Assembly: GCA_018699935.1 (NCBI GenBank)
Contig: JABISF010000034.1
Span: forward strand, 1-64,000
Length of the DNA stretch: 64,000 nt
Direction of reading: 5' to 3'
DNA from: Flavobacteriaceae bacterium
GTDB taxonomy: Bacteria; Bacteroidota; Bacteroidia; Flavobacteriales; Flavobacteriaceae
This document shows positions 1 to 64,000 of the stretch, piece by piece. Below the pieces are notes generated by a model. That model was not told the origin of the DNA, did no database searches, and saw nothing but the letters and a program-made list of their open reading frames with translations. The position numbers were made by a program, and so were the translations under genes. Within the stretch, counting starts at the first letter, position 1, and every line of letters begins with the position of its first letter.

Positions 1-24
1 AAAAAGAAGATTTATCCCGTTGTG

Positions 25-110
25 TACTGAAGGCGGGACTTGAACCCGCACGAACATTACTGCTCATTGGATTTTAAGTCCAACGTGTCTACCAATTCCA
101 CCACTTCAGC
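25..110 (-). tRNA. tRNA-Leu (anticodon TAA)
   Basis: Read on the minus strand, the gene opens with GCTGAAG and closes with CTTCAGT plus an A discriminator, giving a 7-bp acceptor stem that ends in a G:U pair. It has the D-arm sequence GGTGGAATTGGTAGAC, an anticodon arm GGACTTAAAATCC with anticodon TAA, a long variable arm typical of class II leucine tRNAs, and a GGGTTCAAGTCCC T arm. CCA is not encoded. It lies 14 nt downstream of tRNA-Gly on the same strand, so the two are probably co-transcribed. Its terminator, if any, is at or beyond the window edge. Confidence 0.95.
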
Positions 111-124
111 TTGGACTAAAAAAG

Positions 125-196
125 AGCGAAAGACGGGATTTGAACCCGCGACCCTCACCTTGGCAAGGTGATGCTCTACCCCTGAGCTACTTTCGC
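125..196 (-). tRNA. tRNA-Gly (anticodon GCC)
   Basis: The minus strand reads GCGAAAG, then the D arm TAGCTCAGGGGTAGAGC, the anticodon arm TCACCTTGCCAAGGTGA (anticodon GCC), the T arm GCGGGTTCAAATCCCGT and the acceptor CTTTCGC followed by T. All four stems pair. It is the intact copy next to the defective tRNA-Gly-like fragment at 220-269. Confidence 0.95.
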
Positions 197-219
197 ATTC
201 TTATTTCAATCTCTCTGGA

Positions 220-269
220 GCGACCCTCATCCGCCTTTGGCGGATTATGCGCTACCCCTGAGCTACTTT
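220..269 (-). pseudogene. Defective tRNA-Gly copy with its anticodon arm replaced by a palindrome
   Basis: On the minus strand, 252-269 is identical over 18 nt to the tRNA-Gly acceptor/D-arm region (AAAGTAGCTCAGGGGTAG), and 220-229 matches 10 nt of its anticodon 3' stem and variable region (TGAGGGTCGC). Between them the normal anticodon arm is replaced by the palindrome at 229-245. The 5' end of the acceptor, the T arm and the 3' acceptor strand are missing, so no functional tRNA can form. It lies 23 nt upstream of the intact gene, inside the presumed tRNA transcript. The same arrangement recurs at 54288-54336. Confidence 0.8.
229..245. repeat. 17-nt palindrome inside the tRNA-Gly fragment
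   Basis: The sequence ATCCGCCTTTGGCGGAT pairs as a 7-bp stem with a 3-nt loop. It sits exactly where the intact tRNA-Gly has its anticodon arm. Just upstream of the fragment, at about 274-284, lies GCCTGCCTATCG (minus strand), which resembles half of the unrelated palindrome at 54294-54313. Confidence 0.75.
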
Positions 270-282
270 TACGATAGGCAGG

Positions 283-290
283 CAAATGTA
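283..290 (-). promoter_or_regulatory. Candidate -7 box for the tRNA-Gly/tRNA-Leu transcript
   Basis: The minus strand reads TACATTTG, a match to the Bacteroidota -7 consensus TAnnTTTG. It lies directly upstream of the tRNA-Gly fragment and downstream of the mutS stop. No clear TTG was seen at the -33 position. If correct, the defective fragment is the first thing transcribed. Confidence 0.45.
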
Positions 291-339
291 AACATAAATT
301 TATAATTTCTAAAATACATTGCCCTCGGTTTTTGAGAAA

Positions 340-2925
340 TTATTTCTGCAGTTTGCGTTTAATTTCATTCAATTGCAAAAGGGCTTCAACGGGAGTGAGC
401 GTGTCAATATCCAATTGCTGAATGGCATCACGGATGGATTCCAACAAAGGATCATCCAAATTAAAAAACTGCAACTGCAATCCGGAATTTTTCTCCCCTG
501 TTTTTAAATCTTTCCCATGAGCAGCTTCCAACTGCTTGAGCTTGTTCTTGGCCGATTGCAATACATGCTGGGGCATTCCTGCCATTTTGGCTACATGAAT
601 TCCAAAACTGTGGGCGCTACCACCAGCCACCAACTTGCGCAAAAACAACACCTGATCTTTGGATTCCTTCACCGCCACATTAAAATTTTTAATCCTTGGA
701 TAGCTCCGTGACATTTCGTTGAGCTCGTGATAATGGGTTGCAAAAAGCACTTTGGGGCGATACGGATGTTCATGCAAATATTCTGCTATGGCCCATGCGA
801 TAGAGATTCCGTCGTAGGTACTTGTTCCCCGTCCAATTTCATCCAATAACACCAAACTGTTTTCGCTGATATTATTGAGTATAGAAGCGGTTTCGTTCAT
901 TTCCACCATAAAGGTAGAGGCACCCATCGAAATATTATCACTCGCACCCACACGAGTAAAAATTTTGTCAACCACGCCCAAAGTGGCAGCGGTGGCAGGA
1001 ACATAACTCCCCATTTGAGCCAGTAAACAGATCAGTGCTGTTTGGCGTAATAAGGCTGATTTTCCGGACATATTGGGCCCCGTAATCATGATGATTTGCT
1101 GCTTTTCGCGATCCAATTCCAAATCGTTAGAAATATAGGGCGTTCCCAAGGGCAATTGTTGCTCAATCACCGGATGCCGCCCCCCTTTGATACTGAGGCT
1201 GGTGGTCGTTATAAGTTTCGGAGCACAATAGGAGTGCTTTTGAGCGAGCTGTGCAAAACAGGCCAAAACATCCAGTTGTGCCACCCCGTAGGCATTGGAC
1301 TTAAGGACTTCCAATTGGCTTTGCAGACTTCCTAGTAAATCTTGAAATAATTGCTGTTCCAATGTAGCAATCTGATCCGCCGCCGTTAATATTTTTACTT
1401 CAAACGCTTTTAGCTCTTCGGTGATATACCGCTCGGCATTGACCAGCGTTTGCTTGCGAATCCAATCTTCGGGCACCTTGTCTTTGTGGGTATTACGAAC
1501 TTCGATATAATAACCAAATACGTTGTTGAAGGCTATTTTTAGGGAGGGAATTTGAGAGCGTTCGGTCTCCCGTTCCAAAAGGGCATTCAAATGACCTTTG
1601 GTGTTTTGTTGCAGCTGGCGCAACTCGTCTAAAGTTTCAGAAAACCCCTCGGCGATGACCTTTCCTTTGCTAACCAAAACCGGTGCCTCTGGATGCAGAG
1701 TTTTTTCTAAAATTTCAATCAAAGGGGACGCCTCCTGCATTTTTCCCAAAAACATTTTTAAGGCAGTATGGCTGGACGCCTTAATAGCCACTTTCCACGG
1801 TTCCAATTCTCGCAGGGAATGCTGCAATTGTACCAAAGCTCTTGGACTGATTTTCTCCGTGGCAATTTTCGCCATAATCCGTTCCAAGTCCACCATACGG
1901 GATAGGGTTTCTCGAGTATTTTGGTGGAGGGTTGTGTCGGCTAAAAAAGCCGCGATGGCTAAATGCCGCTGTTCGATATGTTTTTTTTCTTTAAGGGGAA
2001 ATGCCAACCAACGCCGGAGCAAACGACCGCCCATAGCGGTTTTGGTTTGATCCAAAACGTCTATAAGAGCAACTCCCTCAGGATGAGTGGGTTGAAACAA
2101 TTCTAAATTGCGTACCGTAAACCGATCCATCCAAACATAGGCATCGTGTACAATGGGTTGAATTCGAGTGATGTGCTTGCATTGGTGGTGTTGTGTATCC
2201 GACAAATAGTGTAGCACCGCTCCGGCGGCGCTGCAGCCCGCAGTCATGTCCTGAACACCAAAACCAGCAAGCGTTTTGGTTTGAAATTGTTGGGTCAACT
2301 TTTCCAAAGCAGTGGAAGATTCAAAAGCCCAATCTTCCATAAAAAAACAATGATATTGCGTTCCAAACTGCTCTAAAAACTTTTTCTTTTGCGGTTTGGG
2401 CACCAATAACTCACTGGGAGCAAAACTTTGCAGCAACTGATCCATTTCCTCTGCACTGCCTTGGGCACACCAAAAATCTCCCGTGGAGATGTCCAAAAAG
2501 GAAGCCCCAATCGGGTTCCCCAACTGTATGGCTCCCAAATAGTTGTGCTTTTTCTGATCCAACACATCATCATTTAAAGACACACCGGGAGTAACCAATT
2601 CGGTCACCCCGCGTTTGACAATGGTCTTGGTGAGTTTTGGATCTTCCAACTGATCGCAAATGGCCACCCGACATCCGGCACGAACCAACTTGGGCAAATA
2701 GGTGTTGAGCGAATGGTGCGGAAAACCTGCCAAAGCCGTTTCACTTGTACTTCCTGCGCCGCGTTTGGTAAGGATAATTCCCAAAATTGAAGCGGCTTTG
2801 ACAGCGTCCGAACCAAAGGTTTCATAAAAATCTCCAACACGAAACAATAACAAAGCATCCGGATACTTTGCCTTGATCTGGTTGTATTGTTTCATTAATG
2901 GAGTTTCCTTTGCCGTTTTTGCCAA
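340..2925 (-). CDS. mutS: DNA mismatch repair ATPase MutS
   Basis: An 861-residue protein of normal MutS length. MutS dimers recognise mismatches and small loops in DNA and recruit MutL. The mismatch-wedge motif is visible at residues 33-35 (FYE in GDFYETFG). The core and clamp regions follow, and the C-terminal ABC-type ATPase has a Walker A motif GPNMSGKS near residue 614, then a Walker B region LVLLDEIGRGTSTYDG and an ATHYHEL switch. The start MAKTAKETPLMKQY matches the family N-terminus. The gene is transcribed away from the TrmH-family gene. It ends about 50 nt before the candidate tRNA promoter, with no intervening gene. Confidence 0.98.
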   Translation of the reverse strand: MAKTAKETPLMKQYNQIKAKYPDALLLFRVGDFYETFGSDAVKAASILGIILTKRGAGSTSETALAGFPHHSLNTYLPKLVRAGCRVAICDQLEDPKLTKTIVKRGVTELVTPGVSLNDDVLDQKKHNYLGAIQLGNPIGASFLDISTGDFWCAQGSAEEMDQLLQSFAPSELLVPKPQKKKFLEQFGTQYHCFFMEDWAFESSTALEKLTQQFQTKTLAGFGVQDMTAGCSAAGAVLHYLSDTQHHQCKHITRIQPIVHDAYVWMDRFTVRNLELFQPTHPEGVALIDVLDQTKTAMGGRLLRRWLAFPLKEKKHIEQRHLAIAAFLADTTLHQNTRETLSRMVDLERIMAKIATEKISPRALVQLQHSLRELEPWKVAIKASSHTALKMFLGKMQEASPLIEILEKTLHPEAPVLVSKGKVIAEGFSETLDELRQLQQNTKGHLNALLERETERSQIPSLKIAFNNVFGYYIEVRNTHKDKVPEDWIRKQTLVNAERYITEELKAFEVKILTAADQIATLEQQLFQDLLGSLQSQLEVLKSNAYGVAQLDVLACFAQLAQKHSYCAPKLITTTSLSIKGGRHPVIEQQLPLGTPYISNDLELDREKQQIIMITGPNMSGKSALLRQTALICLLAQMGSYVPATAATLGVVDKIFTRVGASDNISMGASTFMVEMNETASILNNISENSLVLLDEIGRGTSTYDGISIAWAIAEYLHEHPYRPKVLFATHYHELNEMSRSYPRIKNFNVAVKESKDQVLFLRKLVAGGSAHSFGIHVAKMAGMPQHVLQSAKNKLKQLEAAHGKDLKTGEKNSGLQLQFFNLDDPLLESIRDAIQQLDIDTLTPVEALLQLNEIKRKLQK

Positions 2926-3020
2926 AATTTTCGTTTTTACGAATGTAATTATTATTTAAAAGAAAGTAGAAAGGCTTTCAAAAACAAAGATGCAAATAGC
3001 TTTAGAAAAATTAGAGTATG

Positions 3021-3028
3021 TACTTTTG
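3021..3028 (+). promoter_or_regulatory. -7 box of the TrmH-family gene
   Basis: TACTTTTG matches TAnnTTTG and lies 16 nt before the ATG at 3045. This argues against the ORF-track start at 3018, which would overlap the promoter. No good -33 TTG was seen. Confidence 0.5.
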
Positions 3029-3044
3029 TTTTTTGTTAAAAGTT

Positions 3045-3581
3045 ATGCGCAAACTCAAAAATCAAGAATTGGATCGGATTTCTCCGGAAGCATTTATTGC
3101 TGCAGAAAAAACACCACTGATTTTAATTTTGGACAATATTCGGAGTTTAAACAATATCGGTTCCGTCTTTCGGACGGCGGATGCTTTTTTGGTTGAAAAA
3201 ATCTACCTCTGCGGAATCACGGCGCAACCCCCACATAAAGACATTCACAAAACAGCCTTGGGTGCTACCGAAACCGTCGTTTGGGAATATGTGGCCGATA
3301 CCACAGCTTTGGTTCAAAAGCTGTTGGAGGAACAGGTGGTGGTCATTGCCATAGAACAAGTCGAAGGGGCTCAATCCTTAGAAACTTTTCAACCCCTGCC
3401 CCAACAACGCTATGCTTTTGTTTTGGGAAATGAAGTTAAAGGGGTTGCCCAATCCGTCATCAATACCGCCCAAAAAGCTATTGAAATTCCTCAATTCGGC
3501 ACCAAACATTCGCTCAACATTAGTGTTGCCGCAGGACTGGTGGTGTGGGATTTTTTTGCTAAGTATTTAAAGTTAAAATAA
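3045..3581 (+). CDS. TrmH/SpoU-family RNA 2'-O-methyltransferase
   Basis: A 178-residue SPOUT methyltransferase that transfers methyl from S-adenosylmethionine to a ribose 2'-OH in tRNA or rRNA. The three SpoU motifs are visible: NIRSLNNIGSVFRTAD near residues 31-46, FVLGNEVKGV in the middle, and IPQFGTKHSLNISVAAG near the C-terminus, which forms the knot that binds SAM. There is no extra N-terminal substrate-binding domain, so the target nucleotide cannot be told. The start MRKLKNQELDR is chosen because the longer ORF begins before the candidate promoter. Its 3' end overlaps the convergent folK-dNK gene by 23 bp. Confidence 0.9.
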   Translation: MRKLKNQELDRISPEAFIAAEKTPLILILDNIRSLNNIGSVFRTADAFLVEKIYLCGITAQPPHKDIHKTALGATETVVWEYVADTTALVQKLLEEQVVVIAIEQVEGAQSLETFQPLPQQRYAFVLGNEVKGVAQSVINTAQKAIEIPQFGTKHSLNISVAAGLVVWDFFAKYLKLK

Positions 3582-4683
3582 CGCGCATTAAAAGTTGATC
3601 CAAAGCCTTTGGATCCTTTTCAAAATCTGAATTAGTCGTATCACAGCGAACCACCGGAAAGTGCTGTGGTGCTGCCAAAAAAGTTTCGTACTGCTGGGCA
3701 ATTCGATCCAAATAATCGGCTTCAATATTTTTCTCTGCCGTTCGCGCTCGAAGTGCAATACGATCTAGGAGGACCGTTGTAGGAGCCTCCAAAAAAAGTA
3801 ATAAATCTGGATGTTTGTAAGTCGCTATTCCCTTTTGATAGGCTTCCATAAAGGAATCCATAGCTCCTCCTTTCAGGTTTTGCTGGGCAAACACAGCGGA
3901 TTTGTAGAGCGTATAATCTGAAACGCCTTTTCCCTCTGGCTGGGTCTTCCAAAAATCTTGTCCTTGAATGATACGATCTTTTAAGAAAAAAGTTTCTACG
4001 GCAACCGCATAAGTTTGCGCATCTTCATAAAATTTTTCGAGATAGGGGTTTTCTAGAAAAGATTCTAATAAAATCGGCACCTGATAGCGTTTTGCCAGCA
4101 ATTGAGCCAGCGTGGTTTTTCCAGCACCGATATTTCCTTCTATGGCAATGAACGGATAACGATCAAAAAGGGAGGATGTCCAATGGGAAAAAGGCAGTTG
4201 ATGAACGGTTGAGGCATCCGCACTGGAATCGCGCAACTGCTGCATGTTTTTGCCCCAGCGAGGATGCACATAGTCTGAAGCTATTTCCGCCATGGGATAT
4301 AACACAAAATTCCGTTTTTCAATCTGCGGATGGGGAAGGGTCAAAACGGTATCTTCAAAAACCAAATCGTCGTAAAACAACACATCCAAATCCATGGTCC
4401 GGGCTTCGTAGGTTTTAGAAGAGGATCGGTTTCTTCCCAAATGCTGCTCAATCTGTACCAATTTTTCAAATACTTCATGGGGCGAAGCATGACTCTCTAT
4501 CCCAACGCAGGCATTGTAAAACGGAGCACTCTCAAATCCCCAAGCGGGTGTTTCATAAAGTGATGAAAGTGCAAAATAACCCTCAAAGTTTTGAACCAAC
4601 AAGCGCAGTGCTTTTAGCATCAACGTCAAACGATCGCCTTGATTGCTCCCCAAAGAAAGATAAATCCGATGTTTTCCGGACAT
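3559..4683 (-). CDS. folK: Fused 6-hydroxymethyl-7,8-dihydropterin pyrophosphokinase / deoxynucleoside kinase
   Basis: A 374-residue two-domain protein. Residues 1 to about 155 are FolK (YLSLGSNQGDR near the start, RTMDLDVLFYDD near 96-106), which pyrophosphorylates 6-hydroxymethyl-7,8-dihydropterin in folate synthesis. Residues from about 175 onward are a deoxynucleoside kinase of the dGK/dCK/dAK family, with a P-loop GNIGAGKTTL at 183-192 and a substrate-site segment LLESFLENPYLEKFY. The domains are joined in one frame with a short linker. This fusion is known from flavobacteria, so it is probably a genuine bifunctional enzyme rather than an artefact. It is divergent from the yhhQ-like gene. 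Confidence 0.93.
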   Translation of the reverse strand: MSGKHRIYLSLGSNQGDRLTLMLKALRLLVQNFEGYFALSSLYETPAWGFESAPFYNACVGIESHASPHEVFEKLVQIEQHLGRNRSSSKTYEARTMDLDVLFYDDLVFEDTVLTLPHPQIEKRNFVLYPMAEIASDYVHPRWGKNMQQLRDSSADASTVHQLPFSHWTSSLFDRYPFIAIEGNIGAGKTTLAQLLAKRYQVPILLESFLENPYLEKFYEDAQTYAVAVETFFLKDRIIQGQDFWKTQPEGKGVSDYTLYKSAVFAQQNLKGGAMDSFMEAYQKGIATYKHPDLLLFLEAPTTVLLDRIALRARTAEKNIEADYLDRIAQQYETFLAAPQHFPVVRCDTTNSDFEKDPKALDQLLMRVILTLNT

Positions 4684-4695
4684 GTGCTTTAAATT

Positions 4696-4723
4696 TTGAC
4701 AAAGCTACAAAACACTATATTTG
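4696..4723 (+). promoter_or_regulatory. Promoter of the queuosine precursor transporter gene
   Basis: TTG (4696-4698), a 17-nt spacer, then TATATTTG (4716-4723), followed by GCAG. This is a good match to the Bacteroidota housekeeping promoter. It lies about 60 nt upstream of the ATG at 4784. Confidence 0.7.
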
Positions 4724-4783
4724 CAGAGGGTATAAAATCAAAAGGATGCTTTTGTCTTTTGTGATTTCAAACCATCGTTTACT

Positions 4784-5485
4784 ATGGATGCACAACAACG
4801 AGCTCTGGCTCAAAAAATATATCTTTATCTCGCTGCCCTCTTCATCACCTCCTTGGTGGTCTCGAACTTAATTTTTCAAAAGTTTTTCTATTGGTATCCT
4901 TTGGGGTGGGAATTGTTTGGTAGCCCTTTGTTTGAATTATCTGTTGGGATACTCCCCTATCCAATCACGTTTTTAATTACGGATTTAATCTCGGAAATTT
5001 ATGGGAAAAAGAAGGCCAATACGGTGGTGATTGCCGGGATTTTTGCCTCGTTTTTTTCTATGGGTATTTTGTGGCTTTCCAATGTGGTGCCTGCCTTACC
5101 CAACTCCCCCATTGACAACGCTACCTTTTCGAAAGTTTTTTCGCTCTCTCCCATTGCAGTATTGGCTTCTATGTTGGCTTATTTAAGTGCACAATTTATC
5201 GATATCAAAATATATCATTTTTGGAAAAACCTCACCCAAGGAAGATTGCTGTGGTTGCGGAATAATTTTTCCACCTTTAGCTCGCAATTCATCGACACCT
5301 TTTTGGTGATTAGTTTGTTGAGCCTTTTTGGAGTATTGAAATGGGAATATTTTTGGGGATTAGTCTTGTCTGGATTTGTATTCAAAGTGCTTATTGCCGC
5401 CTTGGACACCCCTATCCTCTATCTTTTGGTCTCTATTTTTAGAAAAAAATTCCAATTAAAAATTAACGAAGAAATTGACTTTTAA
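4784..5485 (+). CDS. yhhQ: Queuosine precursor transporter, YhhQ/VUT family
   Basis: A 233-residue inner-membrane protein with about six hydrophobic segments. Members of this family import 7-cyano- or 7-aminomethyl-7-deazaguanine for tRNA queuosine modification. Family features are the polar intramembrane segment PITFLITDLISEIYGKKKA and the later SSQFIDTFLVISLL stretch. The length is usual for the family. It is followed immediately by the RluF-like gene (4-nt gap), so the two form an RNA-modification operon driven by the promoter at 4696-4723. Confidence 0.88.
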   Translation: MDAQQRALAQKIYLYLAALFITSLVVSNLIFQKFFYWYPLGWELFGSPLFELSVGILPYPITFLITDLISEIYGKKKANTVVIAGIFASFFSMGILWLSNVVPALPNSPIDNATFSKVFSLSPIAVLASMLAYLSAQFIDIKIYHFWKNLTQGRLLWLRNNFSTFSSQFIDTFLVISLLSLFGVLKWEYFWGLVLSGFVFKVLIAALDTPILYLLVSIFRKKFQLKINEEIDF

Positions 5486-5489
5486 CCCT

Positions 5490-6221
5490 ATGGAAAATAA
5501 CGTTGAACCCGTTCGCCTAAACAAATATTTAAGTGAAATTGGACATTGCTCCCGTCGTGCAGCAGACAAACTTATTGAAAGTGGGAGGGTGTATGTGAAC
5601 GGTGAAAAAGTTGTGATGGGGCAAAAAGTTGCGCCCTCCGACCGTATCGAAATTGATGGAATCCCGATTGAGAGCACCAATGAAAAAAACGTTTATCTAG
5701 CGTTTCATAAGCCCGTTGGTATTGTTTGTACCACCGATACGCATGTCGAAAAAGACAATATCATCGACTTCATCAACTATCCCACTCGAATTTTTCCCAT
5801 TGGTCGATTGGATAAACCCAGCGAGGGTTTAATTCTGATGACCAACGATGGAGACATTGTCAATAAAATTTTAAGAGCCCGAAACGAACACGAAAAAGAA
5901 TATCAGGTTACGGTCAACAAGCCTGTTACTGCTGAATTCATTCAACAAATGTCCGAAGGGATTCCCGTTTTGGACACTGTCACGCGAAAATGCTATGTGG
6001 AACAAACCCATAAAAAAGAATTTAAAATCATCCTGACTCAGGGGTTGAATCGACAAATCCGACGTATGTGCGAATATTTGGACTATCGGGTGGTAAAATT
6101 GAAGCGGGTGCGCATCATGAACATCAAACTCGATGTAAAAGTGGGACAATACCGAGACCTCACCAAAGCAGAATTGAAAGAGTTACAACGCCGGTTGGCT
6201 TCCTCCGGCAAACATTTTTAA
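5490..6221 (+). CDS. rluF: RluF-like 23S rRNA pseudouridine synthase
   Basis: A 243-residue RsuA/RluB/E/F-type pseudouridine synthase. An N-terminal S4 RNA-binding domain (RLNKYLSEIGHCSRRAADKL) is followed by the catalytic domain with the signature GRLDKPSEGLILMTNDG, whose Asp is the nucleophile, and GLNRQIRRMCEYL. The spacing and motifs resemble RluF, which acts on 23S U2604 in E. coli, though RluB or RluE activity cannot be excluded. The ATG at 5490 (MENNVEPVRLNKYL) is preferred over the TTG at 5475 because the latter overlaps the preceding gene. Confidence 0.88.
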   Translation: MENNVEPVRLNKYLSEIGHCSRRAADKLIESGRVYVNGEKVVMGQKVAPSDRIEIDGIPIESTNEKNVYLAFHKPVGIVCTTDTHVEKDNIIDFINYPTRIFPIGRLDKPSEGLILMTNDGDIVNKILRARNEHEKEYQVTVNKPVTAEFIQQMSEGIPVLDTVTRKCYVEQTHKKEFKIILTQGLNRQIRRMCEYLDYRVVKLKRVRIMNIKLDVKVGQYRDLTKAELKELQRRLASSGKHF

Positions 6222-6229
6222 AACACGCG

Positions 6230-7024
6230 CTAAATCTGCTCCAAAGCTACGACCATACCCTCGTTGGAACGAACATTGAACACAGTCTGGTCTTCAAAAA
6301 TCAGGTATTGACCTTTGATACCCACCAATTTTCCTTGATATTCAGGATTTTTTTCCAAGTTTAAACTGACTACTTTTTCGGGATATTGCAAAACGGGAAA
6401 GTGAAGTTGCGTAATGCTTTGTTCTTGGTGCACAATATAGGGTTTCAATTCTTTGGGTAAATGATCGATGGCTTTATTCCGTGCGGCTTCCCATGCAATA
6501 GGTTCATTTTCATTTTGCAGCATTTTCCGCCAGTTGGTTTTGTCCGAAAAATGGTCTTTTAGTGCCACCTCTCCCACTCCGGCCAAATAGCGATTGGGGA
6601 CTTCCAAAAGTGACATGGCTTGGTCGGCACCTTGATCAATCCAACGGGTGGGCAATTGTTTTTTTCGTGTCACGCCCACTTTTAAATGACTACTCAATGC
6701 CAAATAAACAATGTGCGGTTGCAACTGCATTTCTTTTTCGTAATCCAAATCTCGATCAGCTTCTCCCAAATGGGCTTTACTCAATTCCGGGCGCATAATC
6801 CAGTCGCCAGCAGCAGGTGTTTCATAAAAACAAGATTGACAAAAACCTTGTCTGAAAATAGGTTTTTCCAATTGACAATTCAAACAACAACTTCCTAAAT
6901 AACTCATTTTCAATTCTTTTCCCAACAATTGATTCATATGAATAAAGCCGTCCTCCATCGATAGAAAATAGGAAATGGGTTGTCCGTTTTCGGTTATCAT
7001 TTTTTTTAATGTTCCGCGATACAT
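6230..7024 (-). CDS. DUF2797 family protein with a zinc ribbon
   Basis: A 264-residue protein of the DUF2797 family, with no proven function. The N-terminal third has four cysteines arranged as two CxxC pairs (CLNC and CQSC), a likely zinc ribbon. The middle has VYLALSSHLKVGVTR followed by RWIDQGADQA. This spacing recalls the VYxL...YVGxT core of GIY-YIG nucleases, but a catalytic Glu could not be assigned with confidence. The gene is convergent with rluF (8-nt gap) and divergent from the GH3 gene. Its role is unknown; nucleic-acid binding is an inference from the zinc ribbon. Confidence 0.8.
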   Translation of the reverse strand: MYRGTLKKMITENGQPISYFLSMEDGFIHMNQLLGKELKMSYLGSCCLNCQLEKPIFRQGFCQSCFYETPAAGDWIMRPELSKAHLGEADRDLDYEKEMQLQPHIVYLALSSHLKVGVTRKKQLPTRWIDQGADQAMSLLEVPNRYLAGVGEVALKDHFSDKTNWRKMLQNENEPIAWEAARNKAIDHLPKELKPYIVHQEQSITQLHFPVLQYPEKVVSLNLEKNPEYQGKLVGIKGQYLIFEDQTVFNVRSNEGMVVALEQI

Positions 7025-7073
7025 ACTTAGGAATTAGAATTAGTATTTTTACCACCCAAAGATAATGATTCTT

Positions 7074-8591
7074 ATGCCGATACCGCTTTTCAATTCTGTG
7101 GCTTCTTGGTTTCTGAAAAAGAGAATCCATCAAATGGAACTGTTCATGAAGTACCCCAATGAAGTCCAAAAAGAATTATTACACCAGCTGTTGGACAAAG
7201 CCCAAAAAACAAACCTTGGGCGTTTGTATGACTTTAAAAGTATTTCCAATTACGAAACTTTTAAAGCACAAGTACCCTTGGTAGCGTATGAAGACATTGA
7301 ACCTCAAATAGAGCGTTGTAGAAAAGGGGAGCAAAATATTTTTTGGCCGACACCCATCAAGTGGTTTGCCAAATCGAGTGGCACGACCAATGCCAAAAGT
7401 AAATTTATTCCAGTGAGTACGGAAGCTCTAGAAAATTGCCATTACAAGGCTGGCAAAGACATGCTTTCATTGTATTTCAACAATAACGAGGATTCCCAAA
7501 TGTTAGCTGGAAAATGTTTGCGCTTGGGAGGAAGCAAAGAATTATATCAAGAAAACAACAGTTATTTTGGCGACCTTTCCGCCATCATCATCGACAATCT
7601 TCCTTTTTGGGCAGAACTCAGTAGTACTCCCAGTCAAAAAGTTTCCCTCATGGGCGAATGGGAAGCCAAAATGAAAGCCATAGTGGAAGAAACCCTCCCT
7701 CAAAAAGTAACCAATCTGGCAGGGGTGCCGTCTTGGATGCTGGTACTCTTGGAAAAAGTTTTGGAACATACACAAAAGGACAATATTTTGGAAGTGTGGC
7801 CGGAAGTAGAAGTTTATTTTCACGGCGGGGTTAATTTTAAACCCTATTTGAGCCAATACGAAAAACTGTTTCCCAAACCCGGTTTTCAATTTTATCAAAT
7901 TTACAATGCCTCCGAAGGCTTTTTTGGAATACAAGATCGCAATGGAGCCCAAGACATGTTGTTGATGTTGGACTACGGTATTTTTTACGAATTTATTCCC
8001 TATGATCCGCAAAACGAATGGGATGAAGAAAATATCATTCCTCTGGCAGAGGTAAAATTAAATGTGAATTATGCCATGGTGATCACCACCAACGCAGGAC
8101 TGTGGCGGTATAAAATTGGGGATACCATTCGTTTTACCAATTTAGCACCTTATCGTATCCAAGTGACCGGAAGAACCAAGCATTTTATCAATGTTTTTGG
8201 GGAAGAACTGATCATCGACAATGCTGAAAAAGCACTTGCCAAAGTCGCCCATCAAACCTTGAGTATCGTCATCGACTTTACTGCGGCTCCCATATTTATG
8301 GAAAAAGGGAAAAAAGGAGCGCACGAATGGATTATTGAGTTTAAAAAAGCCCCTTCGGATTTTGCTGAATTTTGTCGTTTGTTGGATCTCGCCCTTCAAG
8401 AACAAAACTCCGACTACGAAGCCAAACGATATAAAAATTTGACTCTTGAAGCTCCAGTGATTCATCAGGCAAAAAAAGGGTTGTTTTACGACTGGTTGGC
8501 AACTAAAAACAAATTGGGCGGACAGCACAAAGTTCCCCGTCTGTCCAATCATCGAAAATTGTTGGAAGAATTATTGCTCAGAAATGTTTAG
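7074..8591 (+). CDS. GH3-family acyl-adenylate/amido-synthetase-like protein
   Basis: A 505-residue member of the GH3 (auxin-responsive promoter) superfamily, which belongs to the ANL adenylating enzymes. The phosphate-binding loop [16 protein letters not shown], the [12 protein letters not shown] segment and [10 protein letters not shown] are visible. Plant relatives conjugate acyl acids to amino acids; the bacterial substrate is unknown. Two in-frame ATGs occur, at 7065 and 7074; the second ([17 protein letters not shown]) looks more like the usual N-terminus. It converges on clpX, overlapping its stop by 4 nt. Confidence 0.85.
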
Positions 8592-9814
8592 GATACCACT
8601 TTTAACTTCGGAATCTCAATCACAGACAATTTTTGCTCTACATAAGCTTTGCTGACCTTTAAGCTTTCCTCGCCCGAATGGGGCAATTCAAACATGGCAT
8701 CGTTGAGAACCGCCTCGCACAAAGAGCGTAAGCCCCGAGCACCCAGCTTGTATTCGAGTGCTTTGTCCACGATATAATCCAAAGCCCCAGAAGTGAATTG
8801 CAAGGCAATACCATCCATTTCGAACAAACGCTCGTATTGTTTGATGAGTGCGTTTTTGGGTTGGGTTAATATCTCTCTCAAAGTTTCTCGATCCAAAGGA
8901 TTCATATGGGTCAAAACAGGAAGGCGCCCGATGATCTCAGGGATCAATCCATAAGAACGGACATCTCTTGGAGTGATGTATTGGAGTAAATTTTCTTTGC
9001 TCACATTGCGCAATTCAGAAGCTGTTTTAAAACCAATAGCTTGCAAATTAAGTCTTTTGTTGATGTGATTGTTGATCCCGTCAAAAGCACCTCCGGCTAT
9101 AAAAAGTATGTTGGAGGTGTCCACCTCGATAAATTTTTGATCGGGGTGTTTTCTTCCTCCTTTGGGCGGAACATTTACAACCGTTCCCTCCAAAAGTTTC
9201 AACAAGGCCTGTTGAACCCCCTCTCCGGACACATCGCGAGTGATGGAAGGGTTGTCACTTTTACGAGCAATTTTATCTATTTCGTCAATAAATATAATCC
9301 CCTGTTGCGCGCGATCCACATCGTAGTCAGCGGCTTGCAACAAACGGGTCAATATGCTTTCCACATCTTCACCCACATAACCGGCTTCGGTCAAAACAGT
9401 CGCATCAACAATAGACAACGGAACATTGAGTAGCCGTGCAATCGTTTGTGCCAAAAGCGTTTTTCCAGTTCCTGTAGGACCCACCAAAAGCACATTGCTT
9501 TTTTGTATTTCAACCGTATTATCTGACTGTGCCTGAATCAATCGCTTATAATGATTGTAGACCGCTACAGAAAGTACTTTTTTGGCCATGTCTTGACCGA
9601 TGACATAGGTATCCAAAAACGCCTTGATTTCTTTGGGCGGTTTGAGCTCTACATCATATTTGGTGGTTTCCGTTTCTCCGGACTCTTCTTGAACAATGCC
9701 ATGTGCCTGAATAATACATCGATCACAAATATGTGCATCTAAACCCGCAATCAACAATTGTGTTTGCGGTTTGGAACGTCCACAAAAGGAACAATTTAAT
9801 TCAGACTTGCTCAT
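8588..9814 (-). CDS. clpX: ATP-dependent Clp protease ATP-binding subunit ClpX
   Basis: A 408-residue AAA+ unfoldase that delivers substrates to ClpP. An N-terminal zinc-binding domain has cysteines at 8, 11, 30 and 33. The AAA+ module has Walker A GPTGTGKT and Walker [11 protein letters not shown]. The ClpP-docking IGF loop is present ([13 protein letters not shown]), so it should pair with the ClpP encoded just upstream. It is the last gene of the tig-clpP-clpX operon, 12 nt after clpP. Confidence 0.98.
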
Positions 9815-9826
9815 GGAAATTGGGTT

Positions 9827-10492
9827 TTATTTGGCGTCTTTTTGTAAAACCTCATCCACCATCCCGTAGGCTTTGGCTTCTTCAGCTTTCATCCAATAGT
9901 CGCGGTCACTATCGTCGTGTACTTTTTCCATCGATTGGCCAGAATGGTTGGAAATGATTTGATACAACTCGGTTTTGAGTTTCCCAATTTCTCGGGCGGT
10001 AATTTCAATATCCGAAGCCTGTCCTTGTGCACCTCCCAGCGGTTGGTGAATCATCACTCGGGCGTGGGGCAATGCGGCGCGCTTTCCTTTCTGACCAGCG
10101 CACAATAACACGGCTCCCATCGAAGCTGCAATTCCCGTACAGATGGTTGCCACATCAGGAGTGACAAATTGCATGGTGTCGTAGATGCCCAAACCGGCAT
10201 AGACACTTCCTCCGGGGGAATTGATATACATTTGAATGTCACGAGTGGCATCTGCGCTCTGTAAAAACAAAAGCTGCGCTTGGATGACATTGGCGACCGT
10301 ATCGTCAATTTGGGTTCCCAAAAACATGATACGATCCATCATCAATCGAGAAAACACATCCATCTGTGCCACATTCAACTGACGCTCTTCAATGATGTAA
10401 GGCGTCATGCTACTCACGATTTTATCGTAATACATCGCATTGATACCGTGGTGCTGGGTGGCGTATTTTTTAAATTCTTTTCCGTAATCCAT
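9827..10492 (-). CDS. clpP: ATP-dependent Clp protease proteolytic subunit ClpP
   Basis: A 221-residue serine peptidase that forms the ClpP tetradecamer. The catalytic triad is visible: Ser in GIAASMGAVLLCAG, His in RVMIHQPLGG, and Asp in the DRDYWMKAEEA region. The N-terminal extension before YYDKIVSSM is typical of Bacteroidota. It lies between tig and clpX in one operon, 30 nt downstream of tig. Confidence 0.98.
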   Translation of the reverse strand: MDYGKEFKKYATQHHGINAMYYDKIVSSMTPYIIEERQLNVAQMDVFSRLMMDRIMFLGTQIDDTVANVIQAQLLFLQSADATRDIQMYINSPGGSVYAGLGIYDTMQFVTPDVATICTGIAASMGAVLLCAGQKGKRAALPHARVMIHQPLGGAQGQASDIEITAREIGKLKTELYQIISNHSGQSMEKVHDDSDRDYWMKAEEAKAYGMVDEVLQKDAK

Positions 10493-10522
10493 GTTTAATT
10501 TTTTTTAAAAATAGGGAATTTA

Positions 10523-11851
10523 TCAAGCTTTGCCATAGGCTTCTTTTACAAAGGTGTCAAAACTTACTTTTTTTACTTTAAGCGGTGCTTCTGCCTTGAA
10601 AAAATTTAACATTTTAGAGGTCATCAATTGATCGGATATTCTTCGGGATTCCTCTGGATTTTGAAGAATGTTTCCAACGATCCCATCCAATTGCTCCTGT
10701 TCGGGTTGCTGCCCGTATTGCATCATTTGGTTACGCACCAAATCGGCCGTAAAATCTTTTAATTCCTCAAAATTGAGTTCCAACTTATTGTCTTCAATAA
10801 TTTTCCCTTCGATCAGTTGGTAACGAATTCCTTTTTCGGAGCGGTCGTATTCTGCTATAGCCTCTTCCGCACTCAAGGTTTCTTTTCCTGAAGTCTGCAT
10901 CCACTTTTTAAGGAAATCGGCAGGAAGATCGAATTTGGTTTTTTCTACCAAACATTCAGTCACATCGTTGAGCAATTTTTGGTCAGATTGAGAAACAAAT
11001 TGTTGCTCCATTCCTTCTTTAACCTTGAGACGTAATTCTTTTTCGGAAGTCACGGTTCCAGCCTCGTATAATTTGTCAAACAACTCTTGATTGAGTTCTG
11101 CCAATACACGTTGATTGACTTCTTTCAAGCTAACTTCCAAAGTACCTTTTAAATCTGCCAACGCAGCGTCCTCCAATTTCAAAATTTTCTTCACCGTAGC
11201 ATCATCTTGAAACAAACCCTTTATATCTAGTGTGAGGGTATCGCTGGTGGTGGCTGCTTTCAGCGCAGTAATTGCTTTTTTAGCCTTAATATCTGCCAAG
11301 GTAAAGTTGGCGATGGTGTCTATTTCTAAATCAGTATTGACAAATTGAGCGGTAATTTCAAAATCCTTATTGGGGTGCGCTTGGGAAACCAATTTTCCAT
11401 ATTGTTTTCGGATATACGTAAGCTGCTCGTCAATCATTTTATCGCTGGCTTCAATCTGATGTTGGATTACCTTTTTGAGTACGTCCATACGCACCTCAAA
11501 TTGAGGGGCAATTCCCAGTTCAAAATCAAACTGCATTTGGTCTGCTTTCCAATCAAATGCTTCATTGGGAGCTTTGGGCAAGGGATTTCCTAACAAATCA
11601 ATTTTTTCTTCGCGCAAATAGGTCTCCAGTTGTTCACGGAGGATTTTGTTGACTTCATCAGCAGTAACTGCCGTTTCGTACTGTTTTTTGATCATTCCCA
11701 TCGGCACGTGTCCTTTGCGAAATCCCGGTATGTTGGCGTTTTTTCGATAGTCGTTTAAAACACGTGCTACTTTATCGCCAAAATCTTTTCGATCTAGTGA
11801 AATGTTAATAACGGCATTCAGGGCATCAATATCTGTTCTGGTAATGTTCAT
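10523..11851 (-). CDS. tig: Trigger factor, ribosome-associated chaperone
   Basis: A 442-residue protein from the start MNITRTDID; the ORF track adds eight residues that are not family-like. The N-terminal ribosome-binding signature is present as GFRKGHVP. The middle region, where E. coli trigger factor has an FKBP-type prolyl isomerase domain, is divergent, as is common in Bacteroidota. The C-terminal part is helical, charged and chaperone-like. It is the first gene of the tig-clpP-clpX operon, which links folding of nascent chains to proteolysis. Confidence 0.95.
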   Translation of the reverse strand: MNITRTDIDALNAVINISLDRKDFGDKVARVLNDYRKNANIPGFRKGHVPMGMIKKQYETAVTADEVNKILREQLETYLREEKIDLLGNPLPKAPNEAFDWKADQMQFDFELGIAPQFEVRMDVLKKVIQHQIEASDKMIDEQLTYIRKQYGKLVSQAHPNKDFEITAQFVNTDLEIDTIANFTLADIKAKKAITALKAATTSDTLTLDIKGLFQDDATVKKILKLEDAALADLKGTLEVSLKEVNQRVLAELNQELFDKLYEAGTVTSEKELRLKVKEGMEQQFVSQSDQKLLNDVTECLVEKTKFDLPADFLKKWMQTSGKETLSAEEAIAEYDRSEKGIRYQLIEGKIIEDNKLELNFEELKDFTADLVRNQMMQYGQQPEQEQLDGIVGNILQNPEESRRISDQLMTSKMLNFFKAEAPLKVKKVSFDTFVKEAYGKA

Positions 11852-11872
11852 TAGTATTGGAAATTTAGGGCG

Positions 11873-11903
11873 CAAAAGTACAATATTTTATACGCTTCAA
11901 CAA
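11873..11903 (-). promoter_or_regulatory. Promoter of the tig-clpP-clpX operon
   Basis: The minus strand has TTG (11901-11903), a 20-nt spacer and TACTTTTG (11873-11880), about 21 nt upstream of the ATG at 11851. Position relative to the shorter start supports that start over the ORF-track one. Confidence 0.55.
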
Positions 11904-12069
11904 GTATAATCAGCAAATCAAAAGCTAGGGTGCTGAATTATTTTAATTTTTTATATCCCCCACAAAATGTAAGAAAACCATTTCCAGTCCAATTCTAGCT
12001 TACGCTATAATGGAGTTTTGATTCTTCATTTAAGGTAAACTTCCATAAAATCGTGATAAAAACAAAAAA

Positions 12070-12103
12070 TTGAAAAAAGGATGTTAAAATAATTTTATAT
12101 TTG
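12070..12103 (+). promoter_or_regulatory. Promoter of the rpsP-rimM operon
   Basis: TTG at 12070-12072 and TATATTTG at 12096-12103 (23-nt spacer), followed by GCAG. The leader after it contains a small hairpin (GTGGAT/ATCCAC, 12124-12140) just upstream of the rpsP start. This could be a leader regulatory structure, but no known ribosomal-protein motif was recognised. Confidence 0.65.
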
Positions 12104-12155
12104 CAGCCCGGAATTAATAATCCGTGGATCGGGAATCCACACAAATTAATATGTT

Positions 12156-12836
12156 ATGCCAGTAAAAATAAGACTTCAAAGACACGGTAAAAAAGGAAAA
12201 CCTTTTTATTGGGTTGTTGCCGCAGATGCACGCGCCAAAAGAGATGGGCGTTTTTTAGAAAAATTAGGAACGTACAATCCCAACACCAATCCTGCCACTG
12301 TGGACATTAAAGTGGACGAAACGGTAAAATGGCTAGAAAACGGTGCACAACCAACAGATACGGCCAAAACACTGCTTTCTTACAAAGGAATTTTGTTGAA
12401 ACACCACTTGAATGGTGGAGTCAGAAAAGGCGCATTGACGGAAGAACAAGCAGCGAAAAAATTCGAAGCTTGGTTGGAAGAAAAAAATGCCAAAATTCAA
12501 TCGAAAAAAGATTCGTTGAAGGATGAGGATGCCACTGCTAGAGCTCATCGTCTTGCTGCTGAAAAAGAAGTGAACAGCAAACGAGAAGAAGCTGCCGCTG
12601 CTGCCGTAGCCGAAATTGCTGCTGCCGAAGCTGCTGCACAAGCCGAAGCGGAAGCTGTTACCGAGGAAGCTGCTGTTGAAGAAACTGCTGCTGTTGAAGA
12701 AACTCCTGCTGTTGAAGAAACTCCTGCTGTTGAAGAAACTCCTGCTGTTGAAGAAGTTGTTGCGGAAGCAACGGCTGCTCCTGCTGAGGAAGAAAGCGCA
12801 ACAGAGGCTAAAGAAGACGACGCTAAAGAAGCATAG
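12156..12836 (+). CDS. rpsP: 30S ribosomal protein S16 with long acidic Ala/Glu/Val tail
   Basis: A 226-residue protein, about 2.5 times the usual S16 length. The first ~80 residues are a standard S16 (MPVKIRLQRHGKKGKPFYW, KRDGRFLEKLGTYNP). Bacteroidota S16 proteins often carry C-terminal extensions. Here the tail starts with a charged helical segment and continues as an Ala/Glu/Val/Thr/Pro low-complexity region encoded partly by 18-bp tandem repeats. The tail is probably disordered and exposed on the 30S surface; its role is unknown. It is co-transcribed with rimM, 9 nt downstream. Confidence 0.96.
   Translation: MPVKIRLQRHGKKGKPFYWVVAADARAKRDGRFLEKLGTYNPNTNPATVDIKVDETVKWLENGAQPTDTAKTLLSYKGILLKHHLNGGVRKGALTEEQAAKKFEAWLEEKNAKIQSKKDSLKDEDATARAHRLAAEKEVNSKREEAAAAAVAEIAAAEAAAQAEAEAVTEEAAVEETAAVEETPAVEETPAVEETPAVEEVVAEATAAPAEEESATEAKEDDAKEA
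12672..12755 (+). repeat. 18-bp tandem repeat inside rpsP
   Basis: About 4.5 copies of GCTGTTGAAGAAACTCCT, encoding the hexapeptide AVEETP. The first copy has GCT in place of the final CCT. Because the unit is a multiple of three, copy-number changes would lengthen or shorten the S16 tail without shifting the frame. Confidence 0.9.
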
Positions 12837-12845
12837 TCTTTTATC

Positions 12846-13367
12846 ATGCTAAAAGAAGCCTGTTTTTACCTCGGTACCATCGTTGGGAAATACAGCTTTA
12901 AAGGAGAAGTCCTCGTCAAAGTGGACAGCGACACTCCCGAATTATACACCACATTGGAATCCGTCTTTGTAGAGCAATCTACAGGACTGGTTCCTTTTTT
13001 TATTGAAAAATGTCAGCTTCACAAATCTGCGCTATTGCGTATTGCTTTTGAAGATGTTAGCTCTGAAGCCATCGCCAATACGCTCCTTAAAAAGGATTTG
13101 TATTTACCCTTGGAGTTACTGCCTAAATTATCCGGCAATCGGTTTTATTATCACGAAGTCATCGGTTTTTCCGTCTATGACGGCGAAGCGCTTTTGGGAA
13201 GTATCAGCAGTGTCCAAGATCAAGGAAGTCAAGATTTGTTTGAAATTGATCAAGCGGGAAAAACCATACTGGTTCCGGTACATGATGATTTCATCAAAAA
13301 ACTCGACCGCAATTCAAAAAGTATTCACCTCAACCTACCTGAGGGTTTTTTAGATTTGTTTGAATAA
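12846..13367 (+). CDS. rimM: 16S rRNA processing protein RimM
   Basis: A 173-residue ribosome maturation factor. RimM binds S19 and helps assemble the 30S head. The N-terminal RimM domain begins CFYLGTIVGKYSFKGEVLVK, and the C-terminal PRC-barrel-like domain contains YHEVIGFSVYDGEALLGSI and LVPVHDDFI. Length and order after rpsP match the usual rpsP-rimM pairing. It converges on the TonB receptor gene with 9 nt between stops. Confidence 0.93.
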   Translation: MLKEACFYLGTIVGKYSFKGEVLVKVDSDTPELYTTLESVFVEQSTGLVPFFIEKCQLHKSALLRIAFEDVSSEAIANTLLKKDLYLPLELLPKLSGNRFYYHEVIGFSVYDGEALLGSISSVQDQGSQDLFEIDQAGKTILVPVHDDFIKKLDRNSKSIHLNLPEGFLDLFE

Positions 13368-13376
13368 ACGTTATTC

Positions 13377-15767
13377 TTAGAAGTAGAGTACAAATCCAAA
13401 AGAAGGTAAAGGAACACTGTTTTCCTCCTCTGCACTAACTTGAACTAAATTTTGCGGAGTTATAATCACTCCTTCGGAATCACGCGCCAATCCATAACTG
13501 GGAGGGCTGGGATTGGGTTGTGCCAAAAAGTTTTGTATTTCAAAATAAAAATTAAAAGAGGTTTTCTTAAAATTCCATTTTTTATCAATGCGAAGATCAG
13601 CGATGCTAAAAGGGGTCAAGGTCAAATCGCCCAAACGGTCATAATCTAAAATAATTTCTGGATAGGCCGCCAACGAAGCCACCGTATCCACAGGAACATA
13701 AGGCGTGCTTCCGGCATAACGCCAACGCGTACTCAACTCCCAATTTTTAGGCAATTTATAACCTCCTGTAAAAGACATGAGCTGTCGACTGTCCCAAACC
13801 GAAGGGCGGGTTTTTCCATCCAGTCCGCTAAATTCACTTTTAAAATAGGTGTAGGCAAAAATCCCGTAGAAGCGTTTGCTCAACTTTTGTTGAAACAAAA
13901 CTTCCACCCCTCGACTGCTTCCTGCTCCGGTAGAAACAATCGCTTCATTTCCAAAAACCTCAAATCCACCGCCCTTGTTGGCCAAAGAAACTCCATCGAT
14001 AAGGGAAATGGGATAGCGATCGTACTGCTTGATAAAACCCTCCACAGTAAATCGGGAAGTGGGAGATAAATTGTACTCCAATCCACTCACAAAATGATCA
14101 CTTTGGGTGTATGCTGCGTCTTGATTTACAAATTCACCACGCTGGTTTTGGAAGCCCAGTGTAGTGTAGGTTGGGATTTTATAATAACGCCCCAAAGAGG
14201 CATTCAGTTTCCATTTTTTATCCGTTGTCAAAGCATAAGAAAACGATAGTCGGGGAGAAATATTGTTTGCCAAATTAGCGCCTTTGGAAAAACTATCCGC
14301 ATCGGTACGGAGGCCAAACGAAAAATTCAACCGCTCGTTTAAAAAATCCCGAGTTCCTTTCAAATGAAATCCGTATTTTAAAAAGGAAAGTGTGGTATCA
14401 TAGGCAATATTGTAATAAGGAATGACAGTGGCATTGCTGTAGTTGGATTGTTGCAAATTAAAGCCCACCGACCATTTCCAAAAATCAGTGAAATGGGTGG
14501 TTTGATAACGCAGCTTGGTTTCCCATTCGTAGGCATCATTTTGAAAACTCAACCCTTCTTTTTGAACATTGTCGTCGAAGCGGGACACAACGTTCTGCAA
14601 ACGATTGGAACTTAAGGCTGTGGTCATATAGCCTTTTCCGCTTTTGTAATTTCTTTTCCAAGAAAGCCCCACGGCCGTACTGCGTTGGTCGATGATGGGC
14701 ACCTGATCCAAAGTGGCTTGTTGCTCGGCATCAAAACTGTCGGGGGCCTTGACCGAAAAATCGTCAATGGCACCGATCCCCAAAAAAGTAAGGCTGTTGT
14801 AGGCATCTATTTCATGTTTGATTTTCCATTGATAGTCCCAATAATCGGGGCGTATGGGCAAACCAATCAACTCAAAAAGAAATTGTAAATAACTCCGCCG
14901 CGCCGAAAAAAGAAAAGTGGTTTTTGCGGGTTTACTTTTATCTTTTCGAAACATAGGCCCTTCCAAAGTAATCCCAGCTTCGGAGGCGCCCAAACGGAAA
15001 TTTCCACCAAAGGAGTTGGCATCGCCCTCCCGTTGTTCAAAAGACAACACTCCAGACAGCGCGTTGTCATATTCGGCACCAAAGGCAGAGCTGGCCAAGG
15101 TGACCTCTCTGACAAAAGAAACGTTGACCATCCCCACCGGACCTCCGGCACTGCCCTGGGTACTAAAATGGTTGATGTTGGGAATTTCAATACCGTCCAA
15201 ATAATAAACCGTTTCATTGGGAGCTCCCCCGCGTATGATGATGTCGTTTCGGAAGCCGCCAATGGAAGGAGAAATTCCCGGTAAGCTTTGCACCACCTTC
15301 GTAATGTCGTTGTTTCCCCCCGGATAGGTTTCAATTTCTACCGCCGAAAAAGTTTGGGTGGACAAGGGAGTTTCTTTGGTGGTGCGGAATGGACTTTGAC
15401 GGACTACAACTTCGTCCAAAAGATCGGAAGCTTCTGCCAGTTCAAAATACAAAGGAGCGTTTCCCACCGATTTGACAATGACATTAAAAAGCGTTTGGGT
15501 TTCAAAACCTAAATAACTCACCGAAATATTATAGGACAAGGGAGGTATATTTTCAATGGTAAAATATCCTTCCAAATCGGTCACTACGCCCAAAGTTGTA
15601 CCGTCTATCACGACCGTGGCACCCTCCAAGGGAAACTGACTTTGCGCATCCATTACCCTTCCGCTGATCGCTCCTGTATTTTGCGCCCAAAGCACAGAAA
15701 AGCTCAGAAAAGTGAAAAGAAAAAACAGTTTTTTGTAAACCCCTTGCCGCCCTTGTAGTAAATTCAT
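13377..15767 (-). CDS. TonB-dependent outer-membrane receptor with N-terminal carboxypeptidase-regulatory-like domain
   Basis: A 796-residue outer-membrane protein with a signal peptide ending near VLWAQ. A CarboxypepD_reg-like domain follows (GAISGRVMDAQSQFPLEGAT, residues ~30-110). The plug domain has IIIRGGAPNETVYYLDGIEIP and a beta-barrel fills the rest. It has no SusD partner next to it, so it is not a classical SusC; the substrate is not evident. A -7-like TATTTTTG (minus strand, 15786-15793) lies 19 nt upstream of the ATG. The neighbouring gene is a divergent Rieske lipoprotein. Confidence 0.9.
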   Translation of the reverse strand: MNLLQGRQGVYKKLFFLFTFLSFSVLWAQNTGAISGRVMDAQSQFPLEGATVVIDGTTLGVVTDLEGYFTIENIPPLSYNISVSYLGFETQTLFNVIVKSVGNAPLYFELAEASDLLDEVVVRQSPFRTTKETPLSTQTFSAVEIETYPGGNNDITKVVQSLPGISPSIGGFRNDIIIRGGAPNETVYYLDGIEIPNINHFSTQGSAGGPVGMVNVSFVREVTLASSAFGAEYDNALSGVLSFEQREGDANSFGGNFRLGASEAGITLEGPMFRKDKSKPAKTTFLFSARRSYLQFLFELIGLPIRPDYWDYQWKIKHEIDAYNSLTFLGIGAIDDFSVKAPDSFDAEQQATLDQVPIIDQRSTAVGLSWKRNYKSGKGYMTTALSSNRLQNVVSRFDDNVQKEGLSFQNDAYEWETKLRYQTTHFTDFWKWSVGFNLQQSNYSNATVIPYYNIAYDTTLSFLKYGFHLKGTRDFLNERLNFSFGLRTDADSFSKGANLANNISPRLSFSYALTTDKKWKLNASLGRYYKIPTYTTLGFQNQRGEFVNQDAAYTQSDHFVSGLEYNLSPTSRFTVEGFIKQYDRYPISLIDGVSLANKGGGFEVFGNEAIVSTGAGSSRGVEVLFQQKLSKRFYGIFAYTYFKSEFSGLDGKTRPSVWDSRQLMSFTGGYKLPKNWELSTRWRYAGSTPYVPVDTVASLAAYPEIILDYDRLGDLTLTPFSIADLRIDKKWNFKKTSFNFYFEIQNFLAQPNPSPPSYGLARDSEGVIITPQNLVQVSAEEENSVPLPSFGFVLYF

Positions 15768-15785
15768 TTTAATAAATTATTTGTA

Positions 15786-15793
15786 CAAAAATA
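15786..15793 (-). promoter_or_regulatory. Candidate -7 box of the TonB receptor gene
   Basis: The minus strand reads TATTTTTG, a TAnnTTTG match, 19 nt from the start codon. It shares a 103-bp divergent promoter region with the Rieske gene. Confidence 0.4.
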
Positions 15794-15833
15794 AGATATT
15801 TAAAAATCGGATAAAACATTTTGTTTAATTTTT

Positions 15834-15866
15834 TTGTTTATTAGTTAAACATTTTTATTAATTTTG
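15834..15866 (+). promoter_or_regulatory. Candidate promoter of the Rieske gene (short or absent leader)
   Basis: TTG (15834-15836), a 22-nt spacer and TAATTTTG (15859-15866). The -7 box ends only 4 nt before the ATG at 15871, so the transcript would be leaderless or nearly so if this box is used. Confidence 0.4.
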
Positions 15867-15870
15867 AAAC

Positions 15871-16299
15871 ATGATAGAACAACGAAGAGATTTTTTAAGA
15901 AAAGCCTGTGCACCTGTAGTGATGACCGTTTTGGGGATACCCATGATCGAGGCTTGTAGTACAGAAGAGGTCGAAGACAGTGCCATGGGAGCTACCCCAT
16001 TGACCCCATCCGAACCCTTAATACTAAACATTAGCGAAGGGGATTTGTCCGCGTTGAAAACCGTAGGCGGGTGGATCAACTACACCGCCAAAGACCTTTT
16101 GATGGTTCGTATTGACCAAGCAACGATTCGAGTGTTTAACAATCGTTGTCCGCATCAAGGGGCAAGAGACCAATGGACTTTTGATGGAAGTTCATTTACG
16201 TGTACCAATCACAACAATTCTTATGAAAACAGCTGCTCCGGCCAGCTCCAATGCTACAATGCTTCTTTGGATGGTGATGTACTGACCATCACTCCTTAA
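15871..16299 (+). CDS. Exported Rieske [2Fe-2S] protein
   Basis: A 142-residue protein with both Rieske cluster boxes: C93-P-H95 and C111-T-N-H114, giving the C-x-H-x15-C-x2-H pattern that ligates a 2Fe-2S centre. The N-terminus has RRDFLRK followed by a hydrophobic stretch and IEACS, which fits a Tat-type signal with a lipoprotein Cys. Export of a folded Fe-S protein by Tat would make sense. No cytochrome or oxygenase partner is adjacent, so its redox partner is unknown. Its stop overlaps the convergent downstream gene by 4 nt. Confidence 0.88.
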   Translation: MIEQRRDFLRKACAPVVMTVLGIPMIEACSTEEVEDSAMGATPLTPSEPLILNISEGDLSALKTVGGWINYTAKDLLMVRIDQATIRVFNNRCPHQGARDQWTFDGSSFTCTNHNNSYENSCSGQLQCYNASLDGDVLTITP

Positions 16300-16883
16300 G
16301 GTTGTTTCTTTTTCGCAGACTTGCGTTCTAATTTGCGCTGTTCCTTTTCCTGCTGCGTTTTTAACGACTCTCTTTGTTCGAGTTCCTTGGTCTCTTGATT
16401 CAATTGATACTGTTCGCGAAGCTCCAATACTTCTTCCCCCGTCAATTTTTCTTGATCGGACGCTTGCAGCGAAACATCATCCACCTTAAAATTGGCATAA
16501 CGGGTTTGTTTTCGCATAATCTCCCGTGCCGCCTTTAAATTATAATACAGCCCCGGATCGATCATTTTGTTGGCAACATAGTGTTCTTTCTTTGCTTTAT
16601 CCCAACGGACAAAAATAAATCCTCCTGTGACCGAATCCAGCGTAACACGATAGACTCGGGCATTGTTCGCCAAGGTTTGATAAATCACTATCTTTTCTGG
16701 GACATAACCCGCATTGTACAACAATTCTGACACAAAAGCCTGTTGCCCTTCCAAAGAAGGATCTTTGGCAATGTCCTCATAATACACTTCATCGGTATTA
16801 TTTTCTTGACCCATGAGTGGAAGGTTCGGTAGTACCAAGATCAGAAATAGGAGTCTAAACTTCAACAGGGGTTGGTTGTTCAT
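16296..16883 (-). CDS. Exported protein of unknown function
   Basis: A 195-residue protein starting MNNQPLLKFRLLFLILVL, a signal peptide that ends near LMGQ. I do not recognise a family. The mature part is soluble, with the segments VYRVTLDSVTGGFIFVRWDKAKKEHYVANKMIDPG and a C-terminal Lys/Glu/Gln-rich helical tail ending in KKKQP. The longer ORF-track start (16988) is rejected because it lies deep inside the upstream YhhN gene; even the chosen start overlaps that gene by 29 bp, suggesting translational coupling. Periplasmic location is inferred from the signal peptide. Confidence 0.7.
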   Translation of the reverse strand: MNNQPLLKFRLLFLILVLPNLPLMGQENNTDEVYYEDIAKDPSLEGQQAFVSELLYNAGYVPEKIVIYQTLANNARVYRVTLDSVTGGFIFVRWDKAKKEHYVANKMIDPGLYYNLKAAREIMRKQTRYANFKVDDVSLQASDQEKLTGEEVLELREQYQLNQETKELEQRESLKTQQEKEQRKLERKSAKKKQP

Positions 16884-17532
16884 TGCTTTTTGAAAAAAAG
16901 TAAATGACCATAACATCTCCCAAAATGTATAAAATCTCTGATTCAAGATTGTAAAACGAGTCATCAAAATAAAAATATTTATAAGCACTAAACAAATTGG
17001 AAAGTAAGAAACAAATCGCTCCTAAAAAAATGGGAAGCCGATCTTTTTTGGGATGGTTGATAAAAAAAACAAAAGAAATAGTACAAAAAAATAGTATCAC
17101 TATTGCGTGTATTATTTCAATAAAAACTTCGAATACAAGTAATGAATAAATATCTTGGAAAATAACAAAACAATAGGAACCAAAAAGAATAAATCCCAAA
17201 AAGTATGACGGTAAAAGATGTGTTTTGATTTTCTTAAAAATTAAATAGGTATAGACAAAAAAGGATAGGGAAGGAATTAAAATTCCTAAATAGAAAAACA
17301 CATTATTGTAAGCTTCAAATTGGGTGAGAACCCCATAGCTCGACAACAATAAAGCTAACAAAATTAAGGGTTTAAATTTACTTACTCTAGAGCCATAAAA
17401 ATAAACCAACACCAAATCAACCAATGGTCTAGAAACAACCCTAATAATTGGGATGTTTATTTCAATAAAAACTAAATCGCAAACAGCAATTACAAGGAGT
17501 AAGCCAAGAGAAAGGTTTTTGTGAAATGTCAT
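16855..17532 (-). CDS. YhhN-family integral membrane protein (copy 2)
   Basis: A 225-residue, very hydrophobic protein with about seven to eight membrane segments and the YhhN (lysoplasmalogenase-like) layout. It resembles the neighbour at 17559-18212 in length and in segments such as YFLGFILFGSYCFVIF (neighbour: LMGAVLYGSYLLIFLM) and a late Y-K-Y-F/Y-F motif. Vertebrate TMEM86 relatives hydrolyse lysoplasmalogens, but many bacterial members are uncharacterised. It probably arose by tandem duplication; its 3' end overlaps the following unknown gene. Confidence 0.7.
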   Translation of the reverse strand: MTFHKNLSLGLLLVIAVCDLVFIEINIPIIRVVSRPLVDLVLVYFYGSRVSKFKPLILLALLLSSYGVLTQFEAYNNVFFYLGILIPSLSFFVYTYLIFKKIKTHLLPSYFLGFILFGSYCFVIFQDIYSLLVFEVFIEIIHAIVILFFCTISFVFFINHPKKDRLPIFLGAICFLLSNLFSAYKYFYFDDSFYNLESEILYILGDVMVIYFFSKSNEQPTPVEV

Positions 17533-17558
17533 GAACCTTATTCTTCATAGTTTCCGAT

Positions 17559-18212
17559 TTAAAATCTAATAAAATTATAGAGGATAAATAATAGACCGAT
17601 ACTGTATGTAAGTATTATTGGGAAGGTGATTTTGTCGGCATGAAAATAGTATTTGTTATAGGTCAGCATGACATCACGAATGGAAAAAACCAAGACACCA
17701 AAAAACAGGAAAAACCGATCCCAATTTGGACTTTGAAAAAAAAACATAATGGAAAGACACCCGAGATAACTGATCGTCAAACCATAGATCACCGCATAAA
17801 GCTTCATATCTTCCAAGTGAGGAAAAATATTCATTAAGAAAATAAGGAGATAGGAACCATACAAAACAGCTCCCATAAGAAACTCTCGAAGGGAAAAGTC
17901 CTTATGTTGTTCCTTGAAAGCAGCAATAAAAAAAACTTGCATGACCAAATAACTGGATACACTGAGCTTTCTGAACAGTAGTTTGGCATCAAATATTAAT
18001 AGAATATCTCCCAGCCATGCAAAAAATAATGCCAATACTACGTACTTATTGACTTCAGATACCGACGAGCAATACCACAAAAGGGCAGCAGGAATAATGA
18101 AAGAACGGGATACTATTGCGATGGAATTGGGGCAGAACGCATTTACTAAAGTTACGCCCAAAGCAACTAAAAAAAATAAGGCTAAATAACTATACTTAGG
18201 AAGACAAAACAT
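17559..18212 (-). CDS. YhhN-family integral membrane protein (copy 1)
   Basis: A 217-residue multi-pass membrane protein. The stretch FFAWLGDILLIFD carries the conserved family Asp that is thought to be catalytic in lysoplasmalogenases, and RDVMLTYNKYYFH follows near the C-terminus. The downstream copy lacks the clear GD...D signature, so the pair may have diverged in function. 26 nt separate the two genes, which look like an operon with the unknown exported protein. Confidence 0.75.
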   Translation of the reverse strand: MFCLPKYSYLALFFLVALGVTLVNAFCPNSIAIVSRSFIIPAALLWYCSSVSEVNKYVVLALFFAWLGDILLIFDAKLLFRKLSVSSYLVMQVFFIAAFKEQHKDFSLREFLMGAVLYGSYLLIFLMNIFPHLEDMKLYAVIYGLTISYLGCLSIMFFFQSPNWDRFFLFFGVLVFSIRDVMLTYNKYYFHADKITFPIILTYSIGLLFILYNFIRF

Positions 18213-18235
18213 AGGGCAAGACGTTTCAAAATGAA

Positions 18236-20644
18236 CTAGTAATTAAAGATTAACTGTAAATGAAAATTGCGTCCTTTTTCGAAGGAATAATACCGCAGAC
18301 GGTTCAGATAATCAATGTAGGCAGTGTTGAAAATATTGTTTCCCATCATTCGCACGATGAAATTTTTCGAGTGTAATTTACCTAAAAAAATACTAATATC
18401 CATAGAAAAAAGTTGATAGCCCTTGGGGGGGGTACTTAAATCAATCTGTTGGGTTTGTATTTGCCCGTTCACAAGGAGCGGAAAATCAAAACGATCGTCG
18501 GGAAAACGATGCTGTTGGGCAACCCACAAATGGGACAAACGCCATTCCCATTTTTGGTTGGGAGTCACTGCCACCAATTGCGTTTTGGAGTTGAAGGGAG
18601 GAATACTAATTAAAGGGGTTTGGGAGTTTAAATCTTGTGCATGGATATAAGCGGTATCGTTGGTCAACCGAAAATGTTTATTGAATTGCCATTCGATGGA
18701 AGTATCTCCTCCAAAAATTCGGGTATCCGTAGCTTCGTACTTCCAAACCGGAAAAGCACCCCGCACGGTTTGTATCAGTCCTTGAGGAGCAATGAAAATA
18801 AAGTCGGTCGTATAGGCAAAATAGGGCGCAATATTCCAACGAAATGTGTTTTTATCCCGACCGACATCAAAAATCAACTTGTGCGAAATCTCTTTATTCA
18901 ATCGTAAATTCCCGTATTCAACGGTTGCCAACGAATGATGCAAACCATCACTAAAAAGCTCTGAGGCGTTGGGTGCGCGTTGGGTATGGACGTATGAAAA
19001 TCGATTCGAAATTTCTTTCTCTTTTGAGATCAATAGGAGGCCCGCATGGGCCGCAGTGGTTAGAAAACGCTTTTCGATATTCGCCAACAACTGACTGGAC
19101 AAATCAAGCACCACCGATTGGGCATAGTCTTGGTCGTAGCCTTGATCCAACCAATCGGAGCGATTGTAATATTTTTGAGCATCCCAAAGTTGGACGTCCA
19201 AACGAATTCCAGCATTCACCGCAAGTTGATTGTTGGGCTTGTAGGTACTCACAAAATAGGAGCCCGCCTGATATTTTAGATAATCGGGGATGAGTCGTTT
19301 TACACCGGTGGCAGGATCGGAAAAATTGTCTTGCAACACTGCATTCAATCCCGCTTCAAAACTCCAATTCATTCCCTCTTTCCAAGCGATGCTAGCATTC
19401 CAGCTATGGGTTTTAAGCATCATATCAATGGCGGGTAAATCACTCAAGCCGGAACGCCGAATGTCAAATTCCTGCCGATTGTTGGTTTGGAAACTGTAAT
19501 CCAAATTGATTTTGGTAGTGGTAGTAAGACGAAAATAGCCCGACGCATATAGGTTTTGGTGAAATCCTTCTTGCTTGGGTGCTCCAATAGCATATGAAAA
19601 TGGAGCCGTTCGAAGCGGCACGGGAGCCTCCAAGGCATTGAGCAAATCCTCCAAATTTCCAATGTGGGAAGCTCTGAGAATTCCTTGGGTGTTTTGATAG
19701 CGAGAAAAGCCTATTTCCCAACCGCTGTTAAAACGATGTAAGCCCAATCGCATTGAAAGATTGGCGGCTTTTAAACCTGTATTTAATAGTTCGTAATCCG
19801 GAGCATGGAAATCGCCAAACTGCTGATAACTCCCCTGAAATTTCATAAAAAAACCACTGACATAGGCTCGAGTCAATTGGGTGGCAACATTGCCTCCACG
19901 ACCATTGGTCGCTGCATTCATCAACGAACGACCGTAGAGGGTGTCTTTGACAGGAATACTAAAAGGACTCAACAAAATGGTACCACCGGCGGTGTCACCC
20001 CCGTACTTTAGTGCCGCCGCTCCTTTGATCAGTTGTATACTTTCAAAAGCATTGATGTCCAAGGAGGGCGCATGATCGGCACCCCATTCTTGATCCTGCA
20101 AGCGAATGCCATTGTTGACGATCCCCACCCGACTGCCAAACATTCCGTGAATGATGGGCTTGGCAATGGCATTCCCCGTTTTTAGGGTGGAAACGCCAGA
20201 AATACGCTCCAAGGCGGTGGCCAAACTTTCGCCGCTGCTCCGCTCCATATCCGCTCCTTCAATTTGGAATTGCTGGACACTTTCAGAGAGCTCTTTTTTC
20301 CGATGATCCACTACCACAATTTCATCCAAACTATTGATGTGATGCTCCAAATCGATGTTGAAATAAAAATGGGAATTTAGAGCAATGGATTTGGTTTGAG
20401 TTTCGCAAGCCACATGGGAGATTTGAAGTGTGATTTTTCCCGCACATAAATTTCTAATAAAATAATTTCCGTCTTCATCGGATTGCGCAAACTTCCCCTC
20501 TTGATTGGTCATAACCAAAGCGTCCACGATGGGCGTTCCATCGTGAAGATCGGTGATTTTTCCACTCAATGTAAATCCACACTGTTGCCCCGAGAGGCTT
20601 TGGGCTATGAAAAAGAACATCAGCGTTCCTCCCCTTACAAACAT
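18236..20644 (-). CDS. TonB-dependent receptor, probable metal uptake
   Basis: An 802-residue outer-membrane receptor. After a signal peptide (ending near QSLSGQ) comes a carboxypeptidase-regulatory-like domain (CGFTLSGKITDLHDGTPIVDA). The plug has IIHGMFGSRVGIVNNGIRL, QEWGADHAPSLDINAF and IQLIKGAAALKYGGDTAGG, and a barrel ends in LQLIFNY. The plug resembles receptors of the zinc/copper-associated type. The upstream lipoprotein and His/Cys-rich small protein on the same strand support a metal role, but this is inference. The start at 20644 (MFVRGGTLMFFF) is preferred to 20683, as it gives a clean signal peptide. Confidence 0.87.
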   Translation of the reverse strand: MFVRGGTLMFFFIAQSLSGQQCGFTLSGKITDLHDGTPIVDALVMTNQEGKFAQSDEDGNYFIRNLCAGKITLQISHVACETQTKSIALNSHFYFNIDLEHHINSLDEIVVVDHRKKELSESVQQFQIEGADMERSSGESLATALERISGVSTLKTGNAIAKPIIHGMFGSRVGIVNNGIRLQDQEWGADHAPSLDINAFESIQLIKGAAALKYGGDTAGGTILLSPFSIPVKDTLYGRSLMNAATNGRGGNVATQLTRAYVSGFFMKFQGSYQQFGDFHAPDYELLNTGLKAANLSMRLGLHRFNSGWEIGFSRYQNTQGILRASHIGNLEDLLNALEAPVPLRTAPFSYAIGAPKQEGFHQNLYASGYFRLTTTTKINLDYSFQTNNRQEFDIRRSGLSDLPAIDMMLKTHSWNASIAWKEGMNWSFEAGLNAVLQDNFSDPATGVKRLIPDYLKYQAGSYFVSTYKPNNQLAVNAGIRLDVQLWDAQKYYNRSDWLDQGYDQDYAQSVVLDLSSQLLANIEKRFLTTAAHAGLLLISKEKEISNRFSYVHTQRAPNASELFSDGLHHSLATVEYGNLRLNKEISHKLIFDVGRDKNTFRWNIAPYFAYTTDFIFIAPQGLIQTVRGAFPVWKYEATDTRIFGGDTSIEWQFNKHFRLTNDTAYIHAQDLNSQTPLISIPPFNSKTQLVAVTPNQKWEWRLSHLWVAQQHRFPDDRFDFPLLVNGQIQTQQIDLSTPPKGYQLFSMDISIFLGKLHSKNFIVRMMGNNIFNTAYIDYLNRLRYYSFEKGRNFHLQLIFNY

Positions 20645-20694
20645 TGTTTTGATTTTGTTGATGCAGAAAAACATTGGGATCAAAAAGCTAGAAA

Positions 20695-21267
20695 TTAAAG
20701 CCTTATTTGAAAAGGAAAATCGGCGGACACATCGGTTTCACCCCCAAAATCAGTTCGGCTTTGACCGGATTTGGAGGTGGGCAAATGAATCAGATAGATC
20801 CGAACCTGTCCACTGCTTGCTTCCGTCCCCGTACTCCATATACTGGTCAAATACAAGGGATTATTCTCACTATCCACCGTGTCAGAACTTGAGGTTGAAA
20901 GACTGATTGCATTCCCTGTAAATTCATAAAAAACTTGATGATCGTCAGCTTCGGCTACAATATCCGCAGTAATCGTTTGGGGGTTGGTAGGATCACTTTC
21001 ATTTAAAAAATTGACGGAAACGGTATATTTTGTATTGGCCTTTAAGACAATGGGATCCACGCTGGCTTGATTGGAAACTGCTGGATTTAAAAACCAACGT
21101 ACGGATTGCGATGCACCGGTTTCATCTATCAAGTTCAAAACCACAGTGGTAATGACTTCTTCTTCATTGACAAGTTCGGGCATTTCTTTTTCGCAAGAAA
21201 TTTGAAAAATTAGGATCGAAAACACTATAAAAATTGGCTTTCGAATTAAAAGTAAAATTGATTTCAT
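20695..21267 (-). CDS. Lipoprotein partner of the metal-type TonB receptor
   Basis: A 190-residue lipoprotein with lipobox IFQISC. The mature part is beta-rich with TTVVLNLIDETG near the start and IYLIHLPTSKSG near the end, a pattern I associate with small lipoproteins encoded beside TonB receptors in flavobacteria. No enzymatic motif is visible. It lies 50 nt upstream of the receptor start and is probably surface- or periplasm-exposed; ligand binding is a guess. Confidence 0.7.
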   Translation of the reverse strand: MKSILLLIRKPIFIVFSILIFQISCEKEMPELVNEEEVITTVVLNLIDETGASQSVRWFLNPAVSNQASVDPIVLKANTKYTVSVNFLNESDPTNPQTITADIVAEADDHQVFYEFTGNAISLSTSSSDTVDSENNPLYLTSIWSTGTEASSGQVRIYLIHLPTSKSGQSRTDFGGETDVSADFPFQIRL

Positions 21268-21340
21268 TATTAGGTTTAATTTAATGGAACAAAAAAAGGC
21301 AGCAACGCCATGTCACCATAAGCCTTTTCTAAACAAAAAT

Positions 21341-21676
21341 TTAAACCCAAACGGGAGGAGCGCGAGATGATTTTGTTTTATCAATGGGCGACAACCAAAG
21401 CGTGGAAACGAGTGCCAACAATTGAAACGTATCCAAAACCATAGACTTCGTCTCAACGTTGGTAAAATGTTCCAAAGCAGGCTGGAAACAATAATCCAAA
21501 AGATCATTGTGCGCCTTTTTTTGGTGAAGATGCGTGCTGGTCAAATGACATTTGACCACATCTGCATGTTCTTGGTAGGCATGCACCAATTTCAATCCGT
21601 AGGGCAACAGCAAAATGATGGTAAACACCATTGCTTGTAGCCACTGCCTCAAAATTGAAAAACGGTTTCGATGCAT
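21341..21676 (-). CDS. Small His/Cys-rich membrane-anchored protein
   Basis: A 111-residue protein with a hydrophobic N-terminal segment (MVFTIILLLPYGLKLVHAY), a metal-ligand-rich middle (HADVVKCHLTSTHLHQKKAH with later Cys and His) and a second hydrophobic stretch near VLDTFQLLALVSTLWL. Seven His and two Cys in about 40 residues suggest metal sensing or binding. It heads the three-gene cluster with the lipoprotein and TonB receptor. I do not know a named family. The ORF at 21313-21507 is a shadow of this gene. Confidence 0.65.
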   Translation of the reverse strand: MHRNRFSILRQWLQAMVFTIILLLPYGLKLVHAYQEHADVVKCHLTSTHLHQKKAHNDLLDYCFQPALEHFTNVETKSMVLDTFQLLALVSTLWLSPIDKTKSSRAPPVWV

Positions 21677-21680
21677 TATT

Positions 21681-22415
21681 TTAGAGTAACTCTTTGATTT
21701 TTATGTTTTTAAAAGAGATAATTCCCGGGTGATCTTGCAAACAAATTGCGCCGGTTGGATATTTCCCAAAGCCTTCCCAGCCTTTGAATTTACTGTTCTC
21801 TACATCCGTTTCCCATTTTGGACCATGCAATTCAAATCGGTTGATCTCTACTCCATTTTGCACCACCACTGCCTCGTTGTCGTTGTGGTTGATGGTGATG
21901 TGAAAAGTGTTCCACTCCCCTGCCGGTTTGGTCACATCAACGGTGGGAGCATAAATATCGTAAAGGGAGCCGGCGGAATGTTTGATTTCATCGGGGTTTC
22001 CTTTGTCTACCATGGGGTCAAGGACTTGGATTTCAGGCCCTGTTTGGAAGGGATAACTGTAGTTACTGTCTTCCTGAACACCCCACATAAATCCACTATT
22101 GGCACCGGGAGAAACCCTCCAATCAAATTGAATTTCAAAATTGGTGTATTGTTTATCGGACAACAAACTTTTATCACCATTGCCTTCTACCTTTTCTGAG
22201 TCAAAAGTAAAGACATCTCCTTCTACGGTCCACCCTTTCTTAGTGCCATCGTTTTGAAAAATATGCCAGCCTTCAAAAGTTCCGGGGACAATCAAATTTT
22301 CCCAATCGTTGGATACTTCCTCGGAAGGAGCTGTTGTTGTGCTGTTTTTTTTAGGGGTATTTTGGCAACTCCAAAAGGTTGCGGATAGCATCAAAGAAAA
22401 AAATAAAGTTCGCAT
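21681..22415 (-). CDS. DUF1080 (3-keto-disaccharide hydrolase-like) lipoprotein
   Basis: A 244-residue lipoprotein with lipobox SATFWSC and a DUF1080 concanavalin-like fold. Visible features are NFEIQFDWRVSPGANSGFMWGV, QTGPEIQVLDP and ICLQDHPGIISFKNIKI. Family members are exported and several act on 3-keto-glycosides or other glycosides; the substrate here is unknown. A -7-like TAATTTTG lies at 22432-22439 on the minus strand. It ends 4 nt before the His/Cys-rich gene begins, so read-through is possible, but a functional link is not clear. Confidence 0.85.
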   Translation of the reverse strand: MRTLFFSLMLSATFWSCQNTPKKNSTTTAPSEEVSNDWENLIVPGTFEGWHIFQNDGTKKGWTVEGDVFTFDSEKVEGNGDKSLLSDKQYTNFEIQFDWRVSPGANSGFMWGVQEDSNYSYPFQTGPEIQVLDPMVDKGNPDEIKHSAGSLYDIYAPTVDVTKPAGEWNTFHITINHNDNEAVVVQNGVEINRFELHGPKWETDVENSKFKGWEGFGKYPTGAICLQDHPGIISFKNIKIKELL

Positions 22416-22488
22416 AGCTGTAGATTTTATCCAAAATTAAGAAACTAAGTCATATAAGCCTTCGCAATTGTAAAAATAAACAAAAATT

Positions 22489-23145
22489 CTACACCCGCAT
22501 TTCTGGGACTTCCTCGGGAATTATGAGCTTTCCGGCCGTAGCAGCTTTTATTTGAGCAACACTCACCCCGGGCGCACGTTCACACAACAAAAAGCCTTCG
22601 GGCTGAATTTCTAGTACGGCCAATTCTGTCACAATTTTTTTTACACAAGCCACTCCCGTAAGGGGAAGCGAACACTTGGGAAGCAATTTTGAATCGCCTT
22701 GGCGATTGGTATGCATCATGGCCACGATAATATTTTCGGCAGAAGCCACCAAGTCCATCGCCCCGCCCATGCCTTTGACCATTTTACCCGGAATTTTCCA
22801 GTTGGCAATATCTCCTTTTTCAGAAACTTCCATGGCTCCCAATATGGTCAAATCCACATGTTTGCCTCGGATCATTCCAAAACTCATGGCGGAATCAAAA
22901 AAACTGGCTCCCGGCAAACTGGTGATGGTTTGCTTTCCAGCGTTGATCAAATCAGCATCTTCTTGTCCAGCAACGGGAAATGGTCCCATGCCCAATATTC
23001 CGTTTTCACTTTGAAACTCAACGGCTATATTTTCTGGGATATAATTGGCGACTAGAGTGGGAATACCAATACCCAAATTCACATAAAATCCATCTTGAAT
23101 TTCCTGAGCAATGCGTTGTGCAATTCCGTTTTTATCCAATGCCAT
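22489..23145 (-). CDS. scoB: 3-oxoacid CoA-transferase subunit B
   Basis: A 218-residue beta subunit of succinyl-CoA:3-ketoacid CoA-transferase. The catalytic Glu lies in EFQSENGILGMGP, and the family pattern continues with GMIRGKHVDLTILGAMEVS. With ScoA it moves CoA between succinyl-CoA and acetoacetate in ketone-body or butanoate use. It follows scoA with a 5-nt gap, in a cluster with etfA and etfB. Confidence 0.93.
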   Translation of the reverse strand: MALDKNGIAQRIAQEIQDGFYVNLGIGIPTLVANYIPENIAVEFQSENGILGMGPFPVAGQEDADLINAGKQTITSLPGASFFDSAMSFGMIRGKHVDLTILGAMEVSEKGDIANWKIPGKMVKGMGGAMDLVASAENIIVAMMHTNRQGDSKLLPKCSLPLTGVACVKKIVTELAVLEIQPEGFLLCERAPGVSVAQIKAATAGKLIIPEEVPEMRV

Positions 23146-23150
23146 AATTC

Positions 23151-23846
23151 CTAATTTTGAACCGTGCGTTGTTCAATTCGTTTTTCAAAATTCACTCCTT
23201 GAAAGATTCGATCGACCAATATACCCGGAATGTGAATTTGATTGGGATCCAGTGCCCCGGCGGGAAGTAATTCTTCAACTTCTACTACTGTAATTTTAGC
23301 AGCACCGCACATCAGCGGATTAAAATTTCGGGCAGTCCCTTTAAAAATAAGATTGCCTGCCACATCTCCTTTCCAAGCTTTCACAAAAGCAAAATCTGCC
23401 TGAAAAGCGGTTTCCATCACATGGGGTTTTCCATTAAAAATTCGGGTTTCTTTTCCTTCCGCCACTTCTGTTCCATATCCGGCAGGAGTAAAAAAAGCAG
23501 GAATCCCAGCTTGTGCTGCGCGGCATTTTTCGGCCAAAGTCCCTTGAGGAGTCAACTCCACTTCTAATTCTCCGGAGAGCATTTGCCGTTCAAACTCTGC
23601 ATTTTCACCAACATAGGAGGAAATCATTTTTTTTACTTGTTTTTGCTGTAATAATAATCCCAAACCAAAGTCGTCAACCCCCGCATTGTTGGAAATACAA
23701 CAAAGGTTTTTAGGATTCAACCGAACCAATTCCTGTATTGCATTTTCGGGTATTCCGCATAAACCAAAGCCTCCAAACATGAGTGTCATCCCATCAGAAA
23801 CGTCCGCCACCGCTGCTGTTACCGTTGCTACCGTTTTGTCGATCAT
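23151..23846 (-). CDS. scoA: 3-oxoacid CoA-transferase subunit A
   Basis: A 231-residue alpha subunit with the CoA-binding glycine-rich motif [14 protein letters not shown] near residue 24 and [16 protein letters not shown]. It pairs with ScoB encoded immediately downstream. Preceded by etfA on the same strand with a 9-nt gap, so all four genes are probably one transcript. Confidence 0.93.
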
Positions 23847-23855
23847 GATTGATTT

Positions 23856-24803
23856 TTACAAGCGTGCTTTAAGTTTTTCGATCAATTGAGGGACTACCTC
23901 AAAGGCATCACCCACCACACCATAGTCCGCTGCCTTAAAGAAAGGAGCCTCCGGATCGATATTGATAACGACTTTTACTTTGGAAGCACTAACGCCCGCC
24001 AAATGTTGTATGGCTCCCGAAACGCCGATGGCGATATACAAATTGGAAGCCACCGGTTTTCCGGTTTGTCCAACATGCTCGCTGTGGGGTCGCCATCCCA
24101 TGTCCGAAACCGGTTTAGAACAAGCGGTAGCCGCTCCCAACACCTCGGCTAAGTCTTCAATCAAATGCCAATGCTCCGGTCCTTTCAGACCTCTTCCTCC
24201 AGAAACTACGATGTCTGCATCTGCAATGGTTACTTTATTCGTCGCTTGATCGACCCCCGTAACTGCGAGTGTACTATTCCCAGCTTGATAGGTAAATTCT
24301 TTGATCTCAGAAGTTGAAATTTTTTCATGCAATCCAAAGGCATTGGAGTTGAGGCAAAGCACACTACAGGGTGCTGCGCTGGTGGTCAGATTAAACGCTT
24401 TATTGGTAAAACAGGAACGTTTTACTTTTATGGGTTCGTAACTCGAAGGAAGTGCCACTACATTGGAAAAAAAGGCCGCAGAAGTTTTCACTGCGAGTAT
24501 GGGACCCAAATAGCGTCCGTTGGCTGTGGCACTCAACGCGACTAGGGTTGCGTTTTCTTGCTGTACGATCGCTGCAAGTGTGGTCGCAAAACCCTCCACT
24601 TCAAAATTGGGATGGGGGGTACTAACGGAGTAAATCAAATCTACGCCATAGGTATTTAAGGAGGATGCGTCTTCTTGATTGAACACTACGGCAACAAGTT
24701 TTTGCCCGGTTGCATCGGCCATCGCACGACCATAGGAGGCAATTTCGAAACCTGCTTTTTTTATCGTTCCCTGCTGGGATTCTACATAAATTACAATTGA
24801 CAT
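23856..24803 (-). CDS. etfA: Electron transfer flavoprotein alpha subunit
   Basis: A 315-residue FAD-binding subunit. The C-terminal FAD domain is clear: VSGGRGLKGPEHWHL, ACSKPVSDMGWRPHSEHVGQTG and IAIGVSGAIQHLAG. ETF takes electrons from acyl-CoA dehydrogenases and passes them to the quinone pool. Its pairing with scoAB suggests coupling to fatty-acid or branched-chain acid oxidation. No acyl-CoA dehydrogenase is in the window. Confidence 0.96.
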   Translation of the reverse strand: MSIVIYVESQQGTIKKAGFEIASYGRAMADATGQKLVAVVFNQEDASSLNTYGVDLIYSVSTPHPNFEVEGFATTLAAIVQQENATLVALSATANGRYLGPILAVKTSAAFFSNVVALPSSYEPIKVKRSCFTNKAFNLTTSAAPCSVLCLNSNAFGLHEKISTSEIKEFTYQAGNSTLAVTGVDQATNKVTIADADIVVSGGRGLKGPEHWHLIEDLAEVLGAATACSKPVSDMGWRPHSEHVGQTGKPVASNLYIAIGVSGAIQHLAGVSASKVKVVINIDPEAPFFKAADYGVVGDAFEVVPQLIEKLKARL

Positions 24804-24814
24804 ATTTTTTTGAT

Positions 24815-25561
24815 TTACAGCACTTTGGCTTCGTTTTGTAATAACTCTATGAGGGTGTCTAAATCCCCAGCATCGACGAGCTTCACTGCTCCCTTGGGTG
24901 CCGGTTTTTCAAATTGTTCGATGGAAGTTTGCGCTGTGGCTTGGACGCCCTCCACAACCTCCAATGGTTTTTGACGGGCTTGCATGATCCCACGCATATT
25001 GGGAATGATCAATTCGCTTTCTTCGACCAACCCTTTTTGGGCTCCAAGAATAATTGGTAAATCTGAACGAAGGGATTCTTTTCCTCCATCAATTTCACGC
25101 TGTACTTGCGCAGCCTTTCCTTCAATATCCAGGTGAATACAATTGGCCACATAGGGGATTCCCAAAAGTGTAGCGAGCATTCCTCCCACCATACCTCCGT
25201 TGTAATCTATAGATTCTCTTCCCGTAAAAATTACATCATAGGAGGTGGCTTGACAATGTGCTGCCAACTCTTTGGCAACCGCAAATCCATCGGTGGGTTC
25301 GGCATTGATCCGAACGGCTTTGTCTGCACCAATGGCAAGACACTTTCTCAAGATGGGTTCACAACTTGCATCGCCCACCGTTACTACTGTCACCGTGGCG
25401 GCATTTTTTTGTTGAAGCCAAATGGCTCGAGTGAGTCCAAATTCATCGTTGGGATTGATGATGAATTGTACACCGTTGGTGTCAAAGGCCGTATTATCGT
25501 TTTGAAAATTAATTTTTGAAGTCGTGTCGGGCACATTACTTATACAGACGAGTATATTCAT
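24815..25561 (-). CDS. etfB: Electron transfer flavoprotein beta subunit
   Basis: A 248-residue partner of EtfA. It begins MNILVCISNVPDTTSKI and carries the family signature VQREIDGGKESLRSDLP and the nucleotide-binding VTVGDASCEPILRKCLAIGADKAVRI. It is the first gene of the etfB-etfA-scoA-scoB operon, 11 nt before etfA. The 31-bp palindrome at 25586-25616 lies 25-55 nt upstream of its start. Confidence 0.96.
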   Translation of the reverse strand: MNILVCISNVPDTTSKINFQNDNTAFDTNGVQFIINPNDEFGLTRAIWLQQKNAATVTVVTVGDASCEPILRKCLAIGADKAVRINAEPTDGFAVAKELAAHCQATSYDVIFTGRESIDYNGGMVGGMLATLLGIPYVANCIHLDIEGKAAQVQREIDGGKESLRSDLPIILGAQKGLVEESELIIPNMRGIMQARQKPLEVVEGVQATAQTSIEQFEKPAPKGAVKLVDAGDLDTLIELLQNEAKVL

Positions 25562-25585
25562 AAATCTAATTTTTTACTAATCTAA

Positions 25586-25616
25586 GAATAAAAATGACAC
25601 GGTGTCATTTTTATTC
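25586..25616. promoter_or_regulatory. 31-bp perfect palindrome upstream of etfB (operator or terminator)
   Basis: Two 15-nt arms (GAATAAAAATGACAC and its exact reverse complement) flank a single G. The core TGACAC-G-GTGTCA has the look of a TetR-family operator, which would suit control of a fatty-acid/ketoacid operon. The same structure with its T-rich flank could also terminate the FGE-like gene that ends 37 nt away. The sequence alone does not decide between the two. Confidence 0.7.
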
Positions 25617-25652
25617 GATATCCGCTGTATTCCCCATGCAAAAACGTTTAAA

Positions 25653-26690
25653 TTATTGATCAGAAGCCGGTTTTACACAACGAAATCCAGTGTGTTGTAA
25701 GCCAGTGTCGGGAGATGATTTCATCCGAGAGGCTACACGATAGCCGGCGCAATAACTGTCGTTACACAAAAAAGAACCTCCACGCATCACTTTTTGAGCG
25801 GTATAGGGCAAATAGGGATCGTAGCTTTTTTCGGGCCCCATAGGGTTGTTAATCTTTTGATCGCCGATGGATTTATAATAGTTGAAATCGTACCAATCGG
25901 TGCACCATTCCCATACATTCCCTGCCATATCGTAAAGACCATACGGATTGGGTGCAAAAGCAGCAACGGGTGCCGTGTAGAAAAATTGATCTCGAACTTT
26001 GTTTTCATAGGGAAAAGCACCTTCCCAAATATTGGCTTTGGGTGTTCCTTCGTCCAAAGCCTCCTCTCCCCAGGGGTATTTACTGCCCGATTTTCCACCT
26101 CGAGCAGCCCATTCCCACTCCGCTTCGGAGGGCAGTCTTTTTCCTGCCCATTCGGCATAGGCGTTAGCGTCAAACCATGAAATATGAACTACGGGATGAT
26201 TTTCCTTTCCCTCCAAGGAACTTTCCGGACCCTCAGGATGTCTCCAATTGGCTTTGGATTTCCACTCCCACCAGGCACCATAATCATTTAAATTGACCGG
26301 TCCTTGGGTAGGAATAAAAACCAAAGAAGCGGCTTGCAGTAAAGAATCGTGCGGTTTTGGGGTATTTGGGGGAAGTGATTTTTTTATTTCCTCCCAATTG
26401 GGTGCTGTTTCGGCTGTGGTTGTATAGCCTGTTGCCGCAACAAAAGCGGCAAATTGCGCATTGGTCACTTCCGTTTTGTCCATCCAAAAGGCATCTACCG
26501 AGACCTGATGCACAGGAGATTCGTCTTCTCTAGCCTGCGCACCATCGCTTCCCATATAAAAGGTACCTGCAGGTATGTATACCATACCTTCTTTTTCTAT
26601 TACTTCAATGGAGCTTTGGGACGTCTGTTGACATCCCAAAAAGACACCCATAAAAAGTAGGAACACGAAGGCATTAAATAATTTCATCAA
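25653..26690 (-). CDS. Formylglycine-generating-enzyme-like (SUMF1) lipoprotein
   Basis: A 345-residue lipoprotein (lipobox VFLGC) with a full FGE-sulfatase domain: GMVYIPAGTFYMGSDG, HPVVHISWFDANAYAEWAGK, RLPSEAEWEWAARGG, YDMAGNVWEWCTDWY and GGSFLCNDSYC. Both cysteines that bind copper and oxidise the substrate Cys in true formylglycine-generating enzymes are present (C309 and C314). Most SUMF1-like proteins lack them. It may therefore activate sulfatases in the periplasm, although no sulfatase lies in the window. Its start overlaps the end of the symporter gene by 4 nt. Confidence 0.85.
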   Translation of the reverse strand: MMKLFNAFVFLLFMGVFLGCQQTSQSSIEVIEKEGMVYIPAGTFYMGSDGAQAREDESPVHQVSVDAFWMDKTEVTNAQFAAFVAATGYTTTAETAPNWEEIKKSLPPNTPKPHDSLLQAASLVFIPTQGPVNLNDYGAWWEWKSKANWRHPEGPESSLEGKENHPVVHISWFDANAYAEWAGKRLPSEAEWEWAARGGKSGSKYPWGEEALDEGTPKANIWEGAFPYENKVRDQFFYTAPVAAFAPNPYGLYDMAGNVWEWCTDWYDFNYYKSIGDQKINNPMGPEKSYDPYLPYTAQKVMRGGSFLCNDSYCAGYRVASRMKSSPDTGLQHTGFRCVKPASDQ

Positions 26691-28303
26691 CCCGTAAAAT
26701 AAGAAAGGACACTAATTACGATCAAGACTAAAATTGCAGAAGCAATAATGTCTCCTTTGCTATAGCTGTTTCGTACCGCTTCTTTTTGCTCTAATGTCAA
26801 GGTTCCAAAGGTCAATCCAGCAACATTGGCCAAAGAAGGTCGCTCTTGGAACAAGGTTACGGCGATACAAACGCTCACAGAAAAAAGGAACATAAAAATA
26901 CACATATGCGAAAAGTTGATGGTCGCAAAGGTGTACATAAATCCTGTCAAATCTTCCTTCATTAATTCCGCTGAAATTCTTGCAACCGCCACAAAAACCC
27001 CCGAAAAAAGGGTGGCTAGGGCAGCGTCAGAGGTCACTCTTTTCCATAAAATTCCCAATAAAAATACAGCGGTGATGGGCGGAGCGATATAGGATTGTAC
27101 GCTTTGCAAATACTGATAGAGGACTCCCCCACCGATACGCTCCATGATGGGAATCCAAATAATTCCCAAAATCACCATAATCGCAGTGGCCAATTTTCCC
27201 ACATTAAGGAGACGTTTTTCAGAAGTGGCAGGTTTTAATTTTTTGTAAATATCAATGGTAAAAATAGTGGAACAGGAATTGAACACCGAGGCCAAAGAGC
27301 TCATCAATGCTGCCATCAAACCTCCGGCAACCAGTCCTTTAACCCCAACGGGTAGCAAGGTTTTTACCAATAAAGGAAAGGCTTCATCACTGCGATCCAA
27401 TTGAATGATCCCTTTTTGATGCAGGGCAAAAGCAATGACACCGGGAATTAAGAAGATAAAAATGGGGAGTATTTTTAAGTAAGCCCCAAAGATTGCTCCC
27501 CGTCTTCCAATCTTGATATTATTCGCCGCCAAGGTGCGTTGTACTATATATTGATCAGTACACCAATACCAGATTCCAACTACTGTTCCCCCGAAGAGTA
27601 AGCCCGTCCAAGGCAGATCGGGATCGGACATGGGCCGCCACATATTAAAATGGGAACTTCCTGCCGTAGCTTTTAGCTCTTCCCAACCGCCCACGGCATC
27701 CAAGCCGAGATACGTAATTATTAAAGAACCAAAGATCAGGATGACTGTTTGGAGTGTTTCGGTATAAATTACGGCCTTCATTCCTCCGATCACCGTGTAA
27801 ATTCCAGTGAAAATCACGATGCCGATGGCACCATACCAAAAGGGTATGCCTAAAAGTTCAGACACTACGATCCCACCGGCATAGATGGTTACCGAAACTT
27901 TGGTGATTACATAGCCCAAAAGCGAAAAAACAGATAAAAACCAACGCGAACGACTGTCGAATCGTTTTTCCAAAAACTCGGGCATCGTAAACACATTACT
28001 CCTAAAATAGAAGGGTAAAAACAACCATCCTAATAGCAAGACAATCCATGCGTGCAATTCGTAATGCGCCATGGGCATACCGGATTCCGCACCTGTTCCA
28101 GCCAGTCCTACAACGTGTTCCGAACCAATATTGGATGCAAAAATGGAGGCTCCAATTACAAACCAACCAACATTACGACCTGCAAGAAAATAATCCTCGG
28201 TGTTTTTATTTTTTTGCAAAACGACCCAAACAGAGATCCCAATGAGGGCGAAAAAATAAATACTTAAAACAACCCAATCTCCAGTTTCTAAGAGCGAATT
28301 CAT
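26687..28303 (-). CDS. Sodium:solute symporter (SSS family), probable sugar transporter
   Basis: A 538-residue inner-membrane protein with 13-14 transmembrane segments. SGLT-like features are [53 protein letters not shown] and [23 protein letters not shown]. It is translationally coupled to xylA upstream (ATGA overlap, 28300-28303). The context suggests xylose as substrate, though other pentoses or hexoses are possible. Confidence 0.9.
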
Positions 28304-29625
28304 ATGAATTGATTGATAAGGTTTTCAAACAATTCTTGCTTGCCGCTGATGCGCTTCGGATTGCTGTGATTCATCCCAATACTCGCAAGCGCTTCCAAAG
28401 TCAACTCGCCGGTTTCAAAACGTTTTCCTTCACCACTGTCAAAAGAGGCATAGCGTTCTTTTCGCAAGGCATTGTATTTGGACTCGGTAAGGATTTTTTC
28501 AGCCACCAACAAGCCTCTTGCAAAGGTGTCCGCCCCTCCAATATGCGCGTGAAAAATATCGTCGATATCGGTTGAATTTCTTCTGATTTTTGCATCAAAA
28601 TTAACCCCTCCTCCTTGCAAACCTCCGGCTTGAAGAAACACCAACATGGCTTCGGTAACTTCGTATAAATTGACAGGAAACTGATCTGTATCCCATCCGT
28701 TTTGATTGTCTCCACGATTGGCGTCAATACTTCCCAACATACCGGCATGAGCGGCCACTGCCAATTCGTGTTCGAACGAGTGTTGCGCCAAAGTAGCATG
28801 ATTGACTTCAATATTTAATTTAAAATCTTGATCCAGTCCGTATTGGCGAAGAAAACCAATGGCGGTAGCAGCATCAAAATCGTATTGATGTTTCATGGGT
28901 TCCATGGGTTTGGGCTCAATAAAGAAAGTTCCTTTAAAACCTTGAGCACGGGCATAGTCTCGTGCCATAATCAGCATTTGCGCCAAGTGTTCTACCTCAC
29001 GTCCCATATCGGTGTTCAGTAGGGACATATAACCTTCGCGTCCACCCCAGAAAACATAGTTCTCTCCATCCAATGCTAGAGTGGTGTCTAAGGCAATTTT
29101 GATTTGCGCCCCTGCCCGCGCGACGACATTAAAATCGGGGTTGGTAGCAGCACCGTTCATATAGGCGGGATTGGAAAAACAGTTGGCAGTTCCCCACAAT
29201 AGTTTTACTCCGGAAGCTTTTTTCTTTTCGGCTATATAAGCCGCTATGGTTTGCATACGCCTTTCGTGTTCGGCCAAAGTTGGAGCTTCGTCCACTACAT
29301 CCACATCGTGAAAGCAGAAATAGTCAAATCCCAATTTGGTGATCAACTCAAAGGCTGCATCGGCTTTGTCTTTGGCGCGTTGCATAGGATCGCTGGCCTG
29401 ATCCCAAGCAAATGTTTGCGTGCCCGGACCAAAAGGATCTCCTCCTTGCCCGCAGAAGCTGTGCCAATAGGCGATCGCAAACTTAAAATGTTCCTTCATG
29501 CTTTTCCCCATCACCTGCTGATCGGGATTGTAATATTTGAATGCCAAGGGGTTGTCTGATGTTTTCCCTTCAAACTTGATTTCGCCAATACCTTTGTAGT
29601 ATTCTTTTTCTCCTGTTAGTATCAT
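28300..29625 (-). CDS. xylA: Xylose isomerase
   Basis: A 441-residue class II xylose isomerase that interconverts D-xylose and D-xylulose. Metal ligands and catalytic residues are visible in [33 protein letters not shown] and [18 protein letters not shown], with the catalytic His in [14 protein letters not shown]. The start [20 protein letters not shown] is the family N-terminus; the 62 extra residues of the ORF track come from the upstream xylB 3' end. The xylB stop lies 1 nt before this ATG, so the genes are tightly coupled. Confidence 0.97.
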
Positions 29626-29626
29626 T

Positions 29627-31117
29627 TTAATTATTTGGTTTGTTAAGTATATAATGTAATTCTTTTTTCCATTTGGAATAGGCTGCTTTGTAAGCGGTAT
29701 TATCTGCTTCCGGCTCAAAAAGTCCAACGCGGTCTTGATCTGAAACACTTTTGCTGTAGGCATCAAATGCATTGGGTTGGATTCCGGCTGCCCGTGCTGC
29801 TCCCACGGCACCTGTGGTATTATAAATTTCTATGGGGTGACCAATAAGGCTGCAAAGCGTTTTTGAAAATATTTCTGAGCGAAATAAATTGTCATTCCCC
29901 GCACGTATGACGCGAATATCCAATTGATCCTCTTGCAAGATTTCCATTCCATAAGCGAAGGAAAAGGCAATGCCCTCCAAGGCAGATCGAAGTAAATGCC
30001 CTGCTCCGTGAAGATTTAGATTTAAATTAGAAAACTGTGCGCCGGGGGTTTTGTTCTCCAGCATACGCTCGGCCCCATTGCCAAAAGACAAGTTCACCAA
30101 TCCTTGACTACCAATGGGAACGGCTGCTGCCAGTCGATTCATTTCATTATAATCACTGATTCCCGTGATTTTCCGCAACCAACTGTATTGAATTCCTGCC
30201 CCATTTACACATAATAATTTCCCGATGGTTGGGGCTTGTGCAGTATAATTTACATGGGCAAAACTATTGATCCGGCTGTATTCTTTTGCAGCAATACTGT
30301 CGGTGATGGCAAACAACACCCCAGAGGTACCTCCCGTTGCTGCCACCTCTCCGGGATGTAAAATATTGAGCGAAAGCGCATTGTTGGGTTGATCTCCAGC
30401 GCGATAGCGAATAGGAATGTTTTCCGGTAAGCCTGTGGCAGCTGCTCCGGCTTTATGCACGCTCCCTTGGTCAGAAAAATTTTCAACTATGGTAGGGGTC
30501 AGTGCTGTTGAAATTCCATAATACTCCAATAACCAATCGGCAACCTTGTTTTCCTTATAATCCCAAAGTATTCCTTCCGAAAGTCCGTTTTTGGTGGTGG
30601 CAATAGTACCGCTCAACTTAAAGGCGATATAATCCCCAGGCAGCATATAGTAGGCTGCTTTGGCGTAAAGTTCGGGTTCGTTTTCTTTGACCCATTTGAG
30701 TTTGGAAGCCGTAAAATTTCCAGGAGCATTCAATAAATGCTTGCCGTATTTTTCTTCGCCCAAATCAGCAGCAGCTTGAGCACCAATGCCAACGGCACGA
30801 CTATCGCACCAAATGATGGAATCGCGCAGCACTTTTTTATCGGCGTCCAAAAGCACCAAGCCGTGCATTTGATAAGAAATCCCAATAGCTGCAATTCTTT
30901 TAGCATCTATCTGATTTTCGTGGATGATCCGCCGGGTGGCAGTACACAAATGCGTCCACCACATTTCTGGGTCTTGCTCTGCCCAATCGGCTTGAACCGC
31001 CTGTATGGGCATTTCTGTGGCAGGTTCACTCACCACCGCTATTTTCTTTTGCGTTTTGGCATCCACCAAGGCAACTTTTACCGAGGAACTTCCAATGTCA
31101 TATCCAATATTATACAC
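29627..31117 (-). CDS. xylB: Xylulokinase (FGGY family)
   Basis: A 496-residue carbohydrate kinase. The FGGY N-terminal ATP/phosphate motif is [14 protein letters not shown], the substrate-site segment [11 protein letters not shown] follows, and the C-terminal domain has [11 protein letters not shown] and [16 protein letters not shown]. It phosphorylates D-xylulose made by XylA to xylulose-5-phosphate for the pentose phosphate pathway. Order on the transcript is xylB-xylA-symporter-FGE-like. A 6-bp inverted repeat at 31150-31185 separates it from the upstream oxidase gene. Confidence 0.93.
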
Positions 31118-31149
31118 CGTTCTGTTTAAGTTTATAAATATAAAAAATT

Positions 31150-31185
31150 GCGTCCTTTATTCACATATAATATTCCAATGGACGC
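31150..31185 (-). terminator. Weak terminator-like inverted repeat between the oxidase gene and xylB
   Basis: GCGTCC and GGACGC are separated by 24 nt, just after the oxidase stop codon, and the minus-strand right arm runs into AATTTTTT. The loop is long, so termination is only a possibility; an operator for the xyl genes is the alternative. Confidence 0.3.
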
Positions 31186-31186
31186 T

Positions 31187-32344
31187 TTAATGTTTTGTTT
31201 TGACCAAAAATTTATGAAAATCCGAAGTGTTTTCACACCCAATTTGTTCCATGATTTGTTTGAGTTCTGTCTTGATCAGCCCCATGGTGTGATCGCCTCC
31301 TTTATTTCCCAATGCACCGACACCGTACATAAACGAACGTCCCATAAAAGTGAATTCAGCACCTTGCGCCATACTTCTGGCAATGTCCGGACCGGAACGA
31401 ATCCCACTGTCCATCATCAAGGTAATTTTGTCTGAAAATTTTTCTTTTAAATCGCGTAATGCATGTATGGTGGATTGTCCGGCATCCAATTGACGTCCAC
31501 CGTGATTGGACACTATAATTCCATCAATTCCCAAGGCGATGGCTTTTTCCATATCGGCCTCACTCGCCACCCCTTTCAATACAATTTTTCCTTTCCAAAG
31601 GTCCCGTATGGGCTTGATTTTTTCTTCGTTCAAACGTCCATCAAAAGTTTCATCCATGAATTTGCCCAATTGTTTCAAGTCCAAACCTTTGGGCATATAA
31701 GGTTTTAATGATTCAAATTCGGGTTGCCCATTGAGGAGCGTTTTTGCTGCCCATTCGGGACGTTTAAATATTTGAATAAAATTGTTGATCGACATTTTTG
31801 GAGGCATCGCCAAACCGTTGCGGATGTCGCGAGGACGAAAACCAAAGGTGGGTACATCACTCAACAATACCAAAACGGGATAGGCTGCAGCAGCGGCACG
31901 TTTTAACAAATCGTCACGCACTTCGGTTTTTGCTGGATGATACAACTGAAACCAAGCTTTACCCTCGGTAATTTCCCCTATGGTTTCGATGCTACCGGTG
32001 GTGACCGTACTCAAAATAAAAGGCAGGTTGTGTTCGTGCGCCGCTCGAGCCAAAATTTCTGGAGCTTTGGGCCACATCAGTCCTTGGAGTCCTACCGGTG
32101 CCACCCCAAAAGGGGCGTCATAAGTATGTCCAAAAAGCGTGGTTTTTAAATCTACGGTAATATTGGACTTTAAATATTGTGGAATGAACTCGAGTTCCCG
32201 AATCTCTTTGGTGTTTTTTTCTAAATTGACATCTTCATTGCATCCTCCGTCCAAATACTCAAAGGCAAATTTGGGCATTTTACGTGCCGCTTTAGCACGC
32301 AAATCCGCTACCGAAGGGTATTTAGAAAGAAAGGAATATGACAT
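31187..32344 (-). CDS. FMN-dependent alpha-hydroxy-acid oxidase/dehydrogenase (LldD-like)
   Basis: A 385-residue TIM-barrel flavoprotein of the L-lactate dehydrogenase/glycolate oxidase family. The active-site His and FMN-binding region is SNHGGRQLDAGQSTI, preceded by KGVASEADMEKAIALGIDG and followed by MDSGIRSGPDIARSMAQGA. The N-terminus FAFEYLDGGCNEDVNLEKN is also typical. It oxidises L-lactate or another 2-hydroxy acid; the substrate cannot be fixed from sequence. It sits upstream of xylB on the same strand. Confidence 0.9.
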   Translation of the reverse strand: MSYSFLSKYPSVADLRAKAARKMPKFAFEYLDGGCNEDVNLEKNTKEIRELEFIPQYLKSNITVDLKTTLFGHTYDAPFGVAPVGLQGLMWPKAPEILARAAHEHNLPFILSTVTTGSIETIGEITEGKAWFQLYHPAKTEVRDDLLKRAAAAAYPVLVLLSDVPTFGFRPRDIRNGLAMPPKMSINNFIQIFKRPEWAAKTLLNGQPEFESLKPYMPKGLDLKQLGKFMDETFDGRLNEEKIKPIRDLWKGKIVLKGVASEADMEKAIALGIDGIIVSNHGGRQLDAGQSTIHALRDLKEKFSDKITLMMDSGIRSGPDIARSMAQGAEFTFMGRSFMYGVGALGNKGGDHTMGLIKTELKQIMEQIGCENTSDFHKFLVKTKH

Positions 32345-32535
32345 GAATTGGAATATTTATTTGGTGTTGTAGTTTTAAAACCTAAAAATATAAAAAAAGT
32401 GGCCTACCCCCCTTGGTTTTTTATTCAAATTCGACCAAATCTGGATAAAAATTGATCGAAAATCGAATTTTGATTTTATGCGATAAAATAAATCATTACT
32501 TTCATTACTCATTAACGACTAATAAATATTAAACA

Positions 32536-33585
32536 ATGAAAAATAATGCGTCTCACTTTTCGAGAAGAAATTTTATAGCTTCCACAGCAACAGTTGCTGC
32601 TGGACTTAGCTTAGGGGGTTCAAAAGTTTGGGGAGCTCCCGCTTACATTCCCCATTTATTGGAACCCAATTCCAAGATCAACGGAGTACAATTGGGCACC
32701 ATTACCTACTCCTTTCGATCCTTAAAAGATCAAAGCGCAGAAGCCACGCTGCAATATGTATTGGACTGTGGTATCAGTGCTGTTGAATTGATGGGTGATC
32801 CCGCAGAGACCTTTGCCGGAAAACCTGAAAACCCTGTAGATCGAAGAAAATATTACGGTTTAATGCGCGCCGAAAGAGATGGAAAACTCACCGCCGATCA
32901 AGAAAAAGAATTCAATGAACTGAAAGCCCAAGGGGAAGATTATGAAAAACAATTGGAGCGCTGGGACAAGCAGGCGAGCTTGAGTAAAATGGAAACACTG
33001 CGCAAAATGTACAATGCCGCTGGAGTTTCCATTTATGCCTACAAACCCGATCGTTTTTTAAGAAAAGGCAATTCTGATGAAAACATCAACTTTGCCATGC
33101 AAGCCGGAAAAATATTGGGGGCTTCTCATGTTACTATAGAACTTCCTCGCGAAGCCGATTACACCCTAAAATTGGGGAAAATGGCGGAGCAAAACGGTAT
33201 TTTAGTGGCTTATCACGGGCACGAACAACAACACCCTGAGTGGTGGGATGTCGCCTTGGAAAAGTCGCCCAACAATGCGATGAACATGGATTTGGGACAT
33301 TTTGTAGCTGCCGGAAACTTAGAACCCCTGCAAACCATTCAGCAAAAGCATCAATGGATCAAAAGTATGCACGTAAAGGATCGTAGAAATCCCGCCAACG
33401 GAAAGAGTAATTTGCCTTTTGGTCAAGGGGATACTCCCATCGTAGAGGCTTTACAATTGATGCGCAACCAAAAATATACGTTTCCAGCCACCATCGAATA
33501 CGAATACGAAACCCCCGAAGGTTCGGATGTGATTTCGGAAATCAAAAAATGTGTTGCCTATTGCAAAAATGCATTAGAATCATAA
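32536..33585 (+). CDS. Tat-exported sugar phosphate isomerase/epimerase-like TIM-barrel protein
   Basis: A 349-residue protein with a twin-arginine signal (FSRRNFIASTATVAAGL) and an AP-endonuclease-2-type TIM barrel. Family features include VQLGTITYSFRSL near the start, VELMGDPAETFAGKPENP, VAYHGHEQQHPEWW, NMDLGHFVAAGN and MHVKDRR, which hold the divalent-metal ligands. Exported members of this family are common in Bacteroidota and act on unknown sugars. An insertion at about 95-150 (AERDGKLTADQEKEFNELK) is charged and helical. No operon partner lies on this strand. Confidence 0.85.
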   Translation: MKNNASHFSRRNFIASTATVAAGLSLGGSKVWGAPAYIPHLLEPNSKINGVQLGTITYSFRSLKDQSAEATLQYVLDCGISAVELMGDPAETFAGKPENPVDRRKYYGLMRAERDGKLTADQEKEFNELKAQGEDYEKQLERWDKQASLSKMETLRKMYNAAGVSIYAYKPDRFLRKGNSDENINFAMQAGKILGASHVTIELPREADYTLKLGKMAEQNGILVAYHGHEQQHPEWWDVALEKSPNNAMNMDLGHFVAAGNLEPLQTIQQKHQWIKSMHVKDRRNPANGKSNLPFGQGDTPIVEALQLMRNQKYTFPATIEYEYETPEGSDVISEIKKCVAYCKNALES

Positions 33586-33619
33586 CCCCAATGGTCGACA
33601 GGATTGAAATCTTAGCTTT

Positions 33620-36013
33620 TTATTTAAGCTGCATCCAACTGAAATCGCTGTGAATTTTCAGCGATTTGGTGGAAGGATTCCAATCCAGGTCGGTCAGTTT
33701 TGATTTTTTCCCGTCCAGGTTAATACTTTTAGGCTCAAAAGGAAGTCCCACAAATTTCATTGTATACGTATGATGTTTGCTGGTGTATTTTCCTTCCATA
33801 TGTTGTTGAAGGTGTAACTCCTTTTCATTTCCAATCAATTTGATGGAGCGCAACAAATATTTTCCTTTGGTATAGTCATACCCATCGTTGCTATCCTCAA
33901 AAATCATGGATTTTTCAGTACCTTCTTTGAAATACACATCGAGTTTCAAATCGTCTATTTGCTTCTCCCCCACATATTGTTGAATCGGATATTTTGGAAT
34001 GATCGATCCCGCTTTGATAAACAACGGCATCTGATCGATGGGAGCATCCACCCATAATTCACGTCCGCCAGCCATTTGAGCATCGCTCCACATATTATAC
34101 CAATCTCCTTTGGGTAAATAGATTCTACGTCCATTAACATTGGGTTCCTGTATGGGACACACCAAGATTTGGTTTCCAAAAACAAATTCATCGGAACGGT
34201 AGTGTGTTTGCGGATCTTCTTGATCAAAATAAACCAACGGCTTGATCAATGGGGTTCCATTTTTAAAATAATCATAAAACATGGAATAGATATACGGCAG
34301 TAATTGGTAGCGTAATTCTACAAATTTTCGGGTGATGTCCAGCACTTCCGGACCAAAGGCCCAAGGCTCTTGGTCGCCGTGATGTCCCGAAGAATGAACG
34401 CGACAAAAGGGATGGAATACACCCAGTTGAATCCAACGGGTGAAGAGTTCACCAGAGGGTTGCTCGGCAAACCCGCCAATATCGGTTCCGGCAAAGCCCA
34501 TTCCACTGATGGAAAGGCGTTGAATTTGCACATTGGCCAACCACAGATGTTCCCAAGAAGCCACATTGTCGCCCGTCCAAGAGGAAGTATAGCGTTGTCC
34601 TCCCGAATAATTGGCACGGGTGATGACAAAAGGGCGTTTGGGATAGGCGTGTTTTTTTACACCTTCATAGGTGGCGCGCGTCATTTGCATTCCATAAATA
34701 TTGTGCGCTTTTCGATGGCTACAACGGTTGCCATCATAATCATGCCGTACATCGTTGGGAAAGGTTTTGTTGGGCACCTCCATCACAGCGGGTTCGTTCA
34801 TGTCGTTCCAAACTCCGTGTACACCAATGTCGTGCATCAATTCTTGAAACAAGTCGGCCCACCAAGCGCGCACTTCTGGATTGGTAAAGTCCGGGAAATA
34901 ACATTCGCCGGGCCAAACCTTTCCTTTCATATAGGAACCATCGGCGCGTTTGCAAAAATAATCTTTCTCCAAAGCCTCTTTAAAAACCTCATACTCATTG
35001 TCCACTTTGATTCCCGGATCAATAATTACTATGGTTTTAAAACCGTCTTTTTTCAGTTCATCCACCATTCTTTTGGGGTCAGGAAAATAGTCTTTGTTCC
35101 AAGTAAAACATCGAAAACCTTCCATATAATCGATGTCCAAATAGATGGCATCGCAAGGAAAATTGAGGGTTCTAAATTTGGAGGTAATCTCTTTTACTTT
35201 GGCTTCTGGATAATAACTCCACTTGCACTGGTGATAACCCAACGCCCAAAGGGGTGGTAGTTCGGGTTTTCCCGTAAGATCGGTATAGGTTGTAACCACA
35301 TCTGCCATTTTTGGTCCGTAGATGAAATAATAATTCATTTCGCCTCCGTCTGCCCAAAAGCTGGAAACGTTTCTTCTTTCATGACAGAAATCAAAATGAG
35401 TTTTGAAGGTATTGTCAAAAAAGACTCCATAAGCAGATTGCTTGTTTAGGGCTATATAAAAAGGAACCGTTTTATAGACCTCATCCAAATCTTTACCGTA
35501 AGCATATTGATCGGTATTCCAATTGGAAACTCTTTTTCCTTTGAGGTTAAAACTTGTAGGCTTGTCACCCAAACCGTAAAAACATTCTCCTTCGGGGGAA
35601 TGCTTACTCATTTTTACATAGTTTCCGCCGTGTTCGAAAGTCTCTTCCCAATGAAACCCAAGTTCATCCTCAAGAATCAGACTGCCATCGAGTTCATAGA
35701 TGCCCACGCGCAAATCTTTTTTGGAAACTTTGCACTGTACCTTACTGGTAGTGATGATCACTACATCTTCCTGATCTTCAAGATTTAATTCATTGTAGCC
35801 ATGAGGGTGATCGTCGATGGCATAGGAAAAATCTTTTTCAAAATACCCCTCGGGGGCATAACGAAACCGCAGTATGCTGTCACGAATGACTTCGATCATG
35901 AGCTTTACCCCATTTTCAGCAGTGAATTCAATTATATTGGATGATTTTTTAAAGTTTTTTAAGGCCGTTGGAAATAGATTTCCTTTATACTCTAATTCGG
36001 TATTTGTAATCAT
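33620..36013 (-). CDS. Glycoside hydrolase family 31 alpha-glucosidase
   Basis: A 797-residue GH31 enzyme. The nucleophile Asp lies in GVWNDMNEPAVM and the acid/base Asp in SWTGDNVASWEHL. The N-terminal galactose-mutarotase-like domain and C-terminal beta domains are present. There is no signal peptide, so it probably acts in the cytoplasm on alpha-glucans or maltose. It is the last gene of the glgE-mak-glgB-GH31 operon, 15 nt after glgB, suggesting turnover or trimming of the same glucan. Confidence 0.94.
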   Translation of the reverse strand: MITNTELEYKGNLFPTALKNFKKSSNIIEFTAENGVKLMIEVIRDSILRFRYAPEGYFEKDFSYAIDDHPHGYNELNLEDQEDVVIITTSKVQCKVSKKDLRVGIYELDGSLILEDELGFHWEETFEHGGNYVKMSKHSPEGECFYGLGDKPTSFNLKGKRVSNWNTDQYAYGKDLDEVYKTVPFYIALNKQSAYGVFFDNTFKTHFDFCHERRNVSSFWADGGEMNYYFIYGPKMADVVTTYTDLTGKPELPPLWALGYHQCKWSYYPEAKVKEITSKFRTLNFPCDAIYLDIDYMEGFRCFTWNKDYFPDPKRMVDELKKDGFKTIVIIDPGIKVDNEYEVFKEALEKDYFCKRADGSYMKGKVWPGECYFPDFTNPEVRAWWADLFQELMHDIGVHGVWNDMNEPAVMEVPNKTFPNDVRHDYDGNRCSHRKAHNIYGMQMTRATYEGVKKHAYPKRPFVITRANYSGGQRYTSSWTGDNVASWEHLWLANVQIQRLSISGMGFAGTDIGGFAEQPSGELFTRWIQLGVFHPFCRVHSSGHHGDQEPWAFGPEVLDITRKFVELRYQLLPYIYSMFYDYFKNGTPLIKPLVYFDQEDPQTHYRSDEFVFGNQILVCPIQEPNVNGRRIYLPKGDWYNMWSDAQMAGGRELWVDAPIDQMPLFIKAGSIIPKYPIQQYVGEKQIDDLKLDVYFKEGTEKSMIFEDSNDGYDYTKGKYLLRSIKLIGNEKELHLQQHMEGKYTSKHHTYTMKFVGLPFEPKSINLDGKKSKLTDLDWNPSTKSLKIHSDFSWMQLK

Positions 36014-36028
36014 GTACTTATGGTCGTA

Positions 36029-37945
36029 TTAAAAAATTAGTTTGTAAACGTGAATTCCCAAAGGGGGAATCTCTAATGAAACAGAGGCTTTTTGATTATG
36101 CGCCGGGCTGTTTTGAATCTCTATAATTTCGGCATAGTTGATTTTTGATCCTCCGTATTTTTCGGCATCAGAATTAAAAATCAATTGGAGCTGTTTTCCT
36201 TTGGGTACGCCCAAAGTATAGTCTTCCATATGCCGTGGAGTTCCATTCATCACCACGATCAATTGTTCTTTTTTGTTTTTCCCTTTTCGGATATAACTTA
36301 AAACCGCATTTTGATGGTCTTGAAAGTCTATCCATTCAAAACCTGCCGCCGTAAATTGTAATTCATAAAGGGCTTTTTCACTTTTGTATAGTTGGTTTAA
36401 ATCTTGAATCAGCTTTTGAATTCCTTTGTGATAATCGTACTGCAACAAATGCCAATTCAAACTGGATTGAAAATTCCACTCTTCGCTTTGTCCAAATTCA
36501 CCTCCCATAAAGAGTAATTTGGTTCCGGGATGTGTAAACATATAGGCATACATCAAACGCAAATTGGCAAAACGCTGCCATTCATCTCCGGGCATTCTTC
36601 CCAACAATGACTGCTTTCCATAGACCACTTCATCGTGACTGAGTGGCAACATAAAGTTTTCGGAAAAGGCATACGTCATGCTGAAAGTGATGTCGTTTTG
36701 GTGGTAGGAACGGTAGATGGGGTCTTTTTTAAAATACTCCAACGTATCATGCATCCATCCCATCATCCATTTCATCCCAAATCCTAAGCCGCCAATATCG
36801 GTGGGTTTTGAAACCATAGGAAAAGAAGTCGATTCTTCGGCTATGGTTTGTATTCCGTCAAAAGTGGAATAGAGATAATAATTCAATTCTTTGAGAAAAG
36901 AAATGGCTGCCAAATTCTCTCTTCCCCCAAACTCATTAGGCTCCCATTCTCCGTCTTCGCGAGAATAATCGAGATATAAAATAGAAGCCACGGCATCTAC
37001 CCGCAACCCATCGATATGATACTGATCGCACCAAAATGCGGCATTGCTGATTAAAAAGGAGCGTACTTCTGCACGTTCATAATTAAAAATCAAACTTTTC
37101 CAATCGGGATGATATCCTTTTTTGATATCGGGATGTTCATAAACACAGGACCCATCAAAATTTCCCAAACCGTGTGCGTCCGCTGGAAAATGCGAAGGCA
37201 CCCAATCCAAAATGACGGCAATATCAGCCTGGTGAAATGCGTCCACCAAAGCGGCAAAAGCCTCGGGATTTCCAAAGCGACTGCTGGGTGCAAAATAGCC
37301 CGTGATTTGATAACCCCAGGAGGGATCGTAGGGAAATTCCATAATCGGCATCAATTCCACATGCGTAAAACCCATTTCAGCTACATAACGCACCAATTGA
37401 TCCGCCAATTCTTCATAACTTAAAAAACGATTTTCTTCTACATTGCGTTTCCACGAAGACAAATGCACTTCGTACACCGAATTGGGTTGATCCAAACGGT
37501 TTACTTTGGCTCTTTTTTTCAACCATTTTTGATCCTTCCAACGGTAGTTGGGTTGGTGAACAATGGAGGCAGTATTGGGAGGATTTTCGCAATACATAGC
37601 AAAAGGGTCCGCTTTTTCAATACGACGGTCGTCGATATTCGATTGGATGCTGTATTTGTATTTGGTTCCGGATTTTACTTTTGGAATAAAACCTTCCCAG
37701 ATGCCACTTTCGTCCCATCGCACTTGAAGCGGATGTTCTCCTTCAATCCAATAATTGAAATCTCCCACCACAGAAACCGCTTTGGCAGCAGGTGCCCAAA
37801 CGGCAAAATAAATTCCTTCTTCCCCTTCTACTTTCATCGGATGCGCTCCGAATTTTTCATAGAGTTTATAGTGCTTTCCGGACTTGAACAAAGCAATGTC
37901 AAAATCGGTAAATCGCGAAAAGGTTTTTACAGCCTGTTTCATCAT
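36029..37945 (-). CDS. glgB: 1,4-alpha-glucan branching enzyme
   Basis: A 638-residue GH13 enzyme with an N-terminal CBM48 domain (FAVWAPAAKAVSVVGDFNYW). Catalytic regions are visible: the nucleophile in GLRVDAVASILYLDY, the acid/base in TIAEESTSFP, and PLSHDEVVYGKQSLL. It introduces alpha-1,6 branches into linear alpha-1,4 glucan. Its position beside glgE and maltokinase suggests it branches GlgE products. 51 nt separate it from the maltokinase gene. Confidence 0.97.
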   Translation of the reverse strand: MMKQAVKTFSRFTDFDIALFKSGKHYKLYEKFGAHPMKVEGEEGIYFAVWAPAAKAVSVVGDFNYWIEGEHPLQVRWDESGIWEGFIPKVKSGTKYKYSIQSNIDDRRIEKADPFAMYCENPPNTASIVHQPNYRWKDQKWLKKRAKVNRLDQPNSVYEVHLSSWKRNVEENRFLSYEELADQLVRYVAEMGFTHVELMPIMEFPYDPSWGYQITGYFAPSSRFGNPEAFAALVDAFHQADIAVILDWVPSHFPADAHGLGNFDGSCVYEHPDIKKGYHPDWKSLIFNYERAEVRSFLISNAAFWCDQYHIDGLRVDAVASILYLDYSREDGEWEPNEFGGRENLAAISFLKELNYYLYSTFDGIQTIAEESTSFPMVSKPTDIGGLGFGMKWMMGWMHDTLEYFKKDPIYRSYHQNDITFSMTYAFSENFMLPLSHDEVVYGKQSLLGRMPGDEWQRFANLRLMYAYMFTHPGTKLLFMGGEFGQSEEWNFQSSLNWHLLQYDYHKGIQKLIQDLNQLYKSEKALYELQFTAAGFEWIDFQDHQNAVLSYIRKGKNKKEQLIVVMNGTPRHMEDYTLGVPKGKQLQLIFNSDAEKYGGSKINYAEIIEIQNSPAHNQKASVSLEIPPLGIHVYKLIF

Positions 37946-37996
37946 TTTTTTTTGTTTTGTTTCAAGTTGTTTTCATGTTCTTGTCCACAACTTTTT

Positions 37997-39613
37997 TTAT
38001 TGGTGGTTCAATATACGGAGAATCCCCTTTAGGGGAATCATCGCCCACTGGGGTCGGGAATTCATTTCATAACCTAATTCATAGACTGCCTTTTCAAGAA
38101 GAAAATATTTTAGAAGAAATAAAATTTCTGACTGATACCCAATATTTAAATTTTTTGATTCCACTTTATTGATATAGGTTTCTAAAAAAACCCCGATCAA
38201 ATAGCGATAAAGGCGTTCCCCCAATTCAAAACGGGTTTTTTCGTCTGCCTTAAACTGTTCTTTTTTGGTCAATAGCACCGAATAGATGGCATAGTGAAAA
38301 GAACGGAACATGCCCGCTACATCTTTGAGTGGGGTTTGTTTCACTTTTCGGTCGCGAATGGTACTTTCGGGTTCGCCTTCAAAATCCAGGATGTAAAAAT
38401 CGCCATCGGTGACCAAAACTTGCCCCAAATGATAGTCTCCGTGCACCCGAATCCGCTCGCTTTTTAATGCCGTCCAATCAAAATCCACAAAACGCTTTCG
38501 GACAATTTTTTTGGAGTCCAAAAAAGTTCGCGCCATGGACAGTGTTGCCTCGTCCAGTTTGTGTAAATTATTTTCAATGGTATTGAGGCGATTTTGAAAT
38601 TGATAGAGCATCCGGTTTTTTAACCAAACACTGTAATCGCCATTGTAATGCGTCGGCGTAAAGGCGGTGTCTTGTGAATCGCTGCCCAAACAAATGTGCA
38701 TTTCGGCGGTTCGCAGGGCCAGTTTCTCTACTTTCAGAAAAAGGTTTAAACCCACCCAATCGATGATTTCTGCAGGAATTTGTTGAATCTTTATCCGTTC
38801 ATACAGCGGGGTGTCTGGAAGATTTTGGAGTTTTAATTTTTTTTGATCAAAGGTTTTGAACAATTGCTCAATTTCTTTCAAAAAATAAACCCACGCATCC
38901 CCTTGATTGGGAATCAATTCTTGCATCAAGCCCAAGGTGATGACTTCTTTTTCTTCGTCTAAAATATTGATACTGCCCACATAGGCAGGAGTGTTTTTAA
39001 ACTGTTGCTTTTCCGTCAAAAAACGGTTGATTTCATAATCTGGGTTGCTGTTGAGATAGATGCGTCGGAAAAATTTTAATACATATTTTTCATTAAAGAC
39101 AATGGAGGTATTGCTTTGCTCCGCTCCCAAAAATCGTGATGTATCGTATTTGATCATTCCCGCCAGCTCCGACTTGTGAAAAATAATATTGGGCAGAGCG
39201 GTGCGATTTTTTTCGACGATGTGCTCAAACAATAATTTTCTAAAATCTTCAATATGGAGCGCATCCACCAAATAGCCAACTTGTTTGTTGAATTTTGCCG
39301 GGGCAATTAAGGTATTGGTTTCTATCTCTTCATGATGAATAAAACCAATTGGAATAAAATAATTCTGAAAAAAAGCTTCCTTAAAATTGACTTCAATCAG
39401 AACGCCATAAAAATGATTCCTTTTGGAATTGAGTTTAATATGGCGAATAATTTCGATGTATTTCAGCGTACTGGCTTTGCCAGCATACCAACGTTTTTTT
39501 AAAATATAACGCTCTAAAATCTCGGAAGCAAAGGTTTTGACAAAGTCTTCATTTTCAAATGCTTTTGTCCAGTCCACTGAAAATTCGTACATGTCTGCCG
39601 GGGGTGCTTCCAA
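37997..39613 (-). CDS. mak: Stand-alone maltokinase (Mak)
   Basis: A 538-residue aminoglycoside-phosphotransferase-fold kinase. The catalytic loop is VHGDYHLGQVLV and the metal-binding motif is YILDFEGEP, as in mycobacterial maltokinase Mak (Pep2). Mak phosphorylates maltose with ATP to maltose-1-phosphate, the substrate of GlgE. In many bacteria the domain is fused to trehalose synthase TreS; here it stands alone and no treS is in the window. The gene begins 5 nt after glgE ends, so the two are coupled. MYEF at residue 8 is an alternative start. Confidence 0.87.
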   Translation of the reverse strand: MEAPPADMYEFSVDWTKAFENEDFVKTFASEILERYILKKRWYAGKASTLKYIEIIRHIKLNSKRNHFYGVLIEVNFKEAFFQNYFIPIGFIHHEEIETNTLIAPAKFNKQVGYLVDALHIEDFRKLLFEHIVEKNRTALPNIIFHKSELAGMIKYDTSRFLGAEQSNTSIVFNEKYVLKFFRRIYLNSNPDYEINRFLTEKQQFKNTPAYVGSINILDEEKEVITLGLMQELIPNQGDAWVYFLKEIEQLFKTFDQKKLKLQNLPDTPLYERIKIQQIPAEIIDWVGLNLFLKVEKLALRTAEMHICLGSDSQDTAFTPTHYNGDYSVWLKNRMLYQFQNRLNTIENNLHKLDEATLSMARTFLDSKKIVRKRFVDFDWTALKSERIRVHGDYHLGQVLVTDGDFYILDFEGEPESTIRDRKVKQTPLKDVAGMFRSFHYAIYSVLLTKKEQFKADEKTRFELGERLYRYLIGVFLETYINKVESKNLNIGYQSEILFLLKYFLLEKAVYELGYEMNSRPQWAMIPLKGILRILNHQ

Positions 39614-39618
39614 GGGAT

Positions 39619-41559
39619 TTAAATTTTTATTTTAAACAAATGAAACGGCAAGGCCGGATGCAGTTCAACAAAATTATGGGTACCTCGCCAATGATAACTA
39701 TTCCCCGTGATTTGATCTTCTACCGTATATTCCACATCTGTGGGAAGTCCCAATGCCTCCAAAGGAATATATAATTGATCATTTTGAGTGTAGTAAGGAT
39801 CTAAATTTACCGCCATCAAACTGAGGCAGGTCTGTGCATCATCATATTTGAGATAGGCCAAAATATTTTCGTTGGCATTTTGACAAAAACGAATATTATT
39901 GGTTTGTTGCAGCGAAGGCAATTGTTTTCTTGCCTCATTAATTTTACCAATAATACGCATCAATTTATTTTCTGCTTCCCAATCCCAATCCCGAATTTGA
40001 TATTTTTCGGAGTCCAGATATTCTTCTTTGCCGGGAATGGCATCGGAAGTCATAAATTCGTAAATAGGTCCATAAATTCCGGTATTAGAACTCAAGGTGG
40101 CCGCTAAAAAATAGCGACTCATATGCAATGCCTCATTGGCTCCTTGCAAATGAAAAGGATTGATGTCCGGCGTGTTGGGCCAAAAATTGGGCCGGAAAAA
40201 CTCTTTGAGTTGGGTCTTACTCAATTCTTCCACATAGCCTTGCAATTCTTCTTTTCGATTGCGCCAAGTAAAATAGGAATAGGACTGTGTAAATCCTTGT
40301 TTTGCGAGTTGATACATGATGGCGGGTCGGGAAAAAGCCTCTGACAAGAACAAGACTTCGGGATGTTTGGCGCGCACCTCGGCCATGAGCCAACCCCAAA
40401 AATGAAAAGGTTTGGTGTGCGGATTGTCCACTCTGTACACTTTGATTCCGGCCGTTTCTATCCAATACAACGTAATTTCCAACAACGCGTCCCACAGCGG
40501 ATTCCAAGCTTCCGTATCAAAATAAATGGGAAGGATGTCTTGGTATTTTTTGGGAGGATTTTCGGCGTATTGAATACTTCCGTCCGGACGCCATTTGAAC
40601 CATTCCGGATGTTCTTTTACCAAAGGATGATCGGGTGCCATTTGAAACGCCAAATCCATCGCAATTTCAATTCCGTAGTGTTGGGCTTCTTGAACCAAAG
40701 CTGTGAATTGCTCCAAATTTCCCAATGCGGGATGGAGGGAACGGTGTCCACCTAGCTTCGAACCAATACCCCAAGGAGATCCCACATCATCGGATTGGGC
40801 TTCCGTAGCATTGTTTTTTCCTTTGCGATTGATCTCGCCTATGGGATGAATGGGAGGGAAATAGAGCGTATCAAAACCCATGTTCGCCACCCGAGGCAAT
40901 AATTTTTTACAGTCTTCAAAAGTCCCATGGACGCCCGATTCCGATGCCGATGAGCGAGGAAAAAACTCATACCAAGTACTGAAAAGTGCTTTTTTGCGCT
41001 CTACAAGAATTCCTTGGACAAGACTTTTGGTGACTAATTTTTTTAGGGGATACGTTTTAAAAAAAGCTTCCATAGAGGGATCAAAAAGTGTTTTTGATGC
41101 TGCCCCTTGGGTTGCTCGGTCTTGAAGTTCTGCAGCAATTTTTTCCCAAGCCGCCTTCTTTTTTACTTTGTGAGCCGCTAGACATTGTTCAATGTACAAA
41201 GCCCCCTCTAAAAGTTCGGAATAAACCTCTTGTTGGGCTTCCAATTTTTTTTGTGTGCCGTAAAGCCACGTAAGGGGTTCGTCCACCCATGCTTCTAAAT
41301 GAAAATGATAGTTGCCCAATTCGGTCACCTTAAAATCGGCTTGCCAACGATCGTTGGGCAAGGATTCCATGGAAACGACCTCTTTTTGTTGGGAACTGTT
41401 GTGGGTAAAAATCAATTCGGCACTCAAGTGATCATGGCCGTCAGAGAAGATGTCTGCTTCCACATGAACACTTTGCCCTTGAACCCTTTTTAATTGAAAA
41501 ATACCCCCGTCAATAACGGGGGTAAGATGTTCAATAATAACTCTATTTTGATTTCGCAT
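39619..41559 (-). CDS. glgE: Alpha-1,4-glucan:maltose-1-phosphate maltosyltransferase GlgE
   Basis: A 646-residue GH13 subfamily 3 enzyme that transfers maltosyl units from maltose-1-phosphate to alpha-1,4 glucans. The nucleophile motif VYRVDNPHTKPFHFWGWLM and the downstream FLSEAFSRPAIMYQLAK are diagnostic for GlgE rather than an amylase. An N-terminal immunoglobulin-like domain (residues ~1-100) and an inserted helical segment before FKTYPLKKLV also fit. It heads an operon with mak, glgB and GH31. Confidence 0.95.
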   Translation of the reverse strand: MRNQNRVIIEHLTPVIDGGIFQLKRVQGQSVHVEADIFSDGHDHLSAELIFTHNSSQQKEVVSMESLPNDRWQADFKVTELGNYHFHLEAWVDEPLTWLYGTQKKLEAQQEVYSELLEGALYIEQCLAAHKVKKKAAWEKIAAELQDRATQGAASKTLFDPSMEAFFKTYPLKKLVTKSLVQGILVERKKALFSTWYEFFPRSSASESGVHGTFEDCKKLLPRVANMGFDTLYFPPIHPIGEINRKGKNNATEAQSDDVGSPWGIGSKLGGHRSLHPALGNLEQFTALVQEAQHYGIEIAMDLAFQMAPDHPLVKEHPEWFKWRPDGSIQYAENPPKKYQDILPIYFDTEAWNPLWDALLEITLYWIETAGIKVYRVDNPHTKPFHFWGWLMAEVRAKHPEVLFLSEAFSRPAIMYQLAKQGFTQSYSYFTWRNRKEELQGYVEELSKTQLKEFFRPNFWPNTPDINPFHLQGANEALHMSRYFLAATLSSNTGIYGPIYEFMTSDAIPGKEEYLDSEKYQIRDWDWEAENKLMRIIGKINEARKQLPSLQQTNNIRFCQNANENILAYLKYDDAQTCLSLMAVNLDPYYTQNDQLYIPLEALGLPTDVEYTVEDQITGNSYHWRGTHNFVELHPALPFHLFKIKI

Positions 41560-41621
41560 ATCGGTATACTTCTCTAGGTATGAATACCTCTAAAGTACCA
41601 AAAAAAGTGATGGTGTAAAAA

Positions 41622-41918
41622 TTAAAGTTCCAATACACCATTAGAGTCACCAGCAAAATCATTCCACTGATAAGCATCTGCTTGCTCATCATTGCGATAT
41701 TCGCCGTCAACTTTGTAACGAAATTCAAAAGACTGATTTGCAGGAATATCAAAAGTTCCTTTGAAGATTCCGTTTTTTTGCTTTTTAAGGGCAAAAGCGG
41801 TTGCTCCCCAATCGTTAAAATCCCCTACGACTTCAGCAGTTTTTGCTTCGGTTTCTGAAAGCGCAAAAGTTACTTTACAAACAGGTTTTGACTTTAAAAA
41901 TTTTTTGGTAATAGCCAT
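41622..41918 (-). CDS. CBM48/isoamylase early-set domain protein
   Basis: A 98-residue protein made almost wholly of a glycogen-binding early-set domain: VCKVTFALSETEAKTAEVVGDFNDW and FEFRYKVDGEYRNDEQADAY. The domain is normally the N-terminal part of branching enzymes or the AMPK beta subunit; here it is free. It lies 62 nt upstream of glgE on the same strand and is probably co-transcribed. It may tether enzymes to the glucan or act as a glucan sensor; both are inferences. No signal peptide is seen, so it is cytoplasmic. Confidence 0.85.
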   Translation of the reverse strand: MAITKKFLKSKPVCKVTFALSETEAKTAEVVGDFNDWGATAFALKKQKNGIFKGTFDIPANQSFEFRYKVDGEYRNDEQADAYQWNDFAGDSNGVLEL

Positions 41919-42097
41919 AAAATTAAGTTTTTAAATTTTTTGCAATGATACTGCAAAATTGAAAATCGGCAATATGCTTTACAGAAAAGAGAGGGGTAAC
42001 TTTATGGTTTTAGCAAAAGCATAAAAACGAGGCTCTAAAATTCACATTTGTAAATTTTAAGGCTTAAATATTGTGAAAAACGCAATAAAAATTGATT

Positions 42098-43270
42098 TTA
42101 AACAGATTTTTTACGAGATAATGCAATAAAGAAAAAGAGCACAGCAAACGAAAGCACCAAAAACGCCAGGGGCAAACTCCCCAAACCTTCTTCCTGTGCA
42201 ATAAATCCTAAAGAAGCCGGAAGAACTGCCCCGCCAATCATGGCAGCAGCAATCAAAAAACCAATGATGTTGGGTGCATGTTGCGCACCAAAGTAGGTTT
42301 GCACCAAACTAATTAAGGAAGGAAAAACGGGAGCCAAGAAAAAACCCATGCAAAAGATGCCGAAAATACTCAGTGTATTGGATACATCTAAAAACAATAA
42401 GAGTGCGCCAACAACCACCCCGATTAAAACCGCTAACAACAAAGGAATGGGAGTTATTTTCTTCAATACAAAACCAAAAAAAATCCGCCCTGCTGTAAGA
42501 CTCGCCCAATAGACCGTTACCCAAAAACCAGCGGTTGCCTCCAATACATTACGCGCTGTAATCAAAACACTGTAACTCCATTGCCCTACACTGACTTCCA
42601 ATCCCGTATAACAGAAAAAAATGAGCATGATCAGCCACACCCATGGAATTTTGATACTGTCCATCAAAGTGATTGATTCCGACTGCTCTTTTTCTGCTTC
42701 ATCTTGCAGCACCCAAAGTTTTTGTGTACCTATAAAAACAAGGGCAATCAAAAATTGAATACTCCCTACCAAAACATAACCCCAATACCAGTCTTTTCCA
42801 TAGACCAACAGCAAGGAAAATAAAAAGGGTCCTGAAGTGGCTCCTACTCCATAAAACGCATGCAACCAATTGACTACCGATGCTGAAAATTTTGCAGAGG
42901 CATAAATATTGATGGAGGTGTCAATTGCACCTCCTCCAGCACCCAGAAAAAAGGATGCGATGATGATTCCATACCAATGTTCTAAAACCACAAAGCCAAA
43001 AATGCTGAAAGCGGTCAAAAAACAACTCAACAACAACAAAGTTCCCAAAGAAATCTTTTTGAGAATGTAACTGTTTGCACTACTGGTCAATAAATACCCC
43101 CCCAAAAAACTCAATAACAATACCCCCAATTGATCCAGTCCTACGCTTACTTTTTCACTGATGTACGGCCAAGCCACACCGAGCAAGCCATCGGGCAAAC
43201 CCAAACTGACAAATGCCAAAAAAGAAGTGAGAATTAAAATCTTTTTTTTATTCATAGGATTATTCTTCAA
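42098..43270 (-). CDS. MFS sugar permease
   Basis: A 390-residue major facilitator protein with about 12 membrane segments, related to FucP-type sugar permeases (FLAFVSLGLPDGLLGVAWP, FFLGAGGGAIDTSINIY, NWLHAFYGVGATSGP). It overlaps the end of the acetylesterase-like gene by 11 nt if the first Met is used, or starts just after it at the second Met (MNKKK). Placement at the end of the SusCD locus suggests import of the released sugar. The sugar is unknown. Confidence 0.85.
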   Translation of the reverse strand: MKNNPMNKKKILILTSFLAFVSLGLPDGLLGVAWPYISEKVSVGLDQLGVLLLSFLGGYLLTSSANSYILKKISLGTLLLLSCFLTAFSIFGFVVLEHWYGIIIASFFLGAGGGAIDTSINIYASAKFSASVVNWLHAFYGVGATSGPFLFSLLLVYGKDWYWGYVLVGSIQFLIALVFIGTQKLWVLQDEAEKEQSESITLMDSIKIPWVWLIMLIFFCYTGLEVSVGQWSYSVLITARNVLEATAGFWVTVYWASLTAGRIFFGFVLKKITPIPLLLAVLIGVVVGALLLFLDVSNTLSIFGIFCMGFFLAPVFPSLISLVQTYFGAQHAPNIIGFLIAAAMIGGAVLPASLGFIAQEEGLGSLPLAFLVLSFAVLFFFIALSRKKSV

Positions 43271-44081
43271 TTGGAGAAATCGGTTTGATGTAGGTCGTCA
43301 ACAATCCCAGCTTTTGGAATTCAGCAACAGCGGCTTTGGCTACTCGATGTGCTCCATAGGAAGACAAATGGGTATTGTCAATTTTCCCTTCCGGATAATA
43401 CGGATGTTCGCCCTTTTCAAAATGCAAGTGCAGTTTTTTGGAGCCCTCCACTCCAGCCTCCAACTCCAACTGTTCTGTGTGCAATTGCAAATCCACCAAA
43501 GCCACGGTCTGATCGGCGGCAAGCATACGAACAACGATTGGATATAGGCCGTGGGTGTCCACCAAAACTCCGTCTTCGTTAAAATTGCGCCGAACGATAG
43601 CGGTGGCTAAAATAGGTGTAGCTCTTTTACTCCTTGTTTCTTTAACATAGCGCAACAGATTGTTTCTATAGCTGGTTGCAGGATTGGTAAAGCGCGTGGA
43701 ATCTTTTATTTTAGCATCATTGTGTCCAAATTGGATCAGCACAAAATCTCCTTTTTTCAGTTGATTTAGAATTACTTCCCATCGTCCTTCTTCAAAAAAA
43801 CTTTTGGAACTCCTTCCATTCACCGCATGGTTTTCTATACGAAGTGGAGGATTGAAATAGGTGGGTAAAACTTGTCCCCAACCGTGTTCTGGATTCACTT
43901 CCGGATCTTTTTTGTCCGCCAGCGTGGAATCTCCAATCAAATAGAGCGTCGGTTGTGCATAAGCATTCCAAAACATAAAAAAAACAAGACTAAAAAGCAC
44001 CCCTTTTACACTCTTGGGAACCGCAAAGGAGAAAATTAAAAAAAGGGTGTTTTTTGTAAAAAAAAGTATTTTTTCACTCAT
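43260..44081 (-). CDS. Rhamnogalacturonan acetylesterase-like SGNH hydrolase
   Basis: A 273-residue exported esterase (signal peptide ending near WNAYAQ). SGNH blocks are clear: LIGDSTLAD with the nucleophile Ser at 52, NGRSSKSF, FVLIQFGHNDAK and DNTHLSSYGA with the catalytic Asp and His. It groups with the rhamnogalacturonan acetylesterases, which remove acetyl groups from pectin. It probably acts in the periplasm on oligosaccharides imported by the SusC/SusD pair. Confidence 0.88.
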   Translation of the reverse strand: MSEKILFFTKNTLFLIFSFAVPKSVKGVLFSLVFFMFWNAYAQPTLYLIGDSTLADKKDPEVNPEHGWGQVLPTYFNPPLRIENHAVNGRSSKSFFEEGRWEVILNQLKKGDFVLIQFGHNDAKIKDSTRFTNPATSYRNNLLRYVKETRSKRATPILATAIVRRNFNEDGVLVDTHGLYPIVVRMLAADQTVALVDLQLHTEQLELEAGVEGSKKLHLHFEKGEHPYYPEGKIDNTHLSSYGAHRVAKAAVAEFQKLGLLTTYIKPISPIEE

Positions 44082-44136
44082 TTTTTAATCCTTTTGGATG
44101 TTTTTTGGTGTTTTTTATGTGTTTTTTGGCTTTTTT

Positions 44137-45366
44137 TTATTTTTGATTTTCCTGCAAAACAGAACTGAAAAAAGCCTCCATCCGTTGTGCGTAATAAACG
44201 CCATAGGCATAGAAGGTTGCTTTGGTTCTAGCATCGGGTTTCCAATCAAAAAAAGCATGCCCAGCACCACCCACTTGAACGTACTCTACCCGATGACCGG
44301 CAGCCTCCAATGCTTTGGTGTAGTCGGCTACGCCCTTGTCAACAATGAGTTGATCCAAGGTGCCTCGTGTTAAAAACTGAGGAATCGAGCGATCCTTTGC
44401 CAATGGGATTTTATTGATGGGCGCTACATGCCATCCATAGTCACCTTCGGAAGGAACAAATCTTCCCAAAAGGGTGGTGTCAAAAACGCCATAAGACGGA
44501 GCAGCCCCTTTGATGGCTTGTAAAAGACCGTTTCGTGCCTCATCGATCGTTTTGTTTTTTGGCATATAGGTGGGCTGTAATTCGAAAACTCCCGGTTGGG
44601 CACCAAATCCTTCAGCACCGATAAACTCAATCATATTAGCGACTGAGGAAGAAAGGTGCCCTCCGGCACTGTCGCCGGTTACAAAAATTTGATTCCCGTC
44701 GCCACCGTAGGTCGCTGCATGTTCTTGAATGTGTAAAATACCTCCGTAGACGTCTTCAATCAAATGATGCATCTGATTTTCTGTCGTATCGCCATCCAAT
44801 TTGTTGAGCCATCGGTAGTCCAAACTCGCCACTACAAATTTGCCTGAACTAGTAAGTTCTCTCGCCAGACCTCGCATAATATCTTCTGTATTGGAAGACC
44901 AACCGCCACCATGAATGATGATGATGAGGGGTAAGTTTTTTGCCTGCTTGGGAGAAAATACATCGTATTTGAGGGGCTTCACGCCAGGTTGCGCATAGAC
45001 AATATTCTGAGTCACATCGATATGATCCACTTCTTGGGTGGCTATAAAAGAAGCACCCAATTGAATTTCTTTTTCTACCACAAAGCTGTATTCGTCTTCC
45101 ATAGATTCGCTATACATAGTGCCCCAAGCTCCGGGATATGAATAGTATAAAGCGTCCAAAGTTGCTCCTTGTTGGGGAATGGCTCGGAGGGTGAGTTGAG
45201 TTCCGACCGCCACGCTCCCATCTTCGGGAAGCTTTGGAGTTACTGTGATTTTACCAACAGATGCTTCGTCCACAGCAACCTTTACAAATTCAGTTTGGGC
45301 GTTGGATTGGGCAGGTGTTGTCATGGTTATTAATAATAGTGTCAAAAAGAGGAGTGAATTTTTCAT
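44137..45366 (-). CDS. Exported alpha/beta-hydrolase esterase
   Basis: A 409-residue exported esterase of the BD-FAE/hormone-sensitive-lipase-like type. The start MKNSLLFLTLLLITMTTPAQ gives a clean signal peptide; the longer ORF start does not. An N-terminal beta-rich domain (VGKITVTPKLPEDGSVAVG) precedes the hydrolase. The oxyanion motif HGGGWSS, the nucleophile in GDSAGGHLSSSV and the catalytic His in GAGHAFFDW are present. Acetyl- or feruloyl-esterase activity on plant-like polysaccharide is likely given the neighbours. Confidence 0.85.
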   Translation of the reverse strand: MKNSLLFLTLLLITMTTPAQSNAQTEFVKVAVDEASVGKITVTPKLPEDGSVAVGTQLTLRAIPQQGATLDALYYSYPGAWGTMYSESMEDEYSFVVEKEIQLGASFIATQEVDHIDVTQNIVYAQPGVKPLKYDVFSPKQAKNLPLIIIIHGGGWSSNTEDIMRGLARELTSSGKFVVASLDYRWLNKLDGDTTENQMHHLIEDVYGGILHIQEHAATYGGDGNQIFVTGDSAGGHLSSSVANMIEFIGAEGFGAQPGVFELQPTYMPKNKTIDEARNGLLQAIKGAAPSYGVFDTTLLGRFVPSEGDYGWHVAPINKIPLAKDRSIPQFLTRGTLDQLIVDKGVADYTKALEAAGHRVEYVQVGGAGHAFFDWKPDARTKATFYAYGVYYAQRMEAFFSSVLQENQK

Positions 45367-45493
45367 TCGTTTTAAGAAATAAAGTTTTGTTTCAATTAAA
45401 AAACCAAAATAGAACAAAATCTAAAAATGGCGAACGTCAATTTGATTTTTTTGAAATAAAAAAAAGAAACGAATGCTCGACTATTGGAGGATT

Positions 45494-48400
45494 CTAGGGA
45501 AGTGCTTGATATTCAAAAAACTGTAGTGCCTCGTTGTTGTTGGCTACCAAAATTCGTTTTCCTTTTTGATCCGAAAGCAGTTGTATTTTTTTAGCATCAA
45601 AGGGGGTGAAAAAACCACTTTTTAAGGGTGTTTGAGCCTCAAAATCTCCGTTCCCTCTACCTTTTAAAAAAAGTCCAATTCCAGCATCATTTCGTGGAGT
45701 TTCTATTTCTGATCCATAAAAGTTTCCTACTACCAAAAGGTCTAAAATACCATCTTGATCAAAATCTTGAGAAACCATATCGTTGATGGACGAAAACTGT
45801 GCTTCTGCCGGAAGGGGTTTTGCTGTATAGCCCTTTTCATTATCGTTGATCAAAATCAAACTTTGAAAAGTGATTACCGCTAAATGTGTAGCTTGTTCAA
45901 AGCTATTCGAACCATAAATTTCATTGAAGTTTTTTACAGCGAATTCGCTGTAACTCCCTATTTTGTTTTTTAATGATGGGATTTGATTACTTGAACAAGA
46001 AAAACCTCGAAGCGGATATTGAATCCCATAATTGTAATAGGTGATTACAATATCTTTTTTACCGTTATCATTAAAATCATGGTAAAAAAGTTCAAGCGGT
46101 GCTTCATCCGACGCTTTGTATTTATAATTCATTCCCATATTTCCCAAAATTAAATCTTGATCGCCATCGGCATCAATATCGGCCTGCTCAATACAAAACC
46201 ACCACCCTTTTAAATGATGGGCATTTGTGTGTTGAGTGTCCAGAGAAAACACGCCATTTTTATTTTCAATAAAAGTTATCGGCATCCACTCCCCAACGAG
46301 AATTAAATCTAAAAATTGATCATTGTTAAAATCTGTCCAAACAGCATCTGTAACCATCCCTATATTATCCAACAAATCTCTACTTGACTGATGCACTTCA
46401 AATTTTCCATGGGTATTCTCAAGAATATAGCTGGATGGAGCGGTAGGATAATCCCATGGTGTGATTCTATTTCCAACAAACAAATCGAGATCTCCATCTC
46501 GATCAAAATCGGCTGCCTTAACAGTTCCGCCGCTTTCAAACAAGGCCGGCAATAATTCTTTTTTATACTCAAAATCACCCTTTCCATTGTTAATGTACAA
46601 ACGATCATGATAAGGACTTTGTCGATTTGCGAATTCATTGCCCCCGCTCATCACATAAAGATCTTGATCACCGTCATTATCTGCATCAAAAAAAAGTGCT
46701 TCTGTGTCTTCTAAAATTCGATGTTTTAACCATAAATCATCATTTGAATTTTTAAAACTCCCGTCTTGACCCTGTATCATTAATTGTGCTTTTTGCCCAG
46801 TTGCACCGCCCATAAAAAAATCCTCTAAACCATCTCCATTCACATCTGCTACGGCTAAAGCGGGTCCCAATTGCGAAAGTTTATGTGGCAATAGCACTTG
46901 TTTTTCAAAGTCATCAAAATTGTTTTCACGATGTTTCACTGAGGAAATTCCTGCGGTGTGGATGGAATTAAAAACGGGGGGATTAATAGTTAGTTTTACT
47001 GCCCTTGGACGCGCTGATTCATAGACAATAAGATTCTTTTTATTGACTTCAATTTGGGAATATACTTTAGCTTCATTGTAAGGCCAGTGAACAATAACAC
47101 TATCAACCTTGCTTTTTCTTTCCAACCCAAAGTGCAAAAAAGGCTCGCTTGCAGAATAGATTCCTCTGATGCTCGTAGTTTCCAAGACTTGACATTCCCC
47201 TTGACTGAACAATTCAACACGGGCTCCTAACAAGTTGGGATAATCGGGGTGTTTTAATTCAATCCTAACAAAATTGTGATCCGTATGATCCACCGTTTTG
47301 TTTTCATATAAAAAGGCTTCTTGATTTACATTGTTTACCACAATTTCAAGGTCGCCATCATTGTCCAAGTCACCATAGGCTGCACCATTTGAAAAAGAGG
47401 GTTGTCCCAGATTCCAATCTATAGTAACATTTTCAAAAGTATAAGCCCCCCTATTTTGATACATATAGTTTTTCAAAGGTTGACTGGGTAAAATTTTCAG
47501 GACTTCCTCCAAAGGAAGGATCTCCCAAATATCGATATCTCCTTTGTTGGGGTTATTTTTAATGTATTCGTTTGAAAAATTGTATACAAAATTGCTGAGT
47601 TTTTTGTCTGCATCAGTATTTCGAATGTCACGGTACAAACCATTGGTTACATAAACGTCTTTTCGTCCATCGTTATTGAAATCTGCTATCAAATTGGCCC
47701 AACTCCAATCAGTCGCTGCCATTCCTGTATATTGAGCAATATCACTAAAACTACCGTTTCCATTATTGCGCTGAAACGTATTAAACATATACTGATAATG
47801 CCCCCCCGCTGCTACCACTTTCCAAAATCGCTCTACATCCATGGCACTCATATTGGCTTTTAAACGAAAGTTATCCTCGGCAACCATATCCAATACCATA
47901 ATGTCTAAAAAACCATCGTTATCTATATCGGCACTATCCACTCCCATACTATAGAAAGACGTGTGTTTTAACTGCTTTTCCGTCTGATAACTGAAGGTTC
48001 CGTCCTTGTTATTTATATAGAGAAAATCAGGCGCATGAAAGTCGTTGGCTACGTATAAATCCGTCCAACCGTCGTTATTGAAATCACTCGCTACCACACT
48101 ATTGGGAAAGCCGGCACGAAAAACTCCTGCTTCCGATGTTGTTTCGATAAATTTTTTATTTTCAACATTCCTGAAAAGTTTGCAAGTGTACTCGGGTTGC
48201 AACAATTCCGTTCCAAAATAGGGGGAAAATGTTCCCGGGTTGGGAGGTTGGTTTAAAAGAAATAGATCGACAAAACCATCCTTATCATAATCAAAAAAAA
48301 CGGCTTGACGCGTTCTTTCAGCGTCGTCAACACCCCATTTTTCAGCCTCCTCTTTAAAGGTCAAATCACCTTGATTGATGTATAATTTATTTCTTCTTTT

Positions 48401-48805
48401 TTCGGGCTGGTTATCGTAGAGTTCTTTGCTGATGTATAGATCTTGCCAACCATCACCATTGACGTCTGCAATGGCAACTCCAGAAGACCAAGTATCATCA
48501 TTGATAATTCCTGCTTCTTTGGTGATTTTTTTAAACTTTAAATTTCCAAGATTCAGATAGAGTTCATCTCCTACTAAATTACCAGTAAAATAAAGATCCA
48601 GTAGACCGTCATTATTGAAGTCGGCCACACCTACTCCCGCTCCACCATAAAAATTTGCATACCGCAAAATATTATTTTCTCGCGTATCATTAATCGTATT
48701 GATAAAATCTATCCCTGATGCCGTTGAAGGAACTGGTTCGAAAACAGCTTGTGAATAGCCAAAAAAAACACTTGCAATAAGCAGACTCCCTATATAGGTT
48801 TTCAT
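45494..48805 (-). CDS. Large VCBS/FG-GAP repeat protein with ASPIC/UnbV domain
   Basis: A 1103-residue exported protein with a signal peptide (ending near FFGYSQA) and two sets of FG-GAP/VCBS beta-propeller repeats, recognisable by calcium-binding DFNNDGxxDL motifs. An ASPIC/UnbV domain sits between them (LLGARVELFSQG ... SEPFLHFGLERKS). Such proteins are often encoded next to SusC/SusD pairs in Bacteroidota and are thought to be surface carbohydrate-binding or cell-surface proteins. No catalytic residue is visible. A strong hairpin separates it from susD. Confidence 0.9.
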   Translation of the reverse strand: MKTYIGSLLIASVFFGYSQAVFEPVPSTASGIDFINTINDTRENNILRYANFYGGAGVGVADFNNDGLLDLYFTGNLVGDELYLNLGNLKFKKITKEAGIINDDTWSSGVAIADVNGDGWQDLYISKELYDNQPEKRRNKLYINQGDLTFKEEAEKWGVDDAERTRQAVFFDYDKDGFVDLFLLNQPPNPGTFSPYFGTELLQPEYTCKLFRNVENKKFIETTSEAGVFRAGFPNSVVASDFNNDGWTDLYVANDFHAPDFLYINNKDGTFSYQTEKQLKHTSFYSMGVDSADIDNDGFLDIMVLDMVAEDNFRLKANMSAMDVERFWKVVAAGGHYQYMFNTFQRNNGNGSFSDIAQYTGMAATDWSWANLIADFNNDGRKDVYVTNGLYRDIRNTDADKKLSNFVYNFSNEYIKNNPNKGDIDIWEILPLEEVLKILPSQPLKNYMYQNRGAYTFENVTIDWNLGQPSFSNGAAYGDLDNDGDLEIVVNNVNQEAFLYENKTVDHTDHNFVRIELKHPDYPNLLGARVELFSQGECQVLETTSIRGIYSASEPFLHFGLERKSKVDSVIVHWPYNEAKVYSQIEVNKKNLIVYESARPRAVKLTINPPVFNSIHTAGISSVKHRENNFDDFEKQVLLPHKLSQLGPALAVADVNGDGLEDFFMGGATGQKAQLMIQGQDGSFKNSNDDLWLKHRILEDTEALFFDADNDGDQDLYVMSGGNEFANRQSPYHDRLYINNGKGDFEYKKELLPALFESGGTVKAADFDRDGDLDLFVGNRITPWDYPTAPSSYILENTHGKFEVHQSSRDLLDNIGMVTDAVWTDFNNDQFLDLILVGEWMPITFIENKNGVFSLDTQHTNAHHLKGWWFCIEQADIDADGDQDLILGNMGMNYKYKASDEAPLELFYHDFNDNGKKDIVITYYNYGIQYPLRGFSCSSNQIPSLKNKIGSYSEFAVKNFNEIYGSNSFEQATHLAVITFQSLILINDNEKGYTAKPLPAEAQFSSINDMVSQDFDQDGILDLLVVGNFYGSEIETPRNDAGIGLFLKGRGNGDFEAQTPLKSGFFTPFDAKKIQLLSDQKGKRILVANNNEALQFFEYQALP

Positions 48806-48826
48806 AAAGAGTTTTAAAAAGTTTTA

Positions 48827-48862
48827 ATCAATGAAAGAGGATAAAAATCCTCTTTCATTGAT
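48827..48862 (-). terminator. 16-bp perfect hairpin between susD and the VCBS gene
   Basis: The arm ATCAATGAAAGAGGAT pairs perfectly with its complement across an AAAA loop, and the minus-strand product continues TAAAACTTTTT. This looks like an intercistronic terminator or mRNA-stabilising 3' end. It would keep susCD expression higher than that of the downstream VCBS gene. Confidence 0.75.
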
Positions 48863-48883
48863 ATTATAAATTAATCTCCAAAA

Positions 48884-50386
48884 TTATTTATCCCACCAAA
48901 CTCTGGTCGTAAATTCATTTGGTCCTTGCCGTGCGATGGCTTCGGCAAAACTTTCTGGATTCGTGCTGGATTCACTATTAGGATAAATCATACGTCTGGG
49001 GATCGTTCCTTGGGTAACGTTTCCATTGTAAACGCCTTCTCCTCCAAAAGGTTCAAGTTCGGGATAACCAGTTCGTCTCCAATTGGCAAAAGCTTCATAC
49101 TCGTTTAAGAATGTAGCCGCCCAATACTGTTCATGTATCATTTGCATTGCCTTGTCTTCCTGATAGGGTTTTGCGCTCAAATAGGCCGCAACTTCTTCGT
49201 CTGAAATGGCCGCAGCATTGGGATAGAGCATTGACAACATTTGCATGGCTGCTTTTACTCCCTCTTCATAATGTTCTTTGGCATTTCCAGTAATCCAACC
49301 TCTAACTGCAGCTTCCGCTTTTAAAAACGCTACCTCAGCAAAGGTTTGGAATACCATTGGTGTATCCTCCCCGGTTATTACTTTGCGATTGGGTTCGGCA
49401 TAATCATCGGAAACCGTTCCGTATTTTTCTTCCAAGGCACCCGTTGTCAATCCACTGGGCAGACCTATCAAATCTTCTGGATTTGTACTCCCGTCACTTC
49501 TTCGGGCACCGAGAATGGGGAGTCTGGGATCATCCTTCAGAAAATTGACAAAAGTTTTCGCCAATCGAGGATTTCCATCTGCCGTAAACACTTCACCGTG
49601 TCCATTTTTATTGACTCCTTCCGGACCTGCCGTGTGCTGAATAAAACAGATGTCATCATTGGAAGTCATGGTTCCTGCATTGATTGCCTTGGTTGCCCAA
49701 GATTGCGCTGCTGCTGGATCAACTTTGGTTAGTCGCATTGCCAATCGCAACATCATAGAATTTGCAAATTTTTTCCATTTGCCCACATCGCCTTGAAAGA
49801 TCAAGTCGGAATTCCCCAGGGTGTCTGCTCCCAATTGTCCAGTGGCAGCTTCCAATTCCGCCAACATATCCGCGTAAATATCTTTTTGCGCATCATATTT
49901 GGGTTTAAGAATATTCTCAATAAAGCCTTTTCCTGCCTCTGAGTAGGGAATATCTCCATAAAGATCTGTCAATCTGTGATAAATAAACACTCGCCAAATG
50001 CGTGCAACACCCATGGCAGTGCCCGTATTACCTTCTTCATTGAGTTGGTACAAGATGTCCTCAATTTCTTTTACTTGTTCTGGATAGGCTCTATCGAACA
50101 AAGAAGTAGCATAATCGTTGTTTCTCGTATAGAAATTTCCTGTCCAATAGGTGGCCGTAGAAGAAATATGCTGAACAATGGTAGAGGAATAAATTAAACT
50201 AGCTCTCCAATTTTCATAACGCCCTCCGGAAGTTCTTAAAAAGACTGAGGCAAATTTATTGTTTACATCTAATTGCGATGCTTTTGTTGGGTTGACATTC
50301 AACTCTTCAAAACCTTTGTCAAACTCACAGCTGGTCAAAAGCAGGCAAACGATACTGATTGTAGAAATTATTTTTTTCATCATCAT
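48884..50386 (-). CDS. SusD/RagB-family outer-membrane lipoprotein
   Basis: A 500-residue lipoprotein with lipobox LLLTSC and the SusD-like_2 fold. Typical features are FEELNVNPTKAS after the anchor, the TPR-rich core (WRVFIYHRLTDLYGDIPYSEA) and the C-terminal ANWRRTGYPEL and RRMIYPNSE segments. SusD lids bind the ligand and hand it to the SusC barrel. It overlaps the end of susC by 1 nt, a typical SusC/SusD arrangement. Confidence 0.95.
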   Translation of the reverse strand: MMMKKIISTISIVCLLLTSCEFDKGFEELNVNPTKASQLDVNNKFASVFLRTSGGRYENWRASLIYSSTIVQHISSTATYWTGNFYTRNNDYATSLFDRAYPEQVKEIEDILYQLNEEGNTGTAMGVARIWRVFIYHRLTDLYGDIPYSEAGKGFIENILKPKYDAQKDIYADMLAELEAATGQLGADTLGNSDLIFQGDVGKWKKFANSMMLRLAMRLTKVDPAAAQSWATKAINAGTMTSNDDICFIQHTAGPEGVNKNGHGEVFTADGNPRLAKTFVNFLKDDPRLPILGARRSDGSTNPEDLIGLPSGLTTGALEEKYGTVSDDYAEPNRKVITGEDTPMVFQTFAEVAFLKAEAAVRGWITGNAKEHYEEGVKAAMQMLSMLYPNAAAISDEEVAAYLSAKPYQEDKAMQMIHEQYWAATFLNEYEAFANWRRTGYPELEPFGGEGVYNGNVTQGTIPRRMIYPNSESSTNPESFAEAIARQGPNEFTTRVWWDK

Positions 50387-53300
50387 TAAAATTTAAGATT
50401 TACATTTAACCCAACACTTCTTGGTACCGGAAGCCCAAACCATTCCAGTCCTTGGGAATTATTTACGTTGTATCCTGATTCAGGATCCACATTTTCTACA
50501 CTGTTGTGGAGGAAAAATAAATTCCTTCCAATGAGCGAAAGCGAAGCATTTTGAATAAAACTACCATATAAGAGTTCACTCGGAAATTGATATCCAATGC
50601 TGAATTGTCTTATTCTTAGATAATTGGAATCATAAATGGCCTCTTCTGCAATACCATAGGTTTGTCTCCAGTAGTCTTCAATTCGATCTGGAGCAATGGT
50701 CGTGTTAAAAGGAGTTCCATTGGCATCCACCCCTGAAACCGTAAATCCGTTTTCTCTCCCATCGGCATCTATGGTGGCTTTGTGGGCTCCAAAGTATTTT
50801 GCCAAAGCATTTGTTCCCGAATAAATCTGCCCTCCACTTTTGCCTTCAATAAGGAAACTCAGATTGTAGTTTTTGTAACGAAAACTGTTTGTAAAACCAA
50901 TCGAGATGGGTGACACACCAAATCCTAAAATTTTTCGATCTCCAACTTGCGGAATTGGAGTTCCATCCGGATCAATATCATGAATGATTCTTCCTTGAGC
51001 ATCACGATTGTAGGACGTTCCGTAAAGTGCACCATATTGTTCTCCAACGATATGGGTGACATTTAAGTTTCGCGAACGCGGTTCATCTAAAGTAATGTTT
51101 GTTCCTGCATCGTTCGTTGAAACAATTTTAGAGGTATTGTTGGAGTAGTTGAATGTAAAATCCCAAGAAAAATCATTGTGTTCTAGGGGGCGCACATTTA
51201 ATAACAACTCAATTCCTTTATTGGATATAACTCCCAAATTTTCCAAAGCACTAGAATAGCCCGAAGTACGAGAAGCGCTTACGCCTACAATATCACCATT
51301 GGTTTCATTGCTGTAATAGGTGAAATCTATGGATGCTCTATTGTTTAAAACTCTTAAGTCAAAACCTACTTCCGTTTCATTTTTTTCAAAGGGAGTAATG
51401 TTTGGATTGGGTATGGAACCATTTGAAATATTTCCTAAGGAAGCTCCTTGATGTCCTTGACCGTAAATACCATAAGAAAGATTCAAGGCATAGGGATCAT
51501 TTGCTCCTCCGGCTACTTGAGAATAACCTCCTCTTAACTTTAAGAAACTTATCGCTTCCGGCATGATGATTAAATCAGACAGCACCAAACTCAAACTGGC
51601 AGAGGTGTATAGATCATTGTTGGGCGCTGTCTTGTTGGGCAAGGATAAGGTTGAAAACCAATCGTTTCGCGCCGTAAAGGTCAAGAATAACGCATTTTTG
51701 TATCCCAACTCTGCGGATCCGTACGCAGAATTAATTTTTCGTTCACTAAATCCATAGCCTGAGCTTTGATTTTCAGTGTTTTTAACGGTATACAAAAAAG
51801 GAACAATAAAATTACCTCCATTCGCGGATACTGATTCTGAATTCTGATAATTCTTTCCTACACCGGCAAATGCGGTTAAAGATATATTTTCAATTAGGGT
51901 TAAATTATCTGTTCCCAAAAACAAGTCCCCATCACTTTGAATATTGGTGAGTTTATACTCCGACATACTTCCCAAAGGTTGATAAGCTGTTCCATAGGGG
52001 GTACCCGAAGTTCTGTCGTAGTCAAATCGATCGGTACCTAAACGCCCTGTCAAATAGAGGTAATCCGTTATATCCCAACGGATTTGAGCAGATCCAATAA
52101 ATCGTTCTTTTACTGAATTATCAAAAAACTGATAGGCCGCAAACCAAGGGTTTTGGGAGAAGGTATTGTCGCTTGTTCTGAATTCCGTACCGTCCTCATT
52201 GGTTCCCAATCCACCTGCACCCAACATATCATTTACGTCTATGGATGGGGCAAAAAGGCGAATTCCAAAATTGGCATTTCCTGGTGAATCCGAAAGTCTT
52301 GGAGCGCCAACGGAATCATCATTGATATATTTAAGATTTACGGTTGCTGTAAAATCTCCAAATTCCTGATTTGCATTCAATCCCAATGTATTTCTCTCCA
52401 AAGTCGAATTAGGAATAATATCCGAATTCTGAAGATTGGTGAAAGAAAGCCTCATATTTGATCGATCTGTCGCATTAGAAAGAGCTATGGTATTGATAAA
52501 AGTTCGCCCGGTTTCATAAAACTTATTGAGGTTGTTTCCTTTATAGGTATAGGGTCTTGCCACACCATCCCATTGTTCAACACTTGAACCATTAAGAGGG
52601 ATTCCCCAATTGGCGTAGGTGTCAATATTATCCGAATTGGTAGAATAATCTCTACCCTGTCCATAACGCGTTTGTGGGTCGTAGGGGTCATTTTTTATAT
52701 CATCAAACTGAATGGAACTACTTAATTCAACACCCAATCCCTCTGAACCGATTCCAGATTTCGTGGTAATTAAAATTACACCGTTGGAAGCTCTAGAACC
52801 ATAGAGTGCTGCTGCTGCACCTCCTTTTAAAACCGAAACAGACTGAACTTCATCTGGGTTTAAGGCAGAAATACCATCTCCCGCATCGGCGCCCCCCCAA
52901 AGTCCTGCAGAACCCAAATTGGAATTATTGATGGTTATACCATCAACAACATATAGGGGTTGGTTGTTCCCACTTAAGGAACTATTTCCACGAATGATAA
53001 CTCGGGTTGATCCTTTAGCTCCAGTTGCATTACCAGAAATTTGAACCCCAGCAATTTTCCCCTGAAGTGCATTGATCGCATTCGTCGATTTTACCGTGTT
53101 GATTTCATCTCCCTCCACCTGAGTCACAGAGTAACCAACAGCTTTTGTATTTCTTTTTATACCCAAAGCCGTTACCACGACTTCCTCCAACTTGTTATCC
53201 GGTAAAAGTTGTACATTAATTTGCGAAGCCGCTCCAACTTGGATTATTTGGCTCGAATAGCCCACAAAACTGAATTCTAAGGATTGACCCTGAGAAACTT

Positions 53301-53487
53301 CAATGCTATAATTGCCATCAAAGTCAGAAGAAACCCCTTGATTGGTTCCTTGAACTAAAACGGTAGCACCGGGTAGTGGAATACCATTTTCATCTGTAAC
53401 ATTTCCCGTAACTATCTGTGCCTGTACGACATAAATAAACAAACTCAGAAAGAAAAAGAAAATAATTTTTTTATTTTGCAGATTCAT
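50386..53487 (-). CDS. SusC/RagA-family TonB-linked outer-membrane transporter
   Basis: A 1033-residue TonB-dependent transporter. A signal peptide ends near YVVQAQ, a carboxypeptidase-regulatory-like domain follows (VTGNVTDENGIPLPGATV), then the TonB box region LEEVVVTALGIKR and the plug (ALQGKIAGVQISG, PLYVVDGITINN, VLKGGAAAALYGSRA), then the 22-strand barrel. It is the first gene of the locus. It imports an oligosaccharide whose identity is suggested only by the acetylesterases downstream. Confidence 0.97.
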   Translation of the reverse strand: MNLQNKKIIFFFFLSLFIYVVQAQIVTGNVTDENGIPLPGATVLVQGTNQGVSSDFDGNYSIEVSQGQSLEFSFVGYSSQIIQVGAASQINVQLLPDNKLEEVVVTALGIKRNTKAVGYSVTQVEGDEINTVKSTNAINALQGKIAGVQISGNATGAKGSTRVIIRGNSSLSGNNQPLYVVDGITINNSNLGSAGLWGGADAGDGISALNPDEVQSVSVLKGGAAAALYGSRASNGVILITTKSGIGSEGLGVELSSSIQFDDIKNDPYDPQTRYGQGRDYSTNSDNIDTYANWGIPLNGSSVEQWDGVARPYTYKGNNLNKFYETGRTFINTIALSNATDRSNMRLSFTNLQNSDIIPNSTLERNTLGLNANQEFGDFTATVNLKYINDDSVGAPRLSDSPGNANFGIRLFAPSIDVNDMLGAGGLGTNEDGTEFRTSDNTFSQNPWFAAYQFFDNSVKERFIGSAQIRWDITDYLYLTGRLGTDRFDYDRTSGTPYGTAYQPLGSMSEYKLTNIQSDGDLFLGTDNLTLIENISLTAFAGVGKNYQNSESVSANGGNFIVPFLYTVKNTENQSSGYGFSERKINSAYGSAELGYKNALFLTFTARNDWFSTLSLPNKTAPNNDLYTSASLSLVLSDLIIMPEAISFLKLRGGYSQVAGGANDPYALNLSYGIYGQGHQGASLGNISNGSIPNPNITPFEKNETEVGFDLRVLNNRASIDFTYYSNETNGDIVGVSASRTSGYSSALENLGVISNKGIELLLNVRPLEHNDFSWDFTFNYSNNTSKIVSTNDAGTNITLDEPRSRNLNVTHIVGEQYGALYGTSYNRDAQGRIIHDIDPDGTPIPQVGDRKILGFGVSPISIGFTNSFRYKNYNLSFLIEGKSGGQIYSGTNALAKYFGAHKATIDADGRENGFTVSGVDANGTPFNTTIAPDRIEDYWRQTYGIAEEAIYDSNYLRIRQFSIGYQFPSELLYGSFIQNASLSLIGRNLFFLHNSVENVDPESGYNVNNSQGLEWFGLPVPRSVGLNVNLKF

Positions 53488-53910
53488 AAAGGATAAGATT
53501 TTAAGGTTAATAATTTTTAAAATAAATTAATCTTAGTTGTTTTGTTCGCTCTTAGCCCTTGATATTTTTTTTTAAAAACAATTAAAAATTTAAAATTCTT
53601 AAAAAAGAACCAAAAATTTTTAACTATATAAATTTTGTGTTTTATACTTGAATTCGTTCCCCAAAAAACGCATAACATTGAAATATAAAGAGAGGTTTTT
53701 TACTTTGCATGAGTATTGACTCCTGAAAGAAAAAAAGAATTAAAGCTGGAGCTTTAAAAATTCAAGATCATTAAATCGTTTGAAAAAAAGGATTTCTTTG
53801 ATGAAATTGTAGATACGTCTTTGAAGCGATTCTAAAAAATAGAATAGTTCTAAAATGAAATCCCATAAAATTTTGTGCTTTTTTAAAGAAAATTCTGAAT
53901 TAAACATAAA
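53488..53910. other. Intergenic region between susC and the tRNA-Leu terminator
   Basis: About 420 bp, very AT-rich. It must contain the susC promoter, but no TAnnTTTG match was found upstream of susC on the minus strand, so control may use another sigma factor or a degenerate box. A small hairpin (TTAAAGCT/AGCTTTAA, 53740-53757) coincides with the stop of a 55-codon minus-strand ORF (53740-53907). That ORF is aromatic and lysine-rich with no recognised family, and is not called as a gene. Confidence 0.5.
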
Positions 53911-53935
53911 AAGCCGACCTATAAAAAGTCGGCTT
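53911..53935 (-). terminator. Intrinsic terminator after tRNA-Leu(CAA)
   Basis: The stem AAGCCGAC/GTCGGCTT surrounds a 9-nt loop and is followed on the minus strand by TTTATG. It starts 5 nt after the tRNA 3' end. The stop codon of the overlapping GIY-YIG reading frame (53919-53921) falls inside this hairpin. Confidence 0.85.
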
Positions 53936-54272
53936 TGAAGTACCTTGGGTGGGAATCGAACCCACACTCCCGAAAGAACTGGATTTTGAATCCAGCGCGT
54001 CTACCAATTCCGCCACCAAGGCATTGTTTATATTTTTTGCGAATTTCGCGTAATTTTTCTTTTCCTACTCCTGATTTCCAATATTTTTCTCTCTCCCTTG
54101 CTTCAATTCTAGTTTCTATTATTTCAGAATATAATAACTCAAAAGGAGCGTATGGTTTTGTTATTCTTTCCCTACCGCTATTATGTCGTTTAATTCTTCT
54201 TGTTAAATTAGAAGTCAAACCCACATAAATATAATTTCTTTTTAAACTTGAAAGAGCATATACCCAAAACAT
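53919..54272 (-). CDS. GIY-YIG nuclease whose frame runs through tRNA-Leu
   Basis: The first ~83 residues form a complete single-domain GIY-YIG endonuclease: VYAL at 4-7, YVG at 16-18, LTRRIKRHN with the catalytic Arg, and the Glu of EAREREKYWKSG near 57. Such small proteins occur in many copies in Bacteroidota and lack a DNA-binding domain. The frame has no stop of its own: from residue 84 it translates the intact tRNA-Leu (CLGGGIGRRAGFK) and ends inside its terminator. It lies between a palindrome-interrupted tRNA-Leu fragment and the intact tRNA. RNase P cleavage would leave a stop-less mRNA. Mobility is inferred, not shown. Confidence 0.8.
   Translation of the reverse strand: MFWVYALSSLKRNYIYVGLTSNLTRRIKRHNSGRERITKPYAPFELLYSEIIETRIEAREREKYWKSGVGKEKLREIRKKYKQCLGGGIGRRAGFKIQFFRECGFDSHPRYFKADFL
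53941..54022 (-). tRNA. tRNA-Leu (anticodon CAA)
   Basis: The minus strand reads GCCTTGG at the 5' acceptor and CCAAGGT plus A at the 3' end, with D arm GGCGGAATTGGTAGAC, anticodon arm CTGGATTCAAAATCCAG (anticodon CAA), a long variable arm and T arm GTGGGTTCGATTCCCAC. It is intact. The GIY-YIG frame overlaps it completely, and a partial 5' copy of the same tRNA lies 266 nt upstream. Confidence 0.95.
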
Positions 54273-54287
54273 TTCAAAATATCAATT

Positions 54288-54336
54288 AGCGCGCCTGCCT
54301 GTCGGCAGACAGGTCTACCAATTCCGCCACCAAGGC
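54288..54336 (-). pseudogene. tRNA-Leu 5' fragment interrupted by a 20-bp palindrome
   Basis: On the minus strand, 54336-54314 is identical to the first 23 nt of tRNA-Leu(CAA), and 54293-54288 (CGCGCT) continues with the next 6 nt of the same tRNA. The two parts are separated by a clean 20-bp insertion with no target duplication and no lost base. After CGCGCT the similarity stops, and the GIY-YIG start codon follows 15 nt later. Confidence 0.85.
54294..54313. repeat. 20-bp palindromic element inserted in tRNA-Leu sequence
   Basis: CCTGCCTGTCGGCAGACAGG forms an 8-bp stem with one mismatch around TCGG; alternative 5-6 bp stems overlap it. It splits the tRNA-Leu fragment precisely. A related half-site (GCCTGCCTATCG) lies beside the tRNA-Gly fragment at the start of the window. 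Confidence 0.8.
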
Positions 54337-54337
54337 A

Positions 54338-54418
54338 AAGATTAGATGGTTGTGCAAATGCCCAACCCGCTAAAACGAGCCCAAAAGTAATGATTTTTTT
54401 GGCATACTTTAAATTCAA
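54338..54418 (-). pseudogene. Signal-peptide-like sequence cut off by the tRNA fragment
   Basis: From a TTG at 54418 the minus strand encodes NLKYAKKIITFGLVLAGWAFAQ followed by PSNL, with a charged N-region, a hydrophobic core and an AFA|Q cleavage site. The frame then runs directly into the tRNA-Leu fragment. It could be the remnant of an exported-protein gene displaced by the tRNA module, or chance; there is no ATG. Confidence 0.25.
54382..54389 (-). promoter_or_regulatory. Candidate -7 box for the tRNA-Leu/GIY-YIG transcript
   Basis: The minus strand reads TACTTTTG, matching TAnnTTTG, 46 nt upstream of the tRNA fragment. No TTG at normal spacing was found. If used, it would transcribe the fragment, the nuclease and the intact tRNA together. 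Confidence 0.4.
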
Positions 54419-54520
54419 AAAAATAAATTTTAGGTTTGCCACAAAAATTGACAAAAAACGAAATGCCCTTCCACGGTTTAAAAAAAAATTCATAAATTCC
54501 TGAATACTCATTAAAATCCC

Positions 54521-55732
54521 ATGAAAGTAATTTTTTATACTAGAGAATACCCTCCTTATGTTTACGGTGGTGCCGGTGTGCATGTTGAATATCTCGCACA
54601 AGAATTGTCCCAATTAATGGAAGTTGACGTTCGCAGTTTTGGCGATCAAAAAGAACAACATCCCCAACTCAGTGTTCAAGGCTATCCCTATGAAAATCCC
54701 ATTTTTGATGCTTCGGACAAAAAATTAAAAGGCGTCTTCCAAACCCTCAGCACCTGTATTCAGATGAATGGACAAGCGGTGGATGCAGATGTGGTGCACT
54801 GCCATACTTGGTATGCACAATTTGCCGGTATTGTTTCAAAACTTTGTTATGGCACTCCACTGGTCATCACCACCCACTCCCTCGAACCACTCCGACCTTG
54901 GAAAAGGGAACAATTGGGCAGAGGCTATGAAGCCTCCTCCTGGATTGAAAAAACAGCCATAGAAATGGCCGATGCCGTCATCGCCGTTTCCAAAGAAACC
55001 AAAGAAGATGTATTAAAATATTTTGAGGTCGATAAAGAAAAAGTAAAAGTGATTTACAACGGGATTCGGCTTGAAGAATACACTCCAACAGCTCAAACCA
55101 CTGCGTTGGAAAAATATGGAGTGGACAGCAGTAAACCCTATGTACTTTTTGTAGGGCGAATAACCCGCCAAAAAGGAATCATTTATTTGGTCAACGCCAT
55201 CCAACACATACATCCGGACACCCAGATAGTGCTTTGTGCCGGAGCCCCCGATACGCCCGAAATTGAAAAAGAAATGGAAGCTGCCGTAGCTGCCATAAAA
55301 AACACTCGCAGCAATTTGATTTGGATTGCCGAAATGTTGGACAAACCTTCCATCATACAGTTTTATTCGCATGCCGCTGTATTTTGCTGCCCCTCCATCT
55401 ACGAGCCTTTTGGTATTATCAACATCGAGGCGATGGCTTGCGAAACCGCCGTTGTCGCCAGTGCCGTTGGAGGAATCAAAGAAGTGGTTGTTCATGAAGA
55501 AACCGGAATTTTAGTACCTGTTGAACAGCATCAAGTGGCTCCTTTTGCACCCGTTGATCCGGAACAATTTTCCAAGGATTTGGCAGCTGGCATCAATCGC
55601 CTAATCGCCGATCCGGCACTTTGTAAAAAAATGGCGGAAAATGGAAGGCGCAGAGTAGAAGAACATTTTGATTGGAAAATCATTGCTCAAGAAGTGAAAA
55701 GCTTATACGAATCCCTAAAAACAAACTCATGA
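54521..55732 (+). CDS. glgM: GT4 glycogen synthase of the GlgM type (probable maltose-1-phosphate synthase)
   Basis: A 403-residue GT-B glycosyltransferase. It begins FYTREYPPYVYGGAGVHVEYL, the pattern of actinobacterial GlgM/GlgA (Rv1212c type), and lacks the KTGGL motif and ~480-residue length of GT5 glycogen synthases. The C-terminal nucleotide-sugar domain has FVGRITRQKGI and SIYEPFGIINIEAMAC. In mycobacteria GlgM joins ADP-glucose and glucose-1-phosphate to make maltose-1-phosphate for GlgE. With glgE and mak in this window, that reaction is likely here too. Its stop overlaps the glgC start (ATGA). Confidence 0.85.
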   Translation: MKVIFYTREYPPYVYGGAGVHVEYLAQELSQLMEVDVRSFGDQKEQHPQLSVQGYPYENPIFDASDKKLKGVFQTLSTCIQMNGQAVDADVVHCHTWYAQFAGIVSKLCYGTPLVITTHSLEPLRPWKREQLGRGYEASSWIEKTAIEMADAVIAVSKETKEDVLKYFEVDKEKVKVIYNGIRLEEYTPTAQTTALEKYGVDSSKPYVLFVGRITRQKGIIYLVNAIQHIHPDTQIVLCAGAPDTPEIEKEMEAAVAAIKNTRSNLIWIAEMLDKPSIIQFYSHAAVFCCPSIYEPFGIINIEAMACETAVVASAVGGIKEVVVHEETGILVPVEQHQVAPFAPVDPEQFSKDLAAGINRLIADPALCKKMAENGRRRVEEHFDWKIIAQEVKSLYESLKTNS

Positions 55733-56991
55733 TAAATAATAAAGTACTTTCCATTATCCTTGGTGGTGGTCAAGGCAGCAGACTCTATCCCCTCACCGAA
55801 TCTCGATCCAAACCTGCGGTGCCTATCGCCGGAAAATATCGTTTGGTGGATATTCCCATTTCGAACTGTATCAATTCCGACATCAAGCGAATGTTTGTAC
55901 TGACGCAGTTTAATTCTGCTTCCCTGAACAGACACATCAAAAACACTTTCCATTTTAGTTTTTTTAGTGCGGCTTTTGTAGACGTATTGGCAGCAGAGCA
56001 AACTCCCGAAAACAAAACCTGGTTTCAAGGAACGGCAGATGCCGTCCGACAAAGTATGCATCATTTTCTTTCGCACGATTTTGAATACGCCCTCATCCTT
56101 TCTGGGGATCAGCTCTACCAAATGGATTTTAACGATATGGTGGAAGCACATATCGCTCAAAAGGCCGAAATCACTATCGCCACTTTGCCCGTTGGTGAAA
56201 AGGAAGCGCCTAGCTTTGGGATTTTAAAAACCGATGAAAACAATATCATTACTTCCTTTGTTGAAAAACCAGCTGCCGCTGAACTGCCCGAGTGGGTTAC
56301 TCCCACCAGTCCAGAAATGCAAGCTCAAAAAAGAAATCACCTTGCTTCCATGGGAATCTACATCTTTAACAAAGATTTATTGGTGGAATTGATGAACGAC
56401 CCCACAACCAACGATTTCGGGAAGGAAATTATTCCGCAATCCATTCACACCCACAAAGTGCTGAGCTATCCTTTTGAAGGGTATTGGACAGATATTGGAA
56501 ATATAGATTCCTTTTTTGAAGCCAATATTGGCCTCACCGCCAAGCTTCCCGACTTTGACTTGTATTCCAAAAAAAGTGTCTATACCCGTGCACGAATACT
56601 ACCCACCTCTAAATTCTCCTCCACCCAGTTGGAACAGTCAATCGTTGCCGACGGTTGCATCATCAGTGCTGCAAAAATTGAACGTTCTGTGATCGGAATA
56701 CGCTCAAGAATTAGAAGTGAAACCACCATCATCAACACCTATATGATGGGGATTGATCGTTATGAATCTCTGGAAGAAATTCAAAATGAATCCGTGATTC
56801 CGGCAGGTATTGGAGAACGTTGTTTCATCAAAAACGTAATTATTGACAAAAACTGTCGTATTGGAAATGATGTACACATTCACGGATCAAAGGATTTAAA
56901 AGATATCGAAACGGATTTATATGTCATCAAAGACGGCATCGTGGTAATTAAGAAAAATGCAATAATACCGCACGGGTTTAGCCTAAAATAG
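55729..56991 (+). CDS. glgC: Glucose-1-phosphate adenylyltransferase
   Basis: A 420-residue ADP-glucose pyrophosphorylase that makes ADP-glucose from ATP and glucose-1-phosphate. Motifs include ILGGGQGSRLYPLTESRSKP, the KYRLVDIPISNCINS segment and WFQGTADAVRQ, and the C-terminal left-handed beta-helix is visible as repeats around DKNCRIGNDVHIHG. The start at 55729 overlaps the glgM stop by 4 nt, so the two are translationally coupled. The ORF-track start at 55672 lies inside glgM and is rejected. Confidence 0.96.
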   Translation: MINNKVLSIILGGGQGSRLYPLTESRSKPAVPIAGKYRLVDIPISNCINSDIKRMFVLTQFNSASLNRHIKNTFHFSFFSAAFVDVLAAEQTPENKTWFQGTADAVRQSMHHFLSHDFEYALILSGDQLYQMDFNDMVEAHIAQKAEITIATLPVGEKEAPSFGILKTDENNIITSFVEKPAAAELPEWVTPTSPEMQAQKRNHLASMGIYIFNKDLLVELMNDPTTNDFGKEIIPQSIHTHKVLSYPFEGYWTDIGNIDSFFEANIGLTAKLPDFDLYSKKSVYTRARILPTSKFSSTQLEQSIVADGCIISAAKIERSVIGIRSRIRSETTIINTYMMGIDRYESLEEIQNESVIPAGIGERCFIKNVIIDKNCRIGNDVHIHGSKDLKDIETDLYVIKDGIVVIKKNAIIPHGFSLK

Positions 56992-57088
56992 GCTTCGATA
57001 ATCTGTCGTTTACGGCTCTGTTTTGAATCTGTTTTGGTGGGGTTTTCTGTCCCCTTTGAGATGCCACAACTTTATGATAAAGAAGCTA

Positions 57089-57118
57089 TTGTCTAAAAGA
57101 AAATAATTTCTAAATTTG
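57089..57118 (+). promoter_or_regulatory. Promoter of prs
   Basis: TTG (57089-57091), a 19-nt spacer and TAAATTTG (57111-57118), followed by CAG. This is the best promoter match in the window. Because the -7 box covers the ORF-track TTG start at 57116, that start cannot be right. Confidence 0.8.
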
Positions 57119-57139
57119 CAGACCTTTATAGGCAAGCAT

Positions 57140-58072
57140 TTGGAAACTCCCGTTAAAATATTTTCCTGTACACAAAGCCATGATTTGGCGGAGGCTATTG
57201 CCAAAGAATACGGCACGCCCCTGGGCAAAATCAACTTTTCGCGCTACAGCGATGGCGAATTTCAACCCTCCTTTGAAGAAACGGTTCGAGGAGCTCGCTT
57301 GTTTATTATTGGTTCTACCCACCCATCATCGGAAAATTTGATGGAAATGTTGTTGATGTTAGATGCTGCCAAGCGTGCTTCTGCCCGACATATTACCGCC
57401 GTACTTCCCTATTTTGGATGGGCACGACAAGATCGCAAAGACAAACCCCGTGTTCCGATTGGTGCCAAACTCATTGCAAAATTATTGGAGGCTGCCGGAG
57501 CAACGCGCATTATTACGATGGATTTGCATGCCGATCAAATTCAAGGGTTTTTTGAAAAACCGGTAGATCATTTGTTTGCTTCCACCATATTTTTGCCATA
57601 CGTAAAAGAACTAAACCTATCGGACCTCACTATTGCTTCTCCTGATATGGGAGGTTCCAAAAGAGCCTATGCCTATTCAAAATTTTTGGAAAGCGATGTT
57701 GTCATTTGTTACAAGCAACGGGCAAAAGCCAATGTCATCTCGCACATGGAGTTGATTGGGGATGTGAAAGGAAAAAATGTCATCCTTGTTGATGACATGG
57801 TGGACACCGCCGGAACCTTGACCAAAGCCGCCGATATTATGATTGAACGGGGTGCCCTTTCGGTACGTGCCATTTGTACACATGCCCTTCTTTCTGGCGA
57901 TGCTTATGAAAAAATTGAAAAATCCAAATTGGAATCGCTCATCGTAACGGACTCCATTCCTCCACGAAGAGCGCACCCCAAAGTAAAAGTCTTGAGTTGT
58001 GCCCCACTCTTTGCGCAAGTGATGAATAAAGTACACTTCAACAAATCGATCAGTTCGAAATTTATTATGTAA
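57140..58072 (+). CDS. prs: Ribose-phosphate pyrophosphokinase
   Basis: A ~310-residue PRPP synthetase that makes 5-phosphoribosyl diphosphate for nucleotide, His and Trp synthesis. Family motifs are YSDGEFQPSFEETVRG, YFGWARQDRKDKPRVPIGAK, MDLHADQIQGFF and the PRPP loop VILVDDMVDTAGTLTKAAD. No ATG exists near the N-terminus. The TTG at 57140 (then ETPVKIFSCTQSHDLA) is preferred because it lies downstream of the promoter and matches the family N-terminus. It is followed 19 nt later by rplY. Confidence 0.95.
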   Translation: METPVKIFSCTQSHDLAEAIAKEYGTPLGKINFSRYSDGEFQPSFEETVRGARLFIIGSTHPSSENLMEMLLMLDAAKRASARHITAVLPYFGWARQDRKDKPRVPIGAKLIAKLLEAAGATRIITMDLHADQIQGFFEKPVDHLFASTIFLPYVKELNLSDLTIASPDMGGSKRAYAYSKFLESDVVICYKQRAKANVISHMELIGDVKGKNVILVDDMVDTAGTLTKAADIMIERGALSVRAICTHALLSGDAYEKIEKSKLESLIVTDSIPPRRAHPKVKVLSCAPLFAQVMNKVHFNKSISSKFIM

Positions 58073-58091
58073 TCAATTTAAATAAACTATA

Positions 58092-58742
58092 ATGAAATCT
58101 ATCACAATTAATGGTTCTAAAAGAGAAAGCGTAGGCAAGGTTGCTACCAAAGCCTTACGCAATGCTGGAAGAGTTCCTTGTGTGTTGTACGGTGGAGGGG
58201 AACCCCTACACTTTTCGGCGCCGGAACTTGGTTTCAGCAAACTCGTTTACACCCCCAATGCACACACGGTCGTCATCAAACTGGAAGATGGTTCCAAAAT
58301 CAACGCCATTCTTCAAGACATCCAATTTCACCCCGTGAGTGATAAAATTTTACACGTTGATTTTTATCAATTATTTGATAATAAAGAAATCTCAATGGAT
58401 ATTCCTGTGCGTCTTCAAGGAGCTGCTCCAGGAGTATTGAACAGTGGTGGGGTGTTGCGTTTAAACAAACGTAAACTTAGAGTGCGTGCACTGCCCGGCG
58501 ACCTTCCCGATGTGATTATTGCCGATATTTCAAAATTAAGACTCGGAAACAAACTTTACACCTCGGAACTTCCTGCGGAAAAATATTCCATCTTGCACCC
58601 CGACAATACAGTGGTTTGTCAAGTGAGAACTTCAAGAACCTCGGTCGCTGACACAGGGGACGATGAAGACTCAGATGACTCCAGTACAGCCGCTGAAGGA
58701 AAGGCTCCAGCAGCAGCAGCGGAAGCCAACGCGGAAAACTAG
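58092..58742 (+). CDS. rplY: 50S ribosomal protein L25/general stress protein Ctc
   Basis: A 216-residue CTC-type L25. The N-terminal 5S rRNA-binding domain ([33 protein letters not shown]) is followed by the C-terminal TL5 domain ([22 protein letters not shown]) and an acidic Asp/Ser/Ala-rich tail. It is co-transcribed with prs and ends before a strong terminator at 58765-58798. Pth follows, a common order in bacteria (prs-rplY-pth). Confidence 0.95.
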
Positions 58743-58764
58743 ACTTCTCGTTTTAATAATTTCT

Positions 58765-58798
58765 AAAGCATATCGTTTTTTAGCGGTATGCTTTTTTT
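58765..58798 (+). terminator. Intrinsic terminator after rplY
   Basis: The stem AAAGCATATCG/CGGTATGCTTT (11 bp with one G:U) has a short T-rich loop and is followed by TTTTT. It covers the ORF-track start of pth (58788), which supports a later start for that gene. Confidence 0.85.
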
Positions 58799-58808
58799 AT
58801 TTTTACAA

Positions 58809-59423
58809 ATGTTTTTCTTCCAACGCTTTTTTAAAAAAAACAAACCTCCCTTGGCAATGAAAAAATTTTTAATTGTAGGTCTTGGCAATATCGGTGTTGA
58901 ATATGAAAACACGCGGCACAATATTGGTTTCCAGGTTATTCACGCCATGGCAGCATTGTTTGATTTGCCGCTCGAATCCCAAAAACTCGCTTTTCGCGCT
59001 TTGTTAAAACACAAGGGAAGACAATTTGTGCTTATTCAACCCACCACATATATGAATCTCAGTGGGAAAGCGGTGCGCTATTGGGCGCTAAAAGAAAACA
59101 TCCCTTTGGAAAATATACTCATCATCACCGACGAACTCCATCTTCCTTTTGGAACTTTGCGATTGAAGCAAAAAGGGAGTGACGGGGGGCACAACGGACT
59201 GAAAGACATACAGGCACAACTGAATACACCCAATTATTGCCGCCTGAGATTTGGAATTGGTCAAGAAGAAAAACAGGGAGACCAGGTGCGTTTTGTTTTG
59301 GATGAATGGAATGAAGAAGAAAAGGCACAATTGAAAGAACGCATTCAAAAATGTTGCGAAATCATTCTTTCTTTTGGATTGCAAGGCGTCCAACCCACCA
59401 TGAATGCTTTTAACGGCAAATAG
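58809..59423 (+). CDS. pth: Peptidyl-tRNA hydrolase
   Basis: A 204-residue enzyme (from 58809) that releases peptides from stalled peptidyl-tRNA. The core begins KKFLIVGLGNIGVEYENTRHNIGF with the catalytic His, then TTYMNLSGKAVRYWA and SDGGHNGLKDIQ. An N-terminal basic stretch (FFFQRFFKKNK) resembles the short extensions seen in Bacteroidota Pth; the start could instead be MKKFLIVGL at 58857. It lies just after the rplY terminator, so it relies on read-through or a promoter that could not be seen. Confidence 0.93.
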   Translation: MFFFQRFFKKNKPPLAMKKFLIVGLGNIGVEYENTRHNIGFQVIHAMAALFDLPLESQKLAFRALLKHKGRQFVLIQPTTYMNLSGKAVRYWALKENIPLENILIITDELHLPFGTLRLKQKGSDGGHNGLKDIQAQLNTPNYCRLRFGIGQEEKQGDQVRFVLDEWNEEEKAQLKERIQKCCEIILSFGLQGVQPTMNAFNGK

Positions 59424-59427
59424 TTCC

Positions 59428-60102
59428 TTATTTCGTCGTGAAAACAGCTACTCCCGAACTGGATTTATTTCCTACCTCGTCAACGGTAATCACTTCCCAA
59501 TAGTAGGTGGTGTCAGGATTTAAATTTACTATGACACTACTGTTTACGACCCCTGATTGTTGGAGACTTAAAGAAGTTTCAGAAGTTCCCAAATAAACCT
59601 CATAACTTGAGATGTCATTATCCAAATCACTTCCCGACCAAATAAATTCATAATTTCCGGAGGCTGGTAGGGTGACACTCGCTTCATTTTCGGGCTGCAG
59701 CAATTCTGCCGGGAAAGGAAGGTGGGTCGCTGCTACTTCGCCCTCTAAAAAAAATTGCCAAACCTCGCTTTTGGTCGTTTCCTCGGTCAAAGCTGAGGAA
59801 GAAATAATATACCACGCATAATATGAATTCGCCTCCAAAATTAAATACTGATTGGTAAAAGTGGTTGATTTACGAGATAAAGCCCCTGTGGCTGAATTTT
59901 GCACAACCAATTCGTATTGATCTGTATGGAGTGATTCCAACCATTCAAATTCAACCTGCCGCTGGTTTTCATCAATTCGATCGGCCGTTGTACAGGCATT
60001 CAAATTTGCAGGAGCCACCAATTGAACCGCCTCTGGAACCGGAATCGGATCCGGCTTGCAGCCGAGAAGTACGAATAGTATTAAAATCAGTGTGCTTCTC
60101 AT
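59428..60102 (-). CDS. Lipoprotein with fibronectin-III-like domains
   Basis: A 224-residue lipoprotein (lipobox VLLGC) with two beta-sandwich domains of fibronectin type III character. Each has the pattern found before paired FN3 modules (QVEFEWLESLHTDQYELVV and YEFIWSGSDLDNDISSYEVYLG, ending TTYYWEVITVDEVGNKS). No catalytic residue is seen. It overlaps the metalloprotease stop by 4 nt on the same strand, so it is co-translated and may act as an accessory or surface partner. Confidence 0.8.
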   Translation of the reverse strand: MRSTLILILFVLLGCKPDPIPVPEAVQLVAPANLNACTTADRIDENQRQVEFEWLESLHTDQYELVVQNSATGALSRKSTTFTNQYLILEANSYYAWYIISSSALTEETTKSEVWQFFLEGEVAATHLPFPAELLQPENEASVTLPASGNYEFIWSGSDLDNDISSYEVYLGTSETSLSLQQSGVVNSSVIVNLNPDTTYYWEVITVDEVGNKSSSGVAVFTTK

Positions 60103-63100
60103 CGTTTTAATAATTTAAAACTTTCTACATGGGTTCCATAATCCAATTTTACGATATATACCCCTGCGGTATACGCCGACATAGAAAGGGGCAACGCTTG
60201 CGCAGCAGTAGGAATTTGGGTAGTCTCCCATAACAATCCACCGCTGCTGTTGTACATACGAATACTGAGTGGGTGTTGTTGCGGTAAAACAATATGTGCC
60301 ACCTCCGAAACAGGATTGGGATAATATTTGGCCGTATCTTCTAAATTTATCCATTCTTCATAGGTACCCTGACAGCTTTCTCCGGTTGAAACACTAAACT
60401 TATTCAGTCCTTTCTTCAAGAAAAATTGAGCATTGCTTGTTGTTCCCGGAAGCGTAAATTGGGTATCATTTATTTGAACATAGTACACGGCACCCCCCGC
60501 AAATTCCAACTGCAATTGTTGGGTTTGGGCGAGTACGCTTGCATTAACCCAAAGCCTTTCGGGAGCAGCGATTTCGGTTTCAAAGCACCTTTCATAGCCG
60601 GGAACATCGCGTGTTGTGACACAAAGACGATAACTCCCCGCTGCCAAATTACTGATTGTTCTTCCTGTTGTAGTAAAATCATAATTGCGACTGTATCCAT
60701 TGTCCGCAGTGATTAGAACACTGTAATTGTAGGCTGCAGTTGCCGTCAATTGAATCTCCCCATTGCTTTTGTCCGGGCAGCTGATTTCCTTTCGGCTGAT
60801 ACTGATGTTCTCGGGGGCATATAAATCGCACAAATCTCCAATACCGTTGTTGTTGCTGTCGAGTTGATCGGGATTGGTGATATACGGACAATTGTCCACC
60901 AAATCTATTAAAGTATCATCATCAGAATTGGGTAAGACAGCTCCCAACAAACAAAATTCTAATCTAAAATCGATCAATCTACCAACATCCTCTTGGAATT
61001 GATCTAGGATTTTGAGCGACCAAACCCCTGCTGCAGAAGTCCCATAAAGTTCGGAAAGATCATCAATAGGGGTATATGTTCCCGTAAAGGGTGGAGTACC
61101 GTTGAGCACACTGGTTTGAGCTTCTGCATCAAAAATAGTTTGAGAGAAATCATCTTCTTCTCCCCCCAATTGATCGACGAGTAAAAAAGTTCTTTCATCC
61201 GGGGCTACAAGATAAAGGGTCAAATCTTCTAAATAGGTATGATCGATGGACAACAGCACATTCACATCCTTAATCACAGCATCGTAATTCACCATTATAG
61301 AAGCAGTTGTAACACCAATAGAAACTTCGTTCGCATCTTTAATGGGTAAGGGCAACTCTTCCTGCTCGAAAGTAACGCATTCCACAACAATTGTCTTAAA
61401 ACTTCGGGTTTCAGAAAAGCTGCTTTCGCTGCAGGCATTTTTACTTTTTACCCTCCAATAATACTCTGTCCCGCTCAATAAATCATCCACCTGATAGGAG
61501 GCCTCGGTTAGGTTGTACTCTCGGTCAATTTGTGAAAAATCTGCGATTTTAGAAAATTGCAAAATATAAGCATTGGCATTGCTATCGGTTTCCCAAGAAA
61601 AATTATTGCTTAAGTCAACCTCTTGAGCGCCGTCCGCCAAACTGTTCAAGGTTGGAGCTTCAAATTCCAGATTACGGATTTGGGCATCCACCGCAAAGGG
61701 ATAGCTTTGGCTGCCTGAGCGTGCTTGAATATTAAAAACGAGTTCGCCGGGATCCTTTCCTTTTAGCCCGGAAAAAGTTACTGTACCGGAAGCATCTGTT
61801 GCGGCATATGTGTTTTTGGAAAAAACAGCAGTTACGCCAGTAGGAAGGTCTGACACGGCTAAGCTAATGTTGGAATTAAATCCTGTAGCACGATCGATAG
61901 TAAAATTGTAAACTAACCGATTTTCATTACAAGCTTCCAATTCGAAAGCCTCAAAAAACAATGCAAAAGAACGGCTACTGATTGTAAAAGGTGTTGCGTT
62001 GACCGCATAATATATTGAATTGGTGGGTTCAATTTTTATTCGTGCCGAACTCGTGTCGATACCATTAGGAACAACAATTTCTTCCAAACCATCGTTGGCC
62101 GTGGCCGTCGCCAAAGAGATGGTGAAATTTTGTCCCCCATCTAAGGAAAGCAATATGTCGACCGATGTTGTGCCAATCGTACCTCTGTCCGTATTGGCAA
62201 CATCCCAGCCGATGACTTGTCGAGACCCACCTTCCCAAAGCGTTGTGGCACTATCTTGGGTATTGATTTTAAAAGGACCTGCATTGGCCACCACAACCAA
62301 TTGCGTAGCATCTTGTGCAATTTGATATTCATCTCCTACCCTTTGTCTTAGCGTGACGCCCCATTTGAGGCTTCTTCCAATTTCGGAAACGGTTTCCCAG
62401 GTGGAAGTAATATCAGGATTGGTTTGGGTTAATTCGCCGGCTAATACTTGATCGATGTTGGGAATGCTTCGCCACGTATTTTCGGTGGGAGGAAGTGATC
62501 GAGCTAATGCACCACGGGTGTTGGAGGCTCCAAAATTACTGGACGTAATAATTCCCGCATCCAATTGCTCCCAGGTGTAATTTAGTGCGTCTGCATTTTC
62601 AACGGAAGTCGTCGCCTGGAGCATATAGGCTGTTCCCTTTGGGATTTTATAGTCTTGTCCTGCGTCTACATTGGGCGTGCTACTTTCAAAAGTCACGCTG
62701 GTTCCACAATTTACTCCATCCAATACGGATGCAATATTTTGAATGCTTTGATAGTGAAAATAAGCATCGCCATGCAACTGAACATTATCTTCTCCTACCA
62801 GTCCGGCATAACTCATAATGGTGGTGCCACTTCCCGGTTCCACATTGAATCCAGTAGCTTCAGACTCAAAAGAATAGGTATGATAGGCTCCAAATTGATG
62901 GCCTAATTCATGCCCCAAATAATCCAAATCGAAATAGTCGTTTTTATATTCGCCTCCAAATTCATCCACAAAAGGGTGGGTGGTGTATCCACTGCCTTTA
63001 AGCCCATCCACACAAACACAGCCAATACAGCCCGCATCGCCGTCCGCCTCGCCATAATCGACCAAATGTCCCACATCATAGCCTTCATCTCCTATTTTTT

Positions 63101-63950
63101 CGTCTAAAATTTGCTGCAGTTGTTTTGCGTAATTTCCTCCTGTAAATGGATCTGTATCGGCGTCTTCATAAAACAAATCCAAATCGGAAACAATTTCCAA
63201 TTGAACATTGACATCGCGACCAAAAATTTCATTCACCCGGTTGATGGAACTCACCAATGCAGCAAAAGCATCTTCTTGATTGGTCCCGTTGGAATCGTCG
63301 TCGTCTCCCCAAAAATTGGTGTATTCTTCAGTGGCTGCAAGGGCTATTCTAAAAGTGCGCATAGCCGAACTCACCGCCGTCTTTTGGGTGGCTCCCACCC
63401 CATTTTTTACCGAAAAAGCATTGGAGCTGGTTTTACACTGAAAGCTATTCGCGTCCGAGGATTTTTGAGTGTAGGCATAATGCAACCCTTTTTGTTTGGT
63501 GGAAGGTTGTAAAAAGAAATCTTCTTGGTGGGGAAGTTGTAACCAAAAATTTGTCCCTTGGGGGGTGATGCTCACCCTCACACGAAGTTCGGGGCGCTGC
63601 ATACTTTTTCCTACAAATGTTCGGAGCTGAGGATACTTTTTTTGCAATTCCGGACTCAAAACAGAAATCGAATGAAGTTGAAACGATTCTTCCTCGCCCC
63701 GCTCATTGGGAAACTTCATCACCAGAGCTTCTGAAAAAGAAGAGGGATTGGACTTAGACAACGATTGAGGAACCAAAAGTTGTTTGTAAAACACTCCCTT
63801 TTCGCCATCGTTCTTCATTTGTATCTTGTGATCCCTTGGAGCTACTTTTTGCCAAAACTCTTGACCAAAACCCAAGCTCGCACAAAGTAGCACCATCAAA
63901 AAAAAGGCACTGTACTTCGAAACTGTAAAATCTTTTAAAATCGCTGCCAC
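60099..63950 (-). CDS. Secreted reprolysin-like metalloprotease with T9SS sorting domain
   Basis: A 1283-residue exported protease. After a signal peptide (ending near SLGFGQ) and a propeptide-like region, the zinc site HELGHQFGAYH (HExxHxxGxxH) appears near residue 345. Fibronectin-type repeats follow, then a proprotein-convertase P-like domain (HTYLEDLTLYLVAPD), a calcium-binding thrombospondin-3-like segment (NPDQLDSNNNGIGDLCD) and a type A T9SS C-terminal domain (YYPNPVSEVAHIVL ... VESFKLLKR). The last part directs secretion across the outer membrane and cell-surface attachment. It is complete in the window. Confidence 0.93.
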   Translation of the reverse strand: MAAILKDFTVSKYSAFFLMVLLCASLGFGQEFWQKVAPRDHKIQMKNDGEKGVFYKQLLVPQSLSKSNPSSFSEALVMKFPNERGEEESFQLHSISVLSPELQKKYPQLRTFVGKSMQRPELRVRVSITPQGTNFWLQLPHQEDFFLQPSTKQKGLHYAYTQKSSDANSFQCKTSSNAFSVKNGVGATQKTAVSSAMRTFRIALAATEEYTNFWGDDDDSNGTNQEDAFAALVSSINRVNEIFGRDVNVQLEIVSDLDLFYEDADTDPFTGGNYAKQLQQILDEKIGDEGYDVGHLVDYGEADGDAGCIGCVCVDGLKGSGYTTHPFVDEFGGEYKNDYFDLDYLGHELGHQFGAYHTYSFESEATGFNVEPGSGTTIMSYAGLVGEDNVQLHGDAYFHYQSIQNIASVLDGVNCGTSVTFESSTPNVDAGQDYKIPKGTAYMLQATTSVENADALNYTWEQLDAGIITSSNFGASNTRGALARSLPPTENTWRSIPNIDQVLAGELTQTNPDITSTWETVSEIGRSLKWGVTLRQRVGDEYQIAQDATQLVVVANAGPFKINTQDSATTLWEGGSRQVIGWDVANTDRGTIGTTSVDILLSLDGGQNFTISLATATANDGLEEIVVPNGIDTSSARIKIEPTNSIYYAVNATPFTISSRSFALFFEAFELEACNENRLVYNFTIDRATGFNSNISLAVSDLPTGVTAVFSKNTYAATDASGTVTFSGLKGKDPGELVFNIQARSGSQSYPFAVDAQIRNLEFEAPTLNSLADGAQEVDLSNNFSWETDSNANAYILQFSKIADFSQIDREYNLTEASYQVDDLLSGTEYYWRVKSKNACSESSFSETRSFKTIVVECVTFEQEELPLPIKDANEVSIGVTTASIMVNYDAVIKDVNVLLSIDHTYLEDLTLYLVAPDERTFLLVDQLGGEEDDFSQTIFDAEAQTSVLNGTPPFTGTYTPIDDLSELYGTSAAGVWSLKILDQFQEDVGRLIDFRLEFCLLGAVLPNSDDDTLIDLVDNCPYITNPDQLDSNNNGIGDLCDLYAPENISISRKEISCPDKSNGEIQLTATAAYNYSVLITADNGYSRNYDFTTTGRTISNLAAGSYRLCVTTRDVPGYERCFETEIAAPERLWVNASVLAQTQQLQLEFAGGAVYYVQINDTQFTLPGTTSNAQFFLKKGLNKFSVSTGESCQGTYEEWINLEDTAKYYPNPVSEVAHIVLPQQHPLSIRMYNSSGGLLWETTQIPTAAQALPLSMSAYTAGVYIVKLDYGTHVESFKLLKR

Positions 63951-64000
63951 TCGAATCCTTCCGTTTTCGTCTAAAAATAAGTAAACAAATTCGTGTTTGC

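Follow-up and report, generated by a model that had tools for sequence, protein, structure and literature searches.

The window, the whole 64,000-nucleotide stretch of DNA analysed here, opens contig C4 of a 2.17 Mb assembly (G000; 85 contigs, 88% complete). Close to its beginning a tRNA search placed two intact genes on the minus strand, tRNA-Gly(GCC) (124..196) and its downstream neighbour tRNA-Leu(TAA) (24..110), and on the upstream side, on the same strand, lies the mutS ORF (340..2925), which served as our tree marker. Directly upstream of tRNA-Gly, and likewise on the minus strand, we found an insert of 76 bases. In the direction of transcription it opens with a tRNA-like stretch, GTAAAAGTAGCTCAGGGGTAGCGCAT (247..272), a slightly decayed copy of nucleotides 1-26 of tRNA-Gly (acceptor 5' strand and D arm), which in the alignment scored 22 against tRNA-Gly and at most 11 in 60 shuffles. 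Sequence reading then gives a single A (246), followed by the palindrome ATCCGCCAAAGGCGGAT (ATCCGCC-AAA-GGCGGAT; 229..245), which was identified by pattern search and alignment, is predicted to fold as a hairpin, is assigned to class T and stands at the place of the anticodon arm. In its 17-nt form this palindrome occurs only once in the genome. The insert continues with GAGGGTC (222..228), read as a match to tRNA-Gly just past its anticodon arm, and ends in a 25-nt non-tRNA tail, GCTCCAGAGAGATTGAAATAAGAAT (197..221), which by alignment is related among five insert-bearing genomes.

A sequence-only reading had described a broken tRNA copy with a palindrome at positions 220-290; this anatomy is real and the coordinates are close. 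It had also proposed that the palindrome takes the anticodon arm's place, and we agree: the bases that follow the palindrome match the tRNA beyond that arm, and hence, as we read the sequence, the arm is replaced rather than merely interrupted, a reading made by eye at a stretch where the automatic alignment sets the tRNA row differently. The second copy is thus incomplete, with the anticodon arm replaced and the T arm and 3' acceptor strand absent. As had been stated too, no nuclease is present; the 76 bases contain no ORF and offer too little space for the GIY-YIG nuclease ORF that would characterize an autonomous free-standing homing element. The candidate promoter of that reading, TACATTTGC (282..290, minus strand, from sequence reading), stands in one respect, as the same site is found in relatives with an empty site, there directly 5' of tRNA-Gly. 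It is only a TAnnTTTG-like match, and the corresponding pattern, TANNTTTGC, occurs 14 times in the window, with no excess over chance.

The second palindrome-bearing tRNA locus of the window, at tRNA-Leu(CAA), has all the parts of a larger arrangement. Here, again on the minus strand, a copy of nucleotides 1-23 of tRNA-Leu(CAA) (54314..54336; alignment, shuffle test) is followed by a class C palindrome, CCTGTCTGCCGACAGGCAGG (54294..54313), which the alignment shows as a clean insertion after tRNA nucleotide 23, then by an 82-aa GIY-YIG nuclease core (54027..54272; ORF, Pfam) and finally by the intact tRNA-Leu(CAA) (53940..54022; tRNA search), into which the nuclease frame continues, to position 53919. 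This is the full-element layout, an 80-85-aa GIY-YIG ORF beside an intact tRNA with a palindrome-broken partial tRNA copy on its other side, and its nuclease belongs to the subfamily we term s1. We also observed a likeness, TTTTGAAAT, between the tail of the Gly insert and the leader of the Leu nuclease, which is given no weight in our argument.

The Leu nuclease has 80 relatives in named genomes, mostly of Bacteroidota together with some candidate phyla. An intact tRNA on the same strand lies within 700 bp at 70 of these 80; in 60 of the 70, the other side of the ORF has a partial tRNA copy that scores above every one of 100 shuffles. Of 114 loci entered, 95 had a tRNA that allowed an insertion test, and in 49 of them a stretch with a hairpin is placed cleanly between two neighbouring bases of the tRNA. 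The GIY-YIG frame reads on through the intact tRNA in 13 of 48 five-prime-type loci, as it does in the window (53919-54272, minus strand), and therefore proteins with tRNA-derived tails result. Nuclease relatives also occur in candidate-phylum (Patescibacteria-type) genomes (L113, L126, L128, L135 and L138), and several of these loci have tRNA copies and palindromes close by.

A second subfamily, s2, is found at tRNA-Met. Both nuclease ORFs, s1 and s2, match Pfam GIY-YIG as a single domain, and the median ORF lengths of the two subfamilies are 81.5 and 84 aa. An s2 query, which carried three initial residues foreign to its locus, gave matches at E <= 1e-8 in 63 of the 395 genomes of the order, a number that includes weaker s1 matches, the window's own among them. 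Among 30 loci read from this search, 22 had an intact tRNA within 700 bp, and tRNA-Met was the nearest in 15 of the 22. Tandem arrays of s2 nucleases were also observed, with 8 matches at L164 (G076:C34) and 5 in a row at L160 (G161:C1), spaced by about 365 bp. Neither tRNA nor palindrome accompanied four distantly related GIY-YIG genes found in the genus (L033, L066, L067 and L069).

We typed the palindromes in 118 rows, with four controls excluded from s1, and found that palindrome class follows nuclease subfamily. Class C was assigned in 63 of the 85 s1 rows, where the only three class T matches were in rows that are also class C; the 29 s2 rows comprised 17 of class T, two of class A, none of class C and 10 without a typed palindrome. 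These counts are lower bounds, as the patterns miss variants and many three-prime-type s1 rows typed as 'none' have a palindrome visible by reading, and they are given with no p-value because the rows are related by descent. The s1 nuclease type and its hairpin class accompany sequence from tRNAs for Leu, Ser, Arg and Val. At L174, L175 and L176, where the tRNAs are tRNA-Arg and tRNA-Ala and the nucleases s2-like or s1-like, we saw a third palindrome class (CCCGCCC...GGGCRGGG).

The palindrome of the Gly insert is of the s2 class, and s2 elements sit at tRNA-Met. In two other genomes that carry the Gly insert, G003 and G021, a 3' tRNA-Met fragment whose anticodon arm contains TCCGCCTGAGGCGGA lies after an s2 nuclease; an intact tRNA-Met precedes the s2 ORF in G021, and the G003 contig stops at that point. 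The Gly insert therefore has both its palindrome class and the affected arm in common with s2 elements. The fragment geometry differs, with a 3' fragment downstream in s2 elements at tRNA-Met and a 5' fragment upstream at tRNA-Gly. These observations bear on the proposal that the Gly locus is a decayed or nuclease-free version of the process seen at Leu(CAA). A nuclease-free version it is, in kind, as a sister class; a decayed copy of the Leu(CAA) element it is not, since its palindrome, TCCGCC-NNN-GGCGGA, is that of the s2 class at tRNA-Met, as against CCTGYCT..CAGG at Leu. Decay from a nuclease-bearing element at tRNA-Gly itself is a conceivable origin; we found no such element among the 395 order genomes with a strict pattern or among the 30 loci read in the s2 search. 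The strict Gly-insert pattern matched one of the 395 genomes, namely G000, and an s2 nuclease was not found in the 88% of this genome represented by the assembly.

In a genome-wide search for the 15-nt form of the palindrome, TCCGCCNNNGGCGGA, we detected seven sites in G000, six of them tRNA-linked. The pattern is found in 4 of the 38 genomes of the genus, and its reversed control has no occurrence in any of the 38, which excludes a chance palindrome. The tRNA search of G000 yielded 32 tRNA genes above the cut-off, of which 30 were made into loci and scanned; a partial tRNA copy with a palindrome occurred only at Gly and Leu(CAA), and copy scores above the shuffles at L003, L010, L018, L023 and L024 probably reflect adjacent tRNA genes. 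Beside tRNA-Trp (L199, G000:C67), the palindrome TCCGCCATTGGCGGA stands 22 bp upstream of the gene, without a clear tRNA copy. One class T site lies about 57 bp from tRNA-Met (L196, G000:C13), and three more lie inside 3' tRNA-Met fragments of one array (L198, G000:C58:1-900). The tandem units of this array, each 97-98 bp, consist of a terminator, the palindrome and a 3' tRNA-Met fragment, have no ORF and leave no space for a nuclease; the ends of the two contigs probably join into a single tRNA-Met array. We had considered ATGGAA in these units as a relic of a nuclease start codon and dropped the idea, as the similar GATGGAGGATTCATA precedes the palindrome in the nuclease-bearing locus L153. 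The suggestion that all tRNA loci of the genome be scanned thus brought to light further class T palindromes, while among the 30 loci the combination of partial copy and palindrome stayed confined to the two in the window; the claim that the pattern goes beyond chance is borne out by the tRNA-Met units and the tRNA-Trp palindrome, as well as by relatives.

The seventh site (L197, G000:C30) is intergenic with no tRNA beside it. Both there and at L200 (G021:C7), class T palindromes occur in intergenic repeats from which tRNA is absent; by their resemblance we take these repeats to be possibly attC-like.

Two such sites away from tRNA would fit the idea of the palindrome as a small mobile repeat in its own right, one that favours tRNA-like DNA and shares its hot spots with the nuclease, a separate passenger. 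So would the presence of two palindromes in some fragments, and the fact that the clean hairpin-bearing insertions of the 49 loci fall at several positions of the tRNA. Nevertheless, an independent repeat would not be expected to track nuclease subfamily by its class, and the palindromes lie in the partial copy, across the ORF from the intact tRNA; we consider this explanation very unlikely.

To compare the locus among relatives, we searched 25 genus genomes within a set of 40 and then all 38 of the genus, reading the loci individually. In the 31 congeners with a readable tRNA-Gly locus (G005, G019, G020, G045, G047, G048 and G052, in which it is not resolved, were left out of the count), the insert was present in 5 and the site empty in 26, so that the comparison called for by the sequence-only reading reveals both occupied and empty sites, as expected of a member of the element family. 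The carriers are G000, G040, G021, G003 (contig C68) and G043. G003 has a change in one arm of the palindrome, and in G043 the partial tRNA copy and the tail are present with no recognisable palindrome. G003 is a mixed assembly with two mutS contigs (L249, L250), C68 with the Gly insert and C44 with an empty site.

This distribution weighs on the idea that the fragment is a cis-regulatory leader of tRNA-Gly, such as a precursor hairpin under selection. Its position between a promoter-like site and the tRNA would suit such a role, as would its folding, which is better than that of shuffles (z -2.14). A leader under selection should not be missing in 26 of 31 congeners, nor have a palindrome mutated in one arm in one carrier and degraded beyond recognition in another, and we regard it as highly improbable.

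We placed the carriers on a tree built from MutS, whose 31 rows are an outgroup and 29 genus genomes, one of which was entered twice. They are scattered: no fewer than 4 changes are needed, and a single change sufficed in 0% of 200 bootstrap trees. Shuffled labels required 4.8 changes on average, so that the carriers are not clustered, and because of this scatter alone cannot tell gains from losses and also fits many losses. The stronger point is a mismatch in divergence. The insert of G000 is 88% identical to that of G040, 80% to that of G021 and 79% to that of G003a, while third codon positions in the same pairs are only 46-49% identical and the upstream flanks are inside the shuffle range. 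For G000 and G040 in particular, MutS residues are 71% identical, third positions 49% and the insert 88%, with the upstream flank at shuffle level; conversely, the sister pair G040 and G043 has 89% identical MutS and inserts of only 63% identity. Since the insert is 88% identical while third codon positions and flank are at background, we conclude from these sequence comparisons that the Gly insert probably moved sideways between species. Selection on the insert could be an alternative source of the high identity, and the tree itself is that of one marker gene from mostly incomplete and in some cases mixed assemblies.

The same data speak to ordinary tandem tRNA duplication, which had been named as what would overturn the pattern. 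Under this explanation tRNA-Gly was duplicated and its upstream copy degenerated into a pseudogene, whose anticodon arm gave rise to a palindrome or was invaded by one. G043, with its decayed upstream copy and no clear palindrome, looks like such a case, and the replaced stretch, CCTTGCCAAGG, is palindromic in itself. In some relatives, moreover, neighbouring tRNA-Gly-type copies stand close together. By itself, however, duplication fails to account for the scattered occurrence and the common palindrome class: the insert is far closer between distant species than are synonymous sites and flanks, the same palindrome class and arm recur in s2 elements at tRNA-Met in two carriers, the carriers have a non-tRNA tail in common, and the pattern is missing from 34 of 38 genus genomes while six of the seven G000 sites are tRNA-linked. 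We therefore judge it unlikely, though G043 suggests that a tRNA duplication may have come first and the palindrome later, as a separable addition.

We also looked for a vehicle among phages and plasmids and found none. Neither s1 nor s2 nucleases matched any of 50,697 phage records, s2 relatives were absent from one viral-contig scan, and the Gly pattern was not found in the viral contigs searched; the only s2 match in a plasmid-filed record was of 38.5%.

We think it likely that the Gly fragment belongs, as a non-autonomous member without a nuclease, to a family of GIY-YIG elements nested in tRNA genes. With this family it shares a partial tRNA copy adjoining an intact copy of the same tRNA and, inside the partial copy, a subfamily-linked palindrome, class T as in s2 elements. 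Behind this view stand observations on the anatomy, on the unoccupied sites in relatives, on the scatter of carriers over the tree, on an insert divergence that does not match that of the hosts, on the tie between palindrome class and nuclease subfamily, and on units without an ORF elsewhere in the genome. A full element would combine three parts: a partial tRNA copy broken by the palindrome of its subfamily, a bare nuclease some 80-85 aa long, and an intact copy of the tRNA, which would keep the host alive. We propose that the nuclease, acting in cis or in trans, breaks an element-free tRNA gene at a particular arm, and that repair from an element-bearing template then copies in the tRNA piece, the palindrome and, if present, the ORF, with a functional tRNA rebuilt at the junction. 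The palindrome, at the former site of the arm, would have a protective role, as the partial copy could neither fold as a tRNA nor be cut again. In the case of tRNA-Gly, the ORF-less insert may spread between species by recombination through identical tRNA-Gly sequence, and an s2-type nuclease perhaps acted on it in trans originally. Most likely, then, the elements work like free-standing homing elements; the Gly insert itself, having no nuclease, is not autonomous. A more specific and quite unlikely version holds that the palindrome is the cognate recognition hairpin, as DNA or RNA, of the bare 80-85-aa nuclease, which has no separate DNA-binding domain, with the adjoining tRNA piece as target address; copies that lack the nuclease, the Gly insert among them, would then be mobilised in trans.

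Several known systems resemble parts of this tRNA-nested arrangement. In T-even phages, the GIY-YIG nuclease SegB is reported to drive amplification by recombination of a unit of tRNA and nuclease into tandem repeats (PMC13096335). The likeness to SegB and the free-standing GIY-YIG homing endonucleases of these phages, as far as that account goes, lies in a nuclease beside tRNA genes and in tandem arrays, whereas the present elements reside in bacterial genomes, have no match in the phage records, encode only the bare domain and carry a palindrome-broken partial tRNA copy, a palindrome of a kind not mentioned for SegB in the portion of the account available to us. Group I introns with homing endonucleases in bacterial tRNA genes likewise associate a nuclease gene with tRNA genes, judging from the part of the source available (PMC3984707). 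The elements described here have no intron, and the tRNA stays intact while a separate partial copy is added. REP palindromes and their RAYT transposases also pair a palindrome class with an enzyme subfamily and include enzyme-free copies; the present enzyme, in contrast, is a GIY-YIG nuclease rather than a tyrosine transposase, and the elements are tRNA-linked. Partial tRNA copies flank the insert of tRNA-integrating genomic islands as well, but the 76-base Gly insert has no integrase and its tRNA copy carries a palindrome. The closest solved relatives of the s2 query are the single GIY-YIG domains of UPF0213 and SLX1, which are weak matches (E 0.005). Of the two, SLX1 has further domains and serves as a structure-specific repair nuclease; to our knowledge neither protein has a link to tRNA. 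In the open-licence literature searched, we found no description of a palindrome-broken tRNA copy combined with a GIY-YIG nuclease in this layout.

If our reading is right, a tiny kind of selfish element is common in tRNA genes across Bacteroidota and several candidate phyla, and in it a minimal GIY-YIG nuclease and a matching palindrome spare the tRNA by way of one intact copy. The layout of the element also explains odd annotations, in which nuclease frames run into tRNA genes. The Gly insert adds that there are copies without a nuclease and that these appear to travel from one species to another, and would thereby offer a simple case of trans-mobilisation.
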